Shown piece after piece: positions 1 to 39,469 of a stretch of 39,469 nt of DNA (positions are counted from its first letter, which is position 1; every line of letters starts with the position of its first letter). The notes beneath the pieces were generated by a model that worked only from the letters and a program-made list of their open reading frames with translations, was not told where the DNA came from and searched no databases. The stretch lies in IMG/VR virus record IMGVR_UViG_3300042505_000142, positions 1-39,469 of that record. The stretch is one strand, 5' to 3'. This DNA is from a virus. The position numbers and the translations under genes were made by a program.

Positions 1-127
1 GTACATCAGAGGAACATCACCGCAAGGTAGATGACAGAGATAACTTCCCTGAGTGTCAGTATTGCACAGTTGTTATGAAAAGAATAATTAATCCAGCACC
101 AATCAGGTTCAATGGTAGTGGATTCTA
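1..127. repeat. Terminal direct repeat (circular assembly overlap), left copy
   Basis: Bases 1-127 are identical to 39343-39469, the last 127 bases of the window. An exact overlap of 127, a common maximum k-mer in de Bruijn assemblers, most likely means the contig is a closed circle rather than a biological terminal repeat. The unique circle is then about 39,342 bp. A circular assembly is expected for a circularly permuted, headful-packaged phage. Confidence 0.93.
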
Positions 128-143
128 CTCGACAGGAGGATAG
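1..143 (+). CDS. FmdB-family zinc-ribbon protein, 3' part (gene crosses the circular join)
   Basis: This is the end of a 58-residue protein that starts at ATG 39309. Position 1 is the second base of a codon, and the frame runs to TAG at 141-143. The full protein begins MPNYEYKCEPCG, has cysteine pairs at 8/11 and 30/33, and ends FNGSGFYSTGG. That layout is the FmdB / CxxC_CxxC_SSSS zinc-ribbon family, whose members close with a similar G-x-GFY motif. Family members are usually described as putative regulators; their biochemical role is unknown. It overlaps the 33-residue upstream gene by 14 bases, and the next gene starts one base after its stop, so it sits in the coupled rightward operon. 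Confidence 0.82.
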   Translation, partial: TSEEHHRKVDDRDNFPECQYCTVVMKRIINPAPIRFNGSGFYSTGG

Positions 144-144
144 C

Positions 145-354
145 ATGGACCAATGTAATGGCGGAGGTTGCTCTGCTTGTGAGCCAGTTAACGAGGAGTT
201 GCAGTTCGCTAGCATGAAAGAGATTGAAGAGTTCTATGACATACATGGTGAGGATTTGTATGTTGACCCAGCAGAACAAGACCTAGAAGGTATGATAAAG
301 GAGATGATAGATAGTGAGATTGACTTTGACTCAGAGTTCTATGTCCAAGAATAG
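145..354 (+). CDS. Small acidic hypothetical protein with cysteine-rich N terminus
   Basis: The start is ATG 145, preceded by AGGAGG at 134-139. An in-frame ATG at 112 lies inside the previous gene and has no such site. The product is 69 residues, beginning MDQCNGGGCSACEP, so three cysteines fall within the first 12 residues, and the rest is strongly acidic. It starts one base after the stop of the FmdB-like gene and is overlapped at its end by the next small frame, as elsewhere in this operon. I do not recognise the family. The cysteines could bind metal, but there is no second cysteine cluster to complete a classic ribbon. Confidence 0.7.
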   Translation: MDQCNGGGCSACEPVNEELQFASMKEIEEFYDIHGEDLYVDPAEQDLEGMIKEMIDSEIDFDSEFYVQE

Positions 355-490
355 CAAAGAGCACGAAACAGGTACGCTTCGTGCCCTTGTGCTAGTGACA
401 GTAACATTCTTTGTTGCTGTTACTGTCCTTCTATATTCAATTCTTGGTATGATGTCTCTTCTGATGCTTCTGTTTCCGTGGTCACCGTAG
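341..490 (+). CDS. Putative 49-residue single-span membrane protein
   Basis: ATG 341 overlaps the end of the previous gene by 14 bases and the frame runs to TAG at 488-490. The product is charged for about 15 residues (begins MSKNSKEHE) and then almost entirely hydrophobic (roughly residues 18-46), which fits one membrane span. It would be the last gene of the rightward operon. Its last 71 bases lie antisense to the 3' end of the sigma-like gene on the other strand. No strong ribosome site is visible; translation could be coupled through the overlap. The hydrophobic half could be chance, because it partly mirrors the complementary gene. A membrane-active accessory or lysis role is possible but unproven. 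Confidence 0.42.
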   Translation: MSKNSKEHETGTLRALVLVTVTFFVAVTVLLYSILGMMSLLMLLFPWSP

Positions 491-1103
491 TATCCACATC
501 GTTGTACGGCTTGAAGCCACCCAACTTATTGACCAGCCGTTTGATTGCTCTGTTACCTCTCATACGTGCTGCGTCTTCACTACCTAGAGATAAGAAGTTA
601 GCTATCTCTTTGTAGTCCATTGACTCGGCGTGTCGGAAGAAGAGTATCTTTCTATCCTCTTTACTCAACTTCCAATACGCTGAGTCAATCTCTAGCATCA
701 TCACTTGTAGATTGCCACCTTCATTAGGTGCACTTGGTCGTCCTGGTCTACCCAGATTTAACTTATGTGTATTGCCATACTCACTGCGTAACACAGCAGG
801 AAGCAACGCTTCCACTACCTCAGGCTCATAGTAATACAAGTCTGATACATCATAGCCACTTGTCTTGGCTTTCCAACGCTGACAATAATCTAATGCCTGA
901 TTGCGTAGGCTACGATAGATTAAGTTCTTAGCATCCCTCTCACCGATTGCTTCCCACTCATCCAGTTTATTTGGATGCTTGGCAAACCACTCATATAAAC
1001 TCTGCTTGATATCATCAACCTCCACCATGTTAAACTTGCGGTGGTACTCAGATGCTACAGCCGTTACTATATAATCCCAAGGCTCAATTCGTTGCCAGTT
1101 CAT
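420..1103 (-). CDS. Sigma-factor-like DNA-binding protein
   Basis: The protein has 227 residues. Residues about 145-195 (LSKEDRKILFFRHAESMDYK onward, then EIANFLSLGSEDAARMRGNR) have the spacing of a sigma-70 region 4 helix-turn-helix: a helix, a turn with a YKEIA-like recognition start, and a basic ending. Residues 118-124 read GRPGRPS, like an AT-hook core. A region-2-like part is not obvious, though residues 30-75 could be a diverged one. It is the last gene of the leftward replication arm and overlaps its upstream neighbour by 20 bases. Its place and fold suggest a role in switching transcription, perhaps to the late operon. That is inference; a non-sigma HTH regulator is the alternative. 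Confidence 0.68.
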   Translation of the reverse strand: MNWQRIEPWDYIVTAVASEYHRKFNMVEVDDIKQSLYEWFAKHPNKLDEWEAIGERDAKNLIYRSLRNQALDYCQRWKAKTSGYDVSDLYYYEPEVVEALLPAVLRSEYGNTHKLNLGRPGRPSAPNEGGNLQVMMLEIDSAYWKLSKEDRKILFFRHAESMDYKEIANFLSLGSEDAARMRGNRAIKRLVNKLGGFKPYNDVDTTVTTETEASEETSYQELNIEGQ

Positions 1104-1494
1104 CTGCCTTTGCTTTCTTGTATAGTCGTGTCGCTGACATTAAATCATCTACTGTAATCAAGTAACCCTTAGAAAGATTAGGGGGAATGTTACATGTAAT
1201 CTCTCTACCAAACTCTTTGACTGCATATCTTAATGCATCTGTTGGTACAATTAATGTGCTTTCTTCTAGCACAAATGCCCAGTATGATGCTTCAGTTACA
1301 CCTAGCCCTGAAGGGGCCCAGTCCTCAATCTTTTTAAAGAAGCATTCGGTTTCAATGTATAGGTTGTTAGTCTTGGCCCACTTGCGGTCACGCTTAACCT
1401 CTACTGTACGTCCACCAGTTAACAACTCATCTACTAGTTGCTCACCCTTGCGCCCGTAACCGAAGTCTAAATCAAATGATGATTTGTTAGTCAT
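1084..1494 (-). CDS. PD-(D/E)XK-like nuclease or resolvase-type protein
   Basis: The protein has 136 residues. An early acidic motif (DLDFGYGRKGEQLVDELL, residues 8-25) is followed by EVKRD at 32-36 and YIETE at 46-50. This resembles the E...D...(E/Q)xK core of the PD-(D/E)XK nuclease fold, as in phage Holliday-junction resolvases and small endonucleases. It overlaps the upstream gene by 8 bases and the downstream sigma-like gene by 20 bases, so the three are translationally linked. A DNA processing role in replication or recombination is likely. The exact substrate cannot be told, and a non-catalytic relative is possible. Confidence 0.6.
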   Translation of the reverse strand: MTNKSSFDLDFGYGRKGEQLVDELLTGGRTVEVKRDRKWAKTNNLYIETECFFKKIEDWAPSGLGVTEASYWAFVLEESTLIVPTDALRYAVKEFGREITCNIPPNLSKGYLITVDDLMSATRLYKKAKADELATN

Positions 1495-1873
1495 TGTCCC
1501 ATTGCTTTCGTAGTACTAGCAATCCAATGATTGCATAGTTAGCCATATCCTTGAAGGAATCCTCAAGTGATTCGTGCTCAGGGTTTGCACCGCTGTCTAT
1601 CAAGTTGTTGATACGCGCTAACTTATCATGCATGCGTACACGTAAGCCGTTGATTGCACCACCAGGTGCTTGTGATATATTCTTAGGACCATAGTCCTTA
1701 TGCTTGCTAAGCAACAAGTCAGATAGTTCCTTGATTGTATTGCTTAAGTGTGTTTCGAGGTGGAGTTCCCGAGCAACAGAGGGATTGTCAAAGTTATCTT
1801 TAGCTGTCCCTCTTGCTTCTGATACGACTCTATCTTGAATCCCAGTCCTGATACGTATTGGATAATCTGCCAT
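1487..1873 (-). CDS. Nmad1/DUF1599-like protein (nucleotide-modification-associated)
   Basis: The protein has 128 residues. Three blocks match the pattern I know for the DUF1599 / nucleotide modification associated domain 1 family: KHKDYGPKNI at 57-66, RMHDKLARINNLI at 80-92, and ESLEDSFKDMANYAIIG at 101-117. Conserved D, E and K residues in an all-helical layout resemble MazG-type nucleotide-binding folds. The family occurs in phages, some of which modify DNA bases, but no partner such as a thymidylate synthase-like or deoxynucleotide kinase gene is seen here. A nucleotide-metabolism role is therefore only suggested. The gap to the upstream gene is 6 bases. Confidence 0.72.
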   Translation of the reverse strand: MADYPIRIRTGIQDRVVSEARGTAKDNFDNPSVARELHLETHLSNTIKELSDLLLSKHKDYGPKNISQAPGGAINGLRVRMHDKLARINNLIDSGANPEHESLEDSFKDMANYAIIGLLVLRKQWDND

Positions 1874-1879
1874 ATCTCT

Positions 1880-2218
1880 TCATTCTCCATCTTCAAGTAG
1901 CTGTTTAAGTTCGTCATCAATTCCCACCATACTAGAGCCAACAATCATATCTTCAATCACATCGAGTATCACATCAGGTTGTGTCTCTGCTGTAAACAAA
2001 GTCATGTAAGTATCCTGAGTGATTCTTTGTATCTGTTCGGGCTCTTGTGCATAGCGATACATGCAACGTAGTAACGAACCAATCATAAGGCGATAGCCAT
2101 TAGGTAGCACCAGTGCTGGGTCGAACTCTTCATCCTCTTCGAGGAGATGGTCGGTTGCTTCGAACACATTATCAAAGTGCTGTCCACATTCTGGACAAGG
2201 ATTAATCTCATTCTTCAT
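1880..2218 (-). CDS. Hypothetical protein with C2H2-like zinc finger
   Basis: The protein has 112 residues. Near the N terminus CPECGQHFDNVFEATDHLLE (residues 8-27) has a CxxC pair and a later histidine in the spacing of a C2H2 finger; the second ligand histidine is not evident. The remainder is acidic and helical, with no domain I recognise. The ATG overlaps the 3' end of the primase frame by 11 bases, so it is probably translated together with it. It could be a replication accessory factor or a transcription regulator. Confidence 0.62.
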   Translation of the reverse strand: MKNEINPCPECGQHFDNVFEATDHLLEEDEEFDPALVLPNGYRLMIGSLLRCMYRYAQEPEQIQRITQDTYMTLFTAETQPDVILDVIEDMIVGSSMVGIDDELKQLLEDGE

Positions 2219-2921
2219 TTGTTAACCCCATCTTCTCTTTAATAAATGATGCTCCGTATTTGGTATATGCCGAATTAACATCTTCCCCGTCGCCGAATCC
2301 AACAATGGTAACTGGCAACTCTCGAGCAAGACTATTTGCAAACTCTCTTCCTGGGCCGTCACCGTCTGCAAAAACAAAGATGCGTTCGAAGTCAGCGAGC
2401 AAACGTGTGTAGTGTTTCTTCCAACTGTTTGCACCTGGTACTCCAACACAAGGTATGCCAACACAACGAGACATAGTAAGGGTATCAAGTTCACCTTCGC
2501 ATACTCCAATCCAATCGCCTGCACGTTCAATGTCTAGTACATTGTACATCTTTGTATCTGCACCAACCATACCCATATACTTGGGTTCAACCGCAGGGTT
2601 GAGTGAACGAAAGCGTATGTCTGAGATGCCAGTCTTAGTGATGTAAGGAATTGATAGCCGTCCTGTGTATTGTTCATGCCCAGGTTCAGGCTCCGCGACT
2701 ACGCCTAATCGTGCCAACCGTGCTACCTCCAGAGTTATACCCCTGCTTCGAAGGTAGTCTTCTGCCTGATAGATGCTTTCCTGATACCGCTTGGACGCTA
2801 TGCCCAAGAGTTCCTTCTGCGAATTTTGCAGCGCCACGTATGTCACATCCTTCTTGTTGTGCGATAATTTGTAAACTGTTTCCTTGTACACCACATGCAA
2901 AGCATACGAATAGGTTGTCAT
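2208..2921 (-). CDS. DnaG-type primase, TOPRIM part (second reading frame)
   Basis: This frame carries the TOPRIM half of a small phage primase: YLRSRGIT then GRLSIPYI, the glutamate motif VCEGELDTLTMS (frame residues 140-151) and the FADGDGPG aspartate motif (184-191). The frame opens at ATG 2921, but its first ~38 residues are out-of-frame translation of the zinc-finger gene, so meaningful sequence begins near 2807. It lies in the +1 frame relative to the zinc-finger part. It could be joined to that part by +1 frameshifting at CTT 2808-2806 (about 283 residues total), or translated alone from TTG 2807 behind AAGGA. An assembly or strain indel is the third possibility. The function, primer synthesis for replication, is well supported. 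Confidence 0.85.
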   Translation of the reverse strand: MTTYSYALHVVYKETVYKLSHNKKDVTYVALQNSQKELLGIASKRYQESIYQAEDYLRSRGITLEVARLARLGVVAEPEPGHEQYTGRLSIPYITKTGISDIRFRSLNPAVEPKYMGMVGADTKMYNVLDIERAGDWIGVCEGELDTLTMSRCVGIPCVGVPGANSWKKHYTRLLADFERIFVFADGDGPGREFANSLARELPVTIVGFGDGEDVNSAYTKYGASFIKEKMGLTNEE

Positions 2922-3060
2922 CTAAGTTAGCCGTACCTGATTGATGCGAGTCACCATGAAAGGGACACTTAAGGTTTGCTTGCCCATGGTCACGACGTAT
3001 GCTAGCACCATAGTGCTCTAGCACTGCCTTGATACTGGGCAAGTCATTCACCGAAGACAT
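2686..3060 (-). CDS. DnaG-type primase, CHC2 zinc-finger part (first reading frame)
   Basis: The first ~85 residues are a primase zinc-binding domain: LKCPFHGDSH at 30-39 gives C32 and H35, and FVCFACGVQGN at 51-61 gives C53 and C56. It is followed by the usual helix IIAQQEGCDIRGAAKFAEGT. After about residue 85 the reading looks random (serine, glycine and arginine rich) up to the stop at 2686. The conserved sequence instead continues in the +1 frame. The N-terminal zinc domain recognises template DNA. The gene starts inside the 3' end of the upstream resolvase-like gene (17-base overlap). The split is discussed under the frameshift site. Confidence 0.85.
   Translation of the reverse strand: MSSVNDLPSIKAVLEHYGASIRRDHGQANLKCPFHGDSHQSGTANLDDNLFVCFACGVQGNSLQIIAQQEGCDIRGAAKFAEGTLGHSVQAVSGKHLSGRRLPSKQGYNSGGSTVGTIRRSRGA
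2803..2818 (-). other. Candidate +1 ribosomal frameshift site in primase (prfB-like)
   Basis: On the coding strand the bases read AGAAGGA, ACT, CTT, GGG, with ACT, CTT and GGG in the zinc-finger frame. A Shine-Dalgarno-like AGAAGGA sits exactly three bases before CTT, the arrangement that drives +1 slipping in the release-factor 2 gene prfB. Slipping of the P-site from CTT to TTG puts GGC next, which is the TOPRIM frame. Unlike prfB, the next codon is GGG rather than a stop. Seen in sequence; function is inferred. Confidence 0.5.
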
Positions 3061-3412
3061 CTCCTAATCTAAGTACTAAATACGAATCAGCTATAGACTT
3101 TCCTCTAGCCTTGATAAGTACTGCTGGGAGGACCGACTCACGGTCGAGCCCCCTTGCCTCTGCATAATGCGTTGCTTCAATCTGTGCTTCTTTTGTCCAA
3201 CCACTAAGGTCAATGGCATTGCCTGCACCTGGTGCCTTGCATTCGATAACGCCAATGCTTCCAAGGAAGTCCGAGCGGACAACAACATCGCCCTCATCTC
3301 GTGCACCTGTTCGAGCAAGTCGTTCACTATCATATCCATTTGCTCTAAACCAGTCTCGGATGTCGGTTTCATAGGTTGCACCTCTAGCCTTGTGACTCTT
3401 CCTCGTTGTCAT
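3044..3412 (-). CDS. Holliday-junction-resolvase-like PD-(D/E)XK nuclease
   Basis: The protein has 122 residues. It begins KSHKARGATYETDIRDWFRA, has GARDEGDVVV near 37-46 and VIECKAPG near 55-62, and ends with a hydrophobic strand. The E...GD...ExK order is the active-site pattern of Hjc-type resolvases and related PD-(D/E)XK nucleases. Such enzymes cut branched DNA before packaging or in recombination. It lies between the helicase and primase genes, overlaps the 56-residue upstream gene by 29 bases and the primase gene by 17, and so belongs to the replication operon. Confidence 0.75.
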   Translation of the reverse strand: MTTRKSHKARGATYETDIRDWFRANGYDSERLARTGARDEGDVVVRSDFLGSIGVIECKAPGAGNAIDLSGWTKEAQIEATHYAEARGLDRESVLPAVLIKARGKSIADSYLVLRLGDVFGE

Positions 3413-3554
3413 CTACTTCGTACCCCTTAGGTAGTTCGAACTTTTCAATTACTGAACGAAGTCTATCTTCATAATCTTTTGTTAGTGCAGCAACTGCATC
3501 CTGCCAGCCTTCGACGTATGCTTCTTGCTTCATAATCTTTAGTGTCTTTTCCAT
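3384..3554 (-). CDS. Small acidic hypothetical protein (56 residues)
   Basis: ATG 3554 is preceded on the coding strand by AAGGAGAAAG, a strong ribosome site. The protein is MEKTLKIMKQEAYVEGWQDA followed by an amphipathic helix and an acidic tail, ending at TAG 3384-3386. It starts 14 bases after the helicase stop (3569) and overlaps the resolvase-like gene by 29 bases, filling what would otherwise be a gap. I recognise no domain. A helicase or resolvase accessory protein is plausible from position only. Confidence 0.7.
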   Translation of the reverse strand: MEKTLKIMKQEAYVEGWQDAVAALTKDYEDRLRSVIEKFELPKGYEVDDNEEESQG

Positions 3555-3568
3555 TAACATCTTTCTCC

Positions 3569-4351
3569 TTAAACATTCTCTGGTATATCATCAATGAACA
3601 TGTACTCAGGGTTGAAGGCTACCCATGTCATGAGTCCTCCTCCTGCGTCAGCTCGACCGTATCGATTCTTAACAGGTGCAACACCCATAGAAGTACCAAC
3701 AACACCGAGGGTACATATAAGAGCAGGAAGTTGAGCAACCTTGCCCTGAATAGCGGAGCGCGGTTGACACGGGCTACCTTGGACAGCCTCCGAAGTGTGG
3801 TGTAGTACAACCACTGCAGCGTTAGTCGCTCTCGCAAGATACTTCAACTCCTTCATTATGGCACGCATTGAAGCGAACTCCTCACCACCATCGGTGGCTA
3901 CGTCCATTAAGTTATCTACTACAATTAAAGTTGGGGGACAACCCCATAGTTCTTCGAATGCTTGCACCTCTTCATCAATATCTTGAAGTGTTGGTGCTGA
4001 TTCGAATGACCAGACAATGTGTGAACCCTTAGACAATGTTGCCTTAGTCCAACCATGGTCTGTATTCATCAATGCTTCAACATCAGTCTGCGACTTACCT
4101 GAAATCATTGAGGCTAAACGCATAGCCATAGTGTGTGCGTTGGTATCTGCTGAGATGTAAAGTGTTGGCACCTTCATCTTTAGCGCAAGTGCCAGTGCTA
4201 GTGTGGACTTACCCACTCCTGGCGCGGCTGCGAACATCGAAACCTCAGAGCGCCTAATGATAATCTTGTTACTTTCGAATGCCTTAAAGCAACTAGGGAG
4301 TGGTTCTCCACCAATACTGGAACGACCAACTGAGCGGACAAGTGTACGCAT
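3569..4351 (-). CDS. RecA-fold/DnaB-like replicative helicase ATPase
   Basis: The protein has 260 residues. Walker A is AAPGVGKST at 42-50. LYISADTN at 64-71 is the strand after the P-loop helix, Walker B is TLIVVDN at 141-147, and VVLHHTSEA at 181-189 is the sensor-like histidine motif of DnaB/RepA-type ATPases. It is shorter than DnaB because the N-terminal primase-interaction domain is missing, which is common for small phage helicases. It sits next to primase and nuclease genes and probably unwinds DNA at the fork. A RadA/recombinase-like ATPase is a weaker alternative. The ATG at 4351 has only a weak ribosome site. Confidence 0.8.
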   Translation of the reverse strand: MRTLVRSVGRSSIGGEPLPSCFKAFESNKIIIRRSEVSMFAAAPGVGKSTLALALALKMKVPTLYISADTNAHTMAMRLASMISGKSQTDVEALMNTDHGWTKATLSKGSHIVWSFESAPTLQDIDEEVQAFEELWGCPPTLIVVDNLMDVATDGGEEFASMRAIMKELKYLARATNAAVVVLHHTSEAVQGSPCQPRSAIQGKVAQLPALICTLGVVGTSMGVAPVKNRYGRADAGGGLMTWVAFNPEYMFIDDIPENV

Positions 4352-4378
4352 CCTGATTCATTCCCTTCTGTATAGAAA

Positions 4379-4419
4379 GAACGCAGCCACTTCTGTGGTG
4401 TCCTTCGGTAGCTGCGTTC
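4379..4419 (-). other. Inverted repeat between replication genes
   Basis: Nine-base arms at 4379-4387 and 4411-4419 (GAACGCAGC and GCTGCGTTC) pair perfectly around a 23-base loop. The coding-strand loop contains a second possible stem, CCAC-AGAA-GTGG. It fills the 84-base gap upstream of the helicase start. There is no long U run, so it is not a clear terminator; an mRNA processing or attenuation element is possible. Confidence 0.45.
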
Positions 4420-4435
4420 CTTCACGAACGTCTCT

Positions 4436-4852
4436 TTAGTTTACTGGCTTGCATTGGTCTGGAGTCCCCTGCGGGGTTGGGCATGCCCAGAAAGCGTAAG
4501 GCTTCCCACTCGCTTTGCTCACTCCCTGTCGGAAGATTCTCGCTCCGTGTACGCATGTCGGGCTCGCTGTCCCTGATGGTGTGACCGCGCTTGGTGGAGG
4601 TGTAAGTGACGGACCCTGCGCCTGGGGTGGAGCGGAGTAAGTGGATGGCGCTGTGCTTGGAGTTGAAGGCGTGGTCCCCAAAGGGGCTGCGTTGTATGCA
4701 CCAACAACCAATCGCTGCACTGCAGCAACTTGTGTTGAGTAATCACCAATGCCTTCTAGCAACACGCTGAGTTCATCAGCAGTGTTAGCACGGATATTAA
4801 TCATATCCCCAGCAGGTGTCTTGTAACTGACTTGCAGTTTCCATTCTTCCAT
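4436..4852 (-). CDS. Hypothetical protein with Pro/Ser/Thr linker and C-terminal zinc-like motif
   Basis: The protein has 138 residues in three parts: an N-terminal alpha/beta region (1-57); a low-complexity linker rich in P, S and T (about 58-97); and a C-terminal block CVHGARIFRQGVSKASGKPY followed by FWACPTP and DQC. Cysteines and a histidine in that block could bind one zinc ion, as in topoisomerase-type C4 fingers. Because of its place between nuclease and helicase genes and its flexible linker, a single-strand-DNA-binding or helicase-loading role is conceivable. I cannot name a family. The gap to the nuclease gene is 3 bases. Confidence 0.65.
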   Translation of the reverse strand: MEEWKLQVSYKTPAGDMINIRANTADELSVLLEGIGDYSTQVAAVQRLVVGAYNAAPLGTTPSTPSTAPSTYSAPPQAQGPSLTPPPSAVTPSGTASPTCVHGARIFRQGVSKASGKPYAFWACPTPQGTPDQCKPVN

Positions 4853-4855
4853 TTG

Positions 4856-5464
4856 TTATCCTATCTTCGTTGAGAACTGACAGTGTGCTGTCAATCCGCA
4901 TTTATATTGGCAGTTGTTTGTGTTCGGTAAAAAGATTTGTGCTTTGCGAGCCTTGTCAAATCCTGCAACAAGGTACTCAAGTTTATCCTCTGTGTACTGC
5001 TCGAGGCTAACAAGAGGGGACACACCATGCTGACGTGCCATCCAATAGGTCCCCCACTTCACTTCGATACCAAATGTCTTTAACATACCGACCTTGTAGA
5101 AACCAAGTTGAAGTGTATTGGTTGGTGTTTGCTGAGAGGTTTTCAAGTCGACGATTACCAGTTCGCCATTGACTTCAAACACCCTGTCAAGAATCATCTT
5201 GACTGGCACGCCAGCAAAATCAGGTAACATCGCCAACTCAATTGCTGGTGCGCCTTGTGGTGTCTTCCACAACTTCCAGTCAGGGTTAGCCTTACGCCAA
5301 TCAATGTATGCTTGGACCCATTGAGGTCCAGTTGATTGCCAGAAAGTAACATCTTCTTTGTTTGGGTTAGTCTTGGTAGCACGACCACCAACACGTGCAT
5401 TTGTCAGGTCCTTGCCCTCAGACTCTAGTGCCCAAGCCTTGTCCCATAGTTGGTTATTCAGCAT
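4856..5464 (-). CDS. Cas4/RecB-like nuclease, catalytic and C-terminal part
   Basis: The frame has 202 residues. KMILDRVF near 89-96 supplies the catalytic aspartate, VDLKTSQQ near 105-112 supplies the D-x-K of the PD-(D/E)XK core, and LQLGFYK near 118-124 supplies the following helix with a conserved Q/Y. The C terminus has three cysteines, C185, C189 and C195, in the pattern of the 4Fe-4S cluster of Cas4/AddB nucleases. The fourth cysteine expected near the N terminus is in the separate upstream frame 5454-5648. Together they make one Cas4-like exonuclease. The ATG lies 11 bases inside the upstream frame (ATGCTGAATAA), allowing stop-restart translation. Confidence 0.8.
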   Translation of the reverse strand: MLNNQLWDKAWALESEGKDLTNARVGGRATKTNPNKEDVTFWQSTGPQWVQAYIDWRKANPDWKLWKTPQGAPAIELAMLPDFAGVPVKMILDRVFEVNGELVIVDLKTSQQTPTNTLQLGFYKVGMLKTFGIEVKWGTYWMARQHGVSPLVSLEQYTEDKLEYLVAGFDKARKAQIFLPNTNNCQYKCGLTAHCQFSTKIG

Positions 5465-5648
5465 GTTCTAAATCCCACAATTCTGTAGCTGTATGGAAGG
5501 CAGACCCACCTACTGACCAGACTGATGGTGCCTCAGGTACCTGCATTAGTCGCCCTAGGTAGTACTGATATCCACAGTCAACATATGTACTGAACGCTGA
5601 GTAACTCACGTGTTCAGGTAATTCATAATCTCCAAGTTGTATGCTCAT
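5454..5648 (-). CDS. Cas4/RecB-like nuclease, N-terminal part
   Basis: The frame has 64 residues. VSYSAFSTYVDCGYQYYL (14-31) holds the N-terminal Fe-S cysteine C25 in the SxxxxxxxCxxxYY context typical of RecB/Cas4 nucleases, and GGSAFHTATE (47-56) holds the motif-I histidine. The frame stops at 5454 and the rest of the protein continues in the +1 frame. This ORF starts the leftward replication arm. Its ATG is six bases after a TATAGT -10 box, so the messenger is probably leaderless. Either two polypeptides assemble, or translation shifts frame near the overlap, or the assembly has an indel. Confidence 0.78.
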   Translation of the reverse strand: MSIQLGDYELPEHVSYSAFSTYVDCGYQYYLGRLMQVPEAPSVWSVGGSAFHTATELWDLEHAE

Positions 5649-5654
5649 AACTTA

Positions 5655-5682
5655 ACTATACAGGATATCCACAGCCTGTCAA
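5655..5682 (-). promoter_or_regulatory. Leaderless promoter of the replication operon
   Basis: On the minus strand: TTGACA (5682-5677), a 16-base spacer, TATAGT (5660-5655), then six bases to the ATG at 5648. The expected start of transcription falls on the A of ATG, as in actinobacterial leaderless genes. The spacer contains ATATCCACA (5665-5673 on the plus strand), one base from the DnaA-box consensus TTATCCACA. Confidence 0.78.
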
Positions 5683-5695
5683 GTTTAATTAAAGC

Positions 5696-5725
5696 TTGCG
5701 CTTTCTGAATCAGTGTGTGTATAAT
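5696..5725 (+). promoter_or_regulatory. Promoter for the small gene at 5810
   Basis: A perfect TATAAT at 5720-5725 lies 18 bases after TTGCGC (5696-5701), which matches the -35 consensus in part. It points away from the leaderless promoter at 5655-5682, so this is a divergent control region. Transcription would start near 5732 and give a leader of about 78 bases that includes the hairpin at 5746-5765. Confidence 0.6.
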
Positions 5726-5745
5726 TAAATATATATACTATATTA

Positions 5746-5803
5746 GGGAGCCTCTAAGGGCTCCCATATATTATATATAATAATATATATTATAACATAG
5801 GAG
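5746..5803 (+). promoter_or_regulatory. Hairpin plus AT-tract module A
   Basis: A perfect 7-bp hairpin (GGGAGCC, loop TCTAAG, GGCTCCC; 5746-5765) is followed by about 30 bases of alternating A/T ending in ATTATAACAT, then the ribosome site AGGAG. The same plan, with the identical stretch ATATATTATATA after CTCC, occurs on the minus strand at 33521-33578 upstream of terminase. The pairing suggests a shared control element, such as a phage promoter or a leader RNA. The AT tract could also be a DNA-unwinding site. Confidence 0.55.
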
Positions 5804-5809
5804 AATAAA

Positions 5810-5968
5810 ATGTTAGAAGTTTTCTTTGGAGTATTAGGAGCAGTAGCAGTACGTGATGTATACCTAGAACTGATTGAACGGTACCAACACTACCGACTTA
5901 AGAAGGACCTCAAGGTCTTTGCTGACCAACTCGAAGACCTAGAGGCTGACGACGACGATATTAAGTAA
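5810..5968 (+). CDS. Small hypothetical protein with acidic tail (52 residues)
   Basis: ATG 5810 is preceded by AGGAG (5799-5803). The product begins MLEVFFGVLGAVAVRDVYLE, a hydrophobic then amphipathic helix, and ends with an acidic stretch including DDDD. It is the only rightward gene between two leftward arms, with its own TATAAT promoter upstream and a strong terminator downstream. This is a single-gene transcript (moron-like layout). No family is recognised. Its isolation, long structured leader and charged tail suggest a regulatory or host-interaction protein. Confidence 0.72.
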   Translation: MLEVFFGVLGAVAVRDVYLELIERYQHYRLKKDLKVFADQLEDLEADDDDIK

Positions 5969-5985
5969 CCGATAAACAACAAAAG

Positions 5986-6023
5986 ACCCCCCAACCTAGG
6001 GTGATTACCTTAGGAAGGGGGGT
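5986..6023. terminator. Strong bidirectional intrinsic terminator
   Basis: Arms ACCCCCC (5986-5992) and GGGGGGT (6017-6023) enclose a second pairing, CCTA/TAGG and GGT/ACC with a GATT loop, making a near-continuous hairpin. It is followed by TTTCTT on the plus strand and, on the minus strand, by TCTTTTG. It lies between the rightward gene ending at 5968 and the leftward late operon ending at 6061. A second small stem (GGGCC/GGCCC, 6037-6052) follows. Confidence 0.88.
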
Positions 6024-6060
6024 TTCTTGTGTCTATGGGCCTGCTAGGGCCCTTAAATGG

Positions 6061-6252
6061 TTACTCTGAGCCTTTGCCGTAGGCAGTCTCTTTAGAGTCT
6101 AGAGCCTTTAAGACTGGTGCAGCAAGGGATGCGAGGAATGCTGAACCTAATGCCTTAGGGTCTGTGATTCCTGCAAGGTACATTGCTAGCACTGAAGCAA
6201 AGGCCGCACGTAGGTATGTGCCTGCGATTGCAACTAGTTTCTCTGTATTCAT
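6061..6252 (-). CDS. Holin-like small membrane protein
   Basis: The protein has 63 residues. Residues about 14-50 are hydrophobic and alanine/leucine-rich (AAFASVLAMYLAGITD, then ALGSAFLASLAAPVLKAL), enough for one or two spans, followed by a charged tail. A strong AAGGAGGA ribosome site precedes ATG 6252. It is the last gene of the late operon, directly after the endolysin-like gene (9-base gap), the usual place for a holin. Membrane topology and hole-forming function are inferred. Confidence 0.65.
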   Translation of the reverse strand: MNTEKLVAIAGTYLRAAFASVLAMYLAGITDPKALGSAFLASLAAPVLKALDSKETAYGKGSE

Positions 6253-6261
6253 AGGTCCTCC

Positions 6262-6771
6262 TTAGGACGTAGGATTGGACGCATGGACTTTGCAACAAGT
6301 GCAAACTTCAGTCTTATACGTCTTCTTACTTGGCGATGGTATTAGTACCGCCTTCACCTGATTGATTACCTTAGGCTGGTTAAGCCACCAGAACCAGGGT
6401 GAAGTATCATTGCCCGCCCCATCTTTGATTGAAATATGTAAGTGCTTGGTGTGCTTGTTGCTGCCCGTGTACTCACGGTCACCCTCTGCCTCACGTTCCT
6501 TTGACCAAATCTTTCCCTTGAAAATCAGGTACTTAACTCGCTTGTCTTCCTTTAACTTCTGGAAGATATCGACGCAGTCGATGCCACGCTTAGGGTCATG
6601 GGTTAAATCTACAGCAAGACCTGTGTTATGGTCGCTGGTTGGACTCTGTACCTGATGTGCTCTCGACGGCAGAAGTCCATCGGATACTTTCAAACGAGAC
6701 GGTGCTATCGCTGTGGCTTGTCGAAGGACAGCAATAGCGGCAGGTGTGGCTTTCTTGACAACAGGTTTCAT
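6262..6771 (-). CDS. Endolysin, M15-type peptidase
   Basis: The protein has 169 residues. SDHNTGLAVDLTHD (47-60) carries the zinc ligands H48 and D55, and KHLHISI (109-115) carries the last histidine. This is the SxHxxGxAxD...HxH signature of M15 (VanY-like) D-Ala-D-Ala carboxypeptidases and L-Ala-D-Glu endopeptidases used as phage endolysins. It would cleave the peptide part of host peptidoglycan. There is no signal peptide, so export needs a holin. The C-terminal ~30 residues include CTCC and basic residues and may bind the wall. It lies between two small membrane proteins and overlaps the upstream one by 4 bases (ATGA). Confidence 0.85.
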   Translation of the reverse strand: MKPVVKKATPAAIAVLRQATAIAPSRLKVSDGLLPSRAHQVQSPTSDHNTGLAVDLTHDPKRGIDCVDIFQKLKEDKRVKYLIFKGKIWSKEREAEGDREYTGSNKHTKHLHISIKDGAGNDTSPWFWWLNQPKVINQVKAVLIPSPSKKTYKTEVCTCCKVHASNPTS

Positions 6772-6980
6772 CGTTGTTCATCTCTCCCCTTTTGAATTAA
6801 AATTTGATAAAGGATTTCTACTTTTTCTTCTAGTCGAATGACAGAATCTTTTAGGCTTGAGCCTGAATTAGGCTTGAGTTCGTTGAGGTAGTGCTTGACT
6901 AGCCACTTAACTGCACCAAGGAATCCACCTACAATTGTTAATACTGCAACGGCTACCGTTGCGTAGTCTTGTGCTTGCAT
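6768..6980 (-). CDS. Holin-like protein with one membrane span
   Basis: The protein has 70 residues. TVAVAVLTIVGGFLGAVKWL (8-27) is a membrane span. It is followed by a basic/polar stretch and an amphipathic coiled-coil helix (SVIRLEEKVEILYQILIQKG) with a charged end. This plan is common for phage holins or spanin-like helper proteins next to endolysins. Its start overlaps the stop of the tail protein gene (TAATG), and its end overlaps the endolysin start. With the 63-residue protein at 6061, the lysis cassette has two membrane proteins, perhaps holin and antiholin. Confidence 0.65.
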   Translation of the reverse strand: MQAQDYATVAVAVLTIVGGFLGAVKWLVKHYLNELKPNSGSSLKDSVIRLEEKVEILYQILIQKGRDEQR

Positions 6981-8959
6981 TAGACAGTCCTAATCGTGAT
7001 ATCAATGACACCACCATAGCCCGTGAATCCACGGTCAGGAGGTGTGAGGCGGGTGAATGAGATTTGTTCGATGACAGCCTGACGCGACTCACCTGTGGTT
7101 AAGTCTTGCCATGTTACAACGTCACCGTTTTCTTCGACGGATTCTAGTTGGCTAATTCTATCGAAGGCTCTGCCTTCATAACCAACCTGTACATTGTATC
7201 GGTCTGTCTCCACGTCATAGCAATAGACGGGGAATCTCATAACTCGCTGGCGAGGAGTAGCAATAGTTGCCTTAGCCTGATAGCCTTCCATTACTGGCCC
7301 TCGTGATGTGGTTGTCCCGTCACGGTATAGAATAAACTTATAGGCAAGGTACTCTTGGGCTTCTTGTGGGTTAGATGTAGTAACCTCAACAGGTGGAACT
7401 AACGCATCGTAAGACACAACGTCATACTCTGTGCCATCAGCAGTTACAGTTTCCAATGTCATCGAGCCGTACTCGTAGTCACCACGCGCAATAAGTCGCT
7501 TGAAGTTCTTAGGCTCTAGCGTATTGTATCGAATGTAACCAGTCTGTAGGTATCCTGAGGTCATAAGTTCTGCCTCGTCCTCAAGGTATACATACCCTAC
7601 GGTAGATGTAGTTGCAGAAGTACAGAACATTAACTGGTCAGTACCATTAGCAAAGGCGCAGCCAGTAGTCTGGTGCCCTGATACTCCAGCATAGTACAAG
7701 TCATTAGCATATGCAAAGCGCAATGGTTCTAATTGTAGACTAAGGTCAAGGCGGATAACGCCAGGTTCTCCAGCTACACCAGTAGCACACCACACATAGT
7801 GGTCACGGCTAGCAAAGTCATAGCATGGCTGTGATGTTTCAACAATCAATGGGCCGTAAGAGATGGAGCCATCTTGGTCAGATACCTGTGCTACACGGAT
7901 ACCCTTGTTAGTTCCGATAATCATGTAACCAAGGTAGTAGTGAATCTTGTGTACGATTTCACCGACTGGGAACTCAGCTGCAGTAATTGCAGATGTCAGT
8001 GTTGGCATTACACCAGAAGCATTTAGAGTAAACTTAATGATGGTTGATTGAATACCATTGTATCCTGCTACATAGATAGCAGCGCCAGATGCTGCGACAC
8101 TAGTATACACATGTGTTGATGATGGATGTGTGTACACAGCAGTAGGCATAGCAGTAGCTGAAGGAGCGAACTCGTATACTTTATTGTCGGCACACATGAC
8201 GATACGTTCTTTAACATATTCCATTGTTGCGTTAGCGATAACACCAACCTCGTCAAACATCTTAGTCACATCTGCAGTTGATGCAGAGGTTCCAGTCAGA
8301 GGCTTCTTGTAGACAGTCTTCTTGGTTGCTGTGTTGGTAATCCAATATGCAAATGTACCGTCATCACAGATGGCATATACTGGAGCGTCCGTACCAGTAG
8401 CATAGTCAATGAAGTGTGTTACTGTGCCATCTGATGCAATCTTGTCAACATCGTACTCGTCCATAAGTAGTACACCTGATGATGTGTTCCATTTGATGGA
8501 GCGAATCTGTTGGTCGGGACGGCCATTGCTTTTAATTACACCAGTAGTGTTGTGACCCTGGTCTACATTGTTAAGCAATGTTACCTTGCCCTGGTCCCAG
8601 ACATTAACTCCCTTGCTATCGGCAAAGCGATAGTGGTCAGGTGAGTTAGACGCTGTCTGGGCTGGGTCATAGAATGTTATACCGTCCCCACCGTGGAAAG
8701 ATTGCTGACTGCGAATCCACCAACCAGTAAGTGATTGCTCACCTGGTTCGGTCTGATTGTCAAACTGTTCCTTGCGGAATGGTGCAGTCTGTCGGATATA
8801 TGGACGTGCATCGTTAATTGCATAGATAAACGGCATGCCACCTACTGCAACATCATATGCTACATCAGTGTTCTGCCAGATAGATGTAGTAGAAACTACA
8901 CCTACGTCAACAGCAATCGCCCGCGAAGCACGACCTTCGGTAATATCACGACCAGCCAC
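6980..8959 (-). CDS. Large tail protein (tail nozzle/hub-like)
   Basis: The protein has 659 residues. The start is GTG 8959 behind AAGGAG. The sequence is beta-rich throughout with repeated short blocks (for example NKVYEFAPSATAMP and YVWCATGVAGEPGVIRLD) that look like propeller blades, and it has no coiled coil. Its size and position, after the fibre genes and just before lysis, fit a podovirus-type tail tube/nozzle protein or tail hub. This is inferred from context; no catalytic motif is seen. It is the longest tail-region protein after the fibre and is expected in the virion. Confidence 0.6.
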   Translation of the reverse strand: MAGRDITEGRASRAIAVDVGVVSTTSIWQNTDVAYDVAVGGMPFIYAINDARPYIRQTAPFRKEQFDNQTEPGEQSLTGWWIRSQQSFHGGDGITFYDPAQTASNSPDHYRFADSKGVNVWDQGKVTLLNNVDQGHNTTGVIKSNGRPDQQIRSIKWNTSSGVLLMDEYDVDKIASDGTVTHFIDYATGTDAPVYAICDDGTFAYWITNTATKKTVYKKPLTGTSASTADVTKMFDEVGVIANATMEYVKERIVMCADNKVYEFAPSATAMPTAVYTHPSSTHVYTSVAASGAAIYVAGYNGIQSTIIKFTLNASGVMPTLTSAITAAEFPVGEIVHKIHYYLGYMIIGTNKGIRVAQVSDQDGSISYGPLIVETSQPCYDFASRDHYVWCATGVAGEPGVIRLDLSLQLEPLRFAYANDLYYAGVSGHQTTGCAFANGTDQLMFCTSATTSTVGYVYLEDEAELMTSGYLQTGYIRYNTLEPKNFKRLIARGDYEYGSMTLETVTADGTEYDVVSYDALVPPVEVTTSNPQEAQEYLAYKFILYRDGTTTSRGPVMEGYQAKATIATPRQRVMRFPVYCYDVETDRYNVQVGYEGRAFDRISQLESVEENGDVVTWQDLTTGESRQAVIEQISFTRLTPPDRGFTGYGGVIDITIRTV

Positions 8960-8968
8960 GTAGACTCC

Positions 8969-9691
8969 TTAGTTTGGTTGTTCTTTCATTTTCTTTTGAA
9001 TACTATCCATTGTCCAGTACATACCATAGTAATCATAGTCAAGCGAAAAGCGCTTCATATGCTTTACTAAAGCACCTGTGTGTGCATGTAGTGGAATGCC
9101 TGCAGCTTTCATCTTACGGAAGAAGATGATATCTTCTCCGATGAACTGGTCATCATGACCACCTGCTGTCTCCATAAACATAGACTGGTTAGGATACTTC
9201 TCACGCATAGTTGGAATGATTGACTTGTGCATAAGCACTAATCCAAATCCTGCTGAGTCACACTTGATTACTTCGTTCTGTGGCAGTGGGTGTACATACT
9301 GAACCTCAAACTCAGATACATCATTAAAGAGTACTGGGTATGGCTTCATGAGTGTGCCTTCATTCTCCTTAGAGATGAAGTAAACTCCACTTACAACAGG
9401 GCGATGATGCTTGTCAGCAGTAGCCCATAACTTCTGCATTACTTCTGGTGTCAGAACAATGTCTGAATCTACCCATAGTAACCAGTCAGTTTTAACATTG
9501 TCAGCCCAATAGTCCCACAGGACTTGACGCTGTCTACCAATCTGATTGCCTTGCACTCTCATAGATGTGGTGATAGGCATCTTGTTTGCTGCGCCAGTAA
9601 TTACTGCAGACATAAGTCCCTCAGTAAACTTGCCATCTACCATGCCGTTGTCACACCAGCCGATTGCTACTGTTTCTTTTGGTTGAATCAT
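8969..9691 (-). CDS. GT-A type glycosyltransferase
   Basis: The protein has 240 residues. TDWLLWVDSDIVLTPE (68-83) contains the D-x-D metal/nucleotide-sugar motif of GT-A glycosyltransferases. IGRQRQVLWDYW (51-62) lies before it as in family-2-like enzymes, and later GGHDDQFIGEDIIFFRKM contains the acidic acceptor-side motif. It would transfer a sugar to a protein, DNA or wall acceptor. It lies among tail genes, which suggests modification of tail fibres or of host surface glycans (superinfection exclusion). The ribosome site is GGGGACA, as in several other late genes. Confidence 0.8.
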   Translation of the reverse strand: MIQPKETVAIGWCDNGMVDGKFTEGLMSAVITGAANKMPITTSMRVQGNQIGRQRQVLWDYWADNVKTDWLLWVDSDIVLTPEVMQKLWATADKHHRPVVSGVYFISKENEGTLMKPYPVLFNDVSEFEVQYVHPLPQNEVIKCDSAGFGLVLMHKSIIPTMREKYPNQSMFMETAGGHDDQFIGEDIIFFRKMKAAGIPLHAHTGALVKHMKRFSLDYDYYGMYWTMDSIQKKMKEQPN

Positions 9692-9706
9692 TGTCCCCTG
9701 CTTTCT

Positions 9707-9916
9707 TTAACCTAGTAGTGCTTGAACTTCATCAGCAGACAGTCCTAGTTTGTCTAGTACTGTTTGGCGTGCTGCATCTTTAGCGGCTTGCTCTGCATCG
9801 CGCGCGGCTTGTGCCTGTGCATCTGCTTCAACTTGTGCCAATTCTTCGGTGTTCATTTCGCGTTCTGTAATTTCACCTGTTAATAAATCGTGATTTCTCA
9901 CCATTGATTTAGTCAT
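9707..9916 (-). CDS. Small tail-associated hypothetical protein
   Basis: The protein has 69 residues, beginning with a polar segment (DLLTGEITEREM) and continuing as an alanine/glutamate/aspartate-rich helix with likely coiled-coil character (residues about 24-58). The first ATG overlaps the stop of the fibre protein gene (TAATG). The LTGEITER(E/D)M opening is one I associate with small proteins coded next to phage fibres, perhaps chaperones, but the function is unknown. Confidence 0.6.
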   Translation of the reverse strand: MTKSMVRNHDLLTGEITEREMNTEELAQVEADAQAQAARDAEQAAKDAARQTVLDKLGLSADEVQALLG

Positions 9917-10677
9917 TATTTCACCCCATAAACGAAAATAGTACCGCTCGACCAGTTATTGCCTGAAGAATTTAAAAAAGTTAAACTTGAGATAGCCGAG
10001 GTATTGGCCCAACCACCACTTGTTGAAAATCCCGCGTTGCCTGCAGTATTTTGATTGAGGTAAATACCACGAGAATTAATTACTTTTCCTGCAGTAGTAG
10101 AAGTATAATTATCAATGTTAATTGAAGCCGCTGATAGTGTTGCGCTTGCAGACACAATACTTGCTAAAAGAAAACTTGTAGCAATAATTTCTATGTTGGC
10201 TGATGCAGAATTTTGGGCAGAGTAATAACGAGAATCGTAAATATAATTTGCGCCTGTATTATTATTAGGTCTTAATAATAAATTACCGCTACCTGCACCA
10301 TTAAAGTCATTAATCACAACAAATAAACTTTCATAAGTACTTGGAATACTTGAGATAGTGACTGTTGATACGCCGTTCATTGATGTACCGCCAGTATTAA
10401 TCAATGTGAGACCACCGCTTGACGGTGTTGCCCACTTTAATCCTGTTGCCTCGGCTGAGTCGGCTGTAAGAACTGTGTTGTTAGCACCCACAGTTAGAGC
10501 AGCATAGGTGTCATTGGCAGTGCCTGCAACTAAGTCACCCTTTGCTGCAATGGCAGTAGCCATATCATTGGTTAGCGTGACGGTACCAGAGGTACCACCA
10601 CCACTTAATCCTGTACCTGCTGTTACGCCTTGAATGTCAGCAGATGCGTTGTCGGCATTAGTTCTCGCTTTGGTCAT
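9916..10677 (-). CDS. Tail fibre / receptor-binding protein (short)
   Basis: The protein has 253 residues. The N-terminal region (GVTAGTGLSGGGTSGTVTLT, then AAKGDLVAGTAND) matches the low-complexity beta repeats found in many phage fibres and shared with the long fibre at 12566-14662 (KGDLIVASS there). The rest is Ser/Asn/Thr-rich and beta-stranded, likely the distal receptor-binding part. Base composition is more A/T-rich than the capsid and terminase genes, which suggests exchange of this host-range module. It overlaps the upstream small gene by 20 bases. Confidence 0.7.
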   Translation of the reverse strand: MTKARTNADNASADIQGVTAGTGLSGGGTSGTVTLTNDMATAIAAKGDLVAGTANDTYAALTVGANNTVLTADSAEATGLKWATPSSGGLTLINTGGTSMNGVSTVTISSIPSTYESLFVVINDFNGAGSGNLLLRPNNNTGANYIYDSRYYSAQNSASANIEIIATSFLLASIVSASATLSAASINIDNYTSTTAGKVINSRGIYLNQNTAGNAGFSTSGGWANTSAISSLTFLNSSGNNWSSGTIFVYGVK

Positions 10678-10900
10678 CTACTGTCTCCTCTACTGTAGGT
10701 TCTTGTGGTGCTTCGCCATAATTAAACTTTTCGCCATCCCAAGTATAATGATAATTGGCAACACCAGTTGTTTCTGGTATTTCTTCTACTACTGAAAACC
10801 CTGGATTTGTTCCAAAGTTTTCTATAGCAGATGCTTCATCATCACAAATAACAAGATTCACAACTACATTATTTTCTAATACTGCAAATTTTTTAGACAT
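10658..10900 (-). CDS. Small fibre-associated protein (fibre-assembly-like)
   Basis: The start chosen is ATG 10900, giving MSKKFAVLENNVVVNLVICD. This overlaps the upstream stop by 8 bases (ATGTCTAA); an upstream ATG at 10954 reads through the previous gene. The product has 80 residues: a short beta N terminus, a YTWDGEKF-like motif near the middle, and an acidic tail. The KFAVLENN.VVNLV opening and the W-D-G-x-K-F motif recur in small proteins next to phage tail fibres and resemble fibre-assembly or collar proteins. Exact function is unknown. Confidence 0.6.
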   Translation of the reverse strand: MSKKFAVLENNVVVNLVICDDEASAIENFGTNPGFSVVEEIPETTGVANYHYTWDGEKFNYGEAPQEPTVEETVDDQSEN

Positions 10901-11099
10901 TGATAAACTTATCTCCATTCCAGATACTGCCAATTTTAGGTTGTCCTCGTTCACTCGAGTGTTGAATTAATAAAATATTAATTTCATCTGGAAATGGACT
11001 GTTGTATAGTTCTGGGTGACCAACATAATTTTCAATCACATAGTTATTAAATACAACAGCCCATACTCCAATTTCTTTGGGCTTTAATATGTCTAACAT
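10893..11099 (-). CDS. Small fibre-associated hypothetical protein
   Basis: The protein has 68 residues and ends with SIWNGDKFINV, a W-N-G-x-K-F motif like the W-D-G-x-K-F motif in the next gene, so the pair may be diverged relatives. The start is ATG 11099, two bases before the end of the glycine-rich gene (11101). AT-rich composition and place within the fibre cassette suggest a role in fibre folding or the tip complex. No known family is assigned. Confidence 0.55.
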   Translation of the reverse strand: MLDILKPKEIGVWAVVFNNYVIENYVGHPELYNSPFPDEINILLIQHSSERGQPKIGSIWNGDKFINV

Positions 11100-11100
11100 T

Positions 11101-12243
11101 TTAGTAGAATATTAACAATGCTCCATCGCCGCCCTTGCCGCCAGCGCCACCAGTGCTAGAGCCGTAGCCACCACCACCGCCACCACCACCACCGAAGCCA
11201 CCAGCACCACCAATTCCACCAGTAGTACTTACAGGTGCTGCTCCATCGGTGCCAGCGCCTGATATACCAGCGCCACCGCCACCGCCTCCGCCGCTAGTGC
11301 CACCTAATCCTCCATTGTATAAACCAGTACCACCGCCAGCCGCGCCAGTGTAAGAAGAACCAGATATGCCTCCTGCACCACCACCACCAGTTAAGTATCC
11401 TGTACCACCTCTGGCTGCAGGAGAAGAAATATTTGCATTTGCTCCTGTGCCACCAGGTGCAACACCAAGATTGTCACCAGTATTGTTCTGACTAATACTA
11501 CTTTGCATTACTGCAAAAGAAGTATTTTCAGGTACTAAGGAGTATTGGTTTTTAGGACCAGGCGCTGCTAAAAAGTTAGAAAAATTGTTACCGCTGCGAG
11601 AAGGATTTGAAGATGTTGCACCAAAATTATACCAGTTTGAATTTCCATTATGTATAAATCCATTTTGACTCGCAGCGTACGCCATACCATTTGCGTCGCC
11701 TTCAACAGTACGGTGTGCGCCAACAAGGGTGGTTCGCGATACTTGAGCGTTATTTCCACCACTTGAGCCAGCACTTCCGTATGCATAAAAACCAGTTCTA
11801 TTTGTAACAGAAATACTTGCTAACGCGCCTCCAGCAAGACCTCCAGAGTTGTTTGCTCCGCCACCACCCATAGCAACTACTTGTTGACTTGCACGAAGAT
11901 TGTTACCTGTAGAAGCATAAGTTCCAGTGTAGCTCATGCCACCACCTATGGTTAACGCGCTATTACCTCCGCTGGTACCAGCATTGCCAGCAGTTCCTGC
12001 AGTACCACCAGCGCCAATAGTAGCGTGAAATTGGTTTAACATAATGTTCATACCAACAGCACCTGCTCCTGCTCCACCAGGACCCGAAGCAGTGCTTCCC
12101 ATACCACCAGCGCCACCGCCACCGCCTCCAGAAAGAAGGAAGAAACAATTTCTTGGTCCGCCTAAATCTTGTTCACCGCTTGCAGTAATAACTCTTTGCA
12201 AGGTAAAACCATTGCCTTGACTAGGAAAAATTGAAATACCCAT
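11101..12243 (-). CDS. Glycine-rich tail-tip adhesin
   Basis: The protein has 380 residues and is extremely glycine-rich. It has runs such as LSGGGGGGAGGMGSTASGPG and, near the end, GGGGGGGGGYGSSTGGAGGK, with shorter polar stretches between them (residues about 160-260). This is the plan of polyglycine-II adhesins at the tips of phage fibres (for example gp38-like adhesins of T-even relatives), where glycine blocks make a stable sandwich and loops bind receptors. The N terminus (IFPSQGNGFTLQRV) probably attaches to the fibre. It starts at TAATG with the upstream gene. Confidence 0.7.
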   Translation of the reverse strand: MGISIFPSQGNGFTLQRVITASGEQDLGGPRNCFFLLSGGGGGGAGGMGSTASGPGGAGAGAVGMNIMLNQFHATIGAGGTAGTAGNAGTSGGNSALTIGGGMSYTGTYASTGNNLRASQQVVAMGGGGANNSGGLAGGALASISVTNRTGFYAYGSAGSSGGNNAQVSRTTLVGAHRTVEGDANGMAYAASQNGFIHNGNSNWYNFGATSSNPSRSGNNFSNFLAAPGPKNQYSLVPENTSFAVMQSSISQNNTGDNLGVAPGGTGANANISSPAARGGTGYLTGGGGAGGISGSSYTGAAGGGTGLYNGGLGGTSGGGGGGGAGISGAGTDGAAPVSTTGGIGGAGGFGGGGGGGGGYGSSTGGAGGKGGDGALLIFY

Positions 12244-12545
12244 TACACTATCTCCACTCCGCTAATGTGAAAGTCTACTGATGTTGACGAAGCACTGCCA
12301 GCAATAATCTGTGTTGCAGGAACAACTTGCTTTAAGTCAAAAAACGCTGATGCGTTAGCAGCAATAGATATACTGCCAAGCAAATCAACACTGTTGATAG
12401 TCATTGATGCTGTTACTGCAGATGATGTTGGGTTGCAAATAACGATGTTAGTTACAACCGCAGTAGTTCCTGCGGGAGTTGTGTACAAGGTTGTGCTTGA
12501 TGTCGCTGCTGCTGTTCGAGCAAGGACTTTAGATACTACAGCCAT
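12243..12545 (-). CDS. Small beta-rich virion protein (fibre-associated)
   Basis: The protein has 100 residues, almost all beta-strand and small residues (TTLYTTPAGTTAVVTNIVIC and an ending VDFHISGVEIV), and looks like a single beta-sandwich. Proteins of this type with the TLYT(V/T)PAGTTAVVTNIVICN pattern are frequent beside phage fibre genes and are likely structural decoration or fibre domains. It follows the long fibre gene and precedes the glycine-rich adhesin. Confidence 0.6.
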   Translation of the reverse strand: MAVVSKVLARTAAATSSTTLYTTPAGTTAVVTNIVICNPTSSAVTASMTINSVDLLGSISIAANASAFFDLKQVVPATQIIAGSASSTSVDFHISGVEIV

Positions 12546-12565
12546 TAGTTACTGTTTCCTTTCGG

Positions 12566-14662
12566 TTAGATGTATGCACCCATCAAGGTCATTACCTCAA
12601 TGGATTGTGTGTCTACTGTTGCTAAGGTTCCCCAAGATGCGGTAGAACCGTTAGTTGTTAAGTATTTTCCAGAGTTTCCTGATTGACTTGGGATTGGGTC
12701 TGGAACTGCGGTCCAAGTAATACCAAGGGCTGCAGTAGATAAAGCCTGTAAGAAGTATCCATCGGTTCCAGCTGAAAGTTTACCTGGGGTATCAGCACTG
12801 CTTGCTACAATTAAATCACCCTTAGCATCAAGGATGCTGTTAGGAATTGTAGTAGCAACATCAAATGCTGTGAAGGTAATAATCTCTAGCACATCACCTG
12901 ATACCAGCGCTGGGCTTAGTGAGGCAATGCTTGTGCCGTTAGTTGCCACATAGTCCTGAGTACGAACAAGTAGTACACCATTAAGGTATACCTGCTCCTT
13001 GCCTACCAAATACGATAGTGTTACGCCATTGTCATCTGGACCTGACTCTGATGTTTCTCCGCCTGCCGCTGTGTAGCGGTAGCGGAAGATGTCTGCAGTT
13101 GAGGAGATGCCTCCCCAAGTACTGCCCTTCCATACATACATGGCATTATCTACTGAGTTCCAGTAAAGAGCACCAGTAATCAATGCGTTGCCATCATTGT
13201 CTAATGTGGGTGGAGTTGACTTAGAACCTAAGTAACGGTCATCAAACTCATCGTAAGTTGTTGCTGCACTTGTTGCAGAAGTCAAAGCAGATGATGCTGA
13301 AGTAGATGCACTTGATGCATCAGTTGCTGCAGAAGCAGCACTTGTACTTGCAGATGCTGCAGAAGTAGCAGCGGCAGATGCAGAGTTAGATGCAGTTGTA
13401 GCATAGCCAGCAATAGTAGCAACAGAGTTGGCTGCAGTAGTTGCACTGGCAGCGGCTGAGTTAGCAGATGTTAATGCACTTGCTGCGCTAGTAGAAGCAG
13501 ATGCTGCGCTTGTCGCTGCAGCGGCTGCATCTCCAACAATACTTGCTGCACTTGCTGCAGCGCTGGATGCAGATGTTGCTGCGCTTGCAGCGCTTGTCGC
13601 TGCTGCACTTGCCGAATTAGAAGCCGTAGTTGCATAACCTGCAATTGTTGCCACTGAATTTGCGGCAGTTGTTGCAGATGCTGCAGCACTTGTGGCTGAA
13701 GTGCCAGCACTAGTTGCTGAAGTAGCAGCAGCGCTTGCACTTGTTGCTGCACTCGATGCGCTGGTTGCTGCTGCAGATGCACTTGATGCAGATGCTGTTG
13801 CACTAGTCGCTGAGGCGGTCGCAGATGTTGCTGAGGCCGTTGCAGAACTTGCTGACGCAATTGCTGAGGTTTCTGAACTTGCTGCAGATGTAGCAGCACT
13901 TGCTGCAGATGTTGCAGCAGAGGCTGCGGATGTGGCTGCTGCTGTTGCAGAGCCTAGAATGCTATCTACGTAATCCTTAGGAGTAGCAGATGAGGCAGAC
14001 ATACCAGCAGAAGACAGACCTGTAATTACTGGTACTCCTGATAATACAGGACTTGTCAAGGTTTTATTTGTAAGGGTCTGTACTGCTGTAGCAATTACTA
14101 CTGTGCCTGTTGTGTTAGGCATTGTAATTGTATTGTCCTGGGTAGGTTCGGCTACTGTCAGAGTAGTCTCATGAGCATCAGCAGTTGCACCTTCGAAAAC
14201 AATGCTTGCATCTACCCCAGCCCCAGAAATGTTAGGGTTAGTGATTGTAGGGCTTGTAAGGGTCTTATTAGTCAGGGTCTGGGTGTCGATAGTTCCGACT
14301 ACAGAAGATGAGTTTGAGATGCCGTGAACGCCTGTAGAAGCCTCTACGTGGGCATTAGATTCGCGGTAGTCACGGCCGATAGCCATGTGACGGGCAACAG
14401 CACCAGCAGAGTGAGCCTGGGCTGAGGAGCCATCAATGGCACGGGTAATCGTAAAGGTATTAGTCGATACCGCCGTGGCATCTACAATTTCTTCGAGAGC
14501 TGTATCTGGGTCAAGGACAATCGTAAAAGTTGTGCCCGCAGGAATTGACGCGCCACCAAGGAGAGCGGTGCCTGATACAACAACCATTGAGGTAGCGCCA
14601 GAAGTGACGGCGCCCGTTAAGGTAGTTTGCTGAGAGCGAGAGGAGTAGTTGCGTGTTGTCAT
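12566..14662 (-). CDS. Long tail fibre with Ala/Ser-repeat shaft
   Basis: The protein has 698 residues. An N-terminal beta domain (1-~120, VSGTALLGGASIPAGTTFTI) precedes repeated LTNKTLTSP units (about 130-215). A long shaft of A/S/T repeats (about 240-480) follows, then a beta-rich C-terminal region with KGDLIVASSADT. The shaft contains two near-identical blocks around SVATIAGYATTASNSASAAA. Such repeats form triple-helical or coiled shafts. The protein should be trimeric and link the tail to receptor-binding tips. The gene is followed by likely tip proteins. Confidence 0.85.
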   Translation of the reverse strand: MTTRNYSSRSQQTTLTGAVTSGATSMVVVSGTALLGGASIPAGTTFTIVLDPDTALEEIVDATAVSTNTFTITRAIDGSSAQAHSAGAVARHMAIGRDYRESNAHVEASTGVHGISNSSSVVGTIDTQTLTNKTLTSPTITNPNISGAGVDASIVFEGATADAHETTLTVAEPTQDNTITMPNTTGTVVIATAVQTLTNKTLTSPVLSGVPVITGLSSAGMSASSATPKDYVDSILGSATAAATSAASAATSAASAATSAASSETSAIASASSATASATSATASATSATASASSASAAATSASSAATSASAAATSATSAGTSATSAAASATTAANSVATIAGYATTASNSASAAATSAASAATSASSAAASAASIVGDAAAAATSAASASTSAASALTSANSAAASATTAANSVATIAGYATTASNSASAAATSAASASTSAASAATDASSASTSASSALTSATSAATTYDEFDDRYLGSKSTPPTLDNDGNALITGALYWNSVDNAMYVWKGSTWGGISSTADIFRYRYTAAGGETSESGPDDNGVTLSYLVGKEQVYLNGVLLVRTQDYVATNGTSIASLSPALVSGDVLEIITFTAFDVATTIPNSILDAKGDLIVASSADTPGKLSAGTDGYFLQALSTAALGITWTAVPDPIPSQSGNSGKYLTTNGSTASWGTLATVDTQSIEVMTLMGAYI

Positions 14663-14670
14663 TTATATTC

Positions 14671-15588
14671 CTATCGAGTATAATGAATTCGTGGCGGGTA
14701 TTGGTTTTGCTGTGTTGCAACTTCCTCTTTAAGACGCTGAGAGTAAAGAGCAAAGAGTTGCTTTGTTGCTGATGCGCTCGCACCGTATGGGCGCTTGCCA
14801 TCTGTTTCGTCCGCCTGTGGGCTGATTTGGCCCGCACGTGCAGGGTCAAGGTAAGCCAATAATCTATATGCTGCGCCTAGGATTACAATGTCGCGTGCTG
14901 ACTCAGGGTAACCTGTAGTAGTGGTGAAGACATCAGAGTTGCTATCCATTGCAGTAGGAGGTGTGGCGTACATCACTTTAACTGTACGTCCTGGTGTTAT
15001 GAAGTCGTAGATAGTTACAGTTTGTGAGCTTGCACCCCATGTAGTAACATCTGCAAATGGGTCAAAGTCCCAACGCTTGATGCGAATCCATTCCTTGGAA
15101 GGACCAGTGTCCTGCCATGACATAGTAAGAATGTTTTCAATGCTAAGATTTTCAAACTCGTATGTATTAATTGCTGCGTTGAATGTGAAGGTAGTCTGCT
15201 TGACAGACAATAGGTTCGCACCCATTGCTCGGATAGTGTCGTTGATTGCCTTCTTAATTACATAGCGAGGGAAGATTGGTGAGATGGTTACCTTAGCATC
15301 AGCAGCATGAGTTGCAGCTACTGTTCCAAGATAGCCACGTCCGTAAGGAGAGACTGTCGCTGTGTTTGCAACACGGTCAAATGAGTCAACCCACATAAGC
15401 TCTTCGTCAACTTCAAGAACGCCTTTACCGACATTGCTTGTATCTCCAAGCGATAGGATTGTAGGTGAGGTACTTGGTGAAGTCAGTGTGCTGATAGCGG
15501 TTCTAAGATAGGTAGAACGGTCCTGCTGGTAAGTGTAACCTGAAAGGTTGATGAGAACTTCATCAATCATCTGTCCTAGTGTTGTCAT
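14671..15588 (-). CDS. Head-to-tail adaptor / tail tubular A-like protein
   Basis: The protein has 305 residues: a short helical N terminus (MIDEVLINLSG), a beta-barrel region (GVLEVDEELMWVDSFDRV to VSPYGRGYLGT), then alpha/beta segments with FPRYVIKKAINDTIRAM (about 113-129) and a helical C terminus. A beta insert flanked by helices is seen in phage connector proteins located between capsid and tail genes. Position supports an adaptor. It overlaps the upstream gene by 4 bases. It could instead be a tail-completion protein. Confidence 0.6.
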   Translation of the reverse strand: MTTLGQMIDEVLINLSGYTYQQDRSTYLRTAISTLTSPSTSPTILSLGDTSNVGKGVLEVDEELMWVDSFDRVANTATVSPYGRGYLGTVAATHAADAKVTISPIFPRYVIKKAINDTIRAMGANLLSVKQTTFTFNAAINTYEFENLSIENILTMSWQDTGPSKEWIRIKRWDFDPFADVTTWGASSQTVTIYDFITPGRTVKVMYATPPTAMDSNSDVFTTTTGYPESARDIVILGAAYRLLAYLDPARAGQISPQADETDGKRPYGASASATKQLFALYSQRLKEEVATQQNQYPPRIHYTR

Positions 15589-15860
15589 AGGTTTATGCTC
15601 CTTAGTGCAACAACGGCTGATAATCCAGTAGTTCCTGCCAATTCGTTACAGATAGCGTTGAGCATCTTGTAATTGTTAGGCTGACGGCTTGCACTGGCTT
15701 TAATGTTTAGTGCTGCTATGATACCTAAGCCGCTAGTGTCAGCATAGTTATTTGCTGCACCCTGCTCAGATTGATACGCATCTGGTGTGGGATATGTCCC
15801 ACCATTTGCAAGACGATTTAACTCGTCAGCAAATGTGCTACCTGCTACTCCTGTTGCCAT
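15585..15860 (-). CDS. Hypothetical virion-region protein
   Basis: The protein has 91 residues. The N-terminal half is polar (TFADELNRLANGGTYPTPDA); the second half is a helical A/N-rich part with NYKMLNAICNELAGTTGL. It starts at TAATG with the small basic gene upstream and overlaps the adaptor gene. No family is recognised. Its place between the basic proteins and the adaptor suggests a head-completion or neck role. Confidence 0.6.
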   Translation of the reverse strand: MATGVAGSTFADELNRLANGGTYPTPDAYQSEQGAANNYADTSGLGIIAALNIKASASRQPNNYKMLNAICNELAGTTGLSAVVALRSINL

Positions 15861-16096
15861 TATCTAAACCTCGCAGCCTTCTTCGCTATGGACTTTGGTT
15901 GTTTTACAAACTGCTTACCCTTTGCATTACCTGCAGCTTTAGCCTGGTTAGTTGCTTTCTTTTCAGAAGCACTCAATGCAGACCATGCCTTCTTGGGTAA
16001 ATATCTTTTCTTGCCTTTAGATGGTTTACCATCAGAAGTTGTCCACTCTTCCTTGGTCCATTTCTTTAAGGACTGTTGTGATTTAGCAAGTGCCAT
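15860..16096 (-). CDS. Small lysine-rich protein 1 (SLKKWTKE... type)
   Basis: The protein has 78 residues and is strongly basic. It contains SLKKWTKEEWTTSDGKPSKG and RYLPKKAWSAL, then GKQFVKQPKSIAKKAARF. This pattern is familiar from uncharacterised phage and environmental bacterial proteins. It could bind DNA or RNA. It is one of five tiny basic genes placed head to tail between the capsid and adaptor genes, all overlapping by one to a few bases. Confidence 0.68.
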   Translation of the reverse strand: MALAKSQQSLKKWTKEEWTTSDGKPSKGKKRYLPKKAWSALSASEKKATNQAKAAGNAKGKQFVKQPKSIAKKAARFR

Positions 16097-16278
16097 TACT
16101 TGTAACCGCCTCCTGCTTTCTTGTACTGAGTTGCAAGCAACTGAGCCTTACGAGCAGACCATTCTCCAGGGTCTCCACCCTTAGAGCCAGCCTTAATCTT
16201 CTTGAACAAAGAAGCACGCATTGCTGGCTTAGTGTAGTTGCCTGCAGCATTAACCTTAGACTTAGCTTTCTTTACCAT
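16096..16278 (-). CDS. Small lysine-rich protein 2 (SARKAQLLATQYKKAGGGYK type)
   Basis: The protein has 60 residues with the conserved layout NYTKPAMRASLFKKIKAGSK, GGDPGEWSARKAQLLA and a GGGYK end. I know this pattern from uncharacterised short proteins of marine and freshwater phages (DUF-type family, number uncertain). It is very basic and probably binds nucleic acid, perhaps packaged DNA. It overlaps the upstream gene by 7 bases. Confidence 0.72.
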   Translation of the reverse strand: MVKKAKSKVNAAGNYTKPAMRASLFKKIKAGSKGGDPGEWSARKAQLLATQYKKAGGGYK

Positions 16279-16526
16279 TTGACTTTATCCGCCCAGTAAG
16301 CCGCGGACATCTTGCCCTTAGCAATGTTCTTTGCGTGACGTGCTTTGAAAGAAGCCTGTCGTGCTGTTGGCTTCCTGTCACCAGTAACGCCCTGCTGACC
16401 AAAGCGAATAGTTTTGACCTTGTCTCCCTCTTTAGCCACAACAACGTGTGACTTTTTTGGGTGACTTGGTGTACGCTTAGGCTTGTTAAAGCCCGATACT
16501 CCTGCTCGCTTTAGTCTTGGGTCCAT
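16272..16526 (-). CDS. Small basic protein 3 (FNKPKRTPSHPKKSHVVVAK type)
   Basis: The protein has 84 residues. The core FNKPKRTPSHPKKSHVVVAK, VKTIRFGQQGV, SFKARHAKNIAKGKMSAAYW and the VKW end are well-conserved features of an uncharacterised phage family (I believe DUF6321-like). It is highly basic. The family occurs widely in aquatic phage genomes near structural genes. Function is unknown; nucleic-acid binding is inferred from charge. Confidence 0.74.
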   Translation of the reverse strand: MDPRLKRAGVSGFNKPKRTPSHPKKSHVVVAKEGDKVKTIRFGQQGVTGDRKPTARQASFKARHAKNIAKGKMSAAYWADKVKW

Positions 16527-16681
16527 TACTTATTGTTCGCTTTCTTAACCAATTTTGCTATGTTCTGTCTACGTGCACTATCTGCAGTTGTTGCGCGAGG
16601 AGGTGATGGATACACCATCTTACCGTATTCCTTCTGAAAAATTTTAAGGCTTGCTGCATCTTGCTTTGTCATCTTTGCCAT
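16526..16681 (-). CDS. Small lysine-rich protein 4 (51 residues)
   Basis: ATG 16681 overlaps the upstream stop (TAATG), and its own stop overlaps the next ATG in the same way (16526-16528). The product begins MAKMTKQDAASLKIFQKEYG and ends KLVKKANNK. It is basic and has no recognised domain. The perfect double overlap shows that it is a real gene in the cluster. Confidence 0.72.
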   Translation of the reverse strand: MAKMTKQDAASLKIFQKEYGKMVYPSPPRATTADSARRQNIAKLVKKANNK

Positions 16682-16872
16682 TACTTCTTCTTGCCCATCT
16701 TCTTCATAACCATCTTCTTCGCTACAGCCTTCTTAGCGGTCTTCTTCATACCCTTTTTCATTTCCATCATCTTCTCAGACTTGGATTCCATCTTCTCGCC
16801 TGCAGCGTAAGCCTTAGCAGCCTTCTTGCCCGCAGGTGTATAAGGGAACTTCTTGTCTCCAACTTTTGGCAT
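16681..16872 (-). CDS. Very lysine-rich, histone-like small protein 5
   Basis: The protein has 63 residues, mostly lysine, alanine and methionine: KKAAKAYAAGEKMESKSEKM, then repeated KK-x motifs to the end (VMKKMGKKK). This resembles the AK-rich tails of actinobacterial histone-like proteins and small DNA-condensing proteins. It starts at TAATG with the zinc protein gene. A role in compacting packaged DNA or in blocking host DNA binding is plausible but unproven. Confidence 0.68.
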   Translation of the reverse strand: MPKVGDKKFPYTPAGKKAAKAYAAGEKMESKSEKMMEMKKGMKKTAKKAVAKKMVMKKMGKKK

Positions 16873-17318
16873 TATACTTGTCCTATCTCTTTCATTACTG
16901 CTACGGTTGATTTGTTTACATGTTTTGCATCAGGCATAGTGTTCGAGTTGTATGGCTTGCCCAACGCTTCGGAAGCAGTTTCTGCTTCACGAATCTTTTC
17001 CATAGTTGTGCCTCCAGGCTGTATGCCTTGAGAGCGTGCATCCTTGTAAGCTGTGAGTTCTTTTTCAAAACGTTTACGTGGAGCATTTCTCTGACTGTTT
17101 GCATCACCAGTGTTCATCTGAAGTCCTCTGGCCTTACAACCAAAGCAATCAGGTCCACACGTAGTGTGGTCTATAAAGATATCATTCTCATCAGGGAAAG
17201 GTTCAGGTGATGTTGCCTCACATCCGACGCATCCATAGAGTGCGGCATATGGAATCATATCTCCATCAACTAACTTGTATGCCCATTCAAGAACTTTACT
17301 TGCGTGTTCGTGTCCCAT
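16872..17318 (-). CDS. Cysteine-rich zinc-binding hypothetical protein
   Basis: The protein has 148 residues. CVGC near 30-33 and CGPDCFGCKARGLQMNTGDA near 54-73 give several cysteines of a probable zinc site. The second half is a charged helical region (KRFEKELTAYKDARSQGIQP). I associate the CFGCKxxGLQ(M/V)NTGDA motif with actinophage proteins coded beside the capsid gene. The role in the virion is unknown. The ribosome site is GGGGACA. Confidence 0.7.
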   Translation of the reverse strand: MGHEHASKVLEWAYKLVDGDMIPYAALYGCVGCEATSPEPFPDENDIFIDHTTCGPDCFGCKARGLQMNTGDANSQRNAPRKRFEKELTAYKDARSQGIQPGGTTMEKIREAETASEALGKPYNSNTMPDAKHVNKSTVAVMKEIGQV

Positions 17319-17326
17319 ATGTCCCC

Positions 17327-17596
17327 TTATATTGCTGTAAAGTTTGCTTCCGTTACACCAACTCCACCAGCAATAAGTGCTGCCTTTGTTGCGTCATCTA
17401 CAGTGTACTTGCTACCACCAAGGTATACTTCTTGGTATGTCTCTAGGTCAGCATCGTATGGATAACGGACCTGACGGTATGTACCATTAACTTTGATAAC
17501 ACTAATTCCACGTGTTAACTTGTAGAATGTAAAGAGTCGCTGAACTCCTTCAAAGCCTTCATCGACAGTTGGTGTCTCGAAGATGTAATCTGTCAT
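17327..17596 (-). CDS. Hypothetical virion-region protein, 89 residues
   Basis: The product begins MTDYIFETPTVDEGFEGVQR. Its middle is beta-rich (LFTFYKLTRGISVIKVNG) and its C terminus is a small helical unit (KYTVDDATKAALIAGGVGVT). A strong AAAGGAGGA ribosome site precedes ATG 17596. It directly follows the capsid gene, so it may be a head-decoration or head-closure protein. No confident family. Confidence 0.68.
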   Translation of the reverse strand: MTDYIFETPTVDEGFEGVQRLFTFYKLTRGISVIKVNGTYRQVRYPYDADLETYQEVYLGGSKYTVDDATKAALIAGGVGVTEANFTAI

Positions 17597-17624
17597 GACT
17601 CCTCCTTTAGTGGACTCACCACCA

Positions 17625-17642
17625 GACAGGGTTGCCCCTGTC
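17625..17642 (-). other. GNRA-loop hairpin after the capsid gene
   Basis: On the transcribed strand GACAGGG, loop GCAA, CCCTGTC form a perfect 7-bp stem with a GNRA tetraloop. There is no U run, so a partial terminator or an RNA-stability hairpin for the abundant capsid message is more likely than a full stop. A second short stem (GTGG/CCAC) follows before the next ribosome site. Confidence 0.6.
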
Positions 17643-17659
17643 CAGCAGTCAATTAACTA

Positions 17660-18862
17660 CTAGAGAGCAGAGATTGATGAACCTGATGTGATTCGGTATA
17701 GAGCCTCATCGCGGTAGACTGCGAAGCCAAGTACGCCGTACCAACCCATTGGGCGGAAACGCATCAACTTATCAGTTACGTTACCGATAACTACGTGTGG
17801 CTCTTCAGCTACGGCTTCTGCCATTGCTTGTGAACCTGCAACGATTGTATCGAATACGCGTGTTACAGGAGTAACAGTTACTGTTGCTCCAACTGTTACT
17901 GCTGCAGTGTTTGCTGTGTCAACTGTGATAGTTGTTGTTGAACCACTTGTTGCAATAGCAGTAATCTTTGCACCAGATGCAATACCTGTTGCAGCAATCT
18001 TATCGCCAACTTCAGCGCGTGATGCGATAACAGATGATGAAGCAACACCAATAGTAAATCCTGCTGATGTTCCTGCTACAGTTGCTGTTGTTGTTGCCAG
18101 TGCTGTCTGGTCTGCACCTGACTTAGCATTGTACAAACGTGATGACTCTACGAAGAATGCGCCTTCGTACTCACCGATTTCTCCTGCCCAAATCTTGCTT
18201 GCTTCTGAAGCAGACTGTGACTGAGGGTAGCGCCATCCAAGGTCGCCTGTCTCTGCACGAAGGTCGTGTGAAACTTCTGGGTGAATACCAACCCAGTATG
18301 CATTTCCGCGACGGCCCTTAGCCTTGTTAGAACGTAGCTTAGCAACAGCCTTACGGATGTCTGCTGAGTCTAGTGTATCGGCTGCATCTACAGTAGCAAC
18401 TGATGTTGCGTTACCTGCGAAGATGTTGTTTGAACCTGTGCGTAGTGTGTTCATTGCTACAACGTCGATAGAATCGGCTAGGTTGTAAGCAATGATGTTA
18501 GCGATTGCTGGGTCTACATCTGCTAGAGAGAAGAGTTCCAATGCGCGTGTTACAAGTACAGCGTTACCGTACTCGTTAAGTGTTACTGTAACAGATGTTG
18601 GTGTTGACAATGCTACTGCATCTGGGTCAACTGTCTCTGTTAGAGTTGATGTCTTTGTATCTAGGTCAACGTACTTCTGTAGAACTACAGTTGAACCTGG
18701 GATAGCTTGCTTTGCTGGGCGCTTATCTGCGACAGAACGAATTAGGGGTTCTGAACGGAGAGCGAACTCGAGAAGGCGGTCATATGCCTTCTGTACGAGG
18801 CCTGCGCCGCCTACTGTACCGCCGAATGATGTGCTCGACGTATCTGTATATGCGTTAGGCAT
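17660..18862 (-). CDS. Major capsid protein (N4-gp56-like), with inserted beta domain
   Basis: The protein has 400 residues. The N-terminal portion (VQKAYDRLLEFALRSEPLIR, then KRPAKQAIPGSTVVLQKYVD and LNEYGNAVLVTRALELFS) and the later GNAYWVGIHPEVSHDLR follow the pattern of N4-gp56 family capsid proteins, an HK97-fold group. Residues about 253-334 are a Ser/Thr/Ala-rich beta segment (AEVGDKIAATGIASGAKITA) that reads as an inserted surface domain. C-terminal VVIGNVTDKLMRFRPMGWYG returns to the family pattern. It is preceded by the scaffold gene and followed by small head genes. Confidence 0.88.
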   Translation of the reverse strand: MPNAYTDTSSTSFGGTVGGAGLVQKAYDRLLEFALRSEPLIRSVADKRPAKQAIPGSTVVLQKYVDLDTKTSTLTETVDPDAVALSTPTSVTVTLNEYGNAVLVTRALELFSLADVDPAIANIIAYNLADSIDVVAMNTLRTGSNNIFAGNATSVATVDAADTLDSADIRKAVAKLRSNKAKGRRGNAYWVGIHPEVSHDLRAETGDLGWRYPQSQSASEASKIWAGEIGEYEGAFFVESSRLYNAKSGADQTALATTTATVAGTSAGFTIGVASSSVIASRAEVGDKIAATGIASGAKITAIATSGSTTTITVDTANTAAVTVGATVTVTPVTRVFDTIVAGSQAMAEAVAEEPHVVIGNVTDKLMRFRPMGWYGVLGFAVYRDEALYRITSGSSISAL

Positions 18863-18893
18863 TTCTTTTAGTCTCCTTGACTATGAACGGATA

Positions 18894-19367
18894 TTATTGT
18901 TGTGACTGCATCAGGGTGAGGAGTTCCTCCATAGAACCCGCATTATCCATGCGCTGTTCTAAGTCCTGTGCTCTGTCTGGGGTGAAGCCCTTTGTAGTCA
19001 TAACGTCTTGCTGACGTAATGTTGCAAGGTTTTGTTCGTTACGATTTTCGGATACTTCCAAACCAAATAGTTCGCCATTCTCGTTGAGCCAGTTCGATAC
19101 TGCCTCTTCAGAGAAATCGCCATCTAAGTCCTTAAGGACTAGACGTGCTGCCTTTTGGTTGACACCCTTTTGTTCTAGGATTGCTTTGACGGTTGACTCA
19201 CGCTGCGTCTTGGTAAATGTCTCAAGCTGCTCAGTGAGTTCCTTAATACGTTTCTCATCCGCACGCTTGGCTTTGCGTAACTTTTTAAGTAAGTCACTGC
19301 CGTCCATTTGTGTGTCTGTGTCGTTATCGAGGTCATCGTCTTCGTCGTCCCAGTAGTTGTTGCTCAT
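18894..19367 (-). CDS. Scaffolding protein
   Basis: The protein has 157 residues, very acidic at the start (DDEDDDLDNDTDTQMDG) and then coiled coil (KLRKAKRADEKRIKELTEQL) with a short helical C terminus. Acidic, coiled and located immediately before the capsid gene is the standard profile of phage scaffolding proteins that guide procapsid assembly. No protease motif is seen here; the proteasome-like protein at 29016 may be the maturation protease. Confidence 0.8.
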   Translation of the reverse strand: MSNNYWDDEDDDLDNDTDTQMDGSDLLKKLRKAKRADEKRIKELTEQLETFTKTQRESTVKAILEQKGVNQKAARLVLKDLDGDFSEEAVSNWLNENGELFGLEVSENRNEQNLATLRQQDVMTTKGFTPDRAQDLEQRMDNAGSMEELLTLMQSQQ

Positions 19368-19484
19368 AGCAACCCACCCTTCTATTCGTTGTTAGTTCGC
19401 AGGCCACAGTTCAGTTCGGGGAAACTGGCTGGCTCCTACTATCGGTCTATTACTCTGACGGGGCCGATAGGTCCGTTCAGGATT
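19368..19484 (-). promoter_or_regulatory. Structured leader between internal protein and scaffold genes
   Basis: A 117-base gap in an operon whose genes otherwise overlap. It has two stems: 19439-19445 with 19464-19470 (CTATCGG/CCGATAG) and 19412-19416 with 19423-19427 (CAGTT/AACTG). An ATTCTAGAAT palindrome at 19482-19491 runs into the upstream gene. No TTGACA box was found. It is probably a leader, promoter or processing site that sets scaffold and capsid levels apart from the upstream genes. Confidence 0.45.
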
Positions 19485-21776
19485 CTAGAATTGTCCTACG
19501 CTTGATGTCGTAAGACTTGTGCGGTTGGTACCGCTTGAGCCACTAAAGGCTGCAATTTCACGTGCTCTAAGAGCCTCACGCTTGCGCTGTGCTGATGCTA
19601 GGCTATTGAATTGTAGTTGCTCAGCTTCCGCCTGACCAAACTTATCCATTGTCCCACCGTAGATTCCTGACAACTTCTCAGCATCTGGTAGATAATCTGC
19701 AATGGTTGCGTAACCCTTTTGCGCTTGCGCTTCAGTAATACCCTGTGCTGCTAGTTGCTCGGCAACTGAAACTCCAGCTTGTAGCCCTTGACGTGCTGCT
19801 GCTACACCAATTTCTGATGCTGCAACTTGACGTTCAATCTTTTCAAACTGTTGTTCTGGGTCGAGTACATATGCAACAAGGTCTTCCTGACCTATGCCAT
19901 AGTAGTCACGTAGTTGCTTTGAGATGGCAGGGTCAGCGTTTTGTACGCGCTGAACCGCTGTAACTATTCGCTTAGACATCATCTCTGGAGATACATCATT
20001 TGCAATAAATTTAGAAACAGACTCATCGTTATCAAACTGCTTAAGGCCGTACTCACGTAGTACCCGACGGTATGTATCTTCAGTTCTTAGATATAGTCCT
20101 GGGTCTAAGACTGCGAGCCCCTTCTTACGACGCTCTTCATTAGCTTTAAATCGGTCTTTGTATGCATCGGTCTCTGAAAGAGTAAGAGTAATTGTGTCTT
20201 CACTTGCTCCATCAATTGCCAAGTCCTTGATTGTCTGTGTCAATGAATCCAAACCATACTGCTTAAATCTATCAGTGAGTAGTTTAATTGTTGATTCACG
20301 CATAGCCATCTTTGCAGCTGCTGCTGCATCTGCCTTAGCCTTGTCTGCCGCTTCTTTCTCGGCTATCGCCTTAGCATCTGCTTCTCTTTTTACTCTTTCT
20401 GCTTCAGTTAACTTAGCAAGTTCTGCCGCTTCCGCGTCGGCTGCTGCCTTATCTGCTGCAGCCTTAGCTGCTGCGTCGGCTTTTGCTTGTTCGGCTGCCT
20501 TTTGTTGCTGAGTAGTAAATTCTGCTATAGCAGCCTCTGCTGCAGTTGCAGCTTCTGCTGGAGTCTTGCCTGCCTTGATTGCCGCATCGTATGCTCTCTT
20601 ACCAGTAGCATCGGCTAACAGTTTGTCTGTTCTTTCTTTTTGTTCTGCTGCCAATTTATCTGCTGCTGCTTTTTGTTCTGCTGCTAGAGCTGCAGCTGCT
20701 TCTTCGTCTGAACCAGGTATGACTTGGTTACCACTAACATTAATACTTGCTGCAGCCTTAGCTGCTGCTTCTTCGGCCGCTAGTCTCTTTGCTTCTGCTA
20801 CTGCAGCTGCTAGCGCTTCTTTGGCTTCAGCTGCCGCTTTCTCTGCTGCGGCTTTGGCTTCAGCATCTTTACCTGTTAGTGCAGCTGCAAGCGCAGCCGC
20901 TGTTGCTTTTGCTTGTGCATCAGCATCAGCTGCTGCTTTAGCAGCAAGTGCTGCTCCATCTGCTTGCGCTTGTGCTAATAATTCATTTGCTTTGATTGTT
21001 GCTTCTTTGGCTGCTGCTAATTCTGCTGCTGTTTTTGCTGCAGCAAGCGCTGCTTCTGCAGCGGCTGCTTGTACTTGAGCAAGCTGTGTTGCAAGTGCAG
21101 CTGCTTTGGCAGCGGCTTCTGCTACTGCAAGGGCTTCTAACCTAGCCTTTTCTGCAGCCGCTGCTGCAGCCTTTTCTGCAGCCGCTGCTGCAGCTTTTGC
21201 TTCTGCATCTTTTTGTTCCTGAGTTATCTTTGCAAGTCTATCTGCCTCTGCTTGCGCAGCTGCCGCTGCCGCTGCTTTGTCAGCTGCTTCCTTTGCTGCT
21301 GCTTCTGCAGCGGCCTTCGCGTCAGCAGCAGTCTTTGCTTCTGCATCTCTTGCTGCTTGAGCAGCTGCTTCAGCTCCTGTTGCTGCTCTATTTGCTGCTT
21401 CTAATGGATTTTCTGCAGCTGAAGCAGAAGCGGAAGTCATTCCTTCCATCTCTGGGTTGTAACCAACATAATTCCCAGCAGCGTCAATTCTCATTCCCTG
21501 GGCATAAGGTGTAGGCTTTTTAACAGTTGTTCCACCAGCAGCCTTTTGTGCTGCTGTATCAGCCTTCATAGCAGCACGCTTAGTCTGCTCATCTACTACA
21601 GTTGGAACGGCAGGCGGCAATGAATCAGCCTTTAGTCTTTCTAAAGTCTTTTGCTGCTTTTGCAGTTCAGCATACTTAGCAGGGTCTGCTTTTTGTAGGT
21701 ACTCTAAGTAAGAGATTCGGTCTTCTGGTGGCAAAGATGCTTGAAAGGAGTTCCACTGTGCTTGTGTATATGCCAT
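19485..21776 (-). CDS. Large alanine-rich coiled-coil virion protein
   Basis: The start chosen is ATG 21776 (MAYTQAQWNSFQASL), overlapping the upstream stop by one base (TAATG) and with GGGGA upstream; a TTG five codons earlier is less likely. The product has about 763 residues. After a ~100-residue head, residues about 130-500 are almost entirely A, K, E, D and Q repeats (AAAEKAAAAAAEKARLEALA), a long coiled coil. A mixed helical region (YKDRFKANEERRKKGLAVLD onward) follows. It is likely an internal or ejection protein, or a rod-like scaffold. A tape-measure role is a weaker alternative. Confidence 0.68.
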   Translation of the reverse strand: MAYTQAQWNSFQASLPPEDRISYLEYLQKADPAKYAELQKQQKTLERLKADSLPPAVPTVVDEQTKRAAMKADTAAQKAAGGTTVKKPTPYAQGMRIDAAGNYVGYNPEMEGMTSASASAAENPLEAANRAATGAEAAAQAARDAEAKTAADAKAAAEAAAKEAADKAAAAAAAQAEADRLAKITQEQKDAEAKAAAAAAEKAAAAAAEKARLEALAVAEAAAKAAALATQLAQVQAAAAEAALAAAKTAAELAAAKEATIKANELLAQAQADGAALAAKAAADADAQAKATAAALAAALTGKDAEAKAAAEKAAAEAKEALAAAVAEAKRLAAEEAAAKAAASINVSGNQVIPGSDEEAAAALAAEQKAAADKLAAEQKERTDKLLADATGKRAYDAAIKAGKTPAEAATAAEAAIAEFTTQQQKAAEQAKADAAAKAAADKAAADAEAAELAKLTEAERVKREADAKAIAEKEAADKAKADAAAAAKMAMRESTIKLLTDRFKQYGLDSLTQTIKDLAIDGASEDTITLTLSETDAYKDRFKANEERRKKGLAVLDPGLYLRTEDTYRRVLREYGLKQFDNDESVSKFIANDVSPEMMSKRIVTAVQRVQNADPAISKQLRDYYGIGQEDLVAYVLDPEQQFEKIERQVAASEIGVAAARQGLQAGVSVAEQLAAQGITEAQAQKGYATIADYLPDAEKLSGIYGGTMDKFGQAEAEQLQFNSLASAQRKREALRAREIAAFSGSSGTNRTSLTTSSVGQF

Positions 21777-22930
21777 TATGATAGTCCCCAATCGCGTAGA
21801 ACTCTAAGAGACAATGAGTCAATAGTATCACGAGCGTTGTTTGTGTACTCCCACTCAGGCTTGCTGCGCAATTCTTTTTCAAATTGCCACAGTGGTTTAA
21901 CGGCAGGCTTGCCATCAGGTCCAACATACTGTAGAGCAGAGCGTAGCGTCTGGTCTTCATATGTAATTGAATCAGCATCGCGCTCTAGAACTGTAGCCAT
22001 TGCTCCTTTATATGCAGAAGCAATTGAGTCAACGCTCATTCCGTTTTTAATCTGGTCAGCATATCCTGGGAATGCGCTCGCTGCTGTTGCGCGAATCTCT
22101 GCCTCGATATCATCGACTGTGTTAGTGCCAGTGAAAAGGTCCTTAGACTTCTGGTCCCAGTATGCCTGACCTAAGTACTTGCTTACACCAAATGAATTTG
22201 CGTATGACTTAAGGGCGCTAGTATCTCCAAGGATATCTCCACCGAAGCCTGTAATCTTACCTGAGAACTTAATCAGTTCATCTAGTTGGTTATCATCTAA
22301 GCCACGCTCGTACGCTTGTGAAGCAAGCTTATCAAAGTCGGTCATCTTAATCTTGATGCCAGCATCAACAAGACGCTTACGTGATGCAACCTTGTACTTG
22401 TCTAGAGAATCCTTATATACATCAGGTTGCTCTATTCTTTCCTTCATACGTGACTTGACGGTCGAACTTAAGCTTGTATAGTACCTAGTCTTGCGTAACT
22501 CTTCTAGTGCCTTGCCAGTGTTGCCAGCTTTAAAAAATTCATAGACTGCTTTTAATTCATCGCCATAGTTAGGGTCAGCAAATAGTGCTTCGCTAATGCC
22601 ATACTTGTATGCTGTCTCTACACCTTGCTGCTGGGCAGTGGCTAGCGCAGCGGCTTGTGCTGCAGCAGCTGGGTCAACATCCGAACCAGTAACTGCTGCT
22701 TCACCGCGGCTATTACCAATAGCGAGTATTGCCTTTTCTCTATCATTTAACACGCCACCGCTAGTAAGTTTTTTTAGTGCTGCTTGAAATTCTTCAGGCG
22801 TGTATGTTATTTTAGTTTCAGTAGTTGCGCCGTCGCTAATAGCAAGCATTGCTTTTTCTTCAGCGGTTAGTACTCCACCACTGGTAAGCTTTCTCAGGGC
22901 TGCTGCAATTTGTGCTGCTGTGTATGCCAT
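21776..22930 (-). CDS. Probable internal virion protein with a 40-residue tandem repeat
   Basis: The protein has 384 residues. Residues 4-32 and 44-72 are two copies of a motif with core LRKLTSGGVLTAEEKAMLAI and LKKLTSGGVLNDREKAILAI, at an exact period of 40 residues. The rest is helical and mixed-charge. It starts MAYTAAQ, close to MAYTQAQ of the following gene, which suggests a shared N-terminal signal. It lies between a 341-residue and a ~763-residue helical protein. Together these look like a set of internal or ejection proteins. TAATG overlaps on both sides. Confidence 0.62.
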   Translation of the reverse strand: MAYTAAQIAAALRKLTSGGVLTAEEKAMLAISDGATTETKITYTPEEFQAALKKLTSGGVLNDREKAILAIGNSRGEAAVTGSDVDPAAAAQAAALATAQQQGVETAYKYGISEALFADPNYGDELKAVYEFFKAGNTGKALEELRKTRYYTSLSSTVKSRMKERIEQPDVYKDSLDKYKVASRKRLVDAGIKIKMTDFDKLASQAYERGLDDNQLDELIKFSGKITGFGGDILGDTSALKSYANSFGVSKYLGQAYWDQKSKDLFTGTNTVDDIEAEIRATAASAFPGYADQIKNGMSVDSIASAYKGAMATVLERDADSITYEDQTLRSALQYVGPDGKPAVKPLWQFEKELRSKPEWEYTNNARDTIDSLSLRVLRDWGLS

Positions 22931-23955
22931 TATATACCTTCCACGCTTCCTGATAGAAAGTCAGAGAATCTAATACGTGCTGCACGGTCTGCATCATCTG
23001 GGTTTAACTCTGCTAATTTCTTTTCAACAGTTGCTTGAGCCTTCTCAGGTGTAAGACCAGGAGTTGTTGTCTGCACATTCTCCATCTTGCCTGTCTTTTC
23101 GTTCTTAACCTTCTTGTATGTAGTAACACTTCCCTGGTTAAGCTTCTCTAATATCTCAAAAAGTTCTTGCTTCTCCTTATTGTCAAGGATACGCATAATC
23201 GATGTGCTTGCTGATGCCCAGCTATCAAGCGCAGCAAAAGTTTCAGCCTTATCTAGCTTAGAGATAGAACGAGTTGGTAGCGTAGGTTCGTCACCCTTGA
23301 CACTCTTTAATGTGTCAGTTAGCAATTGCATTGGGGTTACCTTAGCACCACGTCCACCTTGATAGACTTCAGCAGCAGTGTTAACTAGTTGTTGCCAGAT
23401 ACCGTATGCCTCAACCTGTCCAATAGACTTGCCCTTGGCTGCGTATGCACTGATAATCTTATTCTGTAATGCTTCATCTTTCCAGAAGTCTGTGATTACA
23501 GTATTCTTAAACTTAGCATTAGGTATAACGTTTGTTACTGGCTTGCCATCTTTAAACCGCAAGCCACGATTTTTTGTTTCTTCTCCAAAGTATACAAGCG
23601 AGGTTGAACCAACTCCACCTTGAGCAAATGTTCCCATGCTAGTAGGGTCAAAGCCAGGGATTTGGCGAAGGTCAGCCATGACATCTTCAGACAACTCTGG
23701 TACATTGCTAGCAATTTGCTTGTTAGCAATTTCCTTTTTAACCTCTTCAATTGTTTGTTTCTTTTCAACTGTAGGCGAGGTCAGTTTCTTGAGTTGTTTG
23801 TTAATACTCTCAAGAGCAACAAGGTCTAGTTCAGATTGAGCCTTAGCCTTAGCTCTTGCTTTACCGTCAGGAGAGGTAAGAAAAATCCTGCTGTTGTCCT
23901 CAAGTCTCTTACTTAGGACTGCCTTCTGTGCTTCTAAGGTTTTCTTATTCGCCAT
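22930..23955 (-). CDS. Hypothetical helical protein, probable virion component
   Basis: The protein has 341 residues. The N-terminal ~75 residues are a coiled coil (KKTLEAQKAVLSKRLEDNSR). A globular region follows with SEDVMADLRQIPGFDPTSMG and DKAETFAALDSWASASTSIM. No membrane span or catalytic motif is recognised. Its stop overlaps the next start (TAATG), and its start is one base from the end of the 1536-residue gene. Position argues for an internal virion or ejection protein. Confidence 0.6.
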   Translation of the reverse strand: MANKKTLEAQKAVLSKRLEDNSRIFLTSPDGKARAKAKAQSELDLVALESINKQLKKLTSPTVEKKQTIEEVKKEIANKQIASNVPELSEDVMADLRQIPGFDPTSMGTFAQGGVGSTSLVYFGEETKNRGLRFKDGKPVTNVIPNAKFKNTVITDFWKDEALQNKIISAYAAKGKSIGQVEAYGIWQQLVNTAAEVYQGGRGAKVTPMQLLTDTLKSVKGDEPTLPTRSISKLDKAETFAALDSWASASTSIMRILDNKEKQELFEILEKLNQGSVTTYKKVKNEKTGKMENVQTTTPGLTPEKAQATVEKKLAELNPDDADRAARIRFSDFLSGSVEGI

Positions 23956-23956
23956 T

Positions 23957-26900
23957 TTATATTCCTGAACCTAGGTATTTGTCGTAGATTCTATCCTGTG
24001 ATAGGAATCTGTCATAGATATTAGCAAACTCTAAGTCGCCAGCCTTAAGTTGGTTAACATAGTAGTCAAGAGCCATGCGTAAGTCTTCATTTTCTTTAGC
24101 GTCAATATTGCTAGATGCACGTGCTCGTAACGAAGAAGCAATACTATCACGTATTTTTATGTACATAGTGACTGATTTCCATGTAGGGTCATCACCGTTG
24201 TCTGCCATGAACTTATCATTGGATAGAATCTTTCTAAATCCACTGATAGTCTTTGCACTCTTTGTGCCATCAATGTCACGATAGTCTTCATACCATGCGC
24301 TAGGCTCACCTGTTGCTTGACCAGTTACTGGGTCCACATCAGATGCTAGCTGCTGAATAACAATCTGCTTTGCATAGGCTAAGTCCTCAGCACCATTCTG
24401 TTGGAATGATGTAAGTCCGCGCTTCTCAAGGTGTGCATCTAGGATTACCATAGCACGACGATACTTTGCCCAACCCTCACGAGCAGCGTTTGCACGCTGT
24501 GCTTCCTTGGGGTCCTGCTTACTACGGTATCTTTCAGGTGTTCCTGGTGCAATTGCAGTCTCTGACTGCCACCAGTATGCTGTAGGATTGTACTTTGCAG
24601 CACCTGAACCCTTAGTAATTAACCCAACTAGATATGAGTTGTCATCGACAACATCACTGATTAGGTCGTTATAGCGCTTTGCGTTCTGCACATCATCCAT
24701 TGTAGCCTGTGAACCTGTAGGGTTCTTAGACAAAGATGTAGCAAATCCAAAGTATTCTGGATAGTCATTAAGGAACTTAGCATCTGCACCTAGACCGTAG
24801 GTCTGGCTGTACTCGCGCCACTTATCCATGTAGAAACGGTAAGGGCTTTCGAACTGTGGTGCAAATGGTAGGATTAAGTTAGCCGCTACACGCATCTTAT
24901 AGAATGCGTCAGTCTTCTTCTTAATCTCACCATCTGAAAGATATGCTGTTCCTGCTTCTTCTGCCTTCTGTTGCTCTGTCAACCAGATAAGCTGGTATGT
25001 TTTAGCATAGTCATCATTGTTAAGACCCTGAATACCCTTTATAGTATTACGCATCCATGTAGGCATGAACTGATTTAGTGATGCGTCAGGTCCATACGGG
25101 AATGCAAAGGATACAACCTCAGATAGTTCTGGCTTTAACTTAAGAACGTTTGCTATTGGAATAGCAGCAAATGGTCCAACGGATACACCAAATGGATTAC
25201 CTTGGAAGATAACATCTAGGCTTCGCTTGCTAATACCAATCTCATCAAGTGAGGTCATACCCTCACCAATGACTGGAAGCTTCTTCATAAACTTAGGAAT
25301 AGGCAACCACATTGTATCATTAGAGGTCAGTGCCTGGCCTGGTGGAATTGGGTCGCCGTTTTCATCAGTAATTAGGCCTGAACGCTCTGGTGCATTCCAT
25401 ACAACGTTAGCACGGTTAAGCATCTGAGGCTTATCCATGCCAATCTTGAACCATGTCTTGACTGCATTCTCTTGTGCAGAGAAGAATGGAGATACAAAGC
25501 GTAGCATATGTGCTGCATTTGAGCGGCGCTCTACGTTATAGAGGACAGCCTTGACGCCTTTCATGGCATCTGCTCTAGCACCTGCGGTTAACTTGTACTG
25601 TATATCAGCAAACTCTTCACGAGTAAATGTGCCACCCTTTAGGAACTCTGCTGTCTCAAGACGCTTCTGTATTGACTTCTCATATAGGTCAATGAATAGC
25701 GGATGACGTGCCCAGTTATCTTCAGGGATAGTTGCTAGGTACTTAAATAGTGTGCTTGTAATACGGTTAGATACGGCACGAACTGTTAGGTTCATATTAG
25801 CATCTAATAGGTGACCATGCACGATAGGTAGTACATTAGGGTCACGAACTGCATTACGAAGGAACTCTTCTGTTACCTTGCTGCCTTCATCTCCTGGAAG
25901 TGCTGACATAATCTTCTCACGAATACCATAACCCTCAGGGATGTAGTCATCTAAGAACTTCTGTGCTGTTACAACATACTCAAGCGCATCTGCGCGAGCA
26001 ATGCCTAGACGTGCACGTAGTTCTTTATTCTCAGCAAGTTCCTTTGCTACCTCATCAACGCTCTTGCCAGCCATAAGCCCACGAGGGACTGCAGCATTAG
26101 CGAATGTCTCATTGATAGCATTGGTCCACTCTTGGTAATAGTTAACATCACCAGGGCGTACCGCTCCACGGCCCTTGCTTGCTACTCCAGTACCATAGAT
26201 AGTTGAGTAGTCCTCTAGCAAGGAGTAAAATGTCTTTTGTGAAGAGTTCAATTCACGGAACAAGCCACCGTTAGGTCCGCCAAAGCCGCCATATACTGTG
26301 TACTTTGTACCATCAGCACCGTCAACTGTCGAAGTTAACTCGATGTCTTGTTCACCAATGCGCTTCTTGCGTGAAGTTACCTTTGCCTGCTCCAACTTAG
26401 TGAGTGTGGCATTGTTAGTCTCATATGCTGCGTTAGCAGCCTGCAAGGATTTGCGCTTGGTAACAAGTTGACCGACTAGGTCAGGGTTTGTTGGGTCCAT
26501 AGCAAGACGAGCATCAATCTCTGCAATCTCCTTAGTTAAACGTGCTGATTCAGCACCATTTTTCTGGAGTTCGTCCTTGACAGTCTTGTAGTCTAACTTA
26601 ACTGGAGCTTTATAATTGTCAACTAAACGTTGCTTCGCTGCGCTACCATTGTCTCGTAGATTCTTAGCACCTTCACCTAGGTGACGCAGAGAAGCCATGG
26701 CTCCAACGGTTGCCCAGATACGTAGTTGTGAGTCAACAGCATTACGGATAGGATATCCGAGGCGCAGAAGAACTGCAGCCTTCCATAAATCAGATGTCAC
26801 TGTTACAACATCGTGCACACTACCAGAAACTGCGCGGATTGCGCTAGCATTACGCTTGATTACTGCGTCAATTGTGTCAAAATCTGCAATTGGTAAAAAG

Positions 26901-28567
26901 TTTGCTGTCTGAGATTCAAACAATGGGACCTTAACCATTTGATTAAGTTCACGGTCAAACATATATCCGTCTTGCTTGGATTCAGTTAATTTGCCAGTGC
27001 GCAATTTTACGTGATAATTAAAAAGTTCTTCAGCGTCCGCTGGGGAAACACCGTTTTTGGCTGCAACAATTCTATAACCAGTCTGCTCAAGTTCATTTAC
27101 AACCAATGCTCGCGCTTCAGGTGTACCTGCTGCAGCGTAACGCTCGATGTATGACATAGCATCTGCTGGTGTAAACGTTCCTGCTTCAACACGTGTAACA
27201 AAAGCAGCAGGTTTTGACGAGATTGGCTTAGACAACTGAATCAATCGGTCAGTAACTGCTGTAATTTCACGAATTGATTCGCCCTCATTGAGGTTAATTA
27301 CACCACTTGGGCGCTCGCGTAGAGGCCACGTCACCTTGTAGTACAACTTATGGAAAGGAGTTGGCTGGTACATAGAAATCTTTGCATCGCCAATTTCTTT
27401 TGCATGGTAAATAGAGCTTCGAGCTGACGCTAAAACATTACCAGTAAACCGACCTGTAGCAGAAATACCCTCGGTCATTGCTGGTGTCTCTGCAATACCT
27501 AGTAGTGTGTCTACATAACGGTCATGCTTAGCCCATGCTGAGATAAAGTTTCTATCTGCCTGAATCTCTTCAGGTGTACGCAAGGCAAATTGTAACATAT
27601 CATCTGTTGTCGCATCAATTATCTTTGCTTCTTCATTAAGAATAGTTTTGTAATCGCTCATTGACAACTCGCCATTTGCAATACGCAAAGGCGCTACAAT
27701 GTCTGGACGATTTAATTCGTCAAGAATATCTATACCACTCTTGTCGCCAAGGACGGCGAGCATAGTGTTGAGTGCTTCTTCTTTAGTTGCAGTTGTTCCG
27801 AGTAGGTATGACGTGGTAGCTTCGTTGTTACTGCCTTTAACCCAAGGATGGTTCTGCGCCCAAGCGATATCGTTCTTAGCAAAATCGTCTGCTAGCAAGT
27901 CGTACTTCTTGGCTAATGGATTCTCAGTTGGAATACCAGAGCGAACTTCACGAAGTGCAAGGATTGCATCTTTTGCAGAATCTGCTGCACGCTTTGATGC
28001 GATAAGCTTTCCACCAACAATCGATACATCTCCAGCAAACTGAGTGATAGTATCTACTGTTCCAGACAGACCTCTACCCATTAGGCTATTATAGAAAGCC
28101 TCTTCGCGTTGCTTCTCGTCGTAGATATCAAAGTCAGAGTCCATGAACTTTGGAGTTAGGTCGTCTGGCAAAAAGGAAAGAGACTTTCCAAGTTGACCAG
28201 TTAGTGCCTGACCAAAAGAAATTTCGTTACGTGCTTCCCATGCTTTTTTCCATGAGTCACTGATGCCCATGTCTTCGTCACGCTGTGCAAAAAGCGTCAG
28301 AGCAGAAAGTGGTTCACGTATTAAATTGCGGTTAGTTGCTTCAACTGCAGCAATAACTCCACCAACTGGACGACCAAGGTTTTTACCGAAGTCAATTCCA
28401 GCCTGCTTGATAGTTCCAAGAAAGCTGTCGTATTCTTTTCTATCGTTCCATGGAGCAGTACCGATATCCCAAGCAAATTTAGGCAGAGCTAAAATGCCAA
28501 GGCCGACATCTCCAACCCAATCTACGGTTCCTTTTGCAAGGTCACCAATGCGGTTCCAGATATCCAT
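23957..28567 (-). CDS. Giant virion protein, probable internal/ejection protein
   Basis: The protein has 1536 residues, the largest in the genome. The N terminus (DIWNRIGDLAKGTVDWVGDV, then GLGILALPKFAWDIG) is amphipathic and could insert in membranes. The body is helical with coiled-coil patches (for example residues around 650-720) and a globular C-terminal third containing PFAPQFESPYRFYMDKWREY. I see no confident transglycosylase or ADP-ribosyltransferase motif. Placement after portal and protease genes and before the scaffold, and its size, resemble large internal or ejected proteins of podoviruses. It may instead be a polyvalent delivered protein. Confidence 0.6.
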   Translation of the reverse strand: MDIWNRIGDLAKGTVDWVGDVGLGILALPKFAWDIGTAPWNDRKEYDSFLGTIKQAGIDFGKNLGRPVGGVIAAVEATNRNLIREPLSALTLFAQRDEDMGISDSWKKAWEARNEISFGQALTGQLGKSLSFLPDDLTPKFMDSDFDIYDEKQREEAFYNSLMGRGLSGTVDTITQFAGDVSIVGGKLIASKRAADSAKDAILALREVRSGIPTENPLAKKYDLLADDFAKNDIAWAQNHPWVKGSNNEATTSYLLGTTATKEEALNTMLAVLGDKSGIDILDELNRPDIVAPLRIANGELSMSDYKTILNEEAKIIDATTDDMLQFALRTPEEIQADRNFISAWAKHDRYVDTLLGIAETPAMTEGISATGRFTGNVLASARSSIYHAKEIGDAKISMYQPTPFHKLYYKVTWPLRERPSGVINLNEGESIREITAVTDRLIQLSKPISSKPAAFVTRVEAGTFTPADAMSYIERYAAAGTPEARALVVNELEQTGYRIVAAKNGVSPADAEELFNYHVKLRTGKLTESKQDGYMFDRELNQMVKVPLFESQTANFLPIADFDTIDAVIKRNASAIRAVSGSVHDVVTVTSDLWKAAVLLRLGYPIRNAVDSQLRIWATVGAMASLRHLGEGAKNLRDNGSAAKQRLVDNYKAPVKLDYKTVKDELQKNGAESARLTKEIAEIDARLAMDPTNPDLVGQLVTKRKSLQAANAAYETNNATLTKLEQAKVTSRKKRIGEQDIELTSTVDGADGTKYTVYGGFGGPNGGLFRELNSSQKTFYSLLEDYSTIYGTGVASKGRGAVRPGDVNYYQEWTNAINETFANAAVPRGLMAGKSVDEVAKELAENKELRARLGIARADALEYVVTAQKFLDDYIPEGYGIREKIMSALPGDEGSKVTEEFLRNAVRDPNVLPIVHGHLLDANMNLTVRAVSNRITSTLFKYLATIPEDNWARHPLFIDLYEKSIQKRLETAEFLKGGTFTREEFADIQYKLTAGARADAMKGVKAVLYNVERRSNAAHMLRFVSPFFSAQENAVKTWFKIGMDKPQMLNRANVVWNAPERSGLITDENGDPIPPGQALTSNDTMWLPIPKFMKKLPVIGEGMTSLDEIGISKRSLDVIFQGNPFGVSVGPFAAIPIANVLKLKPELSEVVSFAFPYGPDASLNQFMPTWMRNTIKGIQGLNNDDYAKTYQLIWLTEQQKAEEAGTAYLSDGEIKKKTDAFYKMRVAANLILPFAPQFESPYRFYMDKWREYSQTYGLGADAKFLNDYPEYFGFATSLSKNPTGSQATMDDVQNAKRYNDLISDVVDDNSYLVGLITKGSGAAKYNPTAYWWQSETAIAPGTPERYRSKQDPKEAQRANAAREGWAKYRRAMVILDAHLEKRGLTSFQQNGAEDLAYAKQIVIQQLASDVDPVTGQATGEPSAWYEDYRDIDGTKSAKTISGFRKILSNDKFMADNGDDPTWKSVTMYIKIRDSIASSLRARASSNIDAKENEDLRMALDYYVNQLKAGDLEFANIYDRFLSQDRIYDKYLGSGI

Positions 28568-29007
28568 TAAATACCATTCATCAAGATTGCTAGTGCACGC
28601 CTTGTTTCAGGAGATGTGTTAGGGCGAGATGCAACATAATTCAAAACTGGATAGTAAGATGCGATGCTCTTATTAAATTCTGCTTCGCTGTCTGAACGAT
28701 TTGGCAGCATTAATGCTTCTGAACCAGGGCCAGGACCAAAGTCTACACCAGATGTAATTACATCTTCAGGACCTGACTCAGCAAAGAGAGGAGTTACTGG
28801 AGGAAGTGTTGGTGCAACGTTCATTGGACGTGCTGCTGCGGTCGCAACCTTAGCCATTGGAGCGCCTGCTGCTTGCTCGTTAATTTGCTTGTTCATTCCG
28901 TATGCAAAACCTTCGGCTACTCGTCCATCTGTGCGCTTTGATAGTGCGCCTGGACCAGAAACTGGAGCAGGTGTACCTGGCTTACGGTATCCGCCTTGAG
29001 TTGCCAT
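28567..29007 (-). CDS. Pro/Ala/Gly-rich hypothetical protein (146 residues)
   Basis: The first ~110 residues are low-complexity and rich in P, A, G and S (KPGTPAPVSGPGALSKRTDG), probably disordered. The last ~40 residues form helices (SIASYYPVLNYVASRPNTSP then ETRRALAILMNGI). It lies between the proteasome-like gene and the giant protein gene, with AGGAGGAAT upstream. Its disordered portal-side position suggests a head-assembly or portal-associated protein; no family is known to me. Confidence 0.6.
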   Translation of the reverse strand: MATQGGYRKPGTPAPVSGPGALSKRTDGRVAEGFAYGMNKQINEQAAGAPMAKVATAAARPMNVAPTLPPVTPLFAESGPEDVITSGVDFGPGPGSEALMLPNRSDSEAEFNKSIASYYPVLNYVASRPNTSPETRRALAILMNGI

Positions 29008-29015
29008 GATTCCTC

Positions 29016-29561
29016 CTACTTAGTTTCTTGTTCAAGAATGTGAAACGGCGGAGCCGTCTCGTTATTGTTAAGTGATGCAATTCTCATCGCATCTAATGTA
29101 CTTACTCCAGCGTGTAATGCGCCTACTGCGTAGTCACCACCTGAGCCAATACCATAAAATCCTGTGCTATTCATTCCAACTGCAAAGTCAGAGTCAATTT
29201 CAAATATTGTACCATTGACCGCAAGTAATAAACTTAATTCAAACTTATCATCTGAGTCATTTGATGACTTAACTAAATCTACACCAGCCTCAGTTAGTGT
29301 TGTTTTAAGGCTTGGTACGACTTTGTTAATCATAAACTCATACAAGTTTGCTTTTGCTTTAACCGTTACTAGCGGAGGCGTCCACCCGTGGAGTACCACT
29401 TGTAGAGCACGATAGTCACCAGCACCAGAAATAATGTAGCTTCCACGTTCAACCGCCTTTATCATATCAGGATGTGTATAAACTTTACCACCTGCGGCAA
29501 TTCGACTGTCACTTACAATGACACAGCCGTGTTCTAATTGCACACCAACGATTGTTGTCAT
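29016..29561 (-). CDS. Proteasome-beta/HslV-like Ntn hydrolase, possible prohead protease
   Basis: The protein has 181 residues. After Met1 it begins TTIVGVQLEHGCVIVSDSRI, matching the start of 20S proteasome beta and HslV subunits: Thr2 would be the nucleophile after Met removal, and D18 (in SDSR) matches Asp17. K35, after the HPDMIK segment, is near Lys33. YGIGSGGDYAVGAL (136-149) matches the GSG..YA loop carrying the catalytic serine. It is encoded between portal and internal/capsid genes, where phages keep the capsid maturation protease, and no other head protease is visible. A head protease is likely but inferred; a stand-alone proteasome-like protease acting on host proteins is the alternative. 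Confidence 0.82.
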   Translation of the reverse strand: MTTIVGVQLEHGCVIVSDSRIAAGGKVYTHPDMIKAVERGSYIISGAGDYRALQVVLHGWTPPLVTVKAKANLYEFMINKVVPSLKTTLTEAGVDLVKSSNDSDDKFELSLLLAVNGTIFEIDSDFAVGMNSTGFYGIGSGGDYAVGALHAGVSTLDAMRIASLNNNETAPPFHILEQETK

Positions 29562-29575
29562 TGTCCCCTCCTAAA

Positions 29576-31342
29576 TTATAAGCGTCGTGTTGAACGAACG
29601 CTTGCCGTTGGCTTTCCTCCGCCAGTAATGCCTGATAGTAAACTCATAATATCTGGTGGGGCTTGTTCGATTTGAGGGGTAGCGCCTCCTGCTGGAACAC
29701 CAGCGGGAACAGGGGACGGTTGCTCAACCGCTTGTTGGGCCCCAGCAGGAGGAACTGGTTGCTGCTGTGGCGCAAAGACTTCTTCAATGACGTCCTCAAG
29801 TGCCTGTCCCTTTTGGCGTGCCTTAATGACAGCAGCAATCTGTCGCACTACTTCTGAAGCGTCCTGGCCTTGTGTTGCCATCTGTGGTATCGCTTGAGCG
29901 AGTGCAGTAATGGAACCGAGTAATGACTGACGCATATTCTCGATTTCAATCTTTTCTAGTTCTTGGGTTACGTTAACTGTAAATGGTAGTTCACGCATTG
30001 CCATATCCTTGGAGATGAGCCCACCGCCAAGTGCCTGGAGCATAAAGATAAGTCCCTGTGCTGGATTAAGACCAGCAAGCATTCCATAACGAACATCGGC
30101 TGAATAGTCACCCTTGATGTCTTTCTTAGGAGAATAAGTAATTTCATAAGGTGAACCTGAGTCAACACCACGAATTGTTTTTTCTGCTGGAAAAATCATT
30201 TCATCAACTTCAAAGCAGATGCTAATTACGTCACGAAGAGCAGAAGCAAAGATTGCTTGAGCTGACTTAACCTGTGTATCAAAGGCTCCCATAAGAGCCT
30301 GTACGCCTTGACCAGTAACAACTGATGCGTTGACATTTCCTGTACGTGATTCAGGATAGCGTGCACCAACACGCAACTCTTGATTGAGCAAGTTCTGTTC
30401 AGTGAACGCACCTGCTGGAATATTAAGTTCTACACGGCGGACGCCTGCTGGGTTGGCTGTACGAATAACAGCGTCGCCACCAAGTTGCAACTCTTGTACA
30501 TCCTGTGGAAGTACGATGGGAGCTTGAACAGATTTCTCTGCAGCTTCCATTGCAAGCAATGCAAAGCGGTTACGAAGTAACTGGATACCCAGGATGTCGT
30601 CGAACTGTCCGCGTAGTTCATCATCAATAGATGGTTTACGTGCTACTACAACCATCATCTTACCTAATGGATTCTTAGCACGTGATAGTACTAGGTTGTC
30701 CTTTGTAGGAATGTAGATGATTGATTGGTCTTTATCAAAGTAGCGAATCATTTCTACTTGAGTATTTAAGTCTTGCTTGTAGCTTGCGCCACCTAGCAAA
30801 GAATATTCGTACTCAGGGAACAATGCAACTAACTCTGCTAATGACATTAAGTAGCGTTTTGCAAAGGCAATGCAGCGTCCGTAGCGGTCGAATTCTGGGT
30901 AAGCACCCACTGGGTTTTCTAGGCGGATACGTGGCATCTTTGCTTCCTCATCCAATTCAATAAAGAATGGGAGGAAACCGTAAGTGAGGTACCAGTCGGC
31001 ACCTTGGTACATCTGAACCGAAAGGTCAGAGTGAGCAAAATAATTTGAGGCGATACGTGTACGCTTGTCAGCAAACTGACGGGCTCTATCTGAAACAGAG
31101 TTAGCAGCAGAACAATTAACCGCAGGTAGTGGTGCCATAACCTCAGACAAGTCGCGTGCGACGATGTCAATAAAGTTAGCAACTACGTTAGCATCTACGC
31201 CGTCTGGAAAGAAGTCAGGATAGACGGATGCAATGTTACCCTTGCGGACCGAAAGAACGTCGAGGTTGCGACCGTCGCGTTCTGCGTTGCGGAAGCGAAG
31301 GTTCTCGACTCTCGCCGCAACTTGTTCCATTGATAATGCCAT
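29576..31342 (-). CDS. Portal protein
   Basis: The protein has 588 residues. Helix-rich with blocks typical of podovirus-type portals: SNYFAHSDLSVQMYQGADWY early, IRLENPVGAYPEFDRYGRCI near 150, RGQFDDILGIQLLRNRFALL in the middle, and TEQNLLNQELRVGARYPESR later. A Gln/Pro-rich tail follows (residues about 525-560). It would form the 12-subunit DNA channel at the head vertex and pair with the terminase. It follows the terminase gene with one small gene between. Confidence 0.85.
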   Translation of the reverse strand: MALSMEQVAARVENLRFRNAERDGRNLDVLSVRKGNIASVYPDFFPDGVDANVVANFIDIVARDLSEVMAPLPAVNCSAANSVSDRARQFADKRTRIASNYFAHSDLSVQMYQGADWYLTYGFLPFFIELDEEAKMPRIRLENPVGAYPEFDRYGRCIAFAKRYLMSLAELVALFPEYEYSLLGGASYKQDLNTQVEMIRYFDKDQSIIYIPTKDNLVLSRAKNPLGKMMVVVARKPSIDDELRGQFDDILGIQLLRNRFALLAMEAAEKSVQAPIVLPQDVQELQLGGDAVIRTANPAGVRRVELNIPAGAFTEQNLLNQELRVGARYPESRTGNVNASVVTGQGVQALMGAFDTQVKSAQAIFASALRDVISICFEVDEMIFPAEKTIRGVDSGSPYEITYSPKKDIKGDYSADVRYGMLAGLNPAQGLIFMLQALGGGLISKDMAMRELPFTVNVTQELEKIEIENMRQSLLGSITALAQAIPQMATQGQDASEVVRQIAAVIKARQKGQALEDVIEEVFAPQQQPVPPAGAQQAVEQPSPVPAGVPAGGATPQIEQAPPDIMSLLSGITGGGKPTASVRSTRRL

Positions 31343-31368
31343 TGTTATCCTAACGTAGATTTAAAAAA

Positions 31369-31581
31369 TTATTTAATGCCAGAACGGTTTTTTGCTCGGC
31401 TTCCCGAGGTTACACCAAGTGCGATTGATGCTTTGGAACGGCCTTCGAATTTAGGTGTTGTTCCTGGCACTGGCGTTACAGGCTTTAAATGTCCCATATT
31501 TCGGTAAGTGCTTCCTACATTTGCCATACCATTAGATGAGGTGATGCCACCATCTATGCGAGAATTTAAATTTCTTGCCAT
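31369..31581 (-). CDS. Small basic hypothetical protein
   Basis: The protein has 70 residues (MARNLNSRIDGGITSSNGMA start), polar and basic, with a TSGSRAKNRSGIK end and no domain I recognise. It lies between terminase and portal genes, with gaps of 12 and 26 bases, the place where some phages keep head-tail or packaging helpers. No small-terminase motif is evident. Confidence 0.6.
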   Translation of the reverse strand: MARNLNSRIDGGITSSNGMANVGSTYRNMGHLKPVTPVPGTTPKFEGRSKASIALGVTSGSRAKNRSGIK

Positions 31582-31593
31582 TTTGTTTTTTCC

Positions 31594-33462
31594 TTATCCG
31601 TAAGTGTCAGCCCATTGCTCGGCGAAGGCCTCATCTAAGTTGAGTGACATGCGTTGTTGTTTTTGACTTCTGGTGGCCCAGCGATTGTTTTGGTACTGAC
31701 CTACTTTGCTACCTTGCTGCATCAACTCACGTATGCGGATGATGGCAAACCATAAAGCCATCACGCAGTCAGTTGGGTTCTTAGTATCTGGCTTCCAGGT
31801 AATGAGTTGCTGTACAAGAGACTTGAGTCCCTCTGAGCCTTCGTTGCTTGGCAGTTCGATTAAACCGTTGTCTTGGTAGCGACCATCATGTATAGTACCG
31901 AAAAGGCTAGACATAGATGCTACACCAAAAGATGTGTCCCACTTGTTCTTGCCAGTAAAGTGTGAGTTTAACTGGCAGCCGTAGGTAGCCAGATAGTTAC
32001 GCAGGTCAGTATCCATTGCGTAGTACTTCTGGTGTGCGTTAATTTCCACACGGAACTCTTGAGGGTGGTACTTCTCGACCCACTCACGAATCAGAGCGTT
32101 CTCCTTTTGAGGAGTAGGGTCTGCCATGTTGACGCAGTCAAGTACGTAGATTGTACTATCGTCGCGGTTAAGAGTTACGGCTACAAATGCTGAACGACCA
32201 GATACGGCAGGGTCAAAGCCAATTACTGTGTAGGTCGAGCCTGCTGCGCGGGGGTGGCCTGGAGCACCTGGTTTAAGCGGTCCACGCTTTCGCATACCGT
32301 TAACACATCCTGCAACTGCTGTTGGCGAGAATATAGAATCGGACTGGACGTCTTCTTGTTGGTAGACCATAGCCCAGACAGATGCCGCCACTTCAGAGCG
32401 GCGCGTAAAGAGCGAGGGTCCGTCCCACTTAGGATACAAACCATTTTCATCGGGTTCATCAATCTCGTTTTCCTGCAGTGTGGTTTTAGGCCACAGCGTC
32501 TTCCAGTTTTCAGGCTTCTCGTCAAACTGAAGTACGGCAGGCATTGCAAAGTAAGTAAAGGGTGACTTGCCACCAGACCATTGCTGGGAGTCACGAAGCA
32601 TCTTGTATAGGTCGATTGGTGCAACTCGAGTGCCAACGATAATTAGTTTACCATGTCGCCCAAGGCGGGTAATAACTTCCTTTTGAATCCACTCGAGCTG
32701 CTTTTCCCACTCGTGGGCGTTTGAGCCCATCACAGCGTCGTCGATAATAATCAGGTCAGCACGTGCACCGTAAATCTGGGAGCCCATACCTAGGGCCTGG
32801 ACCGTAGGGTCCTTCTCGCCAGAGTCGCGGCCTGTGCCAAGATAAATCATGTCGGCAGACCATTGTGTTGAATCCGCCTTGTATCCACCGTTGGGGCCGA
32901 AGGCCACCTGTAACTTGGTGTAGGCTGGGTGGGAAAGTCTTGTCTTAATTGCCCCAAGGAACTTGCGGGCCATACCCTGTGTCTTAGAAACAATGATGAC
33001 TCGAGCGTTGGGGTTAGTCACAATCTTGTAGACGACATAGTTAGTCGTAATGACCGTGGACTTGGCGTGCTCAGGCGGTACGTTAATTAGGACACGGTTG
33101 GCAGCTCCTGGCTCGTAAGTCATGGAGTCGTGCAACCAGCGAGGGTCGCGGCCCTCAATCAAATCTACCCAGTCAAGGTGATGCTCAAAGAGCTTGGTGT
33201 CTAGGAACTGCTCAGAGAAGTCAGGGAAGGAAATATCCCCTAGCTCCTTCAGGTCAGTCTTGATACCTTTACCCTCGAGGCGAGCAGCCTCGGCACGTGC
33301 TTTGAACTCAGGGTCAGTTGCTGACCACTGGCGGAATGCTACATCTGAGCGGCCGACAGAGGCCATAGCCTGGGTAATAGTGCTACCCTGACTCAGTTGC
33401 TGCAAGGCCTTCTCTTGCGCCTCGCGCTTAGGGATGTTCTGAATCCCAGGTTTTCTACCCAT
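31594..33462 (-). CDS. terL: Terminase large subunit
   Basis: The protein has 622 residues. ATPase domain: LINVPPEHAKSTVITT (125-140) is the Walker A-like loop, LIIIDDAV (237-244) is Walker B with the catalytic acid, and GKLIIVGTRV (271-280) is the coupling motif. Nuclease domain: YTVIGFDPAVSGRSAF (411-426) starts the RNase-H-fold with its metal aspartate, and PTDCVMALWFAIIRIRE near the end carries the last acidic residue. The N-terminal ~60 residues are a helical HTH-like part (TITQAMASVGRSDVAFRQW), like a fused small-terminase domain; no separate small subunit was found. It drives DNA into the head. First gene of the late operon; ribosome site GGGGACA. Confidence 0.95.
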   Translation of the reverse strand: MGRKPGIQNIPKREAQEKALQQLSQGSTITQAMASVGRSDVAFRQWSATDPEFKARAEAARLEGKGIKTDLKELGDISFPDFSEQFLDTKLFEHHLDWVDLIEGRDPRWLHDSMTYEPGAANRVLINVPPEHAKSTVITTNYVVYKIVTNPNARVIIVSKTQGMARKFLGAIKTRLSHPAYTKLQVAFGPNGGYKADSTQWSADMIYLGTGRDSGEKDPTVQALGMGSQIYGARADLIIIDDAVMGSNAHEWEKQLEWIQKEVITRLGRHGKLIIVGTRVAPIDLYKMLRDSQQWSGGKSPFTYFAMPAVLQFDEKPENWKTLWPKTTLQENEIDEPDENGLYPKWDGPSLFTRRSEVAASVWAMVYQQEDVQSDSIFSPTAVAGCVNGMRKRGPLKPGAPGHPRAAGSTYTVIGFDPAVSGRSAFVAVTLNRDDSTIYVLDCVNMADPTPQKENALIREWVEKYHPQEFRVEINAHQKYYAMDTDLRNYLATYGCQLNSHFTGKNKWDTSFGVASMSSLFGTIHDGRYQDNGLIELPSNEGSEGLKSLVQQLITWKPDTKNPTDCVMALWFAIIRIRELMQQGSKVGQYQNNRWATRSQKQQRMSLNLDEAFAEQWADTYG

Positions 33463-33520
33463 CAGTTTGTCCCCTAATTACAGTCATTTAACGCTAGCCG
33501 ATTAACGGCAGAACTTCCCC

Positions 33521-33578
33521 ATATTATAATATATTATATAATATATAGGAGTCGCGGAGTCTTAAACGGAGCGACTCC
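33521..33578 (-). promoter_or_regulatory. Hairpin plus AT-tract module B, upstream of terminase
   Basis: Read leftward: stem arms at 33571-33578 and 33548-33555 (GGAGTCGC/GCGACTCC), then an A/T tract containing ATATATTATATA and ending TATTATAATAT before GGGG. It shares its plan and the 12-base stretch after CTCC with module A (5746-5803). The stem can re-pair in a second way (CGGAGTC 33555-33561 with GACTCCG 33573-33579), so two exclusive folds exist. A likely late-operon control element; function inferred. Confidence 0.55.
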
Positions 33579-33579
33579 G

Positions 33580-33601
33580 TATATGTATTTCTATACATAT
33601 A
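33580..33601. other. AT-rich hairpin beside module B
   Basis: Arms TATATGTA (33580-33587) and TACATATA (33594-33601) pair perfectly around TTTCTA. It abuts the stem of module B, making a tandem of two structures in the control region upstream of terminase. Confidence 0.55.
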
Positions 33602-33655
33602 AGATAACCTGTTCAAATCGTAAAACCGAACACATTATATCAATATATTTTTAAA

Positions 33656-33671
33656 AGCCCTGTTCAGGGCT
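33656..33671 (-). terminator. Leftward intrinsic terminator-like hairpin
   Basis: AGCCCT-GTTC-AGGGCT forms a 6-bp stem. On the minus strand it is followed by TTTTAAAAAT, a short U run, so it could stop leftward transcripts before the terminase promoter. On the plus strand no U run follows. Confidence 0.5.
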
Positions 33672-33802
33672 ATATATAGGGGGCTATAGTATTATATAAC
33701 AGAAATTTTTAGTGGGATACTATACCACACCCACACGACTGAATTAAACAATATGGGGTCATAATGTCTAACTCTCTACTATAGGGTTACAGTCTGATGT
33801 AA

Positions 33803-33831
33803 TTGTCGACAAATCGATAAGTTGCTATAAC
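33803..33831 (+). promoter_or_regulatory. Possible rightward promoter beside the iterons
   Basis: TTGTCG (33803-33808), a 17-base spacer and TATAAC (33826-33831) make a moderate sigma-70-like match. It would transcribe through the CTCAG iteron array, as a primer-RNA promoter might. Weak on its own. Confidence 0.35.
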
Positions 33832-33881
33832 TATTTATAGGTTTATAGGTTTACCGACTATCCACCGACCCACAGGAAATT

Positions 33882-33957
33882 CTCAGGGGGCACACAATTA
33901 TTTCTCAGGAAACTCTCAGCAAGTTATCCTCTCAGCAAACTCTCAGGAAACTCTCAG
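33882..33957. repeat. CTCAG iteron array with 11-bp phasing
   Basis: CTCAG begins at 33882, 33904, 33915, 33931, 33942 and 33953, so spacings are 22, 11, 16, 11 and 11 bases. The units read TCTCAGGAAAC or TCTCAGCAAAC, with the last ending ACTTC. One helical turn per unit places all sites on nearly one face of DNA, typical of replication-initiator or repressor binding. A DnaA-box-like site and AT-rich DNA flank it on the left. Confidence 0.75.
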
Positions 33958-34067
33958 ACTTCTAGGTGTCTTGGGTTATACCTCTCTATTTAGCGTGTGT
34001 GCGTATCTGCACTTTGGGGTGTGACCCAGTTCACATGTGACTTGCATCACTTGAGCGTGTTTTGGAT

Positions 34068-34096
34068 TTGACTTAGGTTGGGTGAGCGTGTAAAGT
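34068..34096 (+). promoter_or_regulatory. Rightward promoter 1 (no gene immediately downstream)
   Basis: TTGACT (34068-34073), a 17-base spacer, TAAAGT (34091-34096). The -10 is identical to that at 34391-34396. The expected start near 34103 falls at the foot of a stem, CTTTGT (34100-34105) with ACAAAG (34138-34143). No reading frame with a ribosome site follows. Confidence 0.6.
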
Positions 34097-34099
34097 GTG

Positions 34100-34143
34100 C
34101 TTTGTAAATCGGATAGGGGAATAACCCCAAAGGGTTCACAAAG
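34100..34143 (+). ncRNA. Candidate structured leader/small RNA 1
   Basis: The outer stem CTTTGT/ACAAAG encloses GGGG-AATAA-CCCC (34116-34119 with 34125-34128). The segment begins at the predicted start of promoter 1 and contains no ATG. Direct sequence structure; existence of an RNA is inferred. Confidence 0.35.
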
Positions 34144-34144
34144 T

Positions 34145-34154
34145 ACGACACGCC
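34145..34154 (+). repeat. ACGACACGCC promoter-upstream repeat, copy 1
   Basis: The 10-mer ACGACACGCC occurs here and at 34352-34361. In each case TTGACAAAG follows a short distance downstream (34171-34179 and 34368-34376), suggesting a duplicated promoter unit or an activator/repressor site. Confidence 0.6.
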
Positions 34155-34170
34155 AGTCAATCGTGGGTAA

Positions 34171-34199
34171 TTGACAAAGAGAGAGCCATAGTATAGACT
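34171..34199 (+). promoter_or_regulatory. Rightward promoter 2 with overlapping operator-like palindrome
   Basis: TTGACA (34171-34176), 17 bases, TAGACT (34194-34199). GAGAGAG (34179-34185) and CTCTCTC (34198-34204) form an inverted repeat spanning the spacer and -10 box, the place for a repressor. The predicted start is near 34207; no gene follows for more than 200 bases. Confidence 0.7.
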
Positions 34200-34206
34200 C
34201 TCTCAA

Positions 34207-34350
34207 AGATAGGCAGACCTAGCCTCACTTATGTGAGTCCCTAGAGCGTCACTTATCTAATCAAATTGAATAGTGTCATGGTAAAGGGTGGCTTGATTGT
34301 CACTTAGTAGCAGACCTTAGGGGTTGGGTACACGACTCACCCTTTACCAA
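34207..34350 (+). ncRNA. Candidate noncoding RNA 2
   Basis: The stretch after promoter 2 has no credible gene. It has a small hairpin CTCAC-TTAT-GTGAG (34224-34237) and a long-range perfect 11-bp stem, GGTAAAGGGTG (34280-34290) with CACCCTTTACC (34338-34348). The motif GTCACTTA occurs twice. It does not fold as a tRNA. It could be a regulatory or anti-host RNA; the 3' end is not marked by a clear terminator. Confidence 0.4.
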
Positions 34351-34351
34351 C

Positions 34352-34361
34352 ACGACACGCC
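34352..34361 (+). repeat. ACGACACGCC promoter-upstream repeat, copy 2
   Basis: Second copy of the 10-mer that precedes TTGACAAAG; see copy 1 at 34145-34154. Here it is six bases from the -35 box of promoter 3. Confidence 0.6.
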
Positions 34362-34367
34362 GACAAT

Positions 34368-34396
34368 TTGACAAAGCAAGACAAAGCATGTAAAGT
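34368..34396 (+). promoter_or_regulatory. Rightward promoter 3 (drives the 103-residue gene)
   Basis: TTGACA (34368-34373), 17 bases, TAAAGT (34391-34396). The predicted start near 34404 gives a 25-base leader with AGAGAGAGGA before ATG 34429. Promoters 4 and 5 have the same 17-base spacing and similar short leaders. Confidence 0.75.
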
Positions 34397-34428
34397 ACGA
34401 CTTACAACTTAGAGAGAGGATAGATAGC

Positions 34429-34740
34429 ATGACAACGACCCTAACGGGTCGGAATAGCATAGACACTAACTTTAATGGCATTACCGCACTAACTGTACGA
34501 GCCACTAGCACACGCTTAGGCTCACGCGGTTGGCGGTTGAGTGACACTACACATGGTAAGGCTGTACGCCGTACACGCCCACGCCATGCCGTAAAGACTA
34601 ACATGCCTAAGGTTGAGCGCGTGCTACCGACCCTTGATGAAGCCACACAGGAACGCCTAGCCCGCGCCCTAGCACTTAGCGAACGCGAACGCGAGTTCCG
34701 CGCCACGCTACCCAGCGTACACATAGACGCGAACGACTAG
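34429..34740 (+). CDS. Basic hypothetical early protein (103 residues)
   Basis: The first gene of the rightward arm, with its own promoter and AGAGAGAGGA ribosome site. The protein is basic in the middle (GKAVRRTRPRHAVKTNMPK) and ends with a helical segment EATQERLARALALSEREREF. No domain is recognised. Early position, small size and basic charge suggest interaction with nucleic acid or host polymerase; that is inference. Confidence 0.7.
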   Translation: MTTTLTGRNSIDTNFNGITALTVRATSTRLGSRGWRLSDTTHGKAVRRTRPRHAVKTNMPKVERVLPTLDEATQERLARALALSEREREFRATLPSVHIDAND

Positions 34741-34746
34741 AATTAC

Positions 34747-34791
34747 GCCACGCCTAGCGATAGGCTACGAGGGCTCATGACCCAGCGTGGC
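34747..34791 (+). terminator. Structured intergenic RNA / possible terminator
   Basis: GCCACGC (34747-34753) pairs with GCGTGGC (34785-34791), enclosing TAGC-GATAG-GCTA and GGG-CTCATGA-CCC stems. The three-way fold sits between a stop codon and the next promoter (34799). No strong U run follows, so termination is probable but not certain. Confidence 0.5.
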
Positions 34792-34798
34792 ACTAGAC

Positions 34799-34827
34799 TT
34801 GACAACCCGTTGAGTCTATGGTAGGAT
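34799..34827 (+). promoter_or_regulatory. Rightward promoter 4 (drives the 46-residue membrane protein)
   Basis: TTGACA (34799-34804), 17 bases, TAGGAT (34822-34827). The predicted start near 34835 gives a ~21-base leader with AGAGAGAGG before ATG 34856. Confidence 0.75.
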
Positions 34828-34855
34828 ACTCCTATCATACAGAGAGAGGTTAGAC

Positions 34856-34996
34856 ATGACACTTTCAACAGGTGACATGTTCGCCCTATTGATAGCGTTG
34901 CTATCGGTGAACATGGTACTATTGGTAGCGTTCCGTAGAGTCTATGTATTAGAGCGTAGATTACGCCGATACGAGGGCTACTATGACGCACGATAA
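34856..34996 (+). CDS. Small single-span membrane protein (46 residues)
   Basis: ATG 34856 follows AGAGAGAGG. The product begins MTLSTGDMFALLIALLSVNM, continues VLLVAF and ends in an arginine-rich cytosolic tail (RRVYVLERRLRRYEGYYDAR). One membrane span with a positive C-terminal tail predicts N-outside/C-inside topology. It overlaps the next gene by 14 bases. Possible superinfection or membrane-function protein; no family is recognised. Confidence 0.72.
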   Translation: MTLSTGDMFALLIALLSVNMVLLVAFRRVYVLERRLRRYEGYYDAR

Positions 34997-35171
34997 CCTA
35001 CTATTAAACCTCACCCAGCGTGAGGTCGAGGTAATCCGCATGGCGTTAAGAGCGCAAGAGGATACCCATAAGCGCAACGACTTTCCACACTTAGTGTTGG
35101 AGACACAAGGGTTGCGCTCTAAGATTGCAGACATGATTATAGAGAACGCGCTAGAATTGACAAAGGCATAA
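34983..35171 (+). CDS. Small helical hypothetical protein (62 residues)
   Basis: It overlaps the membrane protein gene by 14 bases. The sequence has three likely helices, including LTQREVEVIRMALRAQEDTH and LRSKIADMIIENALELTK. I have a general sense that such 60-residue helical proteins with LTxxEVxxIRxAL motifs are common in actinophages, with no known function. Probably soluble. Confidence 0.68.
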   Translation: MTHDNLLLNLTQREVEVIRMALRAQEDTHKRNDFPHLVLETQGLRSKIADMIIENALELTKA

Positions 35172-35185
35172 CACTATGCTACACT
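35157..35185 (+). promoter_or_regulatory. Rightward promoter 5 (drives the amidoligase operon)
   Basis: TTGACA (35157-35162), 17 bases, TACACT (35180-35185). The predicted start near 35193 gives a 26-base leader with GAGAGGAGG before ATG 35219. The -35 box lies inside the end of the upstream gene. Confidence 0.78.
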
Positions 35186-35218
35186 ACGACTACAAGATAA
35201 CGAGAGGAGGTGAGATAC

Positions 35219-36532
35219 ATGGAAGATGTAACGATAGAGGCTAGAGTGTGTACGGATTGTAGCACTACGATAGATGACGGAGATGAGTTAATCATTGACG
35301 AGCATGCGTATTGCACAGACTGCGCCTTCACATGCTACGATTGCGAGACAACCTACGCGGTAAGCGGTATGGGTCGCAGTTGTATAGGTAGTGACTGGTA
35401 CTGCTGGGATTGCAGTAGCACTTGCGAGCGTTGCGAGGACGGCATGCGTAATGATGACTCGCATACAGTAAGCGGTCAGTATTGGTGTGAGTATTGCTTT
35501 GATAATTACAGTTTCAACTGTAGCGTCTGCGACAATACCTACGACCAAGATGAGGGCAGTAACTATGTAGATGACAATACATACTGCGACTCATGCTACC
35601 AAGACCAATGCTACTACTGTGATGAGTGTGATGACTCGTTCACCTACGATAATCGTTGCGACTGCAACACAGATGATGACGAGCCTTCTAATGGTCGTTG
35701 TTGCATGGCGATACAGCGCGGTAAGTTTGTGCATGACTACAACTGCAAGCCTGTGCCACACTTCAAGGGTACAAGCAAGCATAACATGTACCTCGGCTTC
35801 GAGTTAGAGGTCGAGTTCAAGTCGGACATAGCAGATGTGGCACGACATACGGCTATCGCCTTAGACGGCATAGCCTACCTAAAGCATGATGGCAGTATCA
35901 ACAATGGGTTCGAGATAGTAACTCACCCACATACACACCAAACTTATCGTGAGAGTAGTACGCTACTATGGGATACTATAGAGACACTACGCTCACAGTA
36001 TGGCGCAAGGTCATGGGATACAGATACCTGTGGCTTACACATACACCTAAGTCGTGAGGGTTTCAGTAGTGGCGCACACTTACACAGGTTCATAGCCTTT
36101 GTGTATCACAATGCCCCACACATGATGAAGTTTGCTGGTCGCAAGACTAGGTTCGCAAGGTTCAATGATGTCTATACCTTTGATGAGTACGACAGACCTG
36201 TGTTCTCAATCAAGCACAAGGTCGGTGACCCTCAAAGATACAATAGTGAACGCTACTCAGCAGTCAATACACAGAATAAGAACACCATAGAATTGCGCTT
36301 CTTTAGAGGCACAATGAAAACAAGTGGCGTACTAAGTGCCCTAGACTTAGCACAAGCCATGGTAGAATACACTAGGGAACTACGACTAGATGATGTCAAA
36401 TTAGGGGCGTTATCTTGGGACTGGTTCGCTGACTATGTAGTGTCCAACAATGGACTCTACCCCGACCTATACTCTAGGTTGGACAAGATACAATCAGTAG
36501 ACATTACCAAGCGAGAAGTCGCTAACGCGTAG
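35219..36532 (+). CDS. Zinc-knuckle-rich amidoligase (glutamine-synthetase-fold ligase)
   Basis: The start is ATG 35219, eight bases after AGGAGG; the GTG at 35210 lies within the ribosome site. About 437 residues. Residues 1-~160 hold many CxxC pairs (for example VCTDC, YCTDC, TCYDC, YCWDC, WCEYC, NCSVC, YCDSC, CYYCDEC), like a chain of treble-clef/LIM fingers. The C-terminal domain has GFELEVEF (193-200), KHDGSI (222-227), CGLHIHLSR (271-279) and ELRFFRGT (358-365), the acidic, histidine and arginine motifs of the amidoligase_2 family. These ATP-dependent enzymes join carboxylates to amines. The next gene is a glutamine amidotransferase that could supply ammonia. Substrate unknown: a peptide tag, protein or nucleic-acid-linked acid. 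Confidence 0.82.
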   Translation: MEDVTIEARVCTDCSTTIDDGDELIIDEHAYCTDCAFTCYDCETTYAVSGMGRSCIGSDWYCWDCSSTCERCEDGMRNDDSHTVSGQYWCEYCFDNYSFNCSVCDNTYDQDEGSNYVDDNTYCDSCYQDQCYYCDECDDSFTYDNRCDCNTDDDEPSNGRCCMAIQRGKFVHDYNCKPVPHFKGTSKHNMYLGFELEVEFKSDIADVARHTAIALDGIAYLKHDGSINNGFEIVTHPHTHQTYRESSTLLWDTIETLRSQYGARSWDTDTCGLHIHLSREGFSSGAHLHRFIAFVYHNAPHMMKFAGRKTRFARFNDVYTFDEYDRPVFSIKHKVGDPQRYNSERYSAVNTQNKNTIELRFFRGTMKTSGVLSALDLAQAMVEYTRELRLDDVKLGALSWDWFADYVVSNNGLYPDLYSRLDKIQSVDITKREVANA

Positions 36533-36544
36533 GGAGATGATAAC

Positions 36545-37366
36545 ATGTGCTTACTTATAGTGTGCGAGCCAAACTCCACACCTAATGAGGCAGACTTACA
36601 CGCTGGTGCGTGTAGTAATCCACACGGATTTGGATTTGCTATTCACGCTGGCGATAGGATTATCTCCGAGCGTAGCATGTCTGCTAAAAAATCTATTGCC
36701 CGTTTCATGGAATTGCGAGCGCAATACCCTAACGGATACGCCATGTGGCATGCACGATACGCCACACATGGTGTTAAGAACGAACAGAACTGTCACCCGT
36801 TCATGGTTGGTGGTGATGAGCGTACTTACTTAGCACACAATGGTGTGCTTGACATAAGTATCGGCAAGTCCGACAAGCGTAGCGATACGCGAGTCTTCGC
36901 TGAGGATACACTACCTAGAATTGGTGGCGTGTCCGCACTTGATGACGATAATGTATGGATAATGGCTGAGTCATGGGCTAAGGGTAGCAAGATTGCTATC
37001 CTAACCTGTGACCCCACAGCCAAGCACCCTATGTATCTACTCAATGAGTCCGCTGGCACATGGGACAACGAAGGTATCTGGTGGAGTAACCAAAGCCATA
37101 AGCGTACTACCTACCTAGAACCTATCAAGAAGTTACCAGCCAAAGAGGATTACGACCTATACTACAACGAGATAGCAGTAGTAGATGCAGAAGAACTGTG
37201 TCCATACTGCGAGTCTGCTGTAGACTTCGACGATAACCCATACTACTGTAACATGTGCAGGTCATGCTATGATTGCTCAGTATTCATAGATGACTGCCTA
37301 TGTTACACACCAAACACTAACTGGCAAAGCAAACAGAGCCTAGCCAATTTCTTATACGATTACTAG
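36545..37366 (+). CDS. Class II glutamine amidotransferase with C-terminal zinc ribbon
   Basis: The protein has 273 residues and begins MCLLIVCEP, so Cys2 becomes the N-terminal nucleophile as in GATase II enzymes. WHARYATHG (68-76) supplies the glutamine-binding arginine, LAHNG (96-100) supplies the oxyanion Asn-Gly, and SDTRVF (113-118) supplies the acidic substrate residue. Residues 219-253 hold eight cysteines (CPYC, CNMC, CYDC, CLC) of one or two zinc sites. It hydrolyses glutamine to ammonia, probably for the amidoligase 12 bases upstream, although ammonia channelling is inferred. The zinc domains in both partners suggest a complex or a shared target. Confidence 0.87.
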   Translation: MCLLIVCEPNSTPNEADLHAGACSNPHGFGFAIHAGDRIISERSMSAKKSIARFMELRAQYPNGYAMWHARYATHGVKNEQNCHPFMVGGDERTYLAHNGVLDISIGKSDKRSDTRVFAEDTLPRIGGVSALDDDNVWIMAESWAKGSKIAILTCDPTAKHPMYLLNESAGTWDNEGIWWSNQSHKRTTYLEPIKKLPAKEDYDLYYNEIAVVDAEELCPYCESAVDFDDNPYYCNMCRSCYDCSVFIDDCLCYTPNTNWQSKQSLANFLYDY

Positions 37367-37377
37367 AGAGGTAACAA

Positions 37378-37644
37378 ATGTCCACAACCCAAACAATCCT
37401 CGGTCTAGCCGAGGAACTACGCATTATCGCTGATGAGATTTCATACAACGCTGTTGATACATCAAGCGACTTCCCAGCACGAGGTACTATTGTGAAAGCA
37501 ACTGCTTCACAGACACGCTTCAAGCCTAAGTCTATGTGGGTATCACTAGGCAACGGTACATACAAGCACATCACAGGTAGCAAGGGGCTAGTCACCACAC
37601 ATGAGAGACTGTCAGGCTACACAGAGGTAGTGTTCGAAGCGTAA
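37378..37644 (+). CDS. Hypothetical protein downstream of the amidotransferase (88 residues)
   Basis: The protein has 88 residues. An N-terminal helix (TILGLAEELRIIADEISYNA) is followed by a beta-rich domain (ARGTIVKATASQTRF, then YTEVVFEA). It starts 11 bases after the amidotransferase stop with GAGAGG upstream. It could be the acceptor substrate or an accessory factor of the amidoligase pair, but nothing in the sequence proves that. Its last residues, FEA, do not match the Gly-Gly-Gln type tail of Pup. Confidence 0.66.
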   Translation: MSTTQTILGLAEELRIIADEISYNAVDTSSDFPARGTIVKATASQTRFKPKSMWVSLGNGTYKHITGSKGLVTTHERLSGYTEVVFEA

Positions 37645-37706
37645 TGATTAGTCCTGAGCATGACTATAAACTGCTCACTATAATTGACAGAGAGGATAGA
37701 CTATGA
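37644..37706 (+). CDS. 20-residue microprotein fitted between two genes
   Basis: Its ATG overlaps the upstream stop (TAATG), and its stop overlaps the next start (ATGA at 37703-37706). The product is MISPEHDYKLLTIIDREDRL. The exact double coupling argues for translation, but at this length chance is possible. It contains no known motif. Confidence 0.42.
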   Translation: MISPEHDYKLLTIIDREDRL

Positions 37707-37867
37707 CTACAGTATGGAAAGCAGAACTAACTAACGAGATGATGTTTCATTTAACATCAGCACAGCAACGAGAGTTGATGTCTAAGTTAAGTGATGTAGT
37801 TGATACTATAGCTAGTGAGTACCAAGTAGGAAAGGAGTTTAAGCATGAGTTACGAACCACAACTTGA
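37703..37867 (+). CDS. Small hypothetical protein (54 residues)
   Basis: ATG 37703 is preceded by AGAGAGGATAGACT, the same ribosome motif as other genes in this arm. A TATAAT sits at 37679-37684 but has no good -35. The product begins MTTVWKAELTNEMMFHLTSA and is helical throughout. It overlaps the next gene by 23 bases. No family is recognised. Confidence 0.66.
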   Translation: MTTVWKAELTNEMMFHLTSAQQRELMSKLSDVVDTIASEYQVGKEFKHELRTTT

Positions 37868-37949
37868 TGATGACATAGCACTTGACATAGATGATGAAGA
37901 ACTTGAAGAAGAGTTTGATGAAATGCTAGAAGAAGCACTCAAGAGATAG
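37845..37949 (+). CDS. Extremely acidic 34-residue protein
   Basis: ATG 37845 follows AAAGGAG. The product begins MSYEPQLDDDIALDIDDEEL and continues EEEFDEMLEEALKR; 16 of 34 residues are Asp or Glu, arranged as an amphipathic helix. It starts inside the preceding gene and ends seven bases before the WhiB gene. Acidic mini-proteins of phages can mimic DNA or bind basic host proteins. That is only a hypothesis here. Confidence 0.62.
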   Translation: MSYEPQLDDDIALDIDDEELEEEFDEMLEEALKR

Positions 37950-37956
37950 GGATACG

Positions 37957-38280
37957 ATGAACGGACTATGTTATGGGCATGACAAGCCTGACCTGTGGTT
38001 CTCAGATACTATCGAGAGCGACAAGCAGGGTAGACCTACGAAGGAAACTATCGTGACTGCTATCAGTAATTCACGACAGGCACTTGCTATCTGCAAGGTA
38101 TGCCCTGTCAAAGAGGACTGCTTAGCAGAGGGCATGTTGCCCGAGAACATAGACTACGGGATTTGGGGTGGCACTCTATCAGGAGAGCGTCTACTCTTGG
38201 CTGGTGTTGACATCAGTAGCAATACACGGCAAGCAAATGTTAGGTTTGCTCACAAGATTAGGGAGTCACAAATAGTATGA
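37957..38280 (+). CDS. whiB: WhiB-family Fe-S transcriptional regulator
   Basis: The protein has 107 residues. Four cysteines, C5, C46, C49 and C55 (ICKVCPVKEDC), coordinate a 4Fe-4S cluster, and YGIWGG (67-72) is the WhiB signature turn, followed by a basic end. WhiB proteins exist only in Actinobacteria and their phages and bind sigma factor to alter transcription. The early arm position suggests action on host or phage promoters or redox sensing. It shares ATGA with the next gene (4-base overlap). Confidence 0.93.
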   Translation: MNGLCYGHDKPDLWFSDTIESDKQGRPTKETIVTAISNSRQALAICKVCPVKEDCLAEGMLPENIDYGIWGGTLSGERLLLAGVDISSNTRQANVRFAHKIRESQIV

Positions 38281-38669
38281 AGTCAATAGTATTCTTGCTA
38301 CTTGTTATAGTAGCATTAGTTGTCAGCGACAACTCAAAACCAACCACGAACACAACAGACAAAGTCGTGAAAGTTGCTTGGAGTAAAGCCGACAGCAAGG
38401 CATACGCGAGAGACAAACTCAGCGAGTGGCGAGATGAACAATGGTCATGTCTCAGTAAGTTGTGGGGTAAAGAGTCTGCATGGAACCCTGATGCGTACAA
38501 TAGTATCAAGGTTATGGGGAAGCATGCAGGTGGTATCCCACAACTACTGGGGCTTGACCCTGACACACCAGCACCACGACAGATAGAGCGTGGGCTTGAT
38601 TATATTTACTATAGATACGGTACGCCATGCGAAGCATGGTATCATTGGAAGCGAGAGGGGAATTACTAA
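38277..38669 (+). CDS. Secreted lytic transglycosylase-like protein
   Basis: The protein has 130 residues. A signal peptide (MKSIVFLLLVIVALVVS) precedes the mature domain SEWRDEQWSCLSKLWGKESA, where E66 within LWGKESAWNP fits the catalytic glutamate of lysozyme-like transglycosylases. GIPQLLGL (86-93) and YYRYGTPCEAWYHW (111-124) match the family's later motifs; C58 and C118 could form a disulfide. It would cleave peptidoglycan outside the membrane. It is coupled to WhiB (ATGA) and to the next gene (TAATG). It may aid lysis or wall remodelling separately from the M15 endolysin. Confidence 0.78.
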   Translation: MKSIVFLLLVIVALVVSDNSKPTTNTTDKVVKVAWSKADSKAYARDKLSEWRDEQWSCLSKLWGKESAWNPDAYNSIKVMGKHAGGIPQLLGLDPDTPAPRQIERGLDYIYYRYGTPCEAWYHWKREGNY

Positions 38670-38878
38670 TGACACTACTTGAAGAGTATAAGGTTATGTG
38701 CATGTCATGTAACAAGCCTATAACATCTAATCCTTTGCGTGTGCCTGTGCCTGGACGAGGTAACAGACCAGCAACCGAGCACATGTTCCATGGCTCAGCC
38801 CGTGAGTGTGCTGATGCTAGTAGCATTAACTACATTTACTTACACGACACAAAGCATCGAGGTATGAAAGTTGGCTAA
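38669..38878 (+). CDS. Small protein with CxxC...H...C motif
   Basis: ATG 38669 overlaps the upstream stop (TAATG), preceded by GAGAGGGG; an earlier GTG at 38627 lies inside the previous gene. The product has 69 residues with CMSCNKPITSN near 10-20 and HMFHGSARECADASS near 38-52, a possible zinc site. It overlaps the next frame by 8 bases. Function is unknown; a one-zinc regulatory or adaptor protein is possible. Confidence 0.62.
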   Translation: MTLLEEYKVMCMSCNKPITSNPLRVPVPGRGNRPATEHMFHGSARECADASSINYIYLHDTKHRGMKVG

Positions 38879-39089
38879 GCATGTGACGGAGATGAAGCCT
38901 GACTATACACAGGCTATGGACATACGAGGTACAGCAACCACAGTATGTCCTTGTGGCTCAGAGATTTGGAACTTAAAGACTATCTTCGATAACGACGGAG
39001 AGATAGCTATGTATTTCCTTGACATGGAATGTGCTGAGTGTGGTACGCTAGCGACTGCACCGACACCAGAAGGGACAGAAGATGAGTGA
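38871..39089 (+). CDS. Zinc-ribbon protein (72 residues)
   Basis: The start taken is TTG 38871, overlapping the previous stop and with GAGG upstream; an in-frame ATG at 38892 would shorten it by seven residues. CPCGSEIWNL near 26-35 and CAECG near 54-58 form a C4 ribbon, with an acidic tail (PTPEGTEDE). I regard it as a typical small actinophage ribbon protein that may bind nucleic acid or a transcription factor. It overlaps the next gene by 8 bases. Confidence 0.62.
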   Translation: MAKHVTEMKPDYTQAMDIRGTATTVCPCGSEIWNLKTIFDNDGEIAMYFLDMECAECGTLATAPTPEGTEDE

Positions 39090-39228
39090 GTTTCTACATC
39101 ACTTAGTAGCAAACAGGGAGTACAGACAGCGCGACATAGAATTACAAAGAGCACTACAAGAAAGTTTACGTGACGAGATTTTATCATGGGTTGACCCGTG
39201 GGCAGAAGGGGAGCAAACAAATGGATGA
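39082..39228 (+). CDS. Small helical protein (48 residues)
   Basis: ATG 39082 lies inside the end of the ribbon gene (ATGAGTGA overlap, 8 bases). The product begins MSEFLHHLVANREYRQRDIE, then LQRALQESLRDEILSWVDPW, and is fully helical. Its stop overlaps the next start (ATGGATGA). No family is known to me. The ribosome site is AAGGGA. Confidence 0.62.
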   Translation: MSEFLHHLVANREYRQRDIELQRALQESLRDEILSWVDPWAEGEQTNG

Positions 39229-39322
39229 GTTCGAAGAGTGGGATGACACATGGCAACTAACCGAGTCGGGCTACGCCCTGCTCGACTTGATAGATAAGCT
39301 CAAACAAGATGCCGAACTATGA
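39221..39322 (+). CDS. Acidic 33-residue protein
   Basis: ATG 39221 overlaps the previous stop by 8 bases, with GGGGAG upstream. The product is MDEFEEWDDTWQLTESGYAL, then LDLIDKLKQDAEL, acidic and helical. It overlaps the FmdB-like gene by 14 bases. Small but held in frame on both sides by overlaps. No family known. Confidence 0.6.
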   Translation: MDEFEEWDDTWQLTESGYALLDLIDKLKQDAEL

Positions 39323-39469
39323 GTACAAGTGCGAACCATGTGGTACATCAGAGGAACATCACCGCAAGGTAGATGACAGAGATAACTTCCCTGAGTGTCA
39401 GTATTGCACAGTTGTTATGAAAAGAATAATTAATCCAGCACCAATCAGGTTCAATGGTAGTGGATTCTA
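39309..39469 (+). CDS. FmdB-family zinc-ribbon protein, 5' part (gene crosses the circular join)
   Basis: ATG 39309 lies 14 bases before the end of the previous gene. The open frame runs off the window end and is completed at 1-143 (TAG), giving 58 residues. Cysteines at 8, 11, 30 and 33 form the zinc ribbon. See the 3' part for the family assignment. It shows that the sequence is a closed circle. Confidence 0.82.
   Translation, partial: MPNYEYKCEPCGTSEEHHRKVDDRDNFPECQYCTVVMKRIINPAPIRFNGSGF
39343..39469. repeat. Terminal direct repeat (circular assembly overlap), right copy
   Basis: Right copy of the 127-base exact overlap with bases 1-127. It lies inside an intact reading frame that starts at 39309 and finishes at 143, which shows that joining the ends restores a gene. 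Confidence 0.93.

Follow-up and report, generated by a model that had tools for sequence, protein, structure and literature searches.

A two-gene amidoligase and glutamine amidotransferase unit with LIM-like zinc modules in the early region of a phage

The locus and its setting

The window, i.e., the whole stretch of DNA analysed here, is an entire IMG/VR virus record of 39,469 bases. Its late genes (a terminase at 31594–33462, head genes, and tail) are on the minus strand, and its early block is on the plus strand, beginning past 34 kb. The terminase has its relatives in Streptomyces and Mycobacterium phages and a Pfam scan found a WhiB gene at 37957, so the host is likely to be actinobacterial.

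Two adjacent genes, which we call gene 1 and gene 2, are the subject of this study, and their features are given in Table 1. Gene 1 starts at an ATG with an AGGAGG ribosome site upstream (an alternative GTG start at 35210 would give a 440-aa protein), and the ATG of gene 2 is 12 bases past the gene 1 stop. The pair is missing from a near phage relative whose terminase is 78% identical, and other small genes occupy its slot there. The window also contains a transglycosylase-like gene near the pair (38277–38669) and a gene for a DUF1599 protein (1490–1873).

Table 1. Features of the locus, in window positions.
Feature	Position	Strand	Basis
Sigma-70-type promoter with extended -10 (TTGACA-17-TACACT) for the pair	35157..35185	+	10/12 consensus matches
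Gene 1, LIM-like/amidoligase protein, 437 aa	35219..36532	+	Pfam PF12224; 44, then 85, viral relatives; AlphaFold pLDDT 89.4; dN/dS about 0.2
Five LIM-like zinc modules of gene 1, residues 11–162, strongly acidic	35249..35704	+	20 conserved Cys; profile and Foldseek LIM matches
Glutamine-synthetase-like ligase domain of gene 1, about residues 185–437	35771..36529	+	Invariant residues; Foldseek
Gene 2, class II glutamine amidotransferase, 273 aa	36545..37366	+	Pfam GATase_6/GATase_4; AlphaFold pLDDT 85.3; Foldseek
Amidotransferase catalytic domain of gene 2, residues 1–188	36545..37108	+	Invariant C2, R71, T74, N99, G100, D114; H75 nearly invariant
C-terminal eight-cysteine zinc ribbon of gene 2, residues 219–253	37199..37303	+	8 Cys in 15/15 viral and 9–10/10 other rows
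p88, 88-aa protein, possible third component or substrate	37378..37644	+	Position directly 3' of gene 2

The initial annotation, which was made from the sequence alone, gave the pair a dedicated consensus promoter. Judged by its conservation, the promoter is real: in 62 of 80 relatives, gene 1 is preceded by a site of the TTGACA-TGNTANACT layout, compared with 6% of random segments. However, four further TTGACA sites of the same layout are on the plus strand (34171, 34368, 34799, and 37684), and the pair's promoter is therefore one of a series of five early promoters in the block, not a unique element.

Gene 1 joins LIM-like zinc modules to a ligase domain

The first 170 residues of gene 1 contain 24 cysteines, 40 acidic residues (D/E), and only 8 basic ones (K/R). 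Twenty of the cysteines fall into five four-cysteine sets which are kept in 24–25 of 25 diverse viral rows, and each set would be enough for one zinc. A profile search of the gene 1 family against the PDB matched LIM proteins (CRP1/FHL/PINCH, E 5.8e-4), and Foldseek matched the zinc modules to LIM domains of PINCH, TES, and LMO2 (E about 1.6e-4 to PINCH LIM4-5). The Pfam LIM model (PF00412), however, has no match to gene 1 at E<=1, where Amidoligase_2 is the sole family reported, so we call the modules LIM-like. Their resemblance to eukaryotic tandem LIM proteins (PINCH, FHL, LMO2) is one of profile and fold, and they differ in having all-cysteine ligands, five modules, and a fusion to a ligase. 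LIM folds are protein-binding. The extreme acidity of the ribbons also argues against a role in binding nucleic acid.

The initial annotation described a protein of about 437 residues with a CxxC-rich N-terminal half and Amidoligase_2 motifs, and our results agree. The motifs are GFELEVEF (residues 193–200), CGLHIHLSR (271–279), and ELRFFRGT (358–365), with key residues that are invariant or nearly so among relatives. Amidoligase_2 (PF12224) matches only the C-terminal part of the protein (residues 222–382) with 30.4 bits against a cut-off of 22. The top-scoring members of this family reach about 190–240 bits, making gene 1 a member of a divergent subfamily. The invariant residues of the ligase domain are G193, E195, E197, D224, E232, H274, H276, R308, N350, E358, and R360, and all of the active-site residues of the glutamine synthetase (GS) type are invariant from phages through Clostridia. 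By analogy, these residues would have metal- and ATP-binding roles, and by its family gene 1 is a putative ATP-dependent amide ligase.

An AlphaFold model of gene 1, built from 63 diverse relatives, supports the predicted GS/amidoligase fold of the C-terminal domain. In a Foldseek search of the PDB, the top match was YbdK, and the other GS-fold matches include Dop, GmaS (gamma-glutamylmethylamide synthetase), PafA, GS III, and plant GCL (glutamate-cysteine ligase), so the fold which had been proposed to be common to gene 1 and the Pup ligase PafA is indeed shared. These matches have modest TM-scores, about 0.3 relative to the whole chain, which is what a remote fold relationship would lead one to expect. 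Public viral models also match gene 1, including amidoligase-named proteins (the phage tf amidoligase is one fold match) and one protein named for a LIM domain.

Gene 2 and the small proteins downstream

Gene 2 was also read correctly at the outset, as a class II amidotransferase with its own eight-cysteine ribbon. Its Cys2, WHARYATHG, and LAHNG motifs are all intact, and Pfam assigns it to both GATase_6 (33.3 bits, cut-off 27) and GATase_4 (29.2 bits, cut-off 23). Foldseek matches of its AlphaFold model include GlmS, EgtC, and PurF, and sequence and fold both place it nearer to GlmS and PurF than to EgtC. The ribbon is acidic, and it is retained in phage and actinobacterial copies but missing from nearly all clostridial partners.

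Three small downstream proteins (of 88, 54, and an acidic 34 residues) had been suggested as candidate substrates or partners. For the acidic 34-residue protein this now looks unlikely, with a homologue beside the pair in only 4 of 44 first-scan loci. The 88-residue protein (p88) is the better candidate: in all 149 relatives that could be evaluated it comes immediately after gene 2, and gene 2 is upstream in all 80 of 80 p88 loci. It is confined to this phage group, however, and none was found in bacterial loci, so we rejected it as a universal third component.

Pairing, spread, and selection

In viruses, gene 2 is directly 3' of gene 1 on the same strand in all 143 evaluable occurrences, i.e., those where the contig continues past gene 1 (about 85 distinct contigs/loci; some contigs were counted twice because loci overlap). 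When gene 1 alone was used to query 84,980 bacterial and archaeal genomes, 157 loci were obtained, and in the best 80 of these, gene 2 follows gene 1 in 87 of 92 evaluable copies. Three of the five exceptions are, by position, the first of two gene-1 copies ahead of one gene 2. The pair is thus a nearly obligate unit, and the co-occurrence that the initial annotation expected of related phages is borne out. An amidotransferase neighbour is also found in more distant phage relatives (Mycobacterium, Methylophilales, and Acinetobacter phages and an environmental podovirus). In a Bifidobacterium phage, the amidotransferase adjoins a degraded or frame-split gene 1, and in a C. difficile phage, a gene 1 relative has no adjacent amidotransferase, the following gene not being GATase-like.

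The divergence of gene 1 is correlated with that of gene 2 (Mantel r 0.96, 159 pairs). In Nocardia, the pair can be repeated two or three times in tandem, and across species every gene 1 is matched to a gene 2 of its own. When partners were swapped within these tandem loci, r fell from 0.91 to 0.46 on average, and the observed value was reached in 2 of 2000 swaps. Matched partners are the pattern expected of co-adapted subunits, but linked duplication of the unit would explain it as well. Because linked inheritance alone gives mirrored trees, correlated divergence is not proof of physical contact. Both genes are under purifying selection, with dN/dS about 0.2 for each.

The pair has the profile of mobile-element cargo in phages, actinobacteria, and Clostridia. 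Its closest clostridial neighbours are resolvases (23 of 101 proteins), DUF3846, DUF1643, DUF960, relaxases, recombinases, and integrases, and its actinobacterial neighbours include Replic_Relax, Prim-Pol, TraG-like, ArdC-N, and integrase proteins. Single clostridial genomes hold six or seven strong copies. Presence is patchy: a Pfam model of low sensitivity, which picks up members of the canonical subfamily as well, scored at least 16 of 100 Nocardia genomes and at least 25 of 60 Ruminococcus-group genomes as positive. Three Butyricicoccus copies have a stretch of about 2.5 kb in common, made up of a DUF960-like gene, the two genes of the pair, and a tiny peptide. Their flanks are unrelated, and no transposon end was recognised at these copies. 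Beside the Nocardia pairs, no conserved substrate-like gene was recognisable.

Relation to described systems

Among the closest described arrangements is gp105–gp106 of the cluster S mycobacteriophage Marvin, where an amidoligase is followed by a class II amidotransferase in the same order and strand, with cysteine ribbons in both (36–37% identity to gene 1 and 34% to gene 2). The Marvin pair differs in having 4 CxxC before the ligase domain instead of 10, an extra C-terminal domain, and a 79-base intergenic gap, and p88 was not found there. The OM43 (Methylophilales) phages MEP401 and MEP402 also have adjacent amidoligase and GATase genes, which were reported as auxiliary metabolic genes (PMC10580990). 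These differ in their proteobacterial host, a long distinct N-terminal region, and a GATase without the eight-cysteine ribbon. Lastly, LUZ24-like, phiEco32, and RIO-1 cassettes carry Amidoligase_2 and GATase_6 in the early region (PMC3890496, PMC5498523), but they additionally hold COOH-NH2 ligase, ATP-grasp, and AIG2/GGCT genes. None of these additional families was found in the 37 window proteins at E<=0.001 (the record may miss part of the genome).

PafA and Dop have a GS-type fold in common with gene 1, but the Pup_ligase profile (PF03136) has no match in the phage record, and gene 1 is not a member of that family. To our knowledge, PafA and Dop have neither a partner GATase nor LIM-like ribbons.

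Marvin gp105–gp106 and MEP401/MEP402 are pairs of the same kind, so the pair is not categorically new. The initial annotation implied a high novelty, which was too generous: phage pairs of this kind have been described since at least 2009–2012. What we did not find described in the papers covered is a LIM-like pair that stands alone as two genes and is widespread as a mobile-element module. This is a provisional statement, as we know the founding paper (Iyer et al. 2009) and the Marvin paper through papers that cite them.

What the pair may do

Folds, active-site residues, pairing, and selection are the computed starting points here, and the families to which the genes belong suggest catalysis, contact between the subunits, and use of ATP and glutamine. 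Amide chemistry, as the initial annotation had it, is the likeliest reading and is well supported. With modest confidence, we favour a two-subunit glutamine-dependent amide-forming enzyme that is made early and acts on some target molecule. Cys2 of subunit 2 would attack glutamine and free ammonia, the GS-like subunit 1 would use ATP to phosphorylate a carboxylate on the target, and ammonia (or an amine) would then displace the phosphate to leave an amide. Protein-binding platforms which join the subunits and/or choose the target may be provided by the LIM-like ribbons in subunit 1 together with the ribbon in subunit 2. For this reason, a protein or peptide of the host (or phage) would be a more likely target than a free metabolite, a further step to which we give slightly less than even weight. 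By making the enzyme early, the phage would be deploying it as host-directed mobile-element cargo.

Some points count against this reading. One is the C. difficile phage relative of gene 1 that lacks an adjacent amidotransferase, and another is the modest TM-scores of the ligase domain. In EgtA/EgtC, a GS-fold ligase and a protein of the class II amidotransferase fold act as ligase and hydrolase with no ammonia transfer, so the same two folds can work without the step we propose.

Among the alternatives, cell-wall modification survives best, although we consider it unlikely. The pair would amidate or glutamylate peptidoglycan precursors or another envelope polymer and thereby shield the cell from other phages or tune lysis. 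For phage pairs of this kind, and specifically for the related phiEco32-type and RIO-1-type cassettes, cell-wall modification or superinfection exclusion is what has been proposed in print (PMC5498523, PMC10580990, PMC11318856), and Gram-positives have a glutamine-dependent peptidoglycan amidation system, MurT/GatD (PMC3267633). The partners of those published cassettes (ATP-grasp, GGCT, and COOH-NH2 ligase) are absent here, however, and the LIM-like ribbons suggest a protein partner. The nearby transglycosylase-like gene would fit an envelope role, but it is also kept in a phage relative without the pair. Furthermore, the neighbour proteins (69 actinobacterial and 101 clostridial) show no recurrent family of envelope biosynthesis among the first 25 listed of 32 and 67 families, respectively.

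A ligase and a trimmer in the style of ergothioneine synthesis is a still less probable arrangement. Here gene 1 would act as a gamma-glutamyl ligase, and gene 2, working like the hydrolase EgtC, would take off or transfer the glutamyl group, with no ammonia passed between them. YbdK, a gamma-glutamyl-cysteine-ligase-type enzyme, is the top PDB match of gene 1, and gene 2 has EgtC as one of its matches. Against this, GlmS and PurF are nearer to gene 2 by sequence and fold, and the published cassettes use a separate gamma-glutamylcyclotransferase, which this locus does not have.

Interference with pupylation (Pup re-amidated or its conjugation blocked) was an earlier suggestion that drew on the fold shared with PafA. 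The shared Dop fold and the probably actinobacterial host would also fit it. It fails as a general role, since all five clostridial carriers examined, often with multiple copies of the pair, are without Pup_ligase (four of four actinobacterial carriers have it). An OM43 phage also carries the pair, and the phage record has no PF03136 gene. Overall we consider it very improbable, and at most a special use in this phage.

Two other roles were considered and rejected. DNA hypermodification would have only the single DUF1599 protein to go with it, since genes of the TET/JBP, thymidylate synthase, and 7-deazaguanine kinds are all missing from the Pfam tally, and the acidity of the ribbons also speaks against it. 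For a defence system, there was no convincing match to a PADLOC-DB profile, the one hit being a stretch in the Cys-rich part with E=0.004.

Significance

Pairs of amidoligase and GATase genes occur commonly in phages. Guesses at their target go back to 2009, with no experimental test found in the papers covered. Their smallest form is a two-gene unit on mobile elements whose range takes in environmental phages, Nocardia, and gut Clostridia, frequently in multiple copies. With two small proteins and zinc modules that can be expected to capture the target in pull-downs, this form is a tractable experimental object. If the target is a protein, the pair would represent an unrecognised modification in conflicts between mobile elements and their hosts. 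A bolder, more doubtful proposal is that phages and actinobacterial and clostridial mobile elements share a LIM-guided, glutamine-fed amidation of proteins or peptides, in which duplicated matched pairs would differ in target specificity and modify host proteins (e.g., defence or take-over targets). If true, LIM-guided amidation would form a so far undescribed class of machinery for post-translational modification.

Distribution of the pair

Three copies of the amidoligase-GATase pair in a single Butyricicoccus genome have about 2.5 kb in common at 87% identity, while their flanks are unrelated. This shared segment contains a DUF960-like gene, the pair and, 3' of the GATase, a peptide of 23-26 aa (MGxGTILVVIGEIIDLLE..).

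Nine Nocardia loci (L165, L166, L170, L171, L176, L179, L187, L189 and L233) hold two or three pairs each in tandem, and these sort into classes, each of which retains its own partner from species to species. Two further pair-bearing contigs were binned as Rhodobacteraceae (L162) and Lokiarchaeota (L164) MAGs. L164 has a viral-looking arrangement of genes, and both are therefore possibly phage contigs that were mis-binned.

Caudovirales ct2KA10 (L242, 4700-9000), a close relative by terminase, has WhiB and transglycosylase-like genes. The pair is absent, and its slot is occupied by different small ORFs, one of them thermonuclease-like.

Features of the window and of related loci
Feature	Position	Remarks
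DUF1599 protein	window 1490-1873	nucleotide modification associated domain 1
Weakly proteasome/HslV-like protein	window 29019-29561	PF00227, E=0.0023, below cut-off
Five promoter-like sites	window 34171, 34368, 34799, 35157, 37684 (+ strand)	TTGACA-17/18-TAnnnT; early block series
88-aa protein	window 37378-37644	strictly linked to the pair within this phage group
Tiny ORF downstream of GATase	L188, L192, L196, L208, L217, L221, L222, L230, L235, L237, L240	
Butyricicoccus pair copies	L321:8526-11049, L322:7496-10015, L323:7744-10268	single genome

Other genes in the window

The proteasome/HslV-like protein sits between the portal and head genes and is probably the prohead protease. Besides the DUF1599 protein, no base-modification genes were seen in the window.

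Small products after the GATase

For the 88-aa protein no family is known. Just 3' of the GATase, many clostridial loci carry tiny ORFs (~23-34 aa) with ribosome sites, whose products are hydrophobic or amphipathic; these may be a peptide partner or substrate.
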